From the NCBI RefSeq assembly GCF_964355755.1, contig NC_092670.1, positions 32,103,795 to 32,167,794 on the forward strand: a stretch of DNA of 64,000 nucleotides, given 5' to 3'. The translations under genes were made by a program, and so were the position numbers. The notes under the pieces were generated by a model. That model saw only the letters and a list, made by a program, of their open reading frames with translations, did no database searches and was not told the origin of the DNA. Shown one piece after another: positions 1 through 64,000 of this stretch. The stretch comes from Antedon mediterranea. Lineage: Eukaryota; Echinodermata; Crinoidea; Comatulida; Antedonidae. Within the stretch, counting starts at the first letter, position 1. The number at the start of each line of letters is the position of its first letter.

Positions 1-642
1 CGTCCGTCTATGTTTTATGTTTAGACTACAAAGACAAGCCACTTTGGCTTCTGTGTATCTAACCCATAAAACTGTTAAATGTTGAATAAATATTGTTTAA
101 TTCAGATATAAATAACACTATTGATATGTAGGATGATTCCATCATTGATCATCACCTTTATAACACACCTGATTGTATTATTGCAATTTGATTGTTCAAT
201 TACGCATCACGTGTCATTTGAAATTAGCCCTATCTAACAAAAAACTGATATCTAAAAGTGATAATTAAGCGCTCGAATGTACAGGTTCCTGTAACCATTT
301 GACGTTGTTGACTGATCGCATTCAGAAATAACTTGTTGTACGCTTTTTGTTGCTCTACTCCGCATCTAAATTTGGAGCACTGCCTTTTTATTGGCTTAGC
401 TTGTCGGCCTAGCATTCGTCAATGATTCATGATGGATAACATTTAAAAAAGTAGGTGTGTTTAAAAAAAAATAATGCATTTTGTATTTGTATACACTTAT
501 TCTTATGTAGATGTGGAAACAACGGCTTGATTATGGATGAGAAATGGATACAGACATACAGATTATGATCACAATTACAATGATACATAGATAACGATTT
601 CACATATATTACATTTCACAATTATGATATTATCCTCCTCAC

Positions 643-3600
643 CTAAGCCCAGAGAGTACAATATCAGGCATTGCCTTAGCCTTGTCATTGCCAATCTTGG
701 AAACACCCTCTTTTGCAAAGTGTATTACAATACCAGTAAGTGCCGGATCCTCATTCAAGTTCCAAAAATGTGGTATTACTTTCATCTCTTCTTGTTTTTG
801 TCGCTCTTGCTGGAGTTTTTCCTACAATTGAACACAACTTGCCATTCAGTATTCTATGATCGACTATATAATGTTTTTTTTGCTCATAAAATATGTGTAT
901 ATTAGCCTTTAGAATATGATATACAGTAGTGCAGTAGCATTGACTTCTGAGAAAATTCCTTTGTTTTTCAAAATCATCTCACAGGAAAAAATACAGCATT
1001 AACTTCTGCTAATTTCTGTTTCTATGGATTTTTTTATTACCATATTTACAGCATTGACTTCTGAAAGATGTTCTGTTCCTATGATTTTTTTTAACTTACC
1101 ATATTTGCAGCATTTACTTCTGAGAGTCTCTGTTCCCATGTCTTTTTAGCAACTTCCATTTCTTCTTCATTCTGTTTTAGCTGCATCAACAGATCCTGTT
1201 TCATCTGATCAACCTCTATAATTTGCAATAAAAGTGAATACATTTTTAGACCATTTTTATTAGTATTGCTGCAATAAATTTCAACATTTTAGGCTAAACT
1301 GATTGAACATGCTCATTTAAAAACAGATTTTAGGGGATTTTGCAATAAATATTTCATAAATAATAATGATATAAACAATAATTTTTTTTTTAATGACCAG
1401 TTCATGTACTTCCTTGGTGTTGCCACATATTATCATCATCTACATTCATTTTACGTTATTTAAATTAATCTCTGTCTACACTATCAAACTTTATGTGACA
1501 AAAAAATGTGATGTGCCCATATATGGACATGATGATGTGATATCACTACTATATTTGGGCATATCACTACCATATTTGGACACATCACATTTTTTTGTCA
1601 AACTAGTTTGATAGTGTAGACAGAGCTTTATGTCCGTCTGTGTAAATATCTTTTACGTCACTTCTAAAATCTTATCCTTTTCAATAATTCTTGTTGGTCT
1701 TTCAACGCTGTGAGACATCAGTAAAAAGCGCTTTATAAAAGTTTATTATTATTATTAATGATCATGTGCATAAAAATACAACCAATGAATAAGAACTGAG
1801 AGGAATAAAAATAAACATTTTCTTATACCTGCTTCAGTGAATCCTTGCTGTATTGTTTCTGTCGTACCCCCTCCGCCTTGCTTGCTCTTTTCAAGTGCTT
1901 CTATCAATCTGGCATTCTCCTCTTTCAATTCTCTTATCAATTTATCTGTAGGGCTTTCATTCACTATAGCCTTCGTTTTAATTGCTTTTGCTCGGTCCGC
2001 TATTAGAAAAAATAATTTAATTAGTACATTATTTTAAAAAATGTTACACATAGCTGGTAGAAAATATATAATATTGCAAATTTTAGATGATTGGGAAAAA
2101 GTGGGGCTGTAGATTGGTGGTTAATATGCTTGCTTTCCTATCCCTAAAATCCCGGGTTCAATCCTGCCCTAGTGCAGGGTTGTAACTGACGACTCTTTCA
2201 ACTCCACTTCCCAAGCCTCAAATGAGACTTAGTTTAAAAGCACGATACCTGTAAGTTATTAAATAGTTTATCCATCCTGTAATTGGTGAGTTACTCGCTG
2301 TTGGATGCATGTTTTTCTACTGTACTAAAACTCCCCAAAAACCACAACATTTTTTTAAAATATAAATAATAAATACATGAAATAGTATGAATTGTTTATA
2401 ATACCATAACGCAGTGTAGACATGGTTTCCTCAAAATTAATGTCAGCAGGACTAATAGCAGCAATCTATTAAAAAAATACAAAGCAATGGTTAAAAGTGT
2501 GTCTCATTTCTTAAAACATAGACAATCAATATAATACAAAATATTAAATTGAATCATAAAATGAAAAAAATAAATTAATCATAAAAAACATAATAACATA
2601 CCATTTTCAGTTATTAAATTAAAGAGAATAACTATTCTACTTCTTCTTTCTATTGAATGTTCACTTACCATAATAGTTTTACTGTTGCCTCCTAAAGCAT
2701 TTTTCAACAGCATTGTAAGCTTAGAATCCCTGTACGGAACTGTGAATGAAAAATTATTAGTCTCATTATAAGCAAATCAAGGTACTGTATTAACATTGAC
2801 TTACTAACGCACTTGTGACATCATGTAGGCGTGAGTTTCACTGAAGTCAATCAAAATTGAGATATGTTTGGTTGGAAATTATAGATTGTGTTTGGTAGAT
2901 TAATCTTCCTTTAAGTGTGGTTCCCACTAGAACGCAATGCAACATAACGCAGAGACGCATCGACGCAAAGTGCTGTATTGTGAAAACACAAGTGGGAACC
3001 ATGACACAAAAGTGCTGCAAACATCGCCACGGAAACAACGCAAGGCAAAAGAACACATGAAACATAGTACAGCGCATACTCAAAAGTACGCGAGGTGAAC
3101 TAGGTCAAAGTCTACGGCATGCTAGCGTTGACGCGCAACAAGCAGGTTTGATTTCACACAGGTGGGGGAAAACACAATTATTGGAAGAGCATTTGCTTAC
3201 GTGAGAACCAAGCTTAACAGATGTGTTACATTTTGTATTCAATATAAAGGAGTTTGTATGGGTTTGAAGAGTGTCGAATGTAGTAGTTTTCTGAGCACTA
3301 TAGAAAGATAATATCCTCAAGGTTAGTTACCTATAATTCCTTTCTTCTTGGCGCTCATATCTGCTAATGCCTTGATGCAATTTCCAAGTGATGAGAGGGA
3401 CTGGTTGATCATTGCTCCTTCCTTCAACCTATCCCCAGTTGCACCAGTACTATCAACCCTTTCACTGTAAAGTAAACACATACAAATAAACAGTATGAAT
3501 ACATAAACACTTAAGCAATAAATACCAACTTGTTGAGTGTGTGTAAAGCACTGCAGTGATTAAGGAGGTATCTACCTTCTAGTTAAATCCTAAAGATAAA

Positions 3601-6600
3601 TTTTGCATAATCATTACAACAAATTTCACACAGGTGGGCCTAAAATCTTATATATCTCCCCTCCCCTCTTTTGTGGGTTATAACACAAGTGCCAATATAT
3701 ATCATGACAGCCTTATATACAAGGGTGGCCTTAAATGGCAGAAAAGCTTAAACTCCAGTGTGAACATATAACACAGTGTGGCCTGTCCCATGGTGGGATT
3801 ATATTGTGGTTTTATACCACAGGGCAGCATTTAATATAAATAGTGGAATGATATTTACCTGCCAGCTAAATCCACAAGATTAATGATAGATGTTTTTGTC
3901 ATGTTTTTTCCAACATCATTCAAGCCTTTCTGAGCAAAGCTGATGGACACAATGGTATGAGCTCGACTAAAAGAGAAAAAAGCAACTTTATAATAATTAC
4001 GAAAAAAAAATTGTTTTAATACTAACAAATTCATTATTTTGTTGAAACCATTATTCAAATAACAGGGGAACATTGTGAGCACTATTCATTCAAGCAAATT
4101 GATTGGATGGAATCCAAGGATCTACACTATAAACATGGAGGAAACAATCCCAAAGACCAGTAGCAGAAGTAGTGATAAATAGGCTTGTCTAGATCATGAT
4201 GATTTTTTGCCGAATTTTGGAAAAAGAACTCTCCCTGTAAACATGACTCGATCTGCTCCACTATAAAGTAATTTAAAAATGTGGTTGGAAATTCTTTTCT
4301 TTTGACTTATATTTTAAAAAAATGTTTAAATTGGAGAAACACATACCTGCTTGTGGCATTCATTCTGGTAGATGCTATGGTTCTATTCCTTGTTCCTTCA
4401 TTGATTCTGCTATTTATATCTTCATAACTCTTTACAGGAACTTTAAGAAGGCCTTCAGCTAGAAGAAGAGGGTTGATAAAAAAAAATGATTTAATATGAT
4501 TGCCAAGCAACAGTATGGTCTAGTCTGGTAAGTGGCGAGCTCATAGAGCCTGCAACACAGTGGCGTAACAGCTATGATTGCTCACTGGCTAAACCCAGGG
4601 CTCTAGAGTTTAAAGGGCCCCAGAGCATGAGCAGTCCAATGCAACTACCCAGCGTTGTAAGGCCCTTAAAAGTGCTAAACCAGGCTTTGTCACCTGCATT
4701 AAGACTACTGCAGCAATAAATAAAATGGAGTATCAATTCAAGAAAACTGGTTTGATATGAATATATGTCTATGAGAGAAAGGCATGAGGACAGTGTATAA
4801 ACTGTATCTTTACCATAAAATCCTTTATCTGGATGCTGTCTAATTTTTATACCACCTTTGACCTTGAATGCTTTGGCGTTCAGCAGATCTCGTACTTGCT
4901 CATTGTAAATCTCCATCATACTTAAAGAAACCTGAAACAAAACAGCTTATTTAAACACATAGAAAACAACGCTTCTGATTTGTGACAATCAAGGTTAAAT
5001 TAAAGAAGTTGATATTGCAAATTAAATTGGTTGGACACTGGTCAATTGGTCAATCAAGCAGTGGTCAATCCCGAATAGTATTAAAGGTCTAGAATTTTTA
5101 ATTTCATTACTTATTATATTTTCATTAATTCTGGAAATTGTCACTCACCTAAAAATTATTCTGGTATTTTTCACATAATAAAGTATAGAAGCATGGGCTT
5201 ATTGATACAAAATGTTTTAATATATACAAAATTACCTGATATTCCTCTTCTTTAGACTTATCAGCTGTTTTCTTTTTCGACTCTATACCTTTGAATAATT
5301 CCTCACAGACAATAGGAACAATTCCTAAATTATAATTAAAGATAACAAGATAATCATATGAGGTGAGACAGTTGTTACTTCTTAATTATCCTTTTGTGTG
5401 CTTTTAAATGATCTTATAATATAACCATTTACAAATGTTTCATTAAACGGAATTCTGTTTATTGCTTTTATAAAACGGAAATAGTCCACAGTATTTCATT
5501 TCATTCAATTCATTCAGATCTTCATCAGCAAAGTGGTTTCCTCATTAACCATATGTGTTAATTTGAGCCTGTATCCACAAACCAGATGACATTTTAGTTA
5601 GCTGAAACAAGCTTTCTTTTATAATTACCTTTATTTGCGCCATATCCCACAATGGAGTATGACTTTCCACTGCCAGTCTGGCCATATGCAAACAAACAGC
5701 AATTATAACCCTTCCATGCATTATCAAGTACTCCCTGGCCAAGATTGTCAAACACAATTTGCTAAGAAATGAGAAAGAATATTTATATATAATATATATT
5801 TGCTTTCTCCAGTGAGATGTCTCCCTGTTTTCTCAAACACTTCATCTTCATTAGGTTATTAGATGGATATTAATTCTCAAGGTAAGGCAGCTTTGGGACC
5901 CAACAAAGTGTCCCTTTAATAGAGATATTCCCTTAATAGTGGTTTGCCATAGTTTGAATATATATTTCCCCTCCTTCATTTCACAGGAAAGTGTCCCCTT
6001 AATAATAATAATAATACATAATAGAAAAATAACGCTTAAAAAAGAACGACGTTTCGACTCCATCATGGGGTCATTATCAAGTCCAATAAATGAAATTAAA
6101 AAAAAAAAATAATAATAATAAGATTTATAGAGCGCACATATCCACAAAGTGCTCAAGACGTTTGTGAAAATCATGAGAAATGCAACCATGAAACTAAAAA
6201 CAACAAAACATTTTGCAAAAAGAAAAAAAAACAGAAAAAAGGAGACCAATCGAACCCATATCACTGCTTCTGTTTACCGGCAATTTAAGGTGATCAGACC
6301 TGCCAGTCCATTAATAGGTATATCCCCTTGATAGGGGTGTCCCCTTAATAGGGGTGTCCCCTGAATGGGGGTGTCCCCTTAATAGGGGTGTCCCCTTAAT
6401 AGGGGTGTCCCCTTAATAGGGGTGTCCCCTGAATGGGGGTGTCCCCTTAAAAGGGGTGTCCCCTTAATAGGGGTGTCCCCTGAATAGGGGTGTCCCCTGA
6501 ATAGGGGTGTCCCCTGAATGGGGGTGTCCCCTTAATAGGGGTGTCCCCTTAATAGGGGTGTCCCCTGAATGGGGGTGTCCCCTTAATAGGGGTGTCCCCT

Positions 6601-9600
6601 TAATAGGGGTGTCCCCTGAATGGGGGTGTCCCCTTAATAGGGGTGTCCCCTTAATAGGGGTGTCCCCTGAATAGGGGTGTCCCCTGAATGGGGGTGTCCC
6701 CTTAATAGGGGTGTCCCCTTAATAGGGGTGTCCCCTTAATAGGGGTGTCCCTTAATAGGGGTGTCCCCTTAATAGGGGTGTCCCCTTAATAGGAGTGTCC
6801 CCAAGAAAGGGTTCTACTGTATTGTATTTTAGATTTGAGAGAGAGAGTGCAATTTGTATTTTTGTTTTAAGTTCCAGCTATTGCATACACCCATACACAT
6901 GATATATCAAAAGACCGGAATTGACTGGAAAGTTACTAAATACAAATAAAACCTGCCCTGTAGCAAGTATTCTCCTAGTCAATTAATAATGATGGTGTTT
7001 GACAATCTATATATAAATTATGGTTAATTCTGACATAGGCGAGCACAATGCAAAAACTTCGGTACAAATCTCCGCCTTGGATGCCTACCTTATCTATCTC
7101 AGATGTACCGCAAAACGTAGACGCTATTTTTCCATATTTATATCTTAGGAAGATATTAGAAAGAGTTTTTTATCAAAATTTATGATTTCAACATTAGATT
7201 TTCAACTCAATTTCAATTCTTCGCGGGTCAAAGTAATTTCCGGGTTTACCTTGCAACAACCTGGTTTCAACTATTTTCTCTCTTTTATACACAAGGGAGC
7301 AGTTAAAAAAATAGATTTGACCTAAAGGTGACTGGAAACAGGCACTTTCCATCAATCAATACAGTGTCCCTTTGGAAGAAGGAAGAAAAAACCGATAGTA
7401 GGACTGGAGCTTAAGTTGCATAGCCATTTCAGTTTTTTGTTTATTTTAGGAACGGACCGCGCGTGTGTGAAGGTACAGTAGTTAAAAAATAAAAATTATA
7501 CTGCAAATTAATAAAAGATCAAATTAAATATACGCCATAAAGAATCGGAATATATTGTGGGAAATAGTATTATAAAATTACATAGGGAGATTTGATGATA
7601 AGACATATTGTTTAAAATCGAGTGAAATCCCGAGTAAAGTAAGCTGGCAGGAATAACTGTAGGCTATCTGTGTCCCGTTAGGACCGAGATGTCTGCCCAT
7701 GTTGCAAGCCGTAATGTTTTCTTTCTTGGGCCCACTCTGTCACGGCAGTTAGTTTCAAAAGATGTTTAAATTAAATAATGTATTAATAATTATTAGGATG
7801 GTATTTATTTGAATAAACGCCTCTCCAATAAAACATCACTTTGAATAATAATCATTATACTATTTGTAGTAGAATTCATCGCACTGTTATCTACAATTTA
7901 CCAAGCATTTGTTATTCTTTTTTACCACTTTTAATATCTATTAGAGGATTTCATTTGATTATAAATGTTACCATATTATTAAAACTAAAAAAATTAACAT
8001 ATATCCCTCGAATAAACACCTCCCTCAAATGAACTCCGCCTTCCCAAAGGGCCCTACCAAACAATACTTTAAAATGTTATTAATCATCTAAAACACTGTG
8101 AAACAGAGTAGTTTACTTTACGAATGTCAAGCATTTTCAATAATGATAACCGACAGAAAACGTACAAGGAGAACATTTTTATTATCCCGAGAAACATCGT
8201 CTACACTTCCTAGAGGGGGAGCGAGGGAAGGGAAGCGAGCTCACCCTCTAGTATCTAATAATTTGGACTAGCCAATTTAATAACGAGCTCAATTAAAGCA
8301 TGGTTACACATGCAGGGAATAATTTCGCCAGTGTAGCATAGCAAAAAGCTATACAAAACAACCTTTTTGCAACACATTTGTACATTTGTGTAGCAAAAAA
8401 TACAATACAAAACTATGTTTCTCGAATCAAAAATCAGTTTGATTGGCAATATTGCTAAACAGAATTTCGAAATGACATTTCTCTGACATGTACATCAGTC
8501 AAGCTTTCCATTGATGAAATTAGTTGGGATTGCTTCATTAACTCAAAAAGTAATTGCAACATTGAAAATAATTGCAATTAAAATATAGCTTAGAGCAGCC
8601 AAGATGCACGGATTGAGATTGATAAATGGTAGTCCAGTGTCAAATTGAAGTAGTAGATATAGATTTATATTTGTGAATTTAACTAATAATAGTATACAGT
8701 AACATATGGGCTGCTCAGATTTTATGCAATTTGCAGGGCAATTAAAATTGCACTACACAATTTATAAATGTAAACACAGTATAAACTATATACAGTCCTC
8801 CTAAGAAACGCACCACACAAATACATTACTGTAGTACCACACTAATGCACTTTAGTAGTTTGGTTCAGTTATTAGGAGAAACGTTGATTAGGAGGGTTAT
8901 GTTGTGGAAATATATATTATTATGGCATATTAAATGCATTAGCATGGCACTTAAGTTTTGGTACTATAGTATTATGTAGCACTGTGTGGTGGCTAGTAGG
9001 ACCCACAGTAAGGCACACACATGAATACAGAGCACTCAGCAGTGGTTGTCTCTGAGATCTGAGTTTTCTAGACACCCCTCAGTAGACTGACCAGTGGTGG
9101 CGCCAGCGGGGGGGCTACGGGGGCTCTAGCCCCCTCGTCGGGGAGCCTAGCCCCCCCGTCGGGGAACACGGGTACTTTTTGTCGGGGAATATAATATACA
9201 GTAAAAAACGTTCGCGTTCACTTCATGCTTCAGCGCCTAGAAAACCACGACGTTCCATTGACCGTGAGAGTACGTCAGATGGCTATTATGCACTTTTATG
9301 CATTCATTTATTGCCAGCGATCTAACTTACTACTAAACATTAGCTAGGTACGCACTTTTTTCTGGCGGTATCCCTTTGTACGAATCGTTCAACGTTGGGT
9401 CGAGACGCGTGATATCAAGTTCCATACAGGGACCAAAATGTGTAATGTAGTTATTTTCCAGGCGAAGTTTACCGACGGTTACCGAAGGGAACACGGGTAC
9501 TTTTTGTCGGGGAATATAATATACAGTAAAAAGCGTTCGCGTTCACTTCGTAGCTAGCTTCAGCGCCTAGAAAACCGCGACGTTTCATTGACCGTGAGAG

Positions 9601-12600
9601 TACAGTACGTCAGAGTGATATTATGCACTTTATATGCATTCATTATTGCCAGCGACCTAACTTACTACTAAACAATAGCTAGGTTCGCACTTGTCTGGCG
9701 GTATCCCTTTGTACGAATCGTTCAACGTTGGGTCGAGACGCGTAATATCATGTTCCATCCAGGGACCAAAATGTGTACTGTAGTTATTTTCCAGGCGAAG
9801 TTTACTGACGGTTACGTCGTGTACTGCGTCGACGTACGCTACACTACTACAGCAAAAACGAATTATGTTAATTGTTCGTATGTTCACCAATTTTTTAATT
9901 TACAAGTAACCTTCTGTACCGTGGGGCACCTAAAATAAATTTTTCATCCATTACTAAACAAAAAAACATGCCATTTTCATATTATAGCTAAAGTTATTAC
10001 ATTTTCAATGTCCTGTATGTCATGAATTTCTCACCACTCGGAAGTCCAGATAGTACGCACGCATACACTTGGGAGGAATAAACTTATTTCCCCGACTGAA
10101 AAAGCTCTACGCTTGCGTTTTTTAAGCCTCTAGGCCTGATGTTTCCAAAGTATAAAATGCAATTTTTTGAAGACCTGCAGCTCTAGTTTTAAACAGTTTC
10201 TTAGCTCAGCCCCAACAATAAAGCTGGTCATATTTCGAAGTACAAGAAGTGCATTTTCCGCGACCTAACATCTCTATTTTTCAAAAATTTCTTAGCTCAG
10301 TCACAACCATGATAGGGACTATTTTGTTTCATGTTTTGAAGTATATTAAGTCCAATTTCCGGGACCTCCAACTCTATTTTTCTAAATTTTCTTTGAACTT
10401 TTATTTTTTAAATTGAAAAATATGGATTGAAACAGTCATCGCGCATCGTTTTTTTGCACGCAGTATTTTATTTATGCATTATAAAAAATGGAAAAAATGG
10501 CTACCCTAAATCTGATTAAAATGACCTCAAATGACGCTAGAACGCGTTGCTTCCCCCACCGGGGGCCCTTGGCGGCCCCCTGGCCCCCAGCCTAGTGATG
10601 CTCGCATAGCCCCCTCGTCGGGGAATGTAGCCCCCGCGTCGGGAAGATCCTGGCGCCACCCCTGAGACTGACAAAATAAATACAAATAATGTTATACTGT
10701 ATACTGTATTAAATTATATATTGAAAAATGCTGTTTTTAAATTGCTCACTGAAAGTGGATTTTTTAGCTTACATTTTGTAATACTACTACTACTAGTATA
10801 TCACTGACATATACTCAATCAGATTCTCCTAACCTCACCTGATCAGCATATTTCTTGTCTTCAGCTGCCAAATAGCCATTCTCTAAAGTTTTAAAGCCAT
10901 CATGTGACCAGTATGAATAATCAAAGGTGAATCGTCTTGGTTCCTGAGTTGGATTGTGAGGGTCCTTGATCATGGTGGAATTGCCGTTCATATCGATGAT
11001 ACATGTTGCTTTACGATTCTTTTCTCGATCATTGTGATTTTGTTTTGTCAAGGAATGATTGCATCTTAACTCTAACAAATTGACTTAGCAGTATTATAAC
11101 AGTCCCTGAAAGAACTTTCTTTATTACACCATCAATATACCCTCTACACTACCGTAACTAAAAAATAATCATCATTTTGTCATATATTTTTTTTTTTTCA
11201 AATTTTGCTTGAATCTTTTACAAGATGAATAAATATAGTTTTTAAATGACATGAATATAGTTTTTAAATGATTAAAAATGGAATAATATTTTCATTTTCA
11301 AGAAATCAGAAAATAGGTCGATAAAGAGATGATAAAGAAAACACATAAAACTCGAAATGACCTTAATACCCTAAGATTTATGAGAAAAAATAAAAACAAA
11401 GGTAAACAAATAAAATATTGATCAAAATAAATAAACTTAGCTAGTATATGGTGCAAGTATACAAGATTACAGGGCCGTCTTCAAATTCTATTTATTTTAG
11501 GCCTATACTGTAATAATATTCTTCTAACTAACTAAAAACTAGCCACTACTATAGTACTAGGCCTAGACAATAATTATAATATAAGTTAATAAGGTCTGGC
11601 CTACCTAGAGGCTAGGCCCAGGGCTAGGCCTAGATAGTCAAGGCCAGCTACTAGTACTAGCTAGGCCTAGTATAGTTAGGCTATTGATTACTAGTATTAG
11701 GCCTAGCCTACTTTATACTTATATAGTATACTAGAGGTCCGAGAATAGTAGGCCTACTTCTAAGTAACGGCCCTTTTTTTAAAGCTAGCTAGGCCTGGCC
11801 TAGTTTAGGCCTAGGATAAAATAATAATGGACTAGCCTAGTCTCTAGGGATTAGGCCAAGTTGAGCCGCCACCAGAAAAACGTTATTTTTTATGGAACGC
11901 CAAATGCTAACTTTCGCCGGTGCTCGTTCAATTTATATTAGGGATCGATGTACATTCAAAAGTTTATATATCATGGTTTTTAGTATATATATTATTAAAT
12001 ATTATAATTAAAGAAATAATTATGAAAGTCTGGCTTGTAGATTCCAAAATATAAAACATCACCGAAAGTGATCGTTTTTAGCCAAAAATGACGTAAACAA
12101 CTAGGTAGGCTTACTCCATTTTTCGGTAAAATAATTACATAAAATCACGTTTTTTAGTAAAATATTTTGTGTATTAACATTGTAAAATTCAATAAAATAT
12201 GATATTAAAAGATTAGTAAATAAAAAATAATATTTATTTAACCTCATTCGAAGAATGTTAATACTCTATTAATTAGTCCTGAGAGAGGACAACGTGACTT
12301 TACGTAATAGGCCTACACGCGGCGATAAAAATTACGCCGTGGTTAGGATTCCGGCACCGGAACTCAACTGCCCACCGTTAGGGAATCCGACACGCTATTG
12401 CGCATGCCCAGAGCTCTGGGAAGTGAATTATAGCTTGCACCAAAGTGCCACACCACGGAGAGTCGGAGTGTTATAGGGATTTACTGTAGCCTAGATAGTC
12501 GTTGCGCGAGCGAGAGAGCGATGGATGAAACTTGGCCAATGCCATACATGAATTAATAATTAAAATATGACTACGCCACGCGTTAAAATAATTATAATGA

Positions 12601-14990
12601 TATTAATAAGTATCAGTATTTATCTATCTAAGAATCGTAATGCAGTTTTTAGCGTTGCGACCCTGACTGTCTTCCCGAACAGTTTTTTCACATCCACGCG
12701 GTGGCTGCCGTCAACAAAATCAACTTGTGATTGCATGTTGTATGTACAGTATATTATAATGCGTTATGAAAAATCATAAAACTAGTCATGTAGGCTAATT
12801 ATATAATTCATATGATATGAATTTTATATATGAATGAAGCAAGCACTTTTTAATTACAAAATAAATACTATAGGCCCACTGGTCACGTAGTCTAACTGGT
12901 AGCCCTAGCCTAGATTATATTAGTGCAGGGGTGGCGCCAGGATCTTGCCGACACGGGGGCTACATTCCCCGACGAGGGGGCTATGCAAGCGAAGCGAGCA
13001 TCACCAGGGGGGCCGCCAAGGGCCCCCGGTGGGGGTCCAGGGGGCGAAGCCCCCGGAAGCAACGCGTTCTAGCGTCATTTGAGGTCATTTTAATCAGATT
13101 TAGGGTAGCCATTTTTTCCATTTTTTATAATGCATAAATAAAATACTGCGTGCAAAAAAACGATGCGCGATGACTGTTTCAATCCATATTTTTCAATTTA
13201 AAAAATAAAATTTCAAAGAAAATTTAGAAAAATAGAGTTGGAGGTCCCGGAAATTGGACTTATTATACTTTAAAACATGAAACAAAATATATAAGTCCCT
13301 ATCATGGTTGTGACTGAGCTAAGAGATGTTAGGTCCCGGAAAATGCACTTCTTGTACTTCGAAATATAACCAGCTTTATTGTTGGGGCTGAGCTAAGAAA
13401 CTGTTTAAAACTAGAGCTGCAGGTCTTCAAAAAATTGCATTTTATACTTTGGAAACATCAGGCCTAGAGGCTTAAAAAACGCAAGCGTAGACCTTTTTCA
13501 GTCGGGGAAATAAGTTTATTCCTCCCAAGTGTATGCGTGCGTACCATCTGGACTTCCGAGTGGTGAGAAATTAATGACATACAGGACATTGAAAATGTAA
13601 TAACTTAGCTATAATAAGTTGTTGGCTAAGCGAAAATGGCATGTTTTTTTGTTTAGTAATGGATGAAAAATTTATTTTAGGTGCCCCACGGTACAGAGAA
13701 GGTTACTTGTAAATTAAAAAATTGGTGAACATACGAACAATTAACATAATTCGTTTTTGCTGCTGTAGTGTAGCGTACGTCGACGCAGTACACGACGTAA
13801 CCGTCGTCAGTAAACTCCGCCTGGAAAATAACTACAGTACACATTTTGGTCCCTGGATGGAACATGATATCACGCGTCTCGACCCAACGTTGAACGATTC
13901 GTACAAAGAGATACCGACAGACAAGTGCGAACCTAGCTATTGTTTAGTAGTAAGTTAGATCGCTGGCAATAATGAATGCATATAAAGTGCATAATATCAC
14001 TCTGAGACGTACTCTCACGGTCAATGAAACGTCGCGGTTTTCTAGGCGCTGAAGCTAGCTACGAAGTGAACGCGAACGCTTTTTACTGTATATTATATTC
14101 CCCGACAAAAAGTACCCGTGTTCCCTTCGGTAACCGCCGGTAAACTTCGCCTGGAAAATAACTACATTACACATTTTGGTCCCGGGATGGAACTTGATAT
14201 CACGCGTGTCGACCCAACGTTGAACGATTCGTACAAAGGGATACCGCCAGACAAGTGCGTACCTAGCTAATGTTTAGTAGTAAGTTAGATCGCTGGCAAT
14301 AAATGAATGCATAAAAGTGCATAATAGCCCTCTGACGTACTCTCACGGTCAATGGAACGTCGTGGTTTTCTAGGCGCTGAAGCTATATGAAGTGAACGCG
14401 AACATTTTTTACTGTATATTATATTCCCCGACAAAAAGTACCCGTGTTCCCCGACGGGGGGGCTAGGCTCCCCGACGAGGGGGGCTAGAGCCCCCGTAGC
14501 CCCCCCGCTGGCGCCACCACTGTATTAGTGGATCCCATATTAGAAGGCATCTAGGCTAGTTCGCCGTGTGGTGTGGCGCAGCTTCCAGCTATGAAATAAT
14601 CCATCGCTGTTGATAAGTATAGAGTCGCCGATTACCTCGCTCTGGGCATGCGCAATAGCGTGTCGGAATCCCTAACGCTGGGCAGTTGAGTTCCGGTGCC
14701 GGAATCCTAACCACGGCGTAAAAATTATGAGTGCACTGAATTTTTTCCTCGAAAGATTAAAAACAATTACATTATTAAATATTACTACTTTCCTTTAGCT
14801 AGGCTAACTAGTAGAGGACTAGCCTAGGCCCTAGTAGGCCTAGGCCTAGCTAGCTAGCTAGCCTAATTACTAGCTAGGCCCACCCAGCAGGGCCGTAATA
14901 GGTTATCCCCGCTAGCTAGGCCTAGGTATTTTTCAATTAAAAGGATATGAATGGCCGAACTCTAACAGCAACTTTGACGTTTTCGTCCAT
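643..14990 (-). CDS. Kinesin-3 family motor protein, KIF28-like, 5' part (partial at left edge)
   Basis: Microtubule motor; kinesin-3 proteins move vesicles or organelles toward microtubule plus ends. Coding exons in order: 14949-14990, 10839-11033, 5629-5761, 5236-5324, 4814-4931, 4347-4458, 3859-3966, 3331-3464, 2669-2739, 2405-2465, 1829-1999, 1100-1215, 643-821. They give 509 residues and the donor at 641-642 shows the gene continues off the window. Seen: start [20 protein letters not shown]-loop GQTGSGKS (residues 106-113), switch I-like NATSSRAHT, switch II DLAGSER (262-268), [36 protein letters not shown] and neck helix [12 protein letters not shown]. After a short coiled coil, residues from about 465 ([10 protein letters not shown], then DIVLSGL) begin an FHA domain, which places it in kinesin-3. 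The KIF28 assignment is from memory of the neck sequence and is less sure. The start codon is the only ATG before the KVAVRVRPF strand. Exon 1 to 2 is spliced by a U12-type intron. Confidence 0.93.
1470..1625. mobile_element. Fold-back MITE, family B (CTGTCTACACTATCAAAC termini)
   Basis: The ends are inverted copies of CTCTGTCTACACTATCAAAC, with internal inverted blocks around TGTGATGTGCCCATATATGG and the centre AGTGATATGATATCAC-like words. Further copies lie at 17487-17597, 37499-37633, 38523-38661 and 52131-52290. There is no coding capacity. It lies in an intron of the kinesin gene. Confidence 0.8.
2104..2310 (+). mobile_element. tRNA-derived SINE
   Basis: GGGCTGTAGATTGGTGG resembles a pol III A box, and CCGGGTTCAATCC about 45 bp further is a good B box, as in a tRNA head. 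A non-tRNA body ending near a T/A-rich stretch follows. It is intronic to the kinesin gene. The family is not identified and the borders are approximate. Confidence 0.6.
2914..3004. mobile_element. Family A fold-back MITE, diverged copy
   Basis: GTGGTTCCCACTAGAACGCA at the left and AAGTGGGAACCATG at the right are inverted versions of the family A terminus seen in cleaner copies at 22329-22497 and 60473-60830. It is intronic to the kinesin gene. Confidence 0.55.
6311..6802. repeat. 17-bp minisatellite (TTAATAGGGGTGTCCCC), about 29 units
   Basis: The unit is TTAATAGGGGTGTCCCC with a common variant GAATGGGGG in place of TAATAGGGG; one unit lacks a C. The unit is itself partly palindromic (GGGG/CCCC). 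Degenerate related words (GTGTCCCTTTAATAG) occur upstream at 5908-5925 and in the 69-bp array at 43697-44125. It lies in kinesin intron 2. Confidence 0.95.
9092..10664 (+). mobile_element. Non-autonomous hAT-type element, copy 1, with 8-bp TSD
   Basis: The element starts CAGTGGTGGCGCCAG and ends CTGGCGCCACCCCTG, imperfect terminal inverted repeats of hAT style. It is flanked by the 8-bp duplication AGACTGAC (9084-9091 and 10665-10672). Inside, a segment beginning AACACGGGTACTTTTT is duplicated in tandem (near 9165 and 9490, offset about 325 bp). Short open frames exist but none looks like a transposase. It lies in kinesin intron 2, 175 bp downstream of exon 2. It is near-identical, inverted, to 12926-14522. 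Confidence 0.9.
11500..11860. other. CTAG / AGGCCTAG-rich island
   Basis: Very dense in CTAG, GGCCTA and TAGGCC words that are themselves palindromic, without a fixed period. Similar islands lie at 14810-14935, 40600-41080 and 47160-47345. No gene is visible in it. It lies in kinesin intron 1. Confidence 0.7.
12305..12480 (+). repeat. Left arm of an inverted repeat (pairs with 14560-14735)
   Basis: The words ATTACGCCGTGGTTAGGATT, CCGGCACCGGAACTCAACTG and CGACACGCTATTGCGCATGC recur in reverse complement at 14640-14735. The outer parts of the arms are more diverged. hAT copy 2 lies between the arms, so the repeat may be an older element split by that insertion. Confidence 0.75.
12926..14522 (-). 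mobile_element. Non-autonomous hAT-type element, copy 2 (inverted), with 8-bp TSD
   Basis: It starts CAGGGGTGGCGCCAG and ends CTGGCGCCACCACTG, with perfect 8-bp duplication TATTAGTG at 12918-12925 and 14523-14530. Its sequence is the reverse complement of copy 1 with scattered differences, including the same internal tandem duplication. No transposase is visible. It lies in the U12-type intron 1 of the kinesin gene. Confidence 0.9.
14560..14735 (-). repeat. Right arm of the inverted repeat (pairs with 12305-12480)
   Basis: Reverse complement of the arm at 12305-12480; CATGCGCAATAGCGTGTCGG and CCTAACCACGGCGTAA are seen here. It lies about 250 bp downstream of the kinesin start codon, inside the U12-type intron. 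Confidence 0.75.
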
Positions 14991-15509
14991 TTTCTTTACG
15001 ATTTTCGATCAAAAGAAACAATATTTAAAGATTTCCGACGGTCCTTCTGCCGGAATTTCCCAACGCGTAGAGGTAGTAGGCAAGGTGTGTGGTATATGAT
15101 TTATTTACGACATTCTTTTTTTGGTCAGTACCCCCCACTCACATTCAAAACAAAGTTATAAACCGTACATACACTAGAAACTAATAGATCAATATTATTC
15201 TTATAATTGGTGGTTGTTTAACTCTTTATTTAGAATTTGATCACTACTAAAATACTACTAAAAGTGTTTCAATGATTGTTTGTATGATTATTTGTGCGGT
15301 TTCTTAGTTCGGGTAGGAGCAAAGCATGTACTCACTGTAACTTGGTTGCGCGTTTCGGTTGCTAATATACGTCGCCCTCAATGTTTAGATTCCACAAGAA
15401 CAAGTCTTATGGAAAGCGAACACCGTCAAAATAGTGGGGAACCTAATGTTCCAAAATCAAATACGTGAGATTTTAATGCTCAAGTTGAGTTCTTGGCAGT
15501 TTTGGAATC

Positions 15510-15769
15510 CTTAGGACTAGTAGAATTCATTGCCACTGGGGGCCAATTTTTCCCGACCCTATTTTTAATGGAATCCAATATGCCTGCCATAGGCCTATTA
15601 TATGATATTATTATAAATTGTACCATTGGACTGATTTGTCATGATATTGTAATATTTGGCAAACAAATTACTGTACGTTCATACGTGGTTTAAAATAACA
15701 ATCCAAGATGGCGGCCAAAATAGGGTCGGTAAAAATGACCACCAGTTGCAATGAATTCTACTAGTCCTA
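15510..15769. mobile_element. Fold-back MITE with ~60-bp terminal inverted repeats
   Basis: TAGGACTAGTAGAATTCATT at the left is matched by the reverse complement AATGAATTCTACTAGTCCTA at the right. The inner arm words CCCGACCCTATTTT and AAAATAGGGTCGG also pair. There is no coding capacity. Confidence 0.8.
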
Positions 15770-15784
15770 TACATTAGGCCGACG

Positions 15785-17215
15785 CGGATCATTTTTTCTC
15801 CTATCAGGTTAAGGCAGAAATCATGAATAATTCATGAGATTAATTATGGCATAAATAAAGACATAAGGTAGTGTTAACGTGTTTTGTCACGACCATGTTT
15901 GGTCGAGTAGTAGCCTGGGTGCAGAACAGTTAATATACACATTTGCGGGAAAAAGTATAGGACAATTTTTTTTTTTTTTTCTGATAGAGTATACCATATG
16001 GAATGTCAGAAAAAAAAATCCTTATCCCAGGGTCTTGGGGAAAATTTTTTACGGCACTTTTAAATTTTGGCCTATATAACACACACAAATTCCTATTAAC
16101 ACACACAAATACCTATATATAGGGAATAGGGAAAATAAATTAACGGTTTTTGTTACTTGCAGTTGTGTTTTAAGGATTAAAATTAGTACTACTACTACTA
16201 TACTTCACATAGTAGTTGATGAATCAAGTCGATACGATGACATCATTATGCCAGAATCCAATATGGCGTCCAATTTGGTGAGAAAAACATGGTATTGCTA
16301 AACCCCGCAAACCTCCCAAAAAACATAGCAAACTCCATCGAACCAACATAAAAGTGATTGAATCATGGAGTGTACGACCCACTGGGTATATAAAATATTA
16401 CATTTCTACTGTTAACTACTTATTTTGGGATAAAACATCATTTTGGTTAAAAATTAGCAATCATTTTTTACCAAAAAATTATTAGTTATTAAAGTTATTA
16501 TGTTGGTTTAGTGGGGTTTGCTATATTTTTTTGAAGGTTTTCAGGATTTAGCAATCATTTTTTACCAAAAAATGATGTTTTACCCCAAAATAAGTAGTTA
16601 ACAGCAGACATTTAATATTTGTTTTACATTGATATACCCAGTGAGTGAGTTCTACACTACATGATTCAATCACTTTTATGTTGGTTCGGTGGGGTTTGCT
16701 ATGTTTTTTTGGAGGTTTTCGGGGGTTTGCGGGGTTTAGCAATACCCTGTTTTTGCCGCCCAAATTGGACGCCATATTGGATTCTGGCATGATGATGTCA
16801 TTGTTATCGACTCGATGTATCAACTACTATGAGAAGTAGTTATTAAAGTAATCCTCAGCTAATTTTAATCATCATAACACAACTCCAAGTAAAAAAAAAC
16901 CTGAATTGGTTTTCCCTATCCCCTATATATAGGTATTTGTGTGTGTTATATAGGCCAAAATTTAAAAGTGCCGTAAATAATTTTCCCCAAGACCCTGGGA
17001 TGGGGATTTTTTTTGTGACATTCTATATGGTATACTCTATCAGAAAAAAAAATTTCCTATACTTTTTTCCCGAAAAATTTGTACTGCACCCAGGCTATAG
17101 TTACAGTACCGGGCTGTTTGACGCCCACTCCGTGTTTAGATTAGCAGAGATTACCGTACCTGTATCATAGAAATAATTAGACTCGTGCATTATTCATTTC
17201 TGCCTCTCAACCTTA
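15785..17215. mobile_element. Large palindromic (fold-back) element, ~1.4 kb
   Basis: Two arms of about 0.65-0.7 kb are inverted around a centre near 16500. Paired landmarks: GTAGCCTGGGTGCAG (15909) with CTGCACCCAGGCTATAG (17083); ATACCTATATATAGGGAATA (16110) with its mirror near 16920; GTTGGTTCGGTGGGGTTTGC (16680) with its mirror near 16310. Outer words GGCAGAAATCATGAATAATT (15813) and ATTATTCATTTCTGCC (17190) also pair. Open frames within it are not protein-like. Confidence 0.85.
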
Positions 17216-17486
17216 TATGACAAAAATACAGCCGGCGCTTTTGTAATGGACCCCATTGGATACGTTTAACAGGACTTTCATCATGGGCTATCCAGCTGCA
17301 TCTCTTATTCTTTTTTTTTTTCAGATTTTTTTTTACATTCTAATGTACATTGTTTTTTTTTTTTTTATTGTATTGTGATTATTCATTGTGTTAATATTTA
17401 TGTTTAGAGATGCAAATAAATCAAATCAAATCATCTAAATCTAACTCATCTAAATTTTAGTCACACAATTTTCGTTAAAAACCGAT

Positions 17487-17597
17487 GATAGCCCAAATAT
17501 GGTAGTGATATGCTTAAATATTGTATTGATAATATGTCCATATATGGGCACATCACATTTTGTTGTCACATAAAGTTTGATGGTGTGGACAGAGCTA
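17487..17597. mobile_element. Family B MITE, partial copy
   Basis: Contains CCAAATATGGTAGTGATATG, CATATATGGGCACATCACAT and the right terminus AGTTTGATGGTGTGGACAGA. The left terminus is missing or diverged. Confidence 0.65.
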
Positions 17598-17970
17598 GCT
17601 TAAGGCACAGTTTTAATACTGATTTATGCATTTACATTTGGTTACACTTTATTACCGGTAGAAACCAAAATAATAATCTTGCTCCGGAAACAAGTAGGCC
17701 TAAACAAGTAAAAATGGTTGTGTTTGTACATTCGTTTTAGTACCTACGAACTCAACCCCTAACGAAATGTTTGATTCAGTTCTGCTGGTAAAGCGATGAT
17801 CCAATAGCCTACGAATCAGTATTTTTTTTAAATGTCAAAAATTAATTATACATTCAATGTAGCATTAATCTTACAAAGCTCATTCCTACATTCAAATTAC
17901 TGTATGCCAGGTTTGCAACATATTAATAATAGTTAATGACACAGTGTCGTTTTGTGGTGTGTTTTTTTTT

Positions 17971-20900
17971 TTACTTAATTGGCTTTACGATCTTTTTCTT
18001 CTTCGTTACTGGTAACTTCTTCGTTTTATCGGTTAACAACGGTAAAACACCTTTAACCTTAGGCTCTGTCTCCACTGTTTTTGTCTCTTTTGGCGATTCG
18101 TGAAACAACACATCCTCTTTGTTGTCGTCTGCTTGTACTCCTTGGCGGATTGGATTGTTATTACGAATCCAGTGACGAAGGAATGATCTCGTGGCTCTTG
18201 CTCCTTGCTGTTTATTATAAAGAAAAACAATAAATTAAAATTTGAAAGTTTGATGAATGAATTCTTTGCAAATTGAGTGAATGCCCGGCCCGCTGTAATG
18301 AATATCATTATTCATACATCATTTTTAAAACTTGGTTCTCACTAGAAGACAACGCAAGGACGTACACGCAACGCAAGCGTGTTGACCAATGACAAGCGAC
18401 AGTTCGAATAATCCATCGCCGCGCTTATGATTGGTAAACTCACTGAAGCGTGGTTCCCACTAGCGACGCAACACAAGGACGTAACGCAACGCAAGTGAAT
18501 TGACCAATCACAAGCGATGGTTTATTCGCTTGTGATTGCTAAAGCGTGGTTCCCACTAGCGACGCAACACAAGGACGTAACGCAACGCAAGTGAATTGAC
18601 CAATTAAGCTTGGTTCCCACTAGAACGTAACGCAAGGACGTAAACGCAACGCAAGCGTTTTAACCAATGACAAGCGAAGTTATAGACAGTTCGCAATCAC
18701 AAGCGAATAAGCCATCGCTTGTGATTGGTCAATTCACTTGCGTTGCGTTACGTCCTTGTGTTGCGTCGCTAGTGGGAACCACGCTTCACAAGCGATGGCT
18801 TAATCGCTTGTGATTGCTAACTGTCTAAGTATAACTTCGCTTGTCATTGGTTAAAACGCTTGCGTTGCGTTTACGTCCTTGCGTTACGTTCTAGTGGGAA
18901 CCAAACTTAACTTTCTATAACTTCGCTTGTCATTGGTTAAAACGCTTGCGTTGCGTTTACGTCCTTGCGTTACGTTCTAGTGGGAACCAAGCTTAACTGT
19001 CTATAACTTCGCTTGTCACTGGTTAAAACGCTTGCGTTGGGTTTACGTCCTTGCGTTACGTTCTAGTGGGAACCTAGCTTTACGTTGCGTCTACGTCCTT
19101 GCGTTGCGTCCTAGTGGGAACCTAGCTTTACGTTGCGTCTACGTCCTTGCGTTGCGTCCTAGTGGGAACCTAGCTTTAAGCTTGATTTCCAATTGAACGC
19201 ACACAAAGTAATTCCGGACCAAAATCACAAGCAATGTCACTGTATTTGTCAACTCACTGGCGTTGAACCTACTTGCGTTGAACCAACTTGCTAAGCGTCC
19301 CAGATTTAGGTTTAAATCCCACTCTTTTCAATCAGAAATTAGGAAACATAATTATTACACTTTCTATAGATTCGACAAATATATATTAAAAACTTTCATT
19401 AATTTTTAGAGAAATTCGGGACTAGAGTTTTATTACACGTTTACTTGTAGGCCTACACGTTTGTAACATGCGTAGCTGGTAGTTGGAAGTGGAAGTGTTT
19501 TATTAGAGATGTATTGTCCCCTTGCAAAAATAATTATTTAAAATGTTTCTGTTGAATATGTCATTTTAATGTCACATAATCATTAGGCCTATCCACTTTT
19601 ACCAAAATGTTATCGAAAAAAAAAAATGTATTTAGGCCTACCTGAAAAAACTGTGATGTAAAGCAAAAAATAGTCAATTTGACTGGCAGCCAATGGATAT
19701 TTGGTTGAATTTAACCATTTATTTTGTTATTTTTATTTTAAGTGAAAATATTATACATTATAACCTACCGCAACAAGGAAATCTTTGTCTGCAGTTTCCA
19801 TGTTAAAATCAGTTGTATTCAAATATACTGTATCAATCCCAATGGTTCGTTCGATATCATCTTTCTTCATAGTACCATGTAAAAAATAGAATAAGTATAA
19901 AGTTACTTCAAGATATCGTACTTATTACAATACCTGTTTTATTTATACATATTTACTAGATTGGAATTCAGAAGTACATTGACCAAATTTCGAGACTTTT
20001 CTCACTTGCATCAACTTAAACTCAGTCATGTGGTAAATACGTTGACGATTCTGATGATGATACTGTAATGCAGGAAAACATGAACTTTGTTTCAAATAAT
20101 ACATGACGTCATATCTACTTTATGACGCCATATCTAACTGTATGATGCCATAAATACATAATACGTCGTAATGTTAATTTGAATACTATTGGCACCGTCG
20201 TCAAATGTGAGACATGGGCTTAAAATGTCAACGACTGTTAATCACTATCTAAACGAATACATACAGATAAAAAGAGGGGTTTTTTCAAAGACGTACTTCA
20301 ACAAATACCCGTTTGACATTAACAAGTAATGATTCCTGGACTGTTGACAAGAACTCTCTAAAATTTGTAACGTTCCGTCGATTGTAACCAAGGAAGTGAG
20401 ATTGAACACCGATACCTCGCCTCTCGATAAATGCCATCAACTCCTGGAAGTTAATCTACAAAAATGAAAAATATAAATGTTAGTATAAAGTCGTACAATA
20501 TCACGTTGAAGGCTAAGTCGGTTGAAAATAATTAAAAGACCAAATCATCTTATGACTTTGTCTTTTGACTGAGTGGTTAACGGCCAATCTATGTAGAACC
20601 AGGGATCACTCTTCCCTGGTGTAGAATTAGAAAGTCTTTTGTTGTGAATAGCATTCATATGTATTAATTAAAATGTTCAACAATAACTCTATACTGTATT
20701 TTTTGTTTTGAATTTTAATCATTTTTAATCGTGTTAACAATATTTTAACATTGGCCTATTAATCGTATTTCATTAGCGTTGGCGCAATTTGATGTATTTT
20801 TCTTGTAGCTTTATTGTCTTATACTTTCTTAAATTATGCCAAGCAAAATAAATTTCCATTTTAAGTGGACCAATAAAATGTCTTGAATCTTGAATCGGTG

Positions 20901-22897
20901 TTCGTTAACACCACCGTTAATAGATGAAGAAATAATAATAAATGAAAACTTGTATAGCGCCGGTCTCCCCAACCCATGTGGAGTTCATGGCGCTTTGTGC
21001 ATTAAGAACGTGCGAGTGCATCAGCGAAGCGACGTCTTCGAAGCAGGTTGGTCTTGAAAATGTTTTAGCGATTGAGATGACGACTATAAGTATTATAGTT
21101 TTCTTATGACAGATTGATTATATGTGATAATTATATAGTTATATTTTGAAGAATATTATTTCTACCTTTCCATCCTTGTTGGTATCTAAACTATCGAACA
21201 CATCTTGTAATTTGTAATTTTTTCCAAACAGTTTCTTCGCATGAGCTTCAGTGAACTGGTCTCCAACCTATAATAGTTAAAAAAACAAATAAAACTAAAT
21301 GCACGGATATACGATTTGTATGGCTAAAAGGGTAACGAATGTTTATATTGTGGTGCTTAAGCCCGGCGCACACTAGAGCTTTCGGCTGAGCCAACTGGCA
21401 CGAGTAACACTTGACTCACAGTGTGCGCCGGGGAATTCGTAACTATCCAATCAGAAAATCGCGTACTGAAGGCGTTTAGTGTGCGTCTGATAGAACGCGA
21501 TCACAATTTGCGGCAATTTTTTTAGTGAGCCAAGTGTTACTCGTGCCAGTTGGCTCAGCCGGAAGCTCTAGTGTGCGCCGGGCTTTAAGTTCTTGAATTT
21601 CATAGGATGTAGTCACACACACCAACCATGCATAATCCACATTATTAATTAAAACAAATACGAATTTCCACAAATACGTAGCAACTATTTATGACTCAAT
21701 TTGAATATTTTTCTCTTCTTTTTCCTTTTTTATACAAATACATTGCAATATAATATACCTTATTAAATGCGATTGCAAGTTCTTCTTTGGAAACTGTGTA
21801 CGAGTCAGTAATATCGTTTTCAGCCAGCACCTTCATAAACATGGACATGGCTTCTGTAATTACAGCGTGCTCTCGACTCGCCGTTAACTTCTGGCATTTG
21901 GTTTCAGCCCTTTCCCTACACATAAAACAGAGCCATAATACGCAATACGCAACAAATAATTTACTGTAACCTAAAGCCGATTTTCCACTAGGCGAATTTG
22001 TTCGCGCGAATCCAACGTTTCGAAGAGAACAAAATCGCCTACTCTCTTTCCACTACATGAGCGAATAGTGGTTGCTGAGCATTTCGATTCGCATGAGTGC
22101 TCATGAAAGCGTCATAGCTCATTTCATGAGCTCTGATTGGTTGCGCAATATTTCGCTTCGCAAAAAGTAGAAACAATTCGAACTAGTAAATTTCGCTGAA
22201 GCGAAAAATAAAGGAACTAGAATTTGTCGCAGAAGGGAGTATGACAGACAGAAACTCGAATACGCATGCGCAGAGCATGACGCTTTCCATTCGCGCGAAC
22301 AAATTCGCCTAGTGGAAAATCGGCTTAAAGCGTGGTTCCCACTAGCGACGCAACACAAGGACGTAACGCAACGCAAGTGAATTGACCAATCACAAGCGAT
22401 GGCTTATTCGCTTGTGATTGTTAACTGTCTATAACTTCGCTTGTCATTGCTTGCGTTGCGTTTACGTCCTTGCGTTACATTCTAGTGGGAACCAAGCTTA
22501 ATTAAGAAAATAAGTGTGTTGATGTGATAAAGAACGTGAATTCTCTCAATATTATTATCATTATTGTTTGGCTCTATTTGGCAGTTTATATTGGGATGTG
22601 GGATGGCGTCTCGTTATACAGGGGCGGATATAGTAAGTTGGGATGTGGGGTGGCGTCTCGTTATACAGGGGCGGATATAGTAAGTTGGGATGTGGGGTGG
22701 CGTCTCGTTATATAGGGGCGGATATAGTAAGTTAGGATGTGGGGTGGCGTCTCGTTATACAGGGGCGGATTTAGTAAGTTAGGATGTGGGGTGGCGTCTC
22801 GTTATACAGGGGCGGATATAGTAAGTTGGGATGTGGGGTGGCGTATCGTTTAGAGCGATAAATGACAGATATAGTCAGTAATAAATCCGGTACTGTA

Positions 22898-22939
<42 letters not shown>

Positions 22940-25097
22940 CTGTTCCGCCGTACCACGCCGAGAGTGTTAAAGAGTTGCTATCCAATCGAGTTTGAACAAT
23001 ACCATGAAAGCCCCAGTGGTCTAATGGTTAGGGCAACTGCATATCAAGCAGACGGTCCGAGTTCGAGTCTCGGTTGGGGCGACTTTTTCTCATTCTCACA
23101 GATTTCCTCATCTTTATCGTTTCAAATTAATTAATTAAATTTCAGTATATCACCGGGCGGTTTAGAATTAATGTTCTTTGCCTACTGTGTTTATATATAT
23201 AAAATTATCTCTTCGGAGATCCCGCCTCGTGAATAAAATACTGTAAGATGAGGGCGTATCAATTTGATCTCTGTTGCGCGTGTGTACAACTGAGGACTAG
23301 TGCTGTTCCGCCGTACCACGCCGAGAGTGTTAAAGAGTCACTATCCAATCGAGTTTGAACAATACCATGAAAGCCCCAGTGGTCTAATGGTTAGGGCAAC
23401 TGCATATCAAGCAGACGGTCCGAGTTCGAGACTCGGTTGGGGCGACTTTTTCTCATTCTCACAGATTTCCTCATCTTTATCGGTTCAAATTAATTAATTA
23501 AATTTCAGTATATCACCGGGCGGTTTAGAATTAATGTTCTTTGCCTACTGTGTTTATATATATATATATATATAAACACAGCAGACAAAGTATATATATA
23601 TATATATATATAGGGTAGGCTGTTTAGTAGCAGATAGCAACTTGTTTTGAGCAGTAATAAAGCATAGAAGGGCAGGAAGAACAGGGAACTCTGAAACAAT
23701 TTGGGGAGTAGAAAGATTCCAAATGAAATGGAAGCTGAAGTATCCATTGATTGATTACATTGATGATTATGACCTCATAAATGGTTTTATGATTTTAACA
23801 ATTTGTCGAGAGTACAGGAAGCATGGCGATCAAAACTCCAATTTCTTAAATGGACCAAACATTTGGTGAAATTTTGCGATGAGCAGTTTCTCTTACCTAG
23901 ACAACTTAGTGTCAGGCCGATCGGGTGGGTCACCGATTCCAACACGACGATTTAGTTTGGACATCATAAGATCTGACTCATCACTAGCATACTATTGAAA
24001 CCGAAAAAAATATATTAATTACAACAATAATTGAAACCAACAATTGGTGCAGCTAAACGTCATGAGATATCTATCAATATGTAATTATTTTCAATTGTAC
24101 ATTATGACATAAATCGGTTTCGTTTTACGCAGAACTAACTGTGTCACCGCATGTCATCGTCACAATATCAACAATAATGTAAATATATCACTTACCAACA
24201 GTAAACCAATGGTTTTATTTGTAGGCGTCCCAAAACGTTCTTTCTTGTCCCAAAGACGACCTATGTCTTCTAGAGGTTGTAACCGCCGTAAAAAGCTGTC
24301 CTGTTCATTCAGCGATAACCACCAGCCTAAAAAATGTCAAATCAGGAGAAGTAACAAATGATTCTTATTTTTCTTCGTCATATTTATCTTCATTGTCATC
24401 AACATCCCGTTTTAATAATTTAAACTGTTATTATTAGTATATCATGATTGTTATAATTTTCTTTCCATTGTCATTCGGCGTCGTCTTTACCTTCATCGTC
24501 GTGGTGAACATTTATATATATTATAATACAAAGTAGCATGAGTTGGTAAATGTCATCATCATCACTATTATCATCATCTTCTTATTCCATCTAAATAGTC
24601 CTAGTGTAAAATGACCATCTTCTTTCAACATCAACATGTACTAATATAAACATCATTCTCTCTCCCTTTTCATATACACAAATCACACTTAATTGTGTAT
24701 AAATGATAGTTACATATTATAGTAATATATATTATTATTATTGTTTAATTTACTAAGTTAAAAAAACTTTTTACCGTCGAAACAGTGGACTGGATAATTG
24801 CAGAGTAAACCGCCATCTACGTAAATATCAGTTGTTCCATAGTTGAAATATTTTACGGAACCAAATAAACCTACAAGAATATATATTTTATAATTTATTT
24901 AAAATTAAATAGTTTTAATAATTGATTGAAATTGATTGATTGAAATATATATTTATACTGGGTAACCTCTTCAGTCAAAGACTGGTCTCCCAGAGGGCCC
25001 AGTTGGTGATCAGTACTAATACACCGGGGTAACCCCCTACTCGTCTCGAAAGATGTACTAGGTTCTTTAAAATGCACACGAGCTAGTTGTGTACACT

Positions 25098-25131
<34 letters not shown>

Positions 25132-28100
25132 TCGTTCTACCACCAGAACCATGGAGTGAGTGAGCCTCAAACCCCTTGCGATGTTATGGCTACGTAATTA
25201 CTGTTCCACTGTCTTAACCGCTCGGCCACTCACTCACTCACATGTTGAAGCTTAAAGTGTCATCCATGTGTTTAGATTATATTAAAAATGATGAAGTCAT
25301 TAACGAGAATCTTAATATTAAGGTAGCACTTTTAAGCTTCCTGTTTAGGGCAGTAAGTAATAAATCACAACATCCATAAAACAAACACAGAACATCACAA
25401 CTTTTTTTGTGGCTATTAAGAAATTTAAATGTTGTGTTTAAGACAAGTTAGAACCGATTTCCTCTCAGCCTGTACACAGTAGGCTTACTGTACAAATTTC
25501 CTTACTAAATTCTGTACGTTGAAAATATTGGGAAACTATCAAACCTTTTCAAAATTATAAGCTACGCGACTAGTGTAAACAGGAAATAATCATTATTTAA
25601 AAGAAAACATTATGTATGTTTCGGTTTCGCGGATCTACATTCGAAGAATACATAATTGATAGAAAATGAAACCAACAATTCATCTACTGTAATTGTAAAT
25701 TGTTTTAAACACATAAGTTGGACATAATCCAGTACAAAGACAAGCAAATAAGGCGTTCAAGAAGATGAGACTCAGCAGATAGGAGCTTCAGAAAATATAA
25801 GCTTTAGCATATGAGCTTCAGCATATAGAAGCTACAGCAAATAGGAGCTTTAGAAAATAGGAGCTCCAATCTAGAAAATAGTAGTTTCAACAGACAGGAG
25901 TTCCAGCAAAAAAAAACTTAAGCAGATAGGAGCTCTAGAAAATAGGGGCTCTAGAAGATATGATTTTCAACAGATAGAAGTTTTAACAGGAGGAGCTTCA
26001 ACAGATAGAAGCTTCAACAGATAGAAGCTACAACAGATTGGAGCTTCAACAGTTAGGATTTTTAGCGGAAAGAAGCTTTAACAGATATTAACTAAAATAG
26101 ATAGGAGCTTCAACAGATAGGAACTACAATAGAGAAGCTTCAACAGATAGGAGCTACAACAGATAGGAATTTCAGCGGATAGGAGCTTCAAGAGATAGGA
26201 ACTTTGACAGGTAGGAGCTTCAACAGATAGCAGCTTCAATAAGTAGGCTCTTCGACAAAAGGTTGAAAACAAACTATAAACGTTTATATATTAGCATTCT
26301 CGAACAATGACCACTGAATTGTGGTCCAACTTATTTACAAGAAGTCTTTGGAATACATTGTAATTACCTTAAAAATGGAATATACTACCACAGTTGGTGA
26401 ACTGACTGAAATCAATAACGGTATATGGACTGAAATAAACAGTAGGGGCCCTTCACCTTCTGAAAAGTCTACATTGATGTCAACCAGGATATATATTGAA
26501 ACCACCGACAGCAACGATGCTGATGACATTTCCTTTGATACCATAGAATACATATTTATAGGTATAGGTGCATTTGTGTTTTTAAGCCTAACAATTGCAA
26601 TCGTCTACTACTTGTGTAAGAGAAAGTGCTGTAAGACAACAGACCCGGACGAGACTGCAGGAAATATACCCAGGAGAAATTCATCAAAAAGTGCCCGTCG
26701 TACAAGTAGCTTTAGGGCGTCTGTGTATGGATTTATTAGTGGATCAAAGTACAAGAATCTTGGGCTACAGCAAAACGCAGCGAGTGTTCGCTTCCTTAAC
26801 GACAGGCAAAGAAATGGGGTTCAAACATTCTTTGCAGAAGACGATACAGCTGCCGTTCATACAACCACCAGCGTGGTAAATCAGCACCATGAGCAAATAA
26901 TTGACGCGGCGACGGTGAGCGATTGTCGACAAGTTTATGTAAACACCAATCCAGGGCTCATGTCTGAAATTGCTAACGAACCATGGGAGGAAGAGCCACA
27001 CTATCAAGTGCCTCGAATTCAAAAATTGACTAACTTTCCTCCAAAACCGAGTGCTCGTGAAATGCAACTGAACGATGACAATGCTACAGATGTGTCCGAA
27101 GAGTTTGATGATGATGACAATTGCTACGAGCATCTTGACAGCACGTGTCAGGAATTCGGTGATATGGTTATTGTAACTGGACTGTAAAATGAGTAGATTT
27201 TAATAACGATGATCCGATTTAAACATTTTATTTAGGCCATCTAATCTAACTTACCTGGTATAGCCATAGACATTCTTACAGCAATCCTGATTGGTAGATT
27301 AGGAGTTGTTTTCACGTGACAATATTCGACATCCATTCGATTGATATTAGTAACAACAATGCAGAGCTCCTTACCAAACTTTGTATAAAGCTGAAACGTT
27401 CATTAAACAAATTTAGATAAGTTGTCAGTCACTGCGCATGTATGTTTGTTAGAAGATTCTGTTTTTGTTTAACTCTCTACCTATTTACAATTTTTATGAT
27501 CCCACCCAAAGATTTGTTATAGGACTTGGTTTATGTAGAGCATATTATATGTCTGTCGTGTGGACAGGGTTGCCACATGAGAAAAACAGTGAATGAAATC
27601 ACTTATAGCATAATGGAATTTAAAATTAATAAAATGTATAAATAAATACGAATCTTAAATCGTGATACAATAGTTTGAATAGCGTTAAGCCTAATAGTAA
27701 TTTCAAATATTAATTGTAGGCCTATACAATTTTTTTAGTGGTAACCAAAATAACTCATAAGTGTATTCTAAATCGCGTTGAAATCCACGCTTTGACATTT
27801 GACATATATCAGACATGAAAGAGCAATCAAGTAGAAATACATGTTATTTTCAACTAGGGAGAATTATAATAAACTGTAACACCCAGAAACAATATACCAA
27901 CTTAAAACTCCATTTTGCATTCATAATTGGCTTAATTATAGAATTTAAATTTTTGATAAATGTATTTAATATATTCTAATCAATGATGGATTCAGAAATG
28001 TTGTAGGCGTAAGTAGGAACTTTAACATATTGTGCATATCGTAGACTATTTTCTGTTAGAAATGTAACATATACCTCCAAAAATGTGATATCCCTGTTCT

Positions 28101-31000
28101 GTGTAACTTCGTAAAGTTGATCTCCGAACCAGTTAAACAATCTCTTACCTGGATGCCAACCGTAATAACGGTTTAAGTTAGGCAATAAGCTGAAGACACC
28201 ACAGCGAGCATCTAAGAAAGAAAAATACTGTACAATACTACTTATTTATAGTGTAACTATAGTCCATTGTTTGTATTGTTGCATTAGTTATAAATCCAAG
28301 AAAAATATTGAATAAATATACTTTTGACGATTATAAATGTTCTTCTTTAAAATGTACAGTACACGGTTTTTAAAATAATAATTAAATTTGATTAGTCCAA
28401 AAATGTTGTTCTACTGTAAAAAATAAATTATTAATTAATGTATTTGGAATATTAGTCTTACTAAAGCTCTTATAATTTCCACCAGATTCTCTGTAACTGT
28501 AATTCCAAATATGGCATTATCTGTCCAGTATTATGGCAAATTATTAAGTACTAGATGGCACGCTCGCTTCGCTCGCGTACCATCTAGGTCGTGCCCACAG
28601 ATGGTTCTCGAATACACAGTATTTCCAGCGAGAAAAAAATGGAGATTTCAAACAGTGTACGTACCGCAGGACTATAATACATATTGTCGTTTACAGAAAC
28701 GAATAAATATACACAATGATTTATGTAGTCAACCAAAATTAGCACCCTGGGAATTACTTCCGAGAGAAAAACAAAATGAGTCAAATTTTTTTATTTGGAC
28801 TCATTTAAACAAACCCAATTTGTGTTTTGTATGTAACATTAAGGGTTGAGGGATGGGGGAGAAGATGGGTACAAAGAGGAAACATTTTAAAATATATTCT
28901 TATCCACTCAGTAACGAAATATTGTTTTTAATGTTTTATAGGCCTATAAATAATATACCACTAAATACAGTAAAACATTTACGATTTAATACGGTACTTT
29001 GTTAAAACTCTCACTGTCATAGTCGATTGAAATAGTAAAGTACACCACTACGACGTTTATATATTTTTAAATTATTAATTAATACAAACGTTGAGAAGCA
29101 ACTGTCAGTAATAACATTTATTTATTTGTATATTATATGTTTATAATCTAACAGTAGGGCCTACCCACACTCACAGTAATAAAGTTTATTTGTATATATT
29201 TTTATATTACATCTAACAGTACCAACACTCACAGTAAGAAATTTGCGATTCAAATTGTGATCAAAAGTGGTTAATACCTTAACAGTATTGTACAGCATTG
29301 CAATACTATTTATGTTTATTCTCCAAGGGGGCCCATAAATCTAAATCTATACCTCTATGGTTAAACCAAATAATTTGGAATGTTTATTTCTATATTATAT
29401 GTTTATAATCTAACAGTAGGGCCTACCCACACTCACAGTAATAAAGTTTATTTGTATATATTTTTATATTACATCTAACAGTACCAACACTCACAGTAAG
29501 AAATTTGCGATTCAAATTGCGATCAAAAGTGGTTAATACCTTAACAGTATTGTACAGCATTGCAATACTATTTATGTTTATTCTCCAAGGGGGCCCATAA
29601 ATCTAAATCTATACCTGTATGGTTAAACCAAATAATTTGGAATGTTCCATTCATCACAAATCAATACATTTGTAAAAACGTATATTAAATGTATCAAAAT
29701 AGTATTTTTTAAAGAAAATCGGCCTGTCTTCAACATTATGATGCTGTACTCGAACTGTTCAACCGGTTTTCAGCTATTAAAAACAATTATCGTAGGAGGA
29801 GATAGGAAAATGCGAAGCCTCCTCGCATTTTTGTGGCGGGTATTTTTCAAGACGGACATCCATTAGACAGTGTATACCACGATCGGAAAACACCCCTATT
29901 TGGGGCAAATCGTTGAACCTAAATTCGTTTTAATCGTCAATAACTAATTATCTAACTTAATTTAATTAGTAAACAGGGTTACATCAGGTGGTTAAAATCA
30001 GTACCGAAAGTACCAACCAACTTTATATACCACCGTGTAAAAATTCTAGAAGTAAGGCGCGATTTACCGAATTTTGCCCTTACGTAAATTTATATATAGA
30101 TAGTGACACATTTATCACACGTAGAACGCATTGGTTAGACTTATGATACGTGTGATACTGTATTATAGAATTTGCCACGTTATAATAGACACTATTGTAG
30201 ACGGTACCAGTACGTAAAATCCACTAATGATTTGTATTGACCATAATTCAACAAACAATACAGTCAACCGAAATACATTAATTTTAAATGAATTTAGTTC
30301 GTTAAAAATGTTATTACCAAGAAATATCTTGCGTAGGTCCATTCGTAGAAAGTTTTCAATCTCGTTGGACGTGAAGCCGACAGCAAGTAGAGCTGCAGTC
30401 ATGGCCCCAGCGCTAGCTCCAGCTAAACGTATAATGTTCTGCCATATGCCCACGTCTTCTAGAACCTTTGTAAATATGTTGAGATATTAATGTATTCTTA
30501 GCAATACGTAATTTTAAGATTGAGCAAAAATGTACTAATATATCTAGTAATTAAATAAATTAAATTTGACTTGCTTGCTTGAAGTGTATTGTGAAGTTCT
30601 AACTTCTGGGTCTTAAAAGAATTCGAAGTAGCACAATTTACAAAGAATATCATGTCGTTCTAGTGGCGACAAAACTAACCCGTATAGCACCTGCGTAAGC
30701 GATGCCTTTATTTCCTCCACCTTCAAATACAATGTTTTCGAATGGGTACTGGTAGTCTGTATAATTGATGTCCATAATAGAACTGTTATCACTGAACCAG
30801 CTGACTGCAGAGACTTCAGAACGTAACGAACTCCTTGAGGAATCTTTGAACATATTGAGATTGTCGATTTCTTGGTAGTTTTCAGGGATCGCCTGACCAA
30901 GGAAGAATGTTGGGTCGTTGAAATCATCGTCACTGAATGGAGTCGTTTTCTTTTGTGACTTTGGACTGACCGCGACCGTTTTCGAATATTTTCCTCCCAT
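17971..31000 (-). CDS. Patatin-like phospholipase with N-myristoylation signal and EF-hand
   Basis: Predicted lipid acyl hydrolase (phospholipase A-type) using a Ser-Asp dyad. Twelve coding exons: 30680-31000, 30318-30465, 28075-28211, 27255-27390, 24775-24870, 24196-24326, 23897-23991, 21759-21915, 21166-21267, 20297-20455, 19769-19864, 17971-18207; 604 residues, all joins in frame. Seen: oxyanion loop EGGGNKG (94-99), nucleophile elbow GASAG with Ser125, DGG with Asp266. MGGKYSK at the start fits an N-myristoylation signal, so membrane anchoring is inferred. The C-terminal third carries a canonical EF-hand loop DTNKDGKINFQE (435-446), split between exons 9 and 10, after a weaker helix-loop-helix (about 379-420). 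The tail is lysine-rich (PVTKKKKIVKPIK). The start is the first ATG upstream of the patatin core. The patatin core looks like the bacterial or ExoU type rather than PNPLA2/3, but I cannot name the subfamily. Confidence 0.92.
18335..19190. repeat. Cluster of tandem and nested family A MITE termini
   Basis: About ten copies of the terminus GGTTCCCACTAG or its complement CTAGTGGGAACC occur within 0.85 kb, with GACGTAAACGCAACGCAAGC between them. The last part (about 19062-19170) is a direct tandem of a ~57-bp unit ending GTGGGAACCTAGCTTTACG. It lies in the last intron of the phospholipase gene. Confidence 0.85.
20640..20895 (+). mobile_element. LINE-like 3' end fragment
   Basis: Shares GAATAGCATTCATATGTA, AATTTGATGTATTT and CCATTTTAAGTGGACC with 57205-57415. 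Both copies end in short repeats of the ATCTTGA type, as CR1/L2-like retroposons do. No reverse transcriptase is present. It is intronic. Confidence 0.5.
21361..21584. mobile_element. Fold-back MITE flanked by TTAA
   Basis: The left arm GCCCGGCGCACACTAGAGCT and the right arm AGCTCTAGTGTGCGCCGGGC are inverted, followed inward by GGCTGAGCCAACTGGCACGA on both sides. TTAA lies at 21357-21360 and 21585-21588, as expected for piggyBac-mobilised elements. It is intronic to the phospholipase gene. Confidence 0.85.
21974..22324. mobile_element. Fold-back MITE with CCGATTTTCCACTAGGCGAA arms
   Basis: The left arm GCCGATTTTCCACTAGGCGA and its complement at 22290-22324 form inverted termini extending through GAATTTGTTCGCGCGAAT. 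Its right flank TTAA (22325-22328) is shared with the next MITE. It is intronic to the phospholipase gene. Confidence 0.85.
22329..22497. mobile_element. Family A MITE, intact copy flanked by TTAA
   Basis: Termini AGCGTGGTTCCCACTAG and CTAGTGGGAACCAAGC are inverted, and TTAA lies on both sides (22325-22328, 22498-22501). The interior contains inverted words around CACAAGCGATGGCTTATTCG. It is the reference copy for the family in this window. Confidence 0.85.
22592..22850. repeat. 47-bp minisatellite, about 5.5 units
   Basis: The unit contains GGGATGTGGGGTGGCGTCTC, GTTATACAGGGGCGGATATA and GTAAGTT, with a few substitutions per unit. The short open frames across it are by-products. It lies in the same intron as the tRNA-like genes. 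Confidence 0.95.
22903..22936. repeat. TA dinucleotide microsatellite
   Basis: A pure (TA)n run just before the first of two duplicated tRNA-bearing units. Similar TA runs at 23554-23574 and 23590-23611 follow the second unit. Confidence 0.9.
23010..23081 (+). tRNA. tRNA-like gene, copy 1, apparent anticodon AUC
   Basis: Folds as a 72-nt cloverleaf: acceptor GCCCCAG with TTGGGGC, D arm GTCT/GGGC, anticodon stem CTGC/GCAG (outer pair A-A mismatched), T arm CCGAG-TTCGAGT-CTCGG, discriminator G. The A box (TGGTCTAATGG) and B box (GTTCGAGTC) are good, and TTTTT follows at once as a pol III terminator. The seven-base loop ATATCAA puts AUC at positions 34-36, which would read the Asp codon GAU. 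That is unusual because tRNA-Asp normally has GUC. It may be a true but odd gene, a pseudogene or a SINE head. Confidence 0.75.
23373..23444 (+). tRNA. tRNA-like gene, copy 2, apparent anticodon AUC
   Basis: Same as copy 1 except for one T-loop base (GTTCGAGAC). It is part of a duplicated unit (22937-23203 and 23300-23566, offset 363 bp) carrying the flanking CCGCCGTACCACGCCGAGAG and the downstream poly-T. Retention of all stems in both copies suggests the structure is intact. Confidence 0.75.
24958..25235 (-). mobile_element. tRNA-derived SINE (Ser/Leu-like head), minus orientation
   Basis: On the minus strand GAGTGGCCGAGCGGTTAAGA is a Ser/Leu-type A-box region, and GGGTTTGAGGCTC about 50 nt later resembles a B box. 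The body contains AGATAAGGACTATAAACCGT and GACGAGTAGGGGGTTACCC. The same body words occur at 50407-50640, so this is a family. It is intronic to the phospholipase gene. Confidence 0.75.
25770..26250. repeat. Degenerate ~18-bp minisatellite (GAGCTTCAACAGATAG)
   Basis: Many diverged units of the type GGAGCTTCAACAGATA with indels. It ends about 125 bp before the start codon of the nested gene at 26375, so it lies in that gene's presumed promoter. It also lies within intron 4 of the phospholipase gene. Confidence 0.85.
26375..27187 (+). CDS. Nested intronless gene: single-pass membrane protein with tyrosine motifs
   Basis: An unbroken 270-residue frame on the strand opposite to, and inside intron 4 of, the phospholipase gene. 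Seen: short acidic, Thr/Ser-rich N-terminus (1-59) with no signal peptide, one hydrophobic segment IFIGIGAFVFLSLTIAIVYY (60-79), then CKRKCCK, which by the positive-inside rule puts the ~185-residue tail in the cytosol (type III topology). The tail is rich in R/S near the membrane and acidic at the end, and carries YKNL (126), YVNT (188), YQVP (210), YEHL (251) and FPPKP. YxN and YxxP/YxxL are known SH2 or sorting motif shapes; function here is inference. I do not recognise a family. The start chosen is the first ATG; an in-frame GTG lies 54 bp upstream. No AATAAA is seen before the phospholipase exon at 27255. Confidence 0.72.
   Translation: MEYTTTVGELTEINNGIWTEINSRGPSPSEKSTLMSTRIYIETTDSNDADDISFDTIEYIFIGIGAFVFLSLTIAIVYYLCKRKCCKTTDPDETAGNIPRRNSSKSARRTSSFRASVYGFISGSKYKNLGLQQNAASVRFLNDRQRNGVQTFFAEDDTAAVHTTTSVVNQHHEQIIDAATVSDCRQVYVNTNPGLMSEIANEPWEEEPHYQVPRIQKLTNFPPKPSAREMQLNDDNATDVSEEFDDDDNCYEHLDSTCQEFGDMVIVTGL
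29129..29645. repeat. Tandem duplication of a 262-bp unit
   Basis: ATCTAACAGTAGGGCCTACC appears at 29147 and 29409, and everything to CCAAATAATTTGGAATGTT repeats with only a few substitutions. It lies in intron 2 of the phospholipase gene and contains no coding sequence. Confidence 0.95.
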
Positions 31001-34000
31001 TTCTGTCGATGTCTTTAGCTAAACTGAATCATTATAAAACGAAGAATATAAGTTATATACAACTTTAAACTTGCAACGGTCACTAGATAGACTAACTAAA
31101 TGACTATCGCATTCATCTAAAAACGAGTCTATCAGTGTTAAATACTTGCGATAGTCAGTTAGAATCTATCTAATGACAGCTGCATAATCTGGTGAACATT
31201 AAATGTAAAGTTATCTAGTTGGATAAATCAATCTTAATATATAGACACAAATACCTTTTCTAAAATAATTGTACGCTAAATTATTTATTTTGTCTCTTAA
31301 TAACGTTTTACATGATCCTCATAGCCCGCATGCGTAAAGTTATAAAATTTTAAACATAAACTTAAATAGGAAACCTACTTTAGTCAACATTACATAATCC
31401 TGGTATTTAAAAAAATATATATATATATATTTGGATATAATTTGACCATAAAGACAAGATAATTTTCCATTATTAGACCTAAAGAGAAACCATTACAGTG
31501 TTCATAAGAATAGTGCCGGATATGAAGGACGAGTTTATGAGGCGAAAAGGTCATTAATAATGAAACGAAAGACAATGTTCATTCGAGTAAACATTACCAT
31601 ACCCACATCCTTTGTTATAGAGTTCAGTTATTAATGACTGACCCAAGGCAATCTAACACTAAACCACTTATTCAGTCTGATACAGGATCTTATAAGGAAG
31701 TAATCAGTTAATTAAATTGATAGGTACGATAATAGATAAGTTTTAATGAGTCAAAAGTACGCCATCCTACTGTAGGCCTATCGATAATACACTAGATCAC
31801 TAGATTTAAGATTTTCAATACTAAATAATCCATACGTACAGAACGAAATTAAATATCTAAAACATTAATTTATGATTTTTTTTAGGATTATAATTTATAG
31901 ATCTACTATTATTAGCTAATGATTTGTCATGCGGTTGCTTTTTGTTGTTTTTGTTTAGGGGTTGGTATTTGACAAGTTCTTTTACTTCTTTTCTGATCCT
32001 TGAAACAGTTCTTATTTTATGTTACCATTTTAAGTTATTGTAATTAAGGTATGCTGTTTTTATTTCATGAACTGTTTCTAAATAAATGATTATTATGTTG
32101 TTGAAACATCAGATTGAACGAAAATAGATCAGTAAAGATGGTCATAACATTTTATATTATAATATGATAATCAATAAGCACGATAATCGATAGGCCTATG
32201 TACCAAAAACTGGTAATAAGGACCCTATAATGAGTTCATGAACTATGAGGGATAACACTACTATTAGTGTTCAAAATTTACTGCAATATAATTCGCAAAA
32301 GGTTTACAGATTGGCTAGAATATTATAAATGAAGAGGAAAATGGTTTCCGAAAAATTACCCTTTCATCGATTATTGAGAACAGAAAGTGATGTAAAAAAG
32401 ACACATTTGCATGCTTATTGATGCAAAGAAGATAACGATAATCGATAAGTACGATGATCAAGTAGCGAGTCTATATTAATCACCGAAGTTATTAAGTAAC
32501 TTTGGGCCCGGTTAGAGCTTGAATGGGAGACCATTTGGGAATATTGAGTGCTGTATGGGGCTGGGGTCCCATAAGGCATTGAAATCAGCACTGCTGACTC
32601 TTATGGTAGCCCCTGCATCTAGTATCTGCCTAAGACGTACGTATTGGCTTATGCCTCTCCTCTGGTTAAGTGATCAATGTTAGGACCAGCCAAAGATGTT
32701 TTAAACACTCCTGGATGAATGTAAGACTAATTGACATCAAACACAAAACAATTTTAATAATTGCACTGACGAACACTGGAATAAGTAAACAGTCGGTAAA
32801 ACGAATTAATAAAACAGTGAGAAAATTCTGTTTCTTTTTCCAAAGGCATTTAGTACACAGCATGAATTATGAGTACCGTAATTAATAATATAATTAGCTA
32901 TACCGCAATTAGCTTATTAAAAACAAATGTTTTATTTAAACGAAAATGATTGATTAAAAAGGGCATTTAAACTAATTTTTTAACATAGCATTAGGCCTAA
33001 ATTACTTTACTTTATTAGGTTTATTAATTTATTTTTTTCCTCAATAAATAAAAACCTACACTCCCTAATAAAAAAAAAAACCCCGTAATATAATTAAGCA
33101 GGCTGCTGTTGGTTGAATCTACGCACTTTATAATGTAGGCCTATATTTAAATATGATTTTATAATGTTTATTGCTATTTAATTTTAGTATAAAACGACAC
33201 ACGACCTCTCTACCACCATATCTGCGTGCGAAGGCTGAGACCGACCTCCCTCTTTACCCATAGTTACTCATAGTTACTCATAATTAGTTTTATAGGTGTT
33301 ATAATACAATAATAAAATAAGTCAATTGTTTAATTTTCAGTGTTATTTCATTTTGGTGAAAATAGGGTACCAACACGTTTAGGCTTATTTGGTAAACATT
33401 CTTTTAGTGCCAATATCATAAGAGAAACATTACGTTTTTAACCATGTGTAAGCCTACTAAAACATTAATCATCAAAAGATTCCGAAACATACGTCTAATT
33501 AATTGAATATCTACAACAACATTTGTCCCAACCTCAACATCGACAAAATAATTAAGTGAAAACTGTATACATACCATAAGGATTAATTGTAAAGTAATTC
33601 CCGTAGATCCGATTGCATTGTTTGGCTACAATCATGTACGCTAGGTGAGATCGCTGTTGTTTTCACCTTTTCATAAAAGGTATGCAACTAACTATTTGTT
33701 GTGGGGTTTTCACGTCTTAGAATCACGCTGTTGTTAACACTTCTTAAATTCTCATTGGTCGCATTGCTACGCATCGTCAGTCAACTGAGCAAGTAAAGGA
33801 ATCAAATGTCTTAATGTTCAAGTTTATATAACATCGACTTTAGATTTTTGGTAATAATAACCAGAAGGCATGGAATCTTCGCAATGTGTAACCAGGCGAT
33901 TTTACGACGGGCATAAGGGTTGCTTTATTCAAACACGTCGCGGGTATCCTTTCCGAAATGTACACATTCCTTGAAAGGTTTTCAATCAGTAAGACACAAT

Positions 34001-35000
34001 ACACATGCAGAGTTCTGAAGCCAGAGTTAACAATTACATCGTTGCTTAGAAACAATCAACACAACTAGCTTAACTCTTTCAGACGCCTAAACTTGTATGG
34101 ACTCACACTGGTCAACAGAAAAGTTCAAATTCAACTTTCCGACAGGGACAACTTGTGGCCAGCTATCTAAAACAGTACATAACCATTCTTTTATTTTAAT
34201 TAGTATGCCGATTAAAATGTTATGTTTTTTTAATACTACAATAAAATATGCTGACTTGAACAAAGTAAAACAATTTTTAATAAGTTTAATATAAGAAAAA
34301 AACCATAGTCATGTAAAACTTTTTTTTAATTACAAACAGCTAAAACAATTTGAATACACCTCAAAGATCCACAGTAGTCATATTTCATATTTAAAAAGTG
34401 TACTGTAACCAAACTGTACTGAAAAAAATAAGAACGATTCTGTCCAGAGGATTCGACACCTAGAGAGAGGAAGATGGGCGTCAGTCTGTTAAGTTCAAGT
34501 GTGAACTAATAGGCCTAGAGTCTTTTTAGGACAATATAGATACTGGCCTACTAAGATTTAAATAAATGTAATCACGTAATTTAATGTCTATAGATGACCA
34601 GTAGGTGACGAATACAATACAGTGTTTACTTTAACAATCGACAGAGTGTTCTATCAAAACGGAAGTAAATGTGATTAGATTGCGTAGATTTATTTGTAGA
34701 TTTTAAATATAATTATTCTATACTGTTTTCTATGGATAAGTCCGAATAAATAGAAATGAAATTAATAAATGTATTTATTCAGACGAATAACTATGTTTTG
34801 ATTATTAATTCGATTCTGTTAAAAATGGGGAAATAAGTTCTGTTAAAGCAGGGAAGAGTGAAGAAAAGCTACTATTGTTATATATGATTGGTGTAATTAT
34901 GTGGCGTGAGACTGGTTTAGCGTACGACTTTGGCTGTGTGAACCAAGCAGTGGGTCACACTACGCCACGTAGCGGATCCCATTTCTAAGTTGTGACGGAA
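31001..35000. other. Intergenic region upstream of the phospholipase gene
   Basis: Presumed promoter side of the phospholipase gene (just right of 31000). No TATA box is convincing. AT-rich with scattered GGCCTA words, a short TA run (31417-31431), and the 5S-like fragment at 32482. Inspection of both strands gives no frame with domain-like sequence. Confidence 0.55.
32482..32556 (+). pseudogene. 5S rRNA-derived fragment (3' two thirds)
   Basis: CACCGAAGTTATTAAGTAAC, TTTGGGCCCGGTTAGAGCTT, GAATGGGAGACCATTTGGGA and ATATTGAGTGCTGTA line up in order with the 3' part of animal 5S rRNA, including the internal promoter region (GGTTAG...TGGGAGACC...GGGAATA). The 5' third is missing and there are several substitutions. 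It may be a processed pseudogene or the head of a 5S-type SINE. Confidence 0.75.
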
Positions 35001-35303
35001 ATGTGTTCCGAATTAAAAGTAAAAATTGAACGGGAAAGCAGTAGGGCCTACTGCGGGAAAGATATGAATTATACAGATGAATTGGAAAATAGAATACGTA
35101 TAAACGACCCAGGCTTAATCCAATCCATCATGGTACACAGACGCATTATGCTTTGCAGATCAGACCATTATAGTGTATTCCTCATTGTTCATGCCGCTGA
35201 CCACTTTACCAAAAAACTGTACGTTGAATTGTTTGATCGATGTGGCCGAATCTTACAACCGAAATCAATATTGATGACATGTAAAGAGTACTTGATGTAT
35301 TGA
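35001..35303 (+). CDS. Small hypothetical protein, 100 residues
   Basis: ATG to TGA frame beginning MCSELKVKIERESSR, with a balanced, protein-like composition and an alternating pattern near the end (SDHYSVFLIVHAADH, KLYVELFDRCGRIL) that looks like beta strands. A poly(A) signal AATAAA lies at 35325-35330, 21 bp after the stop. An in-frame GTG three codons upstream is a less likely start. It may be a single-exon gene, a last exon, or a retrocopy fragment. I do not recognise the family. Confidence 0.5.
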   Translation: MCSELKVKIERESSRAYCGKDMNYTDELENRIRINDPGLIQSIMVHRRIMLCRSDHYSVFLIVHAADHFTKKLYVELFDRCGRILQPKSILMTCKEYLMY

Positions 35304-35324
35304 TTCTGGCTTACTCATTTGGCC

Positions 35325-35330
35325 AATAAA
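35325..35330 (+). terminator. Polyadenylation signal AATAAA for the small ORF
   Basis: Canonical hexamer 22 bp after the stop codon at 35303, followed by a TGTATTTTG GT-rich stretch that could serve as the downstream element. Confidence 0.5.
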
Positions 35331-36245
35331 TGCCCCATTGTATTTTGTTAAGTAAACAAACAAATTGTGTCCATTGTACAGTAGTTGACCATTTCATTAT
35401 TGAATATTATAAACCACTGTGATGAAAATACCAAACACCTGATACAACTAGAAAGCCACTCCGAGAGTGCATACCTCCGCCTACTGTAAAATTCTCCTAC
35501 ATAAGATTTCTCCGGTTAAAAAAAAATTATATATATATATTTGTGTGTCTTAATGCTGTTTGTGATTTACGCTAATTTCACTAAAAGCATGTGTATGCGA
35601 GTTTGGTGTAATGGTTTATGTAACAAGCCTTTCAATTAACAATAGCTTCAGTTGATTAACAATAGAACAGCAACGCGAAAATCAAACGAGTGAATTTGAA
35701 AATAAATAGGTTTTGTAAACTACTCGCATAAAAAAACGTGCACATTAAATCAAATTATGTTTTAAAATTACAAATCACAAATTATAACTCTTGCCTCTTG
35801 TACAAAAATGAAGTTTTTTGGACAAGTAGTTCTCGAAAAAATTCAATTTGAGTTTACTTGTTACTTTAAGACTGCTCGCCGGCTTTTGAAAAATTCTGTC
35901 CTATCTTTTTAACCCTAGCAGGTCTGAAAAGTATACTAAAAAGTGGTCCAGAATTGGGACCGTGGTCCGAAATGGTTTAATGGAATGGTCCTTGACCAGA
36001 TATCTATCTGTACATTCATTTTGGTAAAGACCTTGTAATTACTTTTTTAGTAATCCTGCTAACAAACAAACAGACAAACACACGCGATCGATTACATATA
36101 CCTCCTTGGTGGAGGTAAATAAGCAGCTTTAATCACACAAATGTGATGAATACGTCTCATTCGAATATTTTGCAAAACATTGTTATATAAATCTCTAAAC
36201 TCACACATGGTATATTTTATTTCTTCTATAATTATCTAAAATTCT

Positions 36246-36350
36246 AGATACAGTAGTACTAGATACAGTAGTACTAGATACAGTAGTACTAGATACAGTA
36301 GTACTAGATACAGTAGTACTAGATACAGTAGTACTAGATACAGTAGTACT
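36246..36350. repeat. 15-bp minisatellite, seven perfect units
   Basis: AGATACAGTAGTACT is repeated seven times without change, which suggests recent expansion. Confidence 0.97.
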
Positions 36351-36767
36351 TGTTTAATCTTTGACCTTGATCATAAATGACTTTATTTTAGGTCATTTTT
36401 CTTTAAATGTATCTTGTTGCCCAATACAAAATTGACCATTGGTCTTTTTCGGTCCATTACATTACCGAGAAAACGTCACAACATTGCGTTTTACACGATT
36501 GTCTATTAACATTATAAATTCGAAAAAGAACTTAAATTATCAACACTACTAATTTTATTGAAGTTTCGCTTTTGAGCATGACGTAGCACAATGGTGGTAT
36601 TAAATCAGAAAAAAAAGCATGAAATCTATACTGTAACTCAATATTAACGAATGCTAATATAGGGTAATGTATATTATAGTGCATCAAGATAGTTGCTTTT
36701 AATGTTAATGTTAAAACATAGTTTAATACTGTACAATAAATTACAATTTAGTCATTCGTTTCTTATG

Positions 36768-36912
36768 CTTGGTTCCAACTAGGACGCAACGCAAGTCGCA
36801 AAAGGAGCGAATTGACCAATAAAAAGCGAAAGAACTGTCGCTTTTGATTGGTCAATTGGCTTGCCTTGCGGCTTACTTACAGCTTGAGGTGCGTCCTAGT
36901 GGGAACCAAGCT
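36768..36912. mobile_element. Family A fold-back MITE
   Basis: The left terminus TGCTTGGTTCCAACTAGGAC and the right CCTAGTGGGAACCAAGCTT are inverted. The inner words CAATAAAAAGCGAAAG and CGCTTTTGATTGG pair. Confidence 0.85.
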
Positions 36913-37158
36913 TCAAACCTAATCTAAAATGATAAGACAAACACAGTTTTTGTAGTACTCTATAGACAATGGCATACTTGTATACCTAGTAGCATGTTCG
37001 CATCCTGATGATTTTACATACATACAGTGAGAAAATCAAAAGTCAATAAAAAGATATTACAAAATCAGAATAAACAGTTTTACATTCATTTCTGTAAAAT
37101 GTCCACAATTCAATGTACATATAGAAGGCGCACGACTGGTTGAAATGAAATTTTGATC

Positions 37159-40100
37159 TCACACAAGGATTTGCTGAAGATGAATCAGCCAATCAGTCAA
37201 TGTTGGATTTGGCATTGGTGGCTAAAAACAAAAATAAATAATAATAATGATTAATACTATACTGTTTTGTACACAGGGCAAGAATTTTTAAGGTTGAAAA
37301 GAAGAAGGGGCGGATTCAGGATATTTTAAACGACAAAGCAGTGCACTAACATATAATTAGTAGTACTGTATGTTAAAATTAGATAGCAAAAAATAGTCCA
37401 TGATTTCATTTTAGCTGTCAAAAGGGGAGCAAGCGCACATTGTGCTACACTCTAGATCCACCTCTCACTTGTCCATCTACCACATCCTTTTTCTCAAAAG
37501 CTGTCTACACTATCAAACTTTATGTAACAAAAAAATGTGATACACCGATATATGACCACGATGATGTCATATCACTACCATATCTGGGCACATAACACTT
37601 TTTTGTCAAACTAGTATGATAGTGTAGACAGAGCAAGTGAACATGCCTAGGTCTAATTCTTGACAGCAGTAGTACTTTGTGCAATTCAAAGTTGATACAG
37701 TACTTACATTACAAATAGTATCCTCAGTGTGACCTGTGACCTTTTCCAGATTGATTTGACCACTTGATGGGTAACCTGGCTTAATCTTAAGCCTGCAGAC
37801 AATGTTACCACAACTACCAAACATACAAATTAACACATTCTCATCTTGCAGAAAATCAATGGCAAATCTAGCAAGAAGAACATAATTAACTGTTAGTTAA
37901 TTATATTGGGACTATTATAAGACACCTGACTGAGTAGATTCTTGTCATTTGATTGGAAGATTGTGGGTCACATGATATTCAATAACTACCCCTATTGAAC
38001 GTCACTCGTCATTACATCAACAAAAGTGCAATTTCGTTAATGTGAGATCAATTTTGTTATATAAGGCACTGTGAGCAACCATGCGCGACACAAAGCTAGG
38101 CTGTCTGATCAACTTATGCGCCCTAGTCTCTTGTTAAAAGTAGGTGTGTAAAAAACAAACAATGAATGTTTTATATTTGTGCAATAGAACAAATAATTTC
38201 ATGAGTTATGAACTCTTCATCTTTCACTGCATGACATTATTTGTACCATTGCATAAACATCCATCATTTGTATACTGTATATTACTAAGCTGATCTTTAG
38301 AAGTTTGTATTAGTAGAGAAAATCACAAACACAAAATATTTTACCTTTGTCTGAGACTATTAATCTCCTTAGCCAGTGGTGCGTGTGCTGTGAACTGTTT
38401 ACGGATTTCTTGAATAGCATAACAGACATCATTGGAATCCATGGCTTCTTGGGCTGCATTATTTATGCTGACTTCATCACCAGCAATCTAAAAACACAAA
38501 ATACCAGTAATGTCTACTTAAACTCTGTCTAAACTATGACAAAAAATTGTGATGTGCCCAAATATGGTAGTGATATGATCAAATATGGTAGTGATATGAC
38601 ATCATCATGTCCATATAGAGGCTCATCACATTTTTTGTCACATACAGTTTGATAGTGTAGATGTTGCCTTAGTCATAGATATTTCAGCAAATGGACTAAT
38701 TAAGGTGTGGATTTAAATTAGTCTAACTAATAAAAAAAGTAGTCACTATGTTGCTGGGAACTGGGCAAGAGCTCATGGATTGTGACAAGACAATGTGCAC
38801 TGCGCTGGTTCAAGTAATTCTAGGTCTATAGGCCAGAAGTTAAAAAGAGATGTAATACAGTTATTATTTGCACTAAGGTCCAGAGATGAAACTGACCTAG
38901 TGCCAGGGTCACCAAACCTATTTCATCCTATCACAATGATTTACCTTTACATCTGAACATTGACGTTGTTTCAAGGGATCTCTACTCAGCTCCAAAGTAA
39001 CCATGTCACTACCTTCATTGCTGGAAGCCAGATCAACGCACCATTCATTTTCTGAAAGGTAATTCTCACCGACCCCAAATAATTTGCTGTTAAGTTTAGT
39101 ATACGCCTCGAACCATTCTCTATCTTCTTTCATTACAAGTATTTTCTTTTTCTTTTTCTCCACCATAATCTGTAGCTTTTCCAGTCCTATTTTAATAAGC
39201 TGTTGCAGATTCTCTTCATTTTCAGAAATACTTGATGTTAACATTGACATCATTGAGTTACATTTCTGTAGTGCTGCATTTGTTAGTTCTACCTTTTGTT
39301 TCTGTGAAAAAAAAAAGTTGTACAGATTATATCAAAATAATTATGGCTCATTCCATTCCAACTCAACAAATTTTCTGAAAATCATGGCTGGGTAACCCCT
39401 CGGATTTTCTTGAAATTTTCATATAATATGCAACTATATGTCTCAGGAACACAACAAAAAATTTCAGTTGCCAACTCCAAGTCGTTAAAAAGTTATGGCC
39501 ATTTATGTTGTCGCAAACAGTTTCGGGAATTTTTACCCCTTATTTAAATATGAAAATACATTTTTAAATTGATTATTTGCTATACAATATCAATATATGG
39601 TGCTAAATGTATCCATTAAAAAAAAGTCCATCATTTTAAAAATTCATCTTAGGTGTACACTAATACATATTTGCAATTGTTGCTGTGTGAATTCACTCTA
39701 GGGTCACTTTTTAGCACATGTATCTGTAAAACTATTTATTTTGTTACTTCATTGATTGCAAAAATGGATTCAGGATCAAAAGTTTTGCCAGGATAACAAG
39801 TTGTGATGTTCTAGGGGTTTCGGTTTAAAACTTATGTCCATTTAAATATCGCAATTCTAGCAATATGTGCACTTGAGCCATTTTTGCCTATGTATATCTC
39901 TTAAAGGGGGGTTCCGGGTTTAAAATGAATAGTAAAAAATGTAAAATATATTTGTTTGTCTCTTGAACGGTAAAAGTTTCAATTTATATAAGCGTCCAGT
40001 GAAACAGAACGAAGGCTGTGAAATGAGGCCAGATTACAAGTGCAGCTACGGCAAAATCACACTGTGGTTACAGAATACGAAATTCATGAAATGGTCAATC

Positions 40101-43100
40101 TTCCGACGACTCGTTATCATTAACCATATCAATTACTTTTGTAAAATTATACTTATCTTATGTAATTTTAGTCGGTCTTCCCATTTATAAAATCAATTTT
40201 CTATGAAAATCCATCAAAACAGTGAAAAATTAGATAAGTTTGCACTTTACGTTTGCCGATTTTCGCACTGACTTAGGGAAAGCCTTCAAAATCAATGAAG
40301 CGTAACGTATACAATCCTGCACCACCTGCTGAGCGAGGAGAGCGAGACGACGATACACGTGCTCTCTCTGCCCATGCCTGGCATCGTCACGTGATAAGCA
40401 GATACAGTATACAATACCAAACTGGTCGGGTCGAGTATACCCCGTCTATATCACAACATGAACGATGTACAGTATTTGATTGAAGGTCGACTCAACCTAC
40501 CGGAATGGTATAGATAATATAGCTCGAATGAGAGAGTTGGAATATTTGTAAACATAAGTACAGTATTGCTAATTTTAACAAGTGTAGCCTATAGTAAAAG
40601 GCCTGGTAGTATCAATTCGCATAGGGTCTACTACACTAGCTAGCTCAATTTTTAACTGGGCCGGATCGGCTAGGCTAGGCTAGCTAGGTCTCCTTCCTAC
40701 TACCGGTCTACTTGCTTGATGCAGTATCCGCTTTTTTGGTGAGTAAACTAACTAGGCCTACTTATTAGCATGGAGTAAAGTTAGACGTGCGGACGGCGAT
40801 CGGACCTTGTTTTGCCTCAATATTTACAGCCGATTTTTGTAGAACGTTTTAGGTTTAGGCCTAGATTGTTTAGGAGTTTGGTTTTGATAGGATGGGTTTG
40901 GAATCCACTGAGTTTTGTTATTTATGGGCCAATCGTTTAGTAATAGGCTAGCTAGGCCCATGAATGATGGCCCCAATGCAATGTTTTAACGTAGCCATCG
41001 TGGCATGGAATCCCTAGTCAGAAATGGCTCTCACCCCGGCATGAATAAAATGATTTAGGCTAGGCCTAGCCTACTAGTACGTGAAGCCGATATACGATCT
41101 GTACTATTAATTCGAGGTATAAAAATAGTATAATTTATGACTCCGTAATCTGTACTAAATTTTGTATTTCATTAAATGTCAAATAAATATATGCTACTAC
41201 TGTTATTATTACACTTTAGGCCTAGCTTAGCAAATCTACAAAAAAATGTATTTCACAATGATCGGGTGGTCATCGTTTGACAGAGGAGAGAGAACATAAC
41301 GTACAAGCTTGACGTCGCGAGTTTGGAATCCACTGATGACGTGATTTTGTGAATATCTCATGAATATTAATGAGCTTCCCTAAGCTGCTGAAAAACAGAC
41401 TTTCCATGAATTTACCCTAAAATGTATATGAAATTTAATTTTTTTAATTTCTCGTTATTACTTCTTCATTCTGACATGTCTATATTGTTATAATGTTTTT
41501 TATTTAATAAATAAACGATATTTAAAAGCAATTTTAAACCCAGAATCCCCCTTTAAACTATTCATTTTTTTTACTTTGAATGTTGCAGAAATGGATTCAG
41601 GGCCAAAAATTGTCTAAAATTGAACTCAAAGCTCTAGGAGATAAAATGCTGAAATTATGATCTTCCGAAAATTTACGATAGCACAGTTTTACATTGAAAG
41701 TGCTACAAATATACACAAAACGCCTTCATTTCATAGTCATATTTGGACATGAAGGAATAAAGACACCAAACTGGTATTTGGAACATAGCTGAAACATGCA
41801 TTGATTAGTTTCAAGTTTGGGAATAATTGCCCACATGGTCAAAGTTCAAAACAAAAAAGTAATGATTTTTTTGTATTTTGTGTCTTTTTGACGCACAGTG
41901 TACCACTAAGATGAATTTTTAAAATGATGAACTTTTTTTTGTATGGATACATTTTTAACACCATATTAAAAATGTATAGGACAAAATAAATTTAAAAATG
42001 TATTTTCATATTTAAATAAGGGGTGAAAATTGCCGAAGCTATTTGCGACAAAATAAATTTGGAGTCTCTAGGGACCAAAATCTCGACAATTAATTGAGAT
42101 ACAGCAATTGTTTTTTCATATTTTTAATCATGTGTTGTATTCTTTTTCGCAACAAGAAGACAAATTTCATACTTTACTACTACTTTAGTTTGTATGACAA
42201 AGATCTGTATCTGTATGACCAAAATTATGTCAGTGTATCAATATTCAATATTTATTGTCATATTATTAGCTTTAATAGTTTTTAAAATATGGCTAATAAA
42301 AAATGCAACTTTACAAAAAAGTAATTTTTTAAGACTAAAAATGCTACAGATGGCCATAACATTTAAACGACTTAATGAAGTTGGCAACTGAAATTTTTGG
42401 TGTCTTCGTGAGACATATAGTTGCATATTATATGTGAGCTTCAAGGAAATCTGAGGGGGTACACAGCCATTACATTTTTTTAGTTGGCATGGAATAACCC
42501 TTATAAGAAATTTTTTAATTTAGACCAGGGGAGGATTGCTATAAAACAGTCTTAACTGATGGTCTTAAATCCTTGATTAAAGCTGGCTTTATCAGATAGA
42601 CGGTCTTACTAAAGCCACGCCTATTAGACCATTTCTATAAAACAGTCTTAGCTAAGACTGTGTACAGTAACAAATTGAGGGCATACTTTACTCGTAGAAT
42701 ACCAAATAAGGTAAATTCACAGTAATAACACTAAACAGTACGTACATTTATACGCAAATAAATCTATTCTAGGCCTATATAAAAATAAAATCACTATTAT
42801 TTGATTTAACACTTAAAACTCGTTATTGGTTGTCTTTCACAATCAATAATATGTATGTTATGCGCGATTTGAACGATTTGCGCAATTTAAAATTGCGCAA
42901 AGAATTCTTGCTAAAAACTAAAAAATTAGTCTTATTAATCGTCATTAGTACTGATATTTGAATTGAAATTATTATATTACTATTGGTATTTATTTATGCC
43001 TTCTCCTCATATTATGTGTGAATATAGTATTTTATAGAACCATTGGGAATTCGAGATTTTTTTTATTCGGAAAAAAATTTCAGGAGGGAGCCTCCCGGGA

Positions 43101-46100
43101 GGGTAAGGAAATGCGATATAATCTTTAATTTTGAATCATTCTTAGAAATTACTAACAAAATATGGGTGTGCATGATTTCACAATCTGTCGAAAAACCTTG
43201 CGCAATTTGCAGATTGCGCAAATCGTTCAAATCGCGCATAACATGTATAACCAACAAAAAGACAGGTTTAAGACTGTTTTAAGACTCCTTCAAGTAGGCT
43301 TTAATTTTAAAGACCGTTTACAGGTTAGACCGCGGTATAGCAATGGTCTACAATAAAGACTACTTGCTTGCTAAGACTGTTTATAGACAATGTTCATACC
43401 TGCTGTTCTAGAATGTCGGAGAAGTTTTCTTCTTTATTCAATAGCTCTAGTTGACACTTAGCTAGGCATTCTGTGTGTTGTTTGTATAGCTCTTCATATT
43501 TTTGCTTCTGCAACAATATTTAATAATACAAACAATACATATGAAATAATCATACTACACTACAGTATATGTTTTCTGCAGATATCATTTGCTACAAGAA
43601 TAATGAGCCACCTGTATTGCGTTCTGTTTGGCAGTTGACAGTATGTGGAAAGTATTCTTAAAGATTAAATAATATATCCTGTAGAATCCTTCCTTTGGGA
43701 ACCCCCTATTCAGAGGACACTTTCCTGTGGAACGAGGGAGGATATATACTGTATGTTAATACTACAGTCAATCCCTATTCAAGGGACACTTTCCTGTTGA
43801 ATGAGGGAGGATATATACTGTATGTTAACACTACAGTCAACCCCTATTCAAGGGACACTTTCCTGTTGAATGAGGGAGGATATATACTGTATGTTAACAC
43901 TACAGTCAACCCCTATTCAAGGGACACTTTCCTGTTGAATGAGGGAGGATATATACTGTATGTTAACACTACAGTCAACCCCTATTCAAGGGACACTTTC
44001 ATGTTGAACGAGAGAGGATATATTATATGTTAACACTACAGTCAACCCCTATTCAAGGGACACTTTCATGTTGAACGAGAGAGGATATATTATATGTTAA
44101 CACTACAGCCAACCCCTATTCAGAGGCTCTATTGAGACCTGAAGGTGTCCCTTATTAGAAATTATACCGTACATAATAAATAATATAATAAACCCATCCT
44201 TTGTTCAACCAATGTGGTACAGGTAGGTTATGCCTCATACATTTAATTAATAAATAAACTAATACATTAATTGCTTTATTACCTTGGATGAAACTGATTC
44301 TAGTTTTTGCTTCAATGTTGATATTTTATCTTGTAACAAAGAACTCTCTGTAACAATAACATTATGTCAAACAAAATAAATCAATAAAGTGTATAAAACT
44401 TTTTTTCATTGAAGCTGTGCAAGCTTGTACCATTTTAAAATCATTTAAAAATAAGTAACAGTACTAACATACATTTAATCTTTATACTGATCCAAAGGCA
44501 AATTACTGAAAAAATGACAATGCTGTGGGTATCAGTGGCAGGATCTCAATGGAGATACAAAATGACAATGCTGTGGGTATCAGTGGCAGGATCTCAATGG
44601 AGATACAAAATGACAATGCTGTGGGTATCAGTGGCAGGATCTCAACGGAGATACAAAATGACAATGCTGTGGGTATCAGTGGCAGGATCTCAATGGAGAT
44701 ACAAAATGACAATGCTGTGGGTATCAGTGGCTGGATCTCAATGGAGATACAAAATGACAATGCTGTGGGTATCAGTGGCAGGATCTCAAGAGATACAAAA
44801 TGACAATGCTGTGGGTATCAGTGGCAGGATCTCAATGGAGATACAAAATGACAATGCTGTGGGTATCAGTGGCAGGATCTCAATGGAGATACAAAATGAC
44901 AATGCTGTGGGTATCAGTGGCAGGATCTCAATGCAGATACAAAATGACAATGCTGTGGGTATCAGTGGCAGGATCTCAATGGAGATACAAAAAAAAAAGC
45001 AAAAAGCTAAATCAAAACGATAAGTAAAACAGCCAGAAAAGTTAGCAGAGCTTTCGGGCAACACTAGCCCTTCATCAGTGCAATCTTTATACTGTACATA
45101 ATGTAGTGGAACCCCTTCTGTGGAACACCCCTTTCCTATGAAACCAATGTGAGAAATTATATATTAACAATTTTTTGTTTCATTCTTTTTAGGCCAAAAC
45201 TTTAATAGGCTACCATTATCATTATTTTTTTAATGGTAGAATATCGTATTTTTCATTGCCTTTTAACTTAATATTACCTTCTTGGGCTTTTTCAACAAAT
45301 TCCTGAATCTCATCTTCTAAGTCGAGTAAGTCATTACTTACTTTCTTCTTCTCTTCATACACCTTTTTGTATTCATCATCTTTTAAAATAATCAGGCAAG
45401 AAATATGTTAATACAACATTTAAAATAATTACTACAATTTAGTTTAATTTGATTTTCCAAACCACCCTAATGACATGATCATTATCTAGCATTGTCAATC
45501 ATAAAGGACAGTATTATTATTTTAAAATATATCAAACAACAGCGGATGCTATTTTAAAAATCATATTATTAAAATGAGCATGCCAGGAATTTTTTTTCAT
45601 TTTTTGCCTTTATTAACAAACTAGAAGACTAGAAATATTTGTTTTTCCTACCCAACACTAGAAATTACACTGAATTGAGACAGGAGACAACAACAAGGCC
45701 ATATACATGGCTGCAGTCACGTGCTCAAATTTGAATTAGTGTTTACCGACCAACCAACCGACCAACATAGTGAGCTGTGAGTCGCGTTGCACACGACTAA
45801 AAACAATGAAAAATAGGGAACTTCTGCAATCAAGAGACCTGGGAATTGAGCAAGACACCTGGGAATTGAGCAAGACACCTGGGAATTGAGCAAGACACCT
45901 GGGAATTGAGCTAAAACTGTGAATACTGTACAGTATTACCTTTCGATGAGATTGTTGGCCAGTTTTCTTCATTCACATTCACCAGGTAGTCTAAAATCTG
46001 CAACCTGGTCTGTAATGCTTGAGAGTCTTGTTTCAACTTGCGATATTCTTGCTAAATAAAATTAAAACATTTTTGGGTCACTCAGCTATTTTTCAAAATA

Positions 46101-47566
46101 GTATTACCGGTAATTATTAGGCCTATATACAGTATGTATTACAACAACAAAAAACAAAATTAATTGCATTTACAAAAATACATATGAAATTTAATATATT
46201 TTATGATACTACTTACTACAGTTAGAGGAAAAATGGCTGTGGTCATGTTACAAGGGAATGTAGGAAGCATATTGTCATTTTCCCCTATACTCACTGACTA
46301 CTGTCTATTCTTTTCTTCAAGGTCCAGTCTTTGGACTATGATTGATAATAAAAGTCTGTACAATACATTACTTTTGTTTTATATTGAACAAAATGTTGAT
46401 ATATATTATTATTGTATGTTTGTAGAAATAAATATATTGAAAACTAAACACTATGAATAAATGTCATACGGCAGGTGAATATCTATGTATGTGACCACAC
46501 AAAGTATCTACCATGGGGCGGGGTCCATTGTACCTTAGACAGCGCCAACTTTGCTTTTCTTGTAGTACAATCATTTTTTCCATCGTCTTCACCACCAAAA
46601 TCTGAAAGGATTTTATGCCTTTGAAATCCTTCTTCAACTGATCTAAAATTGATAAAAGTGGTAGAAAAAAAGTAGAATTACAAGCATGATGAATGAAGGC
46701 TACATACTGTACAGTAGGGAGCCTCTATTAAAGTCTAGGGCCTATATCTATTTATTTATAATATTTAGACCTACCTACCAGTGTGGCCAGCGATCAAAAT
46801 CAAATTATGCTAGATGGCAGCACAAAATTATGCCAGATTATGCCAGACACAATTAAGGCCAAAATAGCACAAAATCAATGTATTAGAGGGCGGTGTATGG
46901 TTATGTTTTATGTACCACAAAGGTCGGAAACCAAAAAAAAAAAAAAAAAGGTCTTCATATTTTTGGCTAAATTATGCCAGATTTTTACCAAATTATGCCA
47001 GATTTTTTCTACAATATGCCAGATAATATGCCAATTCACTGTAAAAAATGCGTTTTTCAAATTATGCCAGATTTTCTAAGATTATGCCTAGCATAAATGC
47101 TAGATGCCAGATGGGTCAAAATTATGCCAGACGGCATAATTATGCCAGATTTGGCCACTATGCTACCTACTACTAGCTAGATAGTAAGCCTACTATACTA
47201 GCCTAGTAACAAGGCCCCGCCCGTAGGACCTAGACTGAACAAGCCCGAATACTAGGACAGGTACTACCTAGGCTAGGCTTACCATGCCTGCCTATTTATT
47301 GTTGTTTGACTGACTATGCCTAGCCTAGGGCCTAGGCCTAGAGTGAGTGCGTGAGTAGTGAGCCTGCCGGAGTATGTATGAGACTGGTTGGCTGGGGAGT
47401 GTGAGATCATATGCTGCTTAAAAAAAGCTGGACATTTGGATCATAACTTCATTTTCAGTTTAATTACTTAATTCATAGGGCATGAAAAATGACATAACAA
47501 TCCTTACCCACGAATAATATCGAGTTTTTCATTAGAAACAACTCCTCCGTTTGTTATTTCAGCCAT
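37159..47566 (-). CDS. Coiled-coil protein, 425 residues, unrecognised; possible RWD-like C-terminus
   Basis: Ten coding exons: 47508-47566, 46534-46642, 45940-46051, 45278-45379, 44283-44347, 43400-43507, 38945-39301, 38345-38487, 37708-37867, 37159-37221. All joins keep frame. The N-terminus is MAEITNGGVVSNEKLDIIRG. Residues about 57-280 are heptad-like and rich in K/E/Q/L (QEYRKLKQDSQALQTRL, KQKYEELYKQHTE, EKLQIMVEKKKKKILVM). The C-terminal ~75 residues look globular: strands VLICMFGS, NIVCRLKIKPGYPSSGQI, then a helix DWLIHLQQILV at the end. Coiled coil plus a small strand-rich end with a YPS turn recalls RWD-domain kinetochore proteins (SPC24/25, KNL1, CENP-O/P, ZWINT partners), but I cannot match it to one. 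That is a hypothesis only. The gene is head to head with the galactosyltransferase gene. Confidence 0.85.
37499..37633. mobile_element. Family B fold-back MITE
   Basis: CTGTCTACACTATCAAACTT at the left and ATGATAGTGTAGACAG at the right are inverted. It lies just downstream of the exon at 37708, in the last intron of the coiled-coil gene. Confidence 0.8.
38523..38661. mobile_element. Family B fold-back MITE, diverged
   Basis: CTCTGTCTAAACTATGACAA at the left and GTTTGATAGTGTAGATG at the right, with the internal AATATGGTAGTGATATGA word given twice. It is intronic. Confidence 0.75.
39340..42505. mobile_element. Long terminal-inverted-repeat element (~3.2 kb) split by another insertion
   Basis: Arms of about 0.55 kb (left, 39340-39900) and 0.9 kb (right, 41560-42505) are inverted diverged copies. 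Landmarks: TCATATAATATGCAACTATA (39418) pairs with TATAGTTGCATATTATATGT (42417), CATTTTAAAAATTCATCTTA (39633) pairs with AAGATGAATTTTTAAAATGA (41907), and the end word GGCTCATTCCATTCCAACT pairs with AGTTGGCATGGAATAACC. No transposase is seen. It lies in an intron of the coiled-coil gene. Confidence 0.8.
39905..41552. mobile_element. TTAA-flanked element (piggyBac-like MITE) nested in the larger one
   Basis: Terminal inverted repeats AGGGGGGTTCCGGGTTTAAA (left, from 39905) and TTTAAACCCAGAATCCCCCT (right, to 41552) match with two differences. TTAA lies at 39901-39904 and 41553-41556. The interior has a CTAG-rich island and short open frames with no transposase. Its insertion splits the two arms of the 39340-42505 element. 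Confidence 0.85.
42530..43388. mobile_element. Palindromic repeat element, ~0.85 kb
   Basis: The inner arms GCGCGATTTGAACGATTTGC (42862) and GCAAATCGTTCAAATCGCGC (43217) are inverted. The outer words CTATAAAACAGTCTTAACTG and CTAAGACTGTTTATAG pair. It is intronic to the coiled-coil gene, ending just before the exon at 43400. Confidence 0.75.
43697..44125. repeat. 69-bp minisatellite, about 6 units
   Basis: The unit contains TGTTAACACTACAGTCAACC, CCTATTCAAGGGACACTTTC and CTGTTGAATGAGGGAGGATA; the last two units are shorter. 69 is a multiple of three, so one strand stays open (112 codons), but this is a tandem-repeat by-product. The CCTATTCAAGGGACAC part resembles the 17-bp array at 6311. Confidence 0.95.
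44513..44992. repeat. 48-bp minisatellite, 10 units
   Basis: ATGACAATGCTGTGGGTATC and AGTGGCAGGATCTCAATGGA recur every 48 bp ten times, with one short unit (46 bp) at 44755-44800. The period is a multiple of three, so up to three frames per strand stay open; these are not genes. The unit is an expanded piece of a dispersed repeat also found at 58650-58795. Confidence 0.97.
45052..45078 (-). ncRNA. Hammerhead-ribozyme-like core in a retroelement remnant
   Basis: On the minus strand CTGATGA (45078-45072) is followed by AGGGC-TAGTGTT-GCCC, then GAAA (45055-45052), then GC-TCT-GC and TA. This has the order of a hammerhead core with stem II (GGGC/GCCC) and a very short stem III (AGC/GCT). One extra A precedes stem II, and I find no clear stem I, so activity is doubtful. 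Penelope-like elements are known to carry such cores. Confidence 0.4.
46779..47162. mobile_element. Small hAT-type element with 8-bp TSD and internal ATTATGCCAGAT repeats
   Basis: The ends CAGTGTGGCCAG and TTGGCCACTATG are inverted, flanked by CTACCTAC at 46771-46778 and 47163-47170. The interior repeats ATTATGCCAGAT and close variants about ten times at irregular spacing. It lies in intron 1 of the coiled-coil gene. Confidence 0.85.
47160..47345. other. CTAG / GGCCTAG-rich island next to exon 1
   Basis: Words such as CCTAGGCTAGG, GCCTAGGGCCTAGGCCTAG and CTACTAGCTAG are packed in ~190 bp, 160 bp downstream of exon 1 of the coiled-coil gene. Confidence 0.65.
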
Positions 47567-48375
47567 CCCTCTCACAGCAGATAAACAGTTTTTTACAATT
47601 TAAGTTTAGCGCTCTACGCATGCTCAAAGTGTAAAGTCAATAACTGAAACATGGAGCGCGCCATGCATGAGTGTGTGAGCCAAAAGTAAAATTAAATTAT
47701 CTAACCGTAATAATAAATATAATTCCTTATTGACATTTTGATTCTTTAGATTTGATTTTAATTTATTGATTACTTATCGAAATTTTAGCTTCATTCATCA
47801 TGTCTTTAACTATTAATAGGCCTATATTATTTATTTGTATTTTTGTCATTAAAACATGAAGCGTGTCATACCATTCAACGTTGACCTTCTTTCTTGTACG
47901 CTTGACTGATTTAACAGACAAAACAGGTCCTATGTTTAGGCCTAAAAAAGAGTAAAGGAAATTCAGATTTTATGATAGAATTGTTACTTCGATTTAATTA
48001 TGTACACGTACAATATAATCTAATTGTCTGTAAGCAATAATTTTATGAATTACAGTGTTAAATTATTTTCACAACTATAATTTTTAGACTAGACAAAGGA
48101 GGGCCTACCCTATGCCTAGTAGAACTCTAGCTAGCTACTGTAAAAGTGTAGTGTCAGCCCGAAGTTGCGGGTGTTTTGCTGTGAAGTGGTTCCACACTTG
48201 GTCGGTTCGTCCTTAATGAACTACCGTGTACGTACAGTACTAATATTCATTTACTCCCTTAGCATATCCTTTATCTCCTTGATTTATTTGATTGACAATG
48301 ACAGTACCTAGCAAATGCAAATGAATTAACTTTAGTGACTATTTATTTTCAGGTTTTTAACAACTTCCAACAATA
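47567..48375. promoter_or_regulatory. Shared head-to-head promoter region (coiled-coil gene / galactosyltransferase)
   Basis: The two start codons face away from each other about 0.8 kb apart. On the plus side a polypyrimidine tract and acceptor (TTTATTTTCAG, AG at 48351-48352) precede the ATG at 48376, so the galactosyltransferase has a 5' UTR exon upstream, probably within 48100-48250. No TATA box is clear. Confidence 0.55.
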
Positions 48376-50071
48376 ATGAAGAAGGGTGATGTGTCTGGTG
48401 TTTCTAGCAAGGCCAGTCGGCCTAATTTTATGCTATTCATAGTAGGAGTTATTTTAGGTTGCTGCATGATGTCCGTCTACACTACATTTTACCGGAGACA
48501 ACCTTACTTCGCAAATATAGTAAAATTGAAGACTCAAGCCAATCTGGACCAATTAAATTCACTGGCGCATGTAAATATTTCTGACCCCCATGGTCATATT
48601 GAGGTCAATGATGGAAACAAGGTTGATCCACATGAAAAGTTAAAGTTCAAACAACATAAGGATCTTCACTATAAAGGTGAGAAAAAAACATGTTTATTTT
48701 TTAATAAACAAACATTGCAAAATAAAAACCATTATTTAAATGTGTATGCTGATTTATGTTAATTACAGTATAATTACTTTTTTATTTTCAGATGCAAATC
48801 AAGTTGCAAAAGAATTATATGACAAAGTTAGAGTTTTGTGCTGGATAATGACCTCTCCTCAGACTTTGGATTTGAAAGCTTCAAATGTAAAAGAAACATG
48901 GGCAAAACGATGCAACGTTGCACTCTTTATAAGTTCAGAAAATAATCCAGACTTTCCCACAGTCAAGATAGAGACCAAAGAGGGACGCGAGTATTTATGG
49001 CAGAAAACGAGAGGAGCATTTCAATACATTTATGAAAATTATTTGGATAAAGCAGATTGGTTTCTGAAAGGCGACGACGATACTTTTATAATAGTAGAAA
49101 ATTTAAGATATTTTCTTTCCGATAAAAACACAAATGAACCATTGTATTACGGTCGTAAATTTAAGCCGTATGTTAAGCAAGGGTACATGAGCGGTGGGGC
49201 GGGGTATGTCTTGAGTAAAGCCGCAGTTAAGAAACTTGTAGAAGTCGCTTTTAAAGATTCGAAAAAATGTCGTCCAGCTACTGCTGTTGGTGGAGCTGAA
49301 GATGTTGACATTGGACGATGTCTTCAAGCAGTTGAAGTTGTTGCTGGCGATTCTAGGGATGAACTGGGTCAGGATCGATTCCATCCCTTTGTTCCAGAGC
49401 ACCATCTGATTCCAGGATCTGTCCAGAAAGGTTTCTGGTACTGGAAGTATATTTTCTATCCGTCCACTGAGGTAAATTGTCTTGGGTTTTATACGTAAAT
49501 CTATTTAAGTCTTAAACAAAATTAACTAGCTTGGTGATGTGACTAACAATCTCAATCGTAATTGCTTGCTCTACACCTATCAAATGTGCTTGACATGAAA
49601 CAAATATATTACAGGAATTAAGGAATATATGTGTGACTATACTCAAATGAGGTTTTGCACAGTATAGGAAGATGACGAATTACTGCAGTGACACCGACAG
49701 TACAATGCTTAACTTGGTTCCCACTATGACGCAACGTAAAAAGCAACACTAGTATTTTGACCAATCAAAAGTGGTGGATGATTATCCAAAATGTCGCATC
49801 ATTGCACTTACATACTTGCGCTGTCTTCCATTCCATGAAATAGAACTAATTGTGAATGTAGCTTTACTGTATATTTTTATTAATATAGAATGTTTTTTTT
49901 TTTTTTTAGGGCCTTGATTGCTGCTCAGACAACAGTATATCATTCCATTATATCAGTCCACAGAGTATGTACTTAATGGAATACCTAGTGTATCATATGA
50001 AACCGTTTGGTGTTGGTTACTACACGTGTAAGCACCAAAAAGCAGATTTAACCAAATCTAAGAACATTTAG
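48376..50071 (+). CDS. C1GALT1: Core 1 beta-1,3-galactosyltransferase (T-synthase)
   Basis: Type II Golgi enzyme that adds galactose from UDP-Gal to GalNAc-Ser/Thr, making the core 1 O-glycan (T antigen). Exons 48376-48676, 48792-49471 and 49910-50071 give 380 residues (human enzyme 363). Seen: basic cytosolic tail, membrane anchor at about 18-38 (NFMLFIVGVILGCCMM), stem, then VRVLCWIMTSPQ, ADWFLKGDDDTF with the metal-binding DDD at 195-197, GRKFKPYVKQGYMSGGAGYV, GGAEDVDIGRCL, DRFHPFVPEHHLI, GLDCCSDNSISFHYI and MEYLVYHMKPFG. These follow the vertebrate family in order. A private chaperone (COSMC) is needed in vertebrates; whether here is unknown. The ATG follows a UTR acceptor and fits the usual short cytosolic tail. 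Close paralogues exist in invertebrates, so one-to-one orthology is not certain. Confidence 0.95.
49712..49800. mobile_element. Family A MITE fragment
   Basis: AACTTGGTTCCCACTATGAC and GACCAATCAAAAGTGG match the left half of the family. The right terminus is missing. It lies in the last intron of the galactosyltransferase gene. Confidence 0.6.
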
Positions 50072-50249
50072 GATAAATAATTGAACTGAACAAATACTGG
50101 TAAAATAGAACTCAAAATAAATAAATTTTCTATGATCATTGCATATACCTGTACAAGGGTAGCAGCTGGATTTAGTATGATTTTAAATTGTTTATATTTT
50201 AAAACAACTCGTTTGATTCTTGAAATACTATTGGGGGGGGGGGGGATGG

Positions 50250-50400
50250 GTAGACTTGCCCCAAGTCTGTATTTATTGTCTTTGTTATGTGTTGTTAGTC
50301 CACCAGTCGGCTTTCTGATTTTTGCCTGGAAAATACATTGTGATTGTAAGCGCAAGTATTATGCGTATGAAACGCCATATGTGCCAAAATATTTATCTTT
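50250..50400 (+). mobile_element. Dispersed element, copy related to 60561-60730
   Basis: Starts TAGACTTGCCCCAAGTCTGT and contains CGTATGAAACGCCATATGTG followed by AAAATATTTAT, as does the insertion at 60561. There is no coding capacity. Confidence 0.7.
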
Positions 50401-50406
50401 TTGATA

Positions 50407-50640
50407 ATTCTGGTGGTGGAACAAGTCTTCTCGGATAAGGACTATAAACTGTAGGCCCAGTGTGTCAGTTAGAACCTGTGTGCACAGAACCCAGTTCATC
50501 ATACGAGATGAGTAGGGTGTTACCCAGGTGAACTGGTTCACAAAATAGGGACAGCGACAATGTGCCATAACGTGCGAGTGTCCGCAACCCATATCAGGGG
50601 GATTGCCACCTATCTGATAGGACAGTGATTAATTTACTAT
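50407..50640 (+). mobile_element. SINE, same family as 24958-25235
   Basis: CTGGTGGTGGAACAAGTCTT, CTCGGATAAGGACTATAAAC, TGTAGGCCCAGTGTGT and GATGAGTAGGGTGTTACCC match the body of the minus-strand SINE at 24958-25235 in the same order. The tRNA-like head is missing. Confidence 0.75.
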
Positions 50641-51559
50641 TGGTAATCCTTGGCCACTTATAAAAAGAAATATTAATTCGAAACACGGTCAAGAACCTAT
50701 ACTGAGGTATAACTGTAGACTGTAGCATGCCATACCTGGTTTTGACAGTACTCGTCATCTACAAGAAATGAGTAATGTAGTGTATTTAGCATAACAGACA
50801 GTTAATGCACAGCTTTCAAATAACCAACCGAACATCGTTTTTTAAGTCAAATATTTTATTCAGTATGTATTCAGTATTTTACAACTGGTTTAAATATACA
50901 ATTTTCTTCAATGGGAAAAACGTGAAGTACATCTTTATTTCAACTTGTTTAGTTATGGCGTGTAATAAATTAATTACAGTACATTACAAACCGACTGCCC
51001 AACAAAAACTATGAAGCTTGTTTTACAAAAGGTTATAACGTCATACTTTTTATATGTATTCAGTATTAAAGTATATTCTACTTATATTAATAATTAACAT
51101 TTATATAAATATATTTACTTTACTCTTTCTTATGTATTGTATTAAAAACAAAATGGTTTATGTAGTAGGCTACTGTATTGTATTTCTACTGCTGAAATAT
51201 AAAATTTAGTAAATTAATTAAAGTACTGTGTAATTATTTCGATATTATAAGTTATTATTTCTTAAATGTTATTTAGTCCGATTGTATTGAATAAATTAAT
51301 ACAATATTTGTTTTTGTATACATACTATATTTTAACAGAATCTTTAATTTATAATTGTTGTCTTATTCGGCGCCCCGTAAGCTAACACATACATTACTAA
51401 CCAACGCAAATAAGAGTATGGTATAAAATTCCGTTTTCTTATGATGTGAAACAGGGTGGGTGTATTGATTGAATATACGCTCCTTTGAAAACCTAATGTA
51501 CGGAAGCCCTTTCGGGCCACTTATCTTTATAATTAATATAAAACAAATAATAATAAGTG

Positions 51560-54500
51560 TTACAGTATTTCACTTTTAACCATGATATGCCTGCCGCCAT
51601 CAATCGGTAAACGCACACCAGTAATAAATGACGAATCATCTGATATAAGGAATGCAATTGCTTTGGTTACTTCTGCCATTTCTCCGTGTCGACACATCGC
51701 ATGACCAATTCTACTAGCATTCTCCACCTGGATATTGAACAGAAAGATACACCGAGAGTTATTTGAAAATAAATACATTACTATGATTCCTATAAAAATA
51801 GCGCGAGAATGTTGACGGAAAGAGGCAGACAGAGAGTACAGTATTAGGCCTACTATATTAGTATTACAGGTATTAATGTTAGTAGTCTGCGCATGCATAA
51901 GCCGCATCGTTTTCGTTCATTATCGATTTTCGCCCGCTGCCGCCCCGAAATGAAAGCTAGCTGCTATATTATACAAGATTATTAAAGATCATGTATTCAC
52001 ACTTCTTTGCGCGTAAGTTGTAATTATTGTTCAAAATAATTCTTTAAAACAAAGATCTGACGGATGCCACTAATATAAAAATTAAATTTTAACTGAGGAC
52101 GTGGAAAAACAATACGGATAAATATTCTTATGTTCTGTCCACAATATCACACTTTATGTGGCAAACATGTGATTTGTCCATATATGGACTTGATGACGTC
52201 ATATCACTATCATATTTGGGTGTATCACTACCATATTAGTGCACATTACACTTTTTTTTGTCAAAGTAGTTTGATAGTGTAGACAGAGCTTTAATAATTG
52301 CGATAATAAGGGATTCGTAGAATTGCCATTAATAAGATTTACTGTAAAACGTTGTTTTATATCTGACGTCATTTAAGGGTTGACAGAGGAGACTCGTATT
52401 CCCCAGTCAGTGTTTCATTAATGGGCTTTCATTAGATATTTCAGTAGAGTCATTATTATTGTTTCTAAATATTAATAGCAGCTTGCAGAGAGACACAATT
52501 CATTACTTTTAACAGTAATATCAATATTATCATTATTCATCAAAACGAAAAACCAGATTCGAAAGTGAATGTAGAACATCAAATTACAAATTAGAATAGG
52601 CTAAGCGTGCTACGTCATAACCATATAATTTTTTTTATTCGTACGATCATTTTCCCGAAAATGATTAGGGTAATGAGTTTTCGTAGTAAACTCCACAATG
52701 TTTTAACGATAATTGTTTTGTTTTAATAATTAGAACAGCTCCCACCCCTACTCAGGATAAGAAGCCCTCACCATTTGAATACTTGAGCTTGGTTCCCACT
52801 AGAATGTAACGCAAGGACGTAAACGCAACGCAAGCGTGTTAACCAATGACAAGCAACAGTTCGAATAATCCATTGCTTGTGATTGGTCAATTCACTTACG
52901 TTGCGTTACGTCCTTGTATTGCGTCTCTTGTGGGAACCAAGCATAAGGGAAAACTCAATTAAGGCGGACACTGAACAAGCGGTATATGTTTTAAAGCCAC
53001 TACTCACATCATGTCAAGGGACACTACTTTTTGTAGTTCCCGAAGGTGTATTTTGACAGTTTTGAAAGTTCTTCAGTCACATTGACGTGACCAGTCTGTC
53101 AATTCCTTATATGGCAACTTGTAACATTGGATATTTTGCGAAAGCAATGCGGTGAATACATTCGCAATGCTATTTGATAATAATGGCAAAGTCTCAAATT
53201 AGCAAATGAGAAATCACTTTGAAATGCACTGTGATACACTTTATTACTAATGTTTTACGGGTTAATAAATCCATTTTTAAAAGTGTGTTATGGTTTGTCA
53301 TTCTCTAACTTACCTGTTCCAAAGTATAGCCGAGTGTATCATATAGCGGAGTAATTATCACTCCAGGGCTGTGAATGTAGAAACAACAGGCCATAAAAGA
53401 AGCCGCTCGCAATAATGTGAACAATAACTTGAATTAAACGGAGACAATTAATATGTCTTGATTAAATACCATTAGGAATGCAGTGACGCAACGTTTTTAG
53501 ATCAATGTACAGGCTACAGGTTTGATTAAATATGCTATGCTAGCTATAAATAACACAGACTGGAATTAGTATAGAAATTTCCTTGAAAATGTTCAATTCA
53601 TATTCAATTCATATTCATAGAAAAGTTAAATATTATGGAGCTTTCGATTTGCGACGACTTACGCATTCTGTTGTCACTTGTCGTCGTCTTAACAAAACTA
53701 CCAAAACTGTGTCGAGTATATATAGTGGGCACAATGAATTAACTTGACCTAACATTGTGTATTAGGTGTCGTCGTTGCAAATCGAATGCTCTCTGCTGAG
53801 ATATTGACCCTTTTTAAACCGATGATAGAAAAAAACCAATAGAACAGACAATCCCATTCCCCATTATATTGTTGTATAGTATTAGATTTGTTCCTGGTGG
53901 TGGCAAATGTTTTTAAACGTGTCCTACAGGAGCAAAAGTTTGACCCAGTCTTCCTATCTGATTTTTGGGAATGAGTGTCATAAGTGTGATGTCTATCAAT
54001 GCATAAGTCGAACTTTTACAGTACCAATTGTAAGTTCAATGGCAACGAAATCAAAATGTAATGGCCTTAAAGAAGAAGAAAATCAACTTACTTGACAGCG
54101 TTTACACGTATTTGATGTTTCGCCAAATCTAAAAATAAACAACATTGATTAAAGAGTATTTTTCTATTATAGTGAAATGCTTGCTCTATTATATAGGCCT
54201 AACATTATACAACACTAATAATGTGGGATTGTTAGAGTTCCATTGGTGTTTTTCTATCATCGGTTTCCGAATCGGAAGAAAGGGTCTCAGCAGAGAGAGC
54301 ATTGTATGTATGGTTATCTTAATGTTGCGACGATTTCAAAATAAAATATGTCAATTGTATTTGTGAAATGTTTGCATATTTTTAAACATGCAGAGTTTTA
54401 TACGCATATCTTAATAACGACGACGACATGGTGTTTCTCTGTTTTGTTTCTATAGGCCTACCCATTATTTTATCTTTTGTTTAAAAAGACACAAATTCCA

Positions 54501-57500
54501 CTGTAATTGTGTAAACTAACCACATCATTACACAGAATTATAGAAAATAGTTGGTCTCAGTATGAGAACCGACGTTAAACCATTTTCCCCAGGAACTGAC
54601 CTTTAGGCTTAAGACGCGAGAATGACCATTGGCTATGATTGAATACTCTTATATAGATAACTACTAATTACTACTAGGCCGCAAGACGTGGGTTATGCTG
54701 TTTGACATTTTCCTTTACCTAAGGCCGCATTTCAGCCACTGAAAATGGCCTGCTTACAATATTATTCATAAAAATCTATATTTTGACATCCGGAAATTGA
54801 CTAATTGCTATGACAGACAAATAATATGTATAATGTGTAATATTGACAGCTAAAGGTGTAAATCGTTTAAAAATGACGTTAAATTCAAAATTATTTATTA
54901 TTAATTTATACATATTTCGATGTAAAGGAACAAGGCCATATAGATGGCTGCAGGCGCGTGACGTGCTCAAGTTAGTGTTTACCAACCAACCGACCGACCA
55001 ACCGACCTATCAACCTACCAACCGATCGATCAACCGACCGAAATTGCTGAACATGTTTAAAAATGTTTAAAAACATTTATATTTTTCACTTTTCACGTGG
55101 TCGTATAACGTAATTTCGATTTGAAAAGTAAGTCAAGAAAACAGAAATCGGTCAAAAAGAGTGCGTATTAACATTTAACGCTCAGTACGCGTGCAAAAAC
55201 TGCGCACTCATGGCAATTTTTTAAACGCTTAAAATTGCCTGAAACGTACTCTTATTTCATCGAAAATAAATGTTGACAATTTGGAAAATTTTAAGCGCGC
55301 GTACGCATGCGTTACATGCGCTACGCACGTAATTGTATTGCCATTATGATGATTTATGCCCTGAAATTTATAAGTACCCAATTTTATTTGTGATTCATGC
55401 TTGATTACAAACGTGATTTCGTTAAATCGTGCGTAGACCGCGTAATTTTTTATTGCGCACCGTGAAAACACAACCACGTTGATTCCTGGCCATAAGGAAT
55501 ATACTGTAAAAAATTGACTTAGCTAGATTAAACTGATATCAAGATAAGGTCATATAGAAGTTATTGTTTACCAACCGACCAACCGACCAACCAACCGACA
55601 TAGTGAGCTGTAAAGTCGCGTTGCACGCGACTAAAAACGAACTATAACAAGGTCATATACATGGCTGCAGTCGCGTGCGCAAAGTTGAGTTAGTGTTTAC
55701 CGACTGACCGACCGACACGACTAAAACTAATTTGAAAACTTTATCTGAATTCAATGTACATCAGGGAAGAGTGTTCACTCTTCCCTGACGTGTAGGCCTA
55801 CATGTAGTATAGGCCTATATAAGGTAATGTTCATAAACTGACGAAATTGTACTGACACTTTTTACTACTGGTTTAAAATGTTTGAACATTATCATAACAA
55901 CTTTCGTGATTGAAATGTAGGCCTATATCGGGTACAGATGACATAAATATCTAAAATTAAATAGTATTTTAGCTGATGAATCTCAGTCTCTACAATAAGT
56001 TAGTAGTTACCAGATCTGGAAGATTAACAACAGTTCTGCAGCTAAAACAAATAGACATAAATTTTCATTCTTACCTAGCGCTATTAGTCTATACAACAAT
56101 GAGTTCTAAGGATAGGTCATTAGGTCTGTTGTATTTTATATTGCTTGATCAGTTGTTAAGTTCCATGTTGATCATGAATCTAAATATTATGTGTGTATTT
56201 GTGCGTTTTTCTGCCAAGAAAACAATTATATTTGTACTATATTATTATATGAATGACTTAATAACTCGAATCTGAATCTGATCTGAAAACTATACTAGGT
56301 ATAGTCAGTGTATGACCAGGATGTACGTCATTTTGCATGGCAGTCATAATATTTCCAAATTAATAAGTCATATTACGATAAATAATATGTTTTGCTGTAT
56401 TGTGCTCAGTAAATAAACATAGATTTGTGTGATACTCCGAGAAAGTCTTAACTTAATTAATGATACCTTGGAATAATAACAAGACCAGATATTTAGGATT
56501 GTGTTTTGTTGCCGACTTGAATTAGTTATGGAAAATATACTGTATGCATAATTAAAATGTAGTAATATCGTTAACTCAAGGTCGTATTTTTAAAATAATT
56601 CTTATTAATCTTCAATTGGAAATACAAAGACAAAAGACAAATACTAAATACACTATCACCGGCCTGCGAATAGTTAAAGAGGGTTGTTTGGTAGAAGTAT
56701 TTTAAAAAGTCTTTATGTTGAGAGAGGATGTACGAGTATGTTGAATATAAAAGTATTTAAGTTGTTTAACTATAAATGAATGCAATGTAACGTACTGAAA
56801 CGTACTATTAAAATTATATCATAACAAAATATTTTTAATTAAATATATAAAAGGAAATTTAGATATTGCTGCAGTGGCGTAAACGGCTCACTGGCTAAAC
56901 CCAGGGGCACCAGAGCCTCTGGGGCCCCTGAGCCTCTGGGGCCCCAGAGCCTCTGGGGCCCCAGAGCCTCAGGGGCACCAGAGCCTCAGAGGCACCAGAG
57001 CCTCAGGGGCACCAGAGCCTCTGGGGCACCAGAGCCTCTGGGGCACCAGAGCCTCTGGGGCACCAGAGCCTCTGGGGCACCAGAACCTCTGGGGCACCAG
57101 AGCAGGAAATCCATTACATTACTGTTACAATTATTTTAATAAATGTGGCATTAGACTATACGACCATAAAACAGCTAATATATGTGAACTAGGAAGTAAT
57201 TAGTTGTAAATAGCATTCATATGTATAATTCAAATGTTCGACGATAACTCAATACTGTAATACAATAATTTTTGTTTTAAATTTTAATCATTTTAACTGT
57301 ATTTAAAATGGCAATTTGATGTATTTGTCTTGTAGTTTTATTGTCTTAATTACGCCAAGCAAAATGAATTTCCATTTTAAATGGACCGATAACATTTCTT
57401 GAATCTTAAATCTTGAAAATATACAAAAAATTCAAAATAACTCACCGGCTGCTAAGTTCGAAGTAAACTTATCCAAACCCGCCTTAGCCATGCTGTAGAT

Positions 57501-60500
57501 AGGGTTGTAATCGGTCTGTAAGAATAATTATTATGGATCATTACATGATGCTAAGCATTATCTTTTCTAGAATGGTTGGAAGGAATCTACATAGTATTTA
57601 ACTGTAGCACATGCTACAATAACATACAAGCGATAACATATTTATTTCATGTACATTTTAACGTAACGAGAGAGATCGCGGTCATAATAAAATAGTTTAT
57701 TGTAATGTTGCTAAAATCTTACCGATACTAAACTAGCCACACTAGAAACATTGACAATGCAACCTGTAGAATAAAAACGTAATTTAAATAAAGTAATATG
57801 CGAGCCCAGCAATCGAGTATTAACGATGTAGTGTCCCCTCCCCTCCCCCCTCCCCATAAAACATACAAAAATGAAGATTAATAATAAAAAGACTTCGAAT
57901 AGGCCATTTCACAGTTAAATCAAGTAAACCAAAACCCCATTGACTTCCTGTCAATTTGACTTTTCCAGATAATTATTATTTTATTATTTTAATTACATTT
58001 AAATCAAATTTTGGTCAAAATTACTAACTGTTATTTGACATTAATATGGAATATTCAACAAGAACATTGAAAAATATATTTATCTTGAAACGTTTGTATA
58101 TTCAACAGAAGACTGTCAATATATACCTAGTGAATAATCAGTAAAGATTGAATATTGTTGCATTTACTGAAACATCTACATTTTTGCTATGTGTGGAGTA
58201 CAATTCTGACGTAATTTCAAAACCACTATTTTTAATGAAAGTGTTTCAATGTAAAATATAATACAACAAGCAATTCTTAGAAATTCTTGAATAAAATATT
58301 TATATAACATAAACATAGTATCATGTGTTCATTAAGTAATAAGATCAAATACCTTTAGTTTCGATTAAATATGGTATCAGAAGCTTGGTGATGTAGATCA
58401 CAGAACGAAGATTTAAATTCATCACTTTGTCAAAAGTGGACATTTTTAACGTTTGCATATTTCCAGGACACGGAATACCAGCATTGTTTACCTATGAATT
58501 ACAAACAGATCATGATACAACAGTCAAGATTTATTTAATTTAGAAAATATAAGTAACTATTATAATATTATGTACATATGTCTATCTGTATCTCTATTTC
58601 TCTCCACGTTCTCTATATTTCTTTCCATGTTCCCTATAAGTTCTCTCACTTGTACTGATGAAAAGGTAATGTTACATGAAAGCTCTTCAATTTCTTTTTA
58701 TCTTTTTGCTTATTTTATTTTGTGTCTCTATTGAAATGCAACCACTGCTACCCACAGCATTTTCAGTAATTTGCCTTTTGGTTTATTATATAAGAAACAT
58801 ATAATCAATATATTTGTTATGAAAGTTGATAAGGATTGTTACTATAATTAATAATAGTGAAGGATACAAATTCAAAATCCACGTCCAAATGTTACATCCA
58901 AAGTAACAGCCTGTATATATTTTTATTTTTTATATTTGATAATCAAACTCAAAATGAAAGCTAACCCCAAACGAATCATTAAAACAGTAAGTTTAGGCCT
59001 ACTATTGAAAGAAAGGTTATAAAAGTATATTAAACATTTCAAATTTTAGATCAAGATTTTAAGCTGGTGAATCAACAACAATAGAGTTTAAACATTTGGG
59101 CTCCACCACTCGGTTATTTGAAAGATCTTTAGGCCTATATTTTGTAGTCTGTATAGAGTAGAACTCATTGAATTCAAATGTTTAAAAATATGGTTACCAA
59201 TCCATAGATAGATCCGAAGAAGTCAACCGTTTGTTTCACAATCCTTTCGACGTCTTCATCACTACACATGTCGCCTTGAACAACAAGAATCTATGTATAC
59301 AAGTATACAACAGAAAAGATTAAAACATAATCCTAATCGAAAATAAAGATAATTAAAGATGGAATGTCATTTGCAATTAAGATAATGAAGACAAGGTTTA
59401 GTTTTTAATTAGCATTATGGACTTTTTATGGCTTTCAGAAAATTATCAATAATTGCCTATCAATATCTGTAATTCCAAAATTCGTTCGTAATTAAAAGAA
59501 GAATGAATCTCTTTTTGTTTATAGCTGGTACCTAAACTATCTTGGCTGTTTTGCCTTCAGTACGTGTTCTTATCATATCATATCATTTATTTCGCCAAAC
59601 AAAGTACAAAGTAAGACATAAAACACTACAACAGTAAATTAATGAGGCACGATCACCTAAAAGTTATTAATAAAAAATAACCGTCGAGAGGCTCTCCACA
59701 GAGAAATGCTTACCTAAAATGAATTACACACATAAAAACATGCTTAGAGGTCACCATAATTCTACTATTCTACTACTGTGGTTACGCCATTTTGCTTACT
59801 CTTTCTTTATGCAAATAATTAGCAGGTATTTGGGTACTCATCAACATTAAAACAAAATTAAATATCAGTCAGTAGAATAATGAATGACCGTAATGATACT
59901 TTACTAGTCGGCTAAGAATCAACAACAAACTGCTTCTAATAAATACCACTTCTGTACAATTTCAGTAAGACTAAAGCTAAACGTTAAATTAAACCACTTA
60001 ATGATTAACATTATTATATCAGAAATTAAGGGAACCAACTTGGTCTTCTTTCAGTCCCTCTTGAATACATTTGTCTTTCACTCCATTAAGTCTTTCTAGG
60101 TTTCTTCCAGTAAGGGACAGTTGATAACCACGTGAAGCAAGCTCACTTGCAGTTCCCTCTCCTATGCCAGAACTGGCACCTAAAAAATAGAAATAATTAA
60201 ACGATTCATCATAAAACGAGTGCAGTGTCTTACAATGAGAATAAGTGTATCCAGCCAGACCCGACAGACGAAAAGGGCGGGAATACATTGACGTACTGAC
60301 ACATCAGTATATATCGCCTAAATGGATAGTGATGGAGAAACGATTCGGGTGACTGGTAGAATAGGCCTAACAGTGATAATTAGCATACTAAGCAGGCAAC
60401 ACTTCTGTGGATGTTAGGTTTTTTTCTTTAATCTAGATTTTAAAATGTTGTATGTGATTATAATACCGTTAAGCTTGGTTCTCACTAGAACGTAACGCAA

Positions 60501-61105
60501 GGACGTAAACGCAACGCAAGCGTTTTAACCAATGACAATTAGCAAGTTATAGACAGTTAGTAGACTTGCCCCAAGTCTGTATTGTTTTTTTTTTTATTTA
60601 TTTGTTTTTATTTCGACCGCGATTTTTGTTATCCAAACTCAAGTAATACACGTATGAAACGCCATATGTGCAAAAATATTTATATTTTTACTAATATTAA
60701 GAAAAAACTCCGTCTGGAGCCCAGACTAAGACAGTTAGCAATCACAAGCGAATAAGCCATCGCTTGTGATTGGTCAAATCACTTGCGTTGCGTTACGTCC
60801 TTGTGTTGCGTCGCTAGTGGGAACCACGCTTTAAAGGTCAATTTACACAGACGAGCGGTAACGGTAATAACAATATAGAATCTGTGTTATTCTTTATTAC
60901 TATTTAGGCTACACACAACGCAAACGATTGGTTTCCTTTCAAGATAGATACAAATTCTATGTAAATTGGCCTTTAATATTAAATTCTACAACAAGCCTGC
61001 AAACCATAACATCATTCAAAGCTTAGTGTTATAATTAAAGAAAATGATATGACAATAAGCCTATAATATACCTGTAATCAGAATAACCTTCCCTCTTGAT
61101 GTCAT
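51560..61105 (-). CDS. Short-chain dehydrogenase/reductase (classical SDR)
   Basis: NAD(P)-dependent oxidoreductase with a Rossmann fold; substrate unknown. Nine exons: 61072-61105, 60040-60179, 59198-59290, 58353-58491, 57723-57763, 57446-57515, 54092-54128, 53314-53368, 51560-51727; 258 residues, the usual classical SDR size. Seen: cofactor loop TGASSGIG (11-18), NNAG (91-94), Ser143 in NVSSVAS, YSMAK with Tyr156 and Lys160 (13 residues after the Ser, as expected), NPGVIITPL, and the C-terminal FITGVRLPIDGG. A basic Arg in GRNLERL after beta 2 favours NADP(H), which is inference. The start is the ATG just before the first strand KVILITG. No signal peptide or membrane segment is seen, so it is probably cytosolic. 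The donor after exon 2 (GTTGGT) is weak, yet the join restores the SDR pattern. Confidence 0.93.
52131..52290. mobile_element. Family B fold-back MITE
   Basis: TTCTGTCCACAATATCACAC at the left and GTTTGATAGTGTAGACAGAG at the right, with CATATATGGACTTGATGACG inside. It is intronic to the dehydrogenase gene. Confidence 0.8.
52787..52943. mobile_element. Family A fold-back MITE
   Basis: GAGCTTGGTTCCCACTAGAA at the left and TTGTGGGAACCAAGC at the right are inverted, with GACGTAAACGCAACGCAAGC and TTGCGTTACGTCCTTG inside. It is intronic to the dehydrogenase gene. Confidence 0.85.
54925..55735. repeat. Three copies of a dispersed repeat with GACC/CAAC tracts
   Basis: Around 54930-55040, 55545-55640 and 55648-55735 the words CATATA(C/G)ATGGCTGCAG, TTAGTGTTTACC, runs of CCAACCGACCGACC type and GTCGCGTTGCACGCGACTAA recur. 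A fourth copy lies at 45700-45805. It is intronic to the dehydrogenase gene. The element type is unknown. Confidence 0.65.
56872..57105. repeat. 17-bp minisatellite (GGGGCACCAGAGCCTCT) inside a hAT-like end
   Basis: The array is preceded by CAGTGGCGTAAACGGCTCAC and CTGGCTAAACCCAGGG. The same words occur at 4558-4605 near the kinesin exon at 4814, so the array grew inside a dispersed element. About 12 units. Confidence 0.85.
57205..57415 (+). mobile_element. LINE-like 3' end fragment
   Basis: Matches 20640-20895 in order (AATAGCATTCATATGTAT, CAATTTGATGTATTTGTCTT, CAAAATGAATTTCCATTTTA) and ends in ATCTTAAATCTTGA. It lies about 30 bp from the dehydrogenase exon at 57446. No coding sequence remains. 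Confidence 0.5.
58655..58681 (+). ncRNA. Second hammerhead-like core, degenerate
   Basis: CTGATGA (58655-58661), then a 16-nt weak hairpin region, then GAAA (58678-58681) and GCTCTTC. The following sequence to 58795 matches, in reverse, the repeat surrounding the core at 45052-45078. Stem II is poor here, so cleavage activity is unlikely. It is intronic to the dehydrogenase gene. Confidence 0.35.
60473..60830. mobile_element. Family A MITE (TTAA-flanked) interrupted by another element
   Basis: TTAA at 60469-60472 and 60831-60834 flanks GCTTGGTTCTCACTAG at the left and CTAGTGGGAACCACGC at the right. The middle is split by the insertion at 60561-60730. It lies in intron 1 of the dehydrogenase gene. 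Confidence 0.85.
60561..60730 (+). mobile_element. 170-bp insertion with 8-bp TSD inside the family A MITE
   Basis: Starts TAGACTTGCCCCAAGTCTGT, ends GGAGCCCAGACTAAG, and is flanked by ACAGTTAG at 60553-60560 and 60731-60738. An uninterrupted relative at 18680-18700 shows the empty site. A related copy lies at 50250-50400. Confidence 0.8.
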
Positions 61106-63520
61106 CACTGTGATAGTCTATGTGACGTCTTGATATACTAATTTCGTTCCGATTGTCTTCAGTTAATTCACAAGTGTAAATAACATATAAATCACATACC
61201 AGCAGAATAGTACTATGATAGAACCCACCAACATGTGAATAAATTATTAGTTGTACTGGTATATGTTAAACGCCTTTATACGGTCCGAGGCTTTTGCGTT
61301 TTGCTTTCAACACGGCCCTACCCTTAAGTATATTATTCTCACTGTATATACGCTTAAAATGTTTGGTTATATTGCTAAATTCGTGTCTTCTTGCGTTTCA
61401 TTTTTATGTTTACATTATTGTACAATTTATGTCCAAAGAAAATATAAGACTGTCATTATAATGCAAAGTTTCCAAATAATTGTGCCCTAAAGGTTTTTTA
61501 ATTACCTGAATTGATTACATTACAAAACATAATGCTGATTTATTTTATTCGTAATAACGACAGACAGCGTGGCATCTCCTTACATACATGTTTTAAACGA
61601 TATAGATACATACTAATGAAATGGGACAAGCTAAGGACTATTATTGTTAATAGTATATGTACATATTCAACTATATACATTAAATGAACCAATTCGTTTT
61701 GATTATACCCGTATGATCGTTTTTCGGCTATAGGAAGTAAAATGTTCCATAGTAAATATGCAACACCGACGTGGAGTGGTGTCGGTAGATCTATTCGCAA
61801 GTGACACATGAATGGCATTCAACGTTACACTTCATACCATTATATGATCTTTCACCACTCTTTCAGTTTTATTTAAAACTGCCGCGAATAAAACTATCTA
61901 CTAAAGTTGTACTAGACCTACAACTGAATAACTCGTGCACTCGAATATCCCATGTGCATGAATATTTCGTGTGCCAACTTGTGTGCATGGTTATCTCGTG
62001 TGCATGAGAATATCTCGTATGCTAGAATATCTCGTGTACATGAGAATATCTCGTGTGCTCGAATATCTCGTGTTCTCGACTATCTCATGTGCTCAAATAT
62101 CTCGTGCGCTCAAATGGTGTATTCGAATATCTCGTTTCCGGTCCTCGTATAATTCAGTGTGTACACGGATATAGGATTTCAACAGTATATAAGACCCAAT
62201 GTACATCCTAAATAAGCTGTATAAGATAAATTTAAAATGAGCTGTAAATTTCAATTGATATTGGTTTACGTTGCTTGGATCGTATTTATATCACGTTGCT
62301 CTAATGTAACCATCATCATAAACCATTGTATTTTTTGTCTGAGATAAGTTTACTAGCCACAATTAGACGGAATTATCATACTGAAATCAAAGTCTATCAA
62401 ACATGTTAGATAGATTAAGAAATGTGAGAAATATGCCAGATGGGCTAATCCTAAAGAAGTAAAACACTTTACAAAGAGACATTTTTAAAGTACGCTATTT
62501 TCAACAAAAGAATTGGGTTTCACTTAAAAATTGAGATTTTTTAACAAGAGCAAACTAAAGAACTCGTAGGCGCGCCTACGTATATGTGTCCTTTTCACCT
62601 TCGATGAAATAAAGGCTGACTTAAGTGCATTAATATAAGGTTACATACAAAGGTAGGCCTACATTAAGTCGTACAAACTGTTTTTATGTTTTGGGGGTTT
62701 AAACGTAAAACATATATTAAATTGCCTAATCCTAAGTTCACAGATGTAATGGGCTTTGTATCTATTTTGCCACATTATCTCACAATAACTGCATCAAAAA
62801 TATGATTCATATTTCATAAACTGTACTTTAAATTGATTAAACCGACGCAAAGCGCTCCAAACATCGCTACGCGGTAAAATCAAAATAAGAAAGCGGGAGT
62901 TTATATCTACGGTGGCAATTAACTTTCAACCAACCATAAGCAGGTTTTATATCACACAGGCGGGGGAAAACACAATTATTGGAAGGGGTTTTCTAGATGG
63001 AACGCTTAAAGGGTAACTACTATACGAGGTGTTTTAAAAAAAGATAAATATAATGTTTGTAACATTGATAATATAACACTATTTATTTTGTCGACGATGG
63101 TGAAGCAGATCAAGTGTTCATAATAAGTGTTTGGCATGAGTGGTGGTGCATGACTGTTTCGTAATGTTATAAGATAGACAAAGATTGACCTTCATTTATG
63201 CTATACATGTTAAAGGTTAAAGGTTAACAAGAATATCAATCAACCATACATTTACAGTAACATTTTTTCAGTAAAAATAGTTACCCACTTTTTAAAATGA
63301 CTTATTCTGTTTTACTGCTGTAAAAAAAGTGGGGTTATATTAAATATTTGTGGCAAACGTTGACATTTTATAATAAATAATATACCTGGAGCTACCCCTT
63401 AATGAATGATAATAAACAAATCACAGAAACTTGATTTGTAATTTTCTACCAAGATTAGACACTTCACAAATATTTTATTACAAATTTTGCAGTTTCAAAA
63501 ACACGTTGAAATCCTAGAGT
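61106..63520. other. Intergenic region between dehydrogenase start and GPCR 3' end
   Basis: Presumed promoter side of the dehydrogenase gene (just right of 61105). It holds the 61938-62142 repeat. It also holds a MITE-like remnant with GGCGGGGGAAAACACAATTA near 62960 that matches AGGTGGGGGAAAACACAATT at 3160. No gene is convincing. Confidence 0.55.
61938..62142. repeat. Degenerate ~17-bp repeat (GAATATCTCGTGTGCTC)
   Basis: About 11 diverged units of AATATCTCGTGTGC with CAT or CTC spacers. The short frames across it are by-products. Confidence 0.85.
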
Positions 63521-64000
63521 TTAAATATCTCTTATTGTAACAGTGGTGGTATGTTGATTATTATTATTATTTGGTAAAGTTCGAAACATAAGTTTAAAAT
63601 CCCGCAACATGTCACAAGCGCCCTCTCTGAACTCTGTTTGGCGCCCCCAATATATGAAAGGGTTTACAGCTGTGTTTATGGCATAAGATGCCCAGAATGT
63701 GTAAACATAATACGATATAAAATCGTTCGAAACATATTTATGTTCACATGATATAACATTTCCAATTTGGAGAAACATGTTTAACCACAAAACTGCTACT
63801 ATTGGTCCAAACACTTTTAACATACGCATGGCAGTGTGAATGTTGTCTTTATTGCGAACAGTTCTGCTAATGACAACAGTCTTTTTAGCGATTAGAAATA
63901 TAGGTATGTACATAAAGCAAATTAAAGCCACAATTACCAGTATCACCGACCGTTCAAGATAGCAAAACTTCGGTCGAGCATAATGATCAAAAGCATTTAT
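63521..64000 (-). CDS. Rhodopsin-class G protein-coupled receptor, C-terminal part (cut by right edge)
   Basis: Seven-helix receptor at the plasma membrane; ligand unknown. The frame is open from the right edge to the TAA at 63521-63523 (159 codons, no introns). Seen: helix 5 (VILVIVALICFMYIPIFLIA), cytosolic loop with RTVRNKDNIHTAMRML, helix 6 (VFGPIVAVLWLNMFLQIGNV), and helix 7 with NTAVNPFIYW, the NPxxY motif, followed by a short tail with CDML and an Asn run. Helix 6 lacks the usual CWxP. Helices 1-4 and the DRY motif are outside the window, so the subfamily cannot be named. Confidence 0.85.
   Translation of the reverse strand: MNAFDHYARPKFCYLERSVILVIVALICFMYIPIFLIAKKTVVISRTVRNKDNIHTAMRMLKVFGPIVAVLWLNMFLQIGNVISCEHKYVSNDFISYYVYTFWASYAINTAVNPFIYWGRQTEFREGACDMLRDFKLMFRTLPNNNNNQHTTTVTIRDI

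Follow-up and report, generated by a model that had tools for sequence, protein, structure and literature searches.

The window, that is, the whole 64-kb stretch of Antedon mediterranea DNA analysed here, carries on its minus strand a kinesin gene whose motor was modelled in 11 exons. Only intron 1 has AT-AC ends; introns 2 to 10 are all GT-AG. The features that bear on this intron, with their window coordinates, are as follows.

14949..14990, minus strand: exon 1, coding, with the ATG at 14990 and an in-frame stop codon 7 codons upstream
11034..14948, minus strand: intron 1, a candidate U12-type AT-AC intron, phase 0, 3,915 nt (sequence re-derived by script)
14940..14948, minus strand: putative U12-type 5' splice site ATATCCTTT, 9/9 to RTATCCTTT
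12325..14728, minus strand: inverted-repeat insert in intron 1, with arms at 12325-12414 and 14639-14728 that are 94% complementary
11047..11055, minus strand: putative U12-type branch site TTCCTTGAC, 9/9 to TTCCTTRAC
11034..11035, minus strand: 3' splice site AC, read from the sequence
10839..11033, minus strand: exon 2, which opens with NDREKNRK and runs to KKYADQ
1829..5761, minus strand: exons 3-11 of the gene model, covering motor and neck region, together with the intervening introns 3-10

A pair of KLP-6-type kinesin genes

Joining exon 1 to exon 2 produces VRVRPFNDRE, the first strand of the kinesin motor, and the spliced motor matches the Pfam Kinesin profile at 349.8 bits over residues 10-361, starting from profile position 1. 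Further downstream, an exon at 639-821 of the window looks FHA-like by eye; Pfam returned no family for that exon. The first-pass annotation had correctly called the gene a kinesin-3; a narrower assignment, to the KLP-6 type, is possible given that the closest solved structure to the motor is 7wrg_A (502.7 bits; 62.8% identity, 240/382 aligned residues), ahead of KIF1A at 390.9 bits. We take 7wrg_A, a chain of 960 residues whose record reads only 'Kinesin-like protein', to be the kinesin-3 KLP-6 of C. elegans; the full-length KLP-6 structure is reportedly the subject of one paper (PMC9314371), to which 7wrg_A presumably belongs. An insertion, WSHDGF...NGYL, is common to 7wrg_A and the window motor and is missing from KIF1A. 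On this sequence evidence, the gene is assigned to the KLP-6 type of kinesin-3. KIF28 is presumably the vertebrate name for the KLP-6-type gene and is treated here as a candidate for orthology only; a passage of one paper terms KLP-6 invertebrate specific (PMC10945585).

A second KLP-6-type gene lies on another contig, C2, which is another chromosome. Its motor scores 530 bits against 7wrg_A (64.0% identity, 244/381) and 429.5 bits against the next structure, and it is 70.0% identical to the window motor (271/387 aligned residues). About 10 kb downstream of the motor exons of this paralogue there is an NLR-like gene (L022, G000:C2 near 3316500-3319000), seen by eye as a long open frame in which GGIGKTT and leucine-rich-repeat-like stretches occur.

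Splice signals of intron 1 and the join to exon 2

Exon 1, on the minus strand, runs to 14949, after which comes ATATCCTTTTAATTG. The intron opens with the ten bases ATATCCTTTT and ends in ...TTCCTTGACAAAACAAAATCAC, after which exon 2 begins; the branch A is followed by 14 nt, and a polypyrimidine tract is not evident. All of the coordinates given by the first-pass annotation were right when re-derived by script, including the start ATATCCTTTT, the AC end, the join 14949|11033 and a perfect branch site with its A 14 nt before the end. Its assignment of the intron to the U12-type AT-AC class is likewise supported by the 9/9 matches at both sites, the short branch-to-end distance and the lack of an evident polypyrimidine tract, and further by minor-spliceosome snRNA genes of all four kinds in the genome and by the same intron in the paralogue. 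The strings used for scoring, RTATCCTTT and TTCCTTRAC, are the consensus sequences of this class. When the 17 introns modelled in the two genes were scored against them, both first introns matched the 5' splice site at 9/9, and the other 15, all GT-AG, at 3-6/9; the best branch-site match was 9/9 in intron 1 of the window gene, 7/9 in the first intron of the paralogue and 4-6/9 in the remaining 15.

Predicted duplex energies were less discriminating. With U12, the AT-AC introns gave -7.1 and -6.9 and the 15 GT-AG introns -3.6 to -9.0, and two GT-AG introns out-pair both AT-AC introns, so that U12 energy does not separate the classes. With U11, both AT-AC introns gave -5.4, two GT-AG introns -5.2 and -4.9, and the other 13 were at -3.5 or weaker, which is a separation only in part.

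Neither 9-mer is rare in 64 kb: on both strands, ATATCCTTT was found twice (1.39 expected) and TTCCTTRAC twice (1.13 expected). The evidence therefore resides in the placement of the two 9-mers at exon edges and not in their rarity. On the minus strand, each is present in a single copy in the window, ATATCCTTT at the precise point where VRVRPF ends, and TTCCTTRAC (11055-11047) just before the first NDRE codon. Chance occurrence of the motifs was rejected as an explanation, since motifs that are common in 64 kb would not be expected at both exact exon edges. Searched for (R/S)-P-(F/L/I/M) followed by ATATCCTT, the 354-Mb genome gave 11 matches, compared with 5 for a reversed-pattern control, and 2 of the 11, in the window gene and its paralogue, come after VRVRPF. 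Elsewhere in the window, a second U12-type intron was considered and rejected, the plus-strand TTCCTTAAC (26792) being upstream of ATATCCTTT (48264) and in an open frame; by eye, no coding exon edge was seen at TTCCTTAAC 26792, ATATCCTTT 48264 or GTATCCTTT 33944.

Could exon 2 instead be joined by a GT-AG intron to an unseen 5' exon, or contain the translation start itself, leaving the ATG at 14990 and its VRVRPF unused? In-frame AGs are present where exon 2 starts and ahead of that point, and cDNA alone would leave the join ambiguous by one base each way, with AT-AC ends arising only from the 14949|11033 placement. Pairing GT/GC donors at 14987-14880 with AG acceptors at 11120-10986 yielded 11 open in-frame joins, all of which lose VRVRPFNDRE; the earlier statement that only this join yields the motif thus holds among the GT/GC-AG alternatives near these exons. 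Moreover, there is no AG at the conserved start of exon 2, and the paralogue has conserved not only the intron but also exon 1 with its ATG. A start inside exon 2, a possibility that the first-pass annotation had itself raised, is unlikely given the conserved exon 1 and a Pfam match that begins with position 1 of the profile at residue 10 of the protein. Overall, an unseen 5' exon or an internal start is considered very improbable.

Distribution of the AT-AC intron among kinesin genes

In the paralogue, exon 1 is followed by ATATCCTTTTTG ... AAATCCTTAATAATTCACAC and then by NSREKARS. Its first intron (ATATCC...CAC, 523 nt) is also phase 0, interrupts the same codon boundary (join C2:3303049|3303573) and shares ATATCCTTTT with the window gene; its branch site, ATCCTTAAT (7/9, 10 nt), is weaker than that of the window gene. 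The other six introns modelled in the paralogue are all GT-AG. Introns 4, 6 and 9 of the window gene have no counterpart in the paralogue, whereas the AT-AC intron is present in both.

A KIF1A N-terminal query of the genome returned nine matches. Two of these, the window gene and its paralogue, begin at the end of the motif (query residue 10), six (the KIF1-like L011, and L013-L017) are uninterrupted at the F|N boundary, and the remaining one (L012) maps further downstream. In this genome, an AT-AC intron at VRVRPF|N is absent from the genes that resemble KIF1, KIF13 and KIF14, the labels KIF13-like (L053) and KIF14-like (L038) being provisional ones based on similarity. Each of the latter two has a GT-AG intron near F|N, so that VRVRPF has three distinct introns in a span of 10 nt: at 0 in the KLP-6-type, +8 nt in the KIF14-like and +10 nt in the KIF13-like genes (L053, L038, L009 and window 14949). 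Because their positions differ and both are GT-AG, the KIF13- and KIF14-like introns were not accepted as the same intron. A pattern scan of the genome contigs for relatives of exon 2 gave 56 pattern matches, none of which was confirmed.

Of the kinesins seen in this genome, the KLP-6-type pair is thus the one that the AT-AC intron marks, and the intron most likely predates the duplication that gave rise to the pair. An independent origin in each gene, by gain or by conversion to AT-AC, would accord with the differing branch sites, the differing intron lengths (3,915 and 523 nt) and the window introns unmatched in the paralogue. That the two introns share codon boundary, phase and the ten bases ATATCCTTTT at the 5' end speaks against it, and for the same rare class to be gained twice at one base would be improbable; we regard separate origins as highly unlikely and favor a single intron inherited by both copies. 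In a quartet tree of the two genes, 7wrg_A and KIF1A, the split was supported by 50% of 200 bootstraps, with 8, 7 and 5 informative sites for the three possible splits (8 grouping the window gene with KLP-6, 7 grouping the two paralogues), which does not place the duplication before or after the split from nematodes.

Probable minor-spliceosome splicing and its context

A search of the genome with Rfam profiles returned U12 (125.7 bits), U4atac (97.6 bits) and U6atac (136.6 bits), all above gathering scores, and two U11 genes (88.6 and 82.9 bits) that also exceed them; a second U6atac match, at 33.7 bits, is barely above the cut-off of 33. None of the four had a match in 14 control genomes; since those named are bacteria and archaea, this control is weak. 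GAGTAAGGAAAA is preserved in the U12 gene, and AAAAAGGGCTTT opens both U11 genes; we take these to be the segments through which U12 pairs with the branch site and U11 with the 5' splice site. The two U11 genes (L019, L020) are clearly different from each other and lie on different contigs, and the 5' end is intact in both.

Taken together, these data make it highly probable that intron 1 of this KLP-6-type kinesin-3 is a genuine AT-AC intron of the U12-dependent kind; it most likely antedates the duplication, with AT-AC retained in both copies. From the sequence signals, gene models, paralogue and snRNA genes, we infer the following course of splicing. U11 would pair with UAUCCUU at the 5' end of intron 1 and U12 with UUCCUUGAC near its 3' end; U4atac/U6atac-U5 would then join, and catalysis by U12/U6atac with U5 would allow the minor spliceosome to ligate the two exons and so complete the initial strand of the motor domain. 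Beyond exon 1, the frame runs for three codons before a stop (ISF*), and a transcript that retained intron 1 would therefore encode a 17-residue peptide and no motor. Retention of intron 1 could in this way silence the gene, and may offer a means of regulating it. Against the assignment count the weaker branch site of the paralogue, the poorly discriminating duplex energies and two properties of the intron: phase 0 is described as under-represented in U12-type introns in part of one study (PMC7367187), and intron 1 is in phase 0; and its branch-to-end distance of 14 nt is just outside the optimum of 11-13 nt given in a passage of another (PMC3584512). Excision of the AT-AC intron by the major spliceosome, for which U2-type AT-AC introns such as SCN4A intron 21 provide a precedent, is exceedingly improbable, as those described for sodium channel genes in the relevant passage have G at +5 (PMC2831892) whereas intron 1 has C there (ATATCC), its U12 branch site is complete and a polypyrimidine tract is not apparent.

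Intron 1 is an ordinary, well-supported further case of a known intron class. In the window gene it has the ATATCCTTT 5' site and, close to its 3' end, a TTCCTTRAC branch site, and it is the one minor intron in a gene model whose other introns are GT-AG. Animal U12-type AT-AC introns tabulated in rows for PHB2, STX6, SLC9A7 and KCMF1 (PMC2831892) have the same AT-AC ends and U12 class, and differ in the host gene, which is here a KLP-6-type kinesin. Inheritance through duplication, as is likely here, is also described in part of a study of families rich in minor introns (voltage-gated channels, MAPK, E2F; PMC6865273), whereas the present case comprises two members only, in one genome. The share of human minor introns that are AT-AC is put at ~22% (PMC6717393) or ~26% (PMC10639083) in passages of two papers. 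The word 'kinesin' is absent from the main texts of five minor-intron papers (PMC10639083, PMC6865273, PMC7367187, PMC6717393, PMC2831892), and three others that contain both kinesin and U12-type or AT-AC terms mention kinesin in unrelated places (PMC4394429, PMC13115098, PMC10161547). Among the open-access matches listed, judged by title and the start of the abstract, there was no report of a minor intron in KLP-6/KIF28 or another kinesin-3 gene, and supplementary tables may include one.

With this intron, a branch of kinesin-3 joins the genes that would need the minor spliceosome, and the duplicate pair would represent a case in which an AT-AC intron was kept through duplication while neighbouring introns came or went. 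Annotation limited to GT-AG introns would be expected to miss the opening strand of both motor domains. To the best of our knowledge, C. elegans does not have a minor spliceosome, and its KLP-6 (7wrg_A), unlike the window gene, therefore cannot carry this intron as such. C. elegans KLP-6 is stated to transport the polycystin complex in male cilia (PMC10945585), and loss of a minor-spliceosome factor is stated to lead to mis-splicing of ciliary genes (PMC13216214), in passages of the two papers; because of this ciliary cargo and this ciliary mis-splicing, a link between the minor spliceosome and KLP-6 is testable. More speculatively, and with somewhat less than even confidence, the AT-AC intron at VRVRPF|N may be an ancestral mark of the KLP-6 branch that predates the protostome/deuterostome split and is kept wherever the minor spliceosome survives, placing a ciliary motor under minor-spliceosome control.

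The arms of the insert in intron 1 are 90 nt each and 2,224 nt apart, and a 1,620-bp part of it recurs in reverse orientation in intron 2 (about 9092-10664), at 93.3% identity. The insert is probably a transposable element that lengthened the intron, and a repeat family common to introns 1 and 2 probably explains why both are long. Intron 2 also contains a tandem repeat (window 6379-6718) whose minus strand reads as a repeated peptide. Two tRNA genes lie on the plus strand of the window at 23010-23081 and 23373-23444, 291 bases apart.
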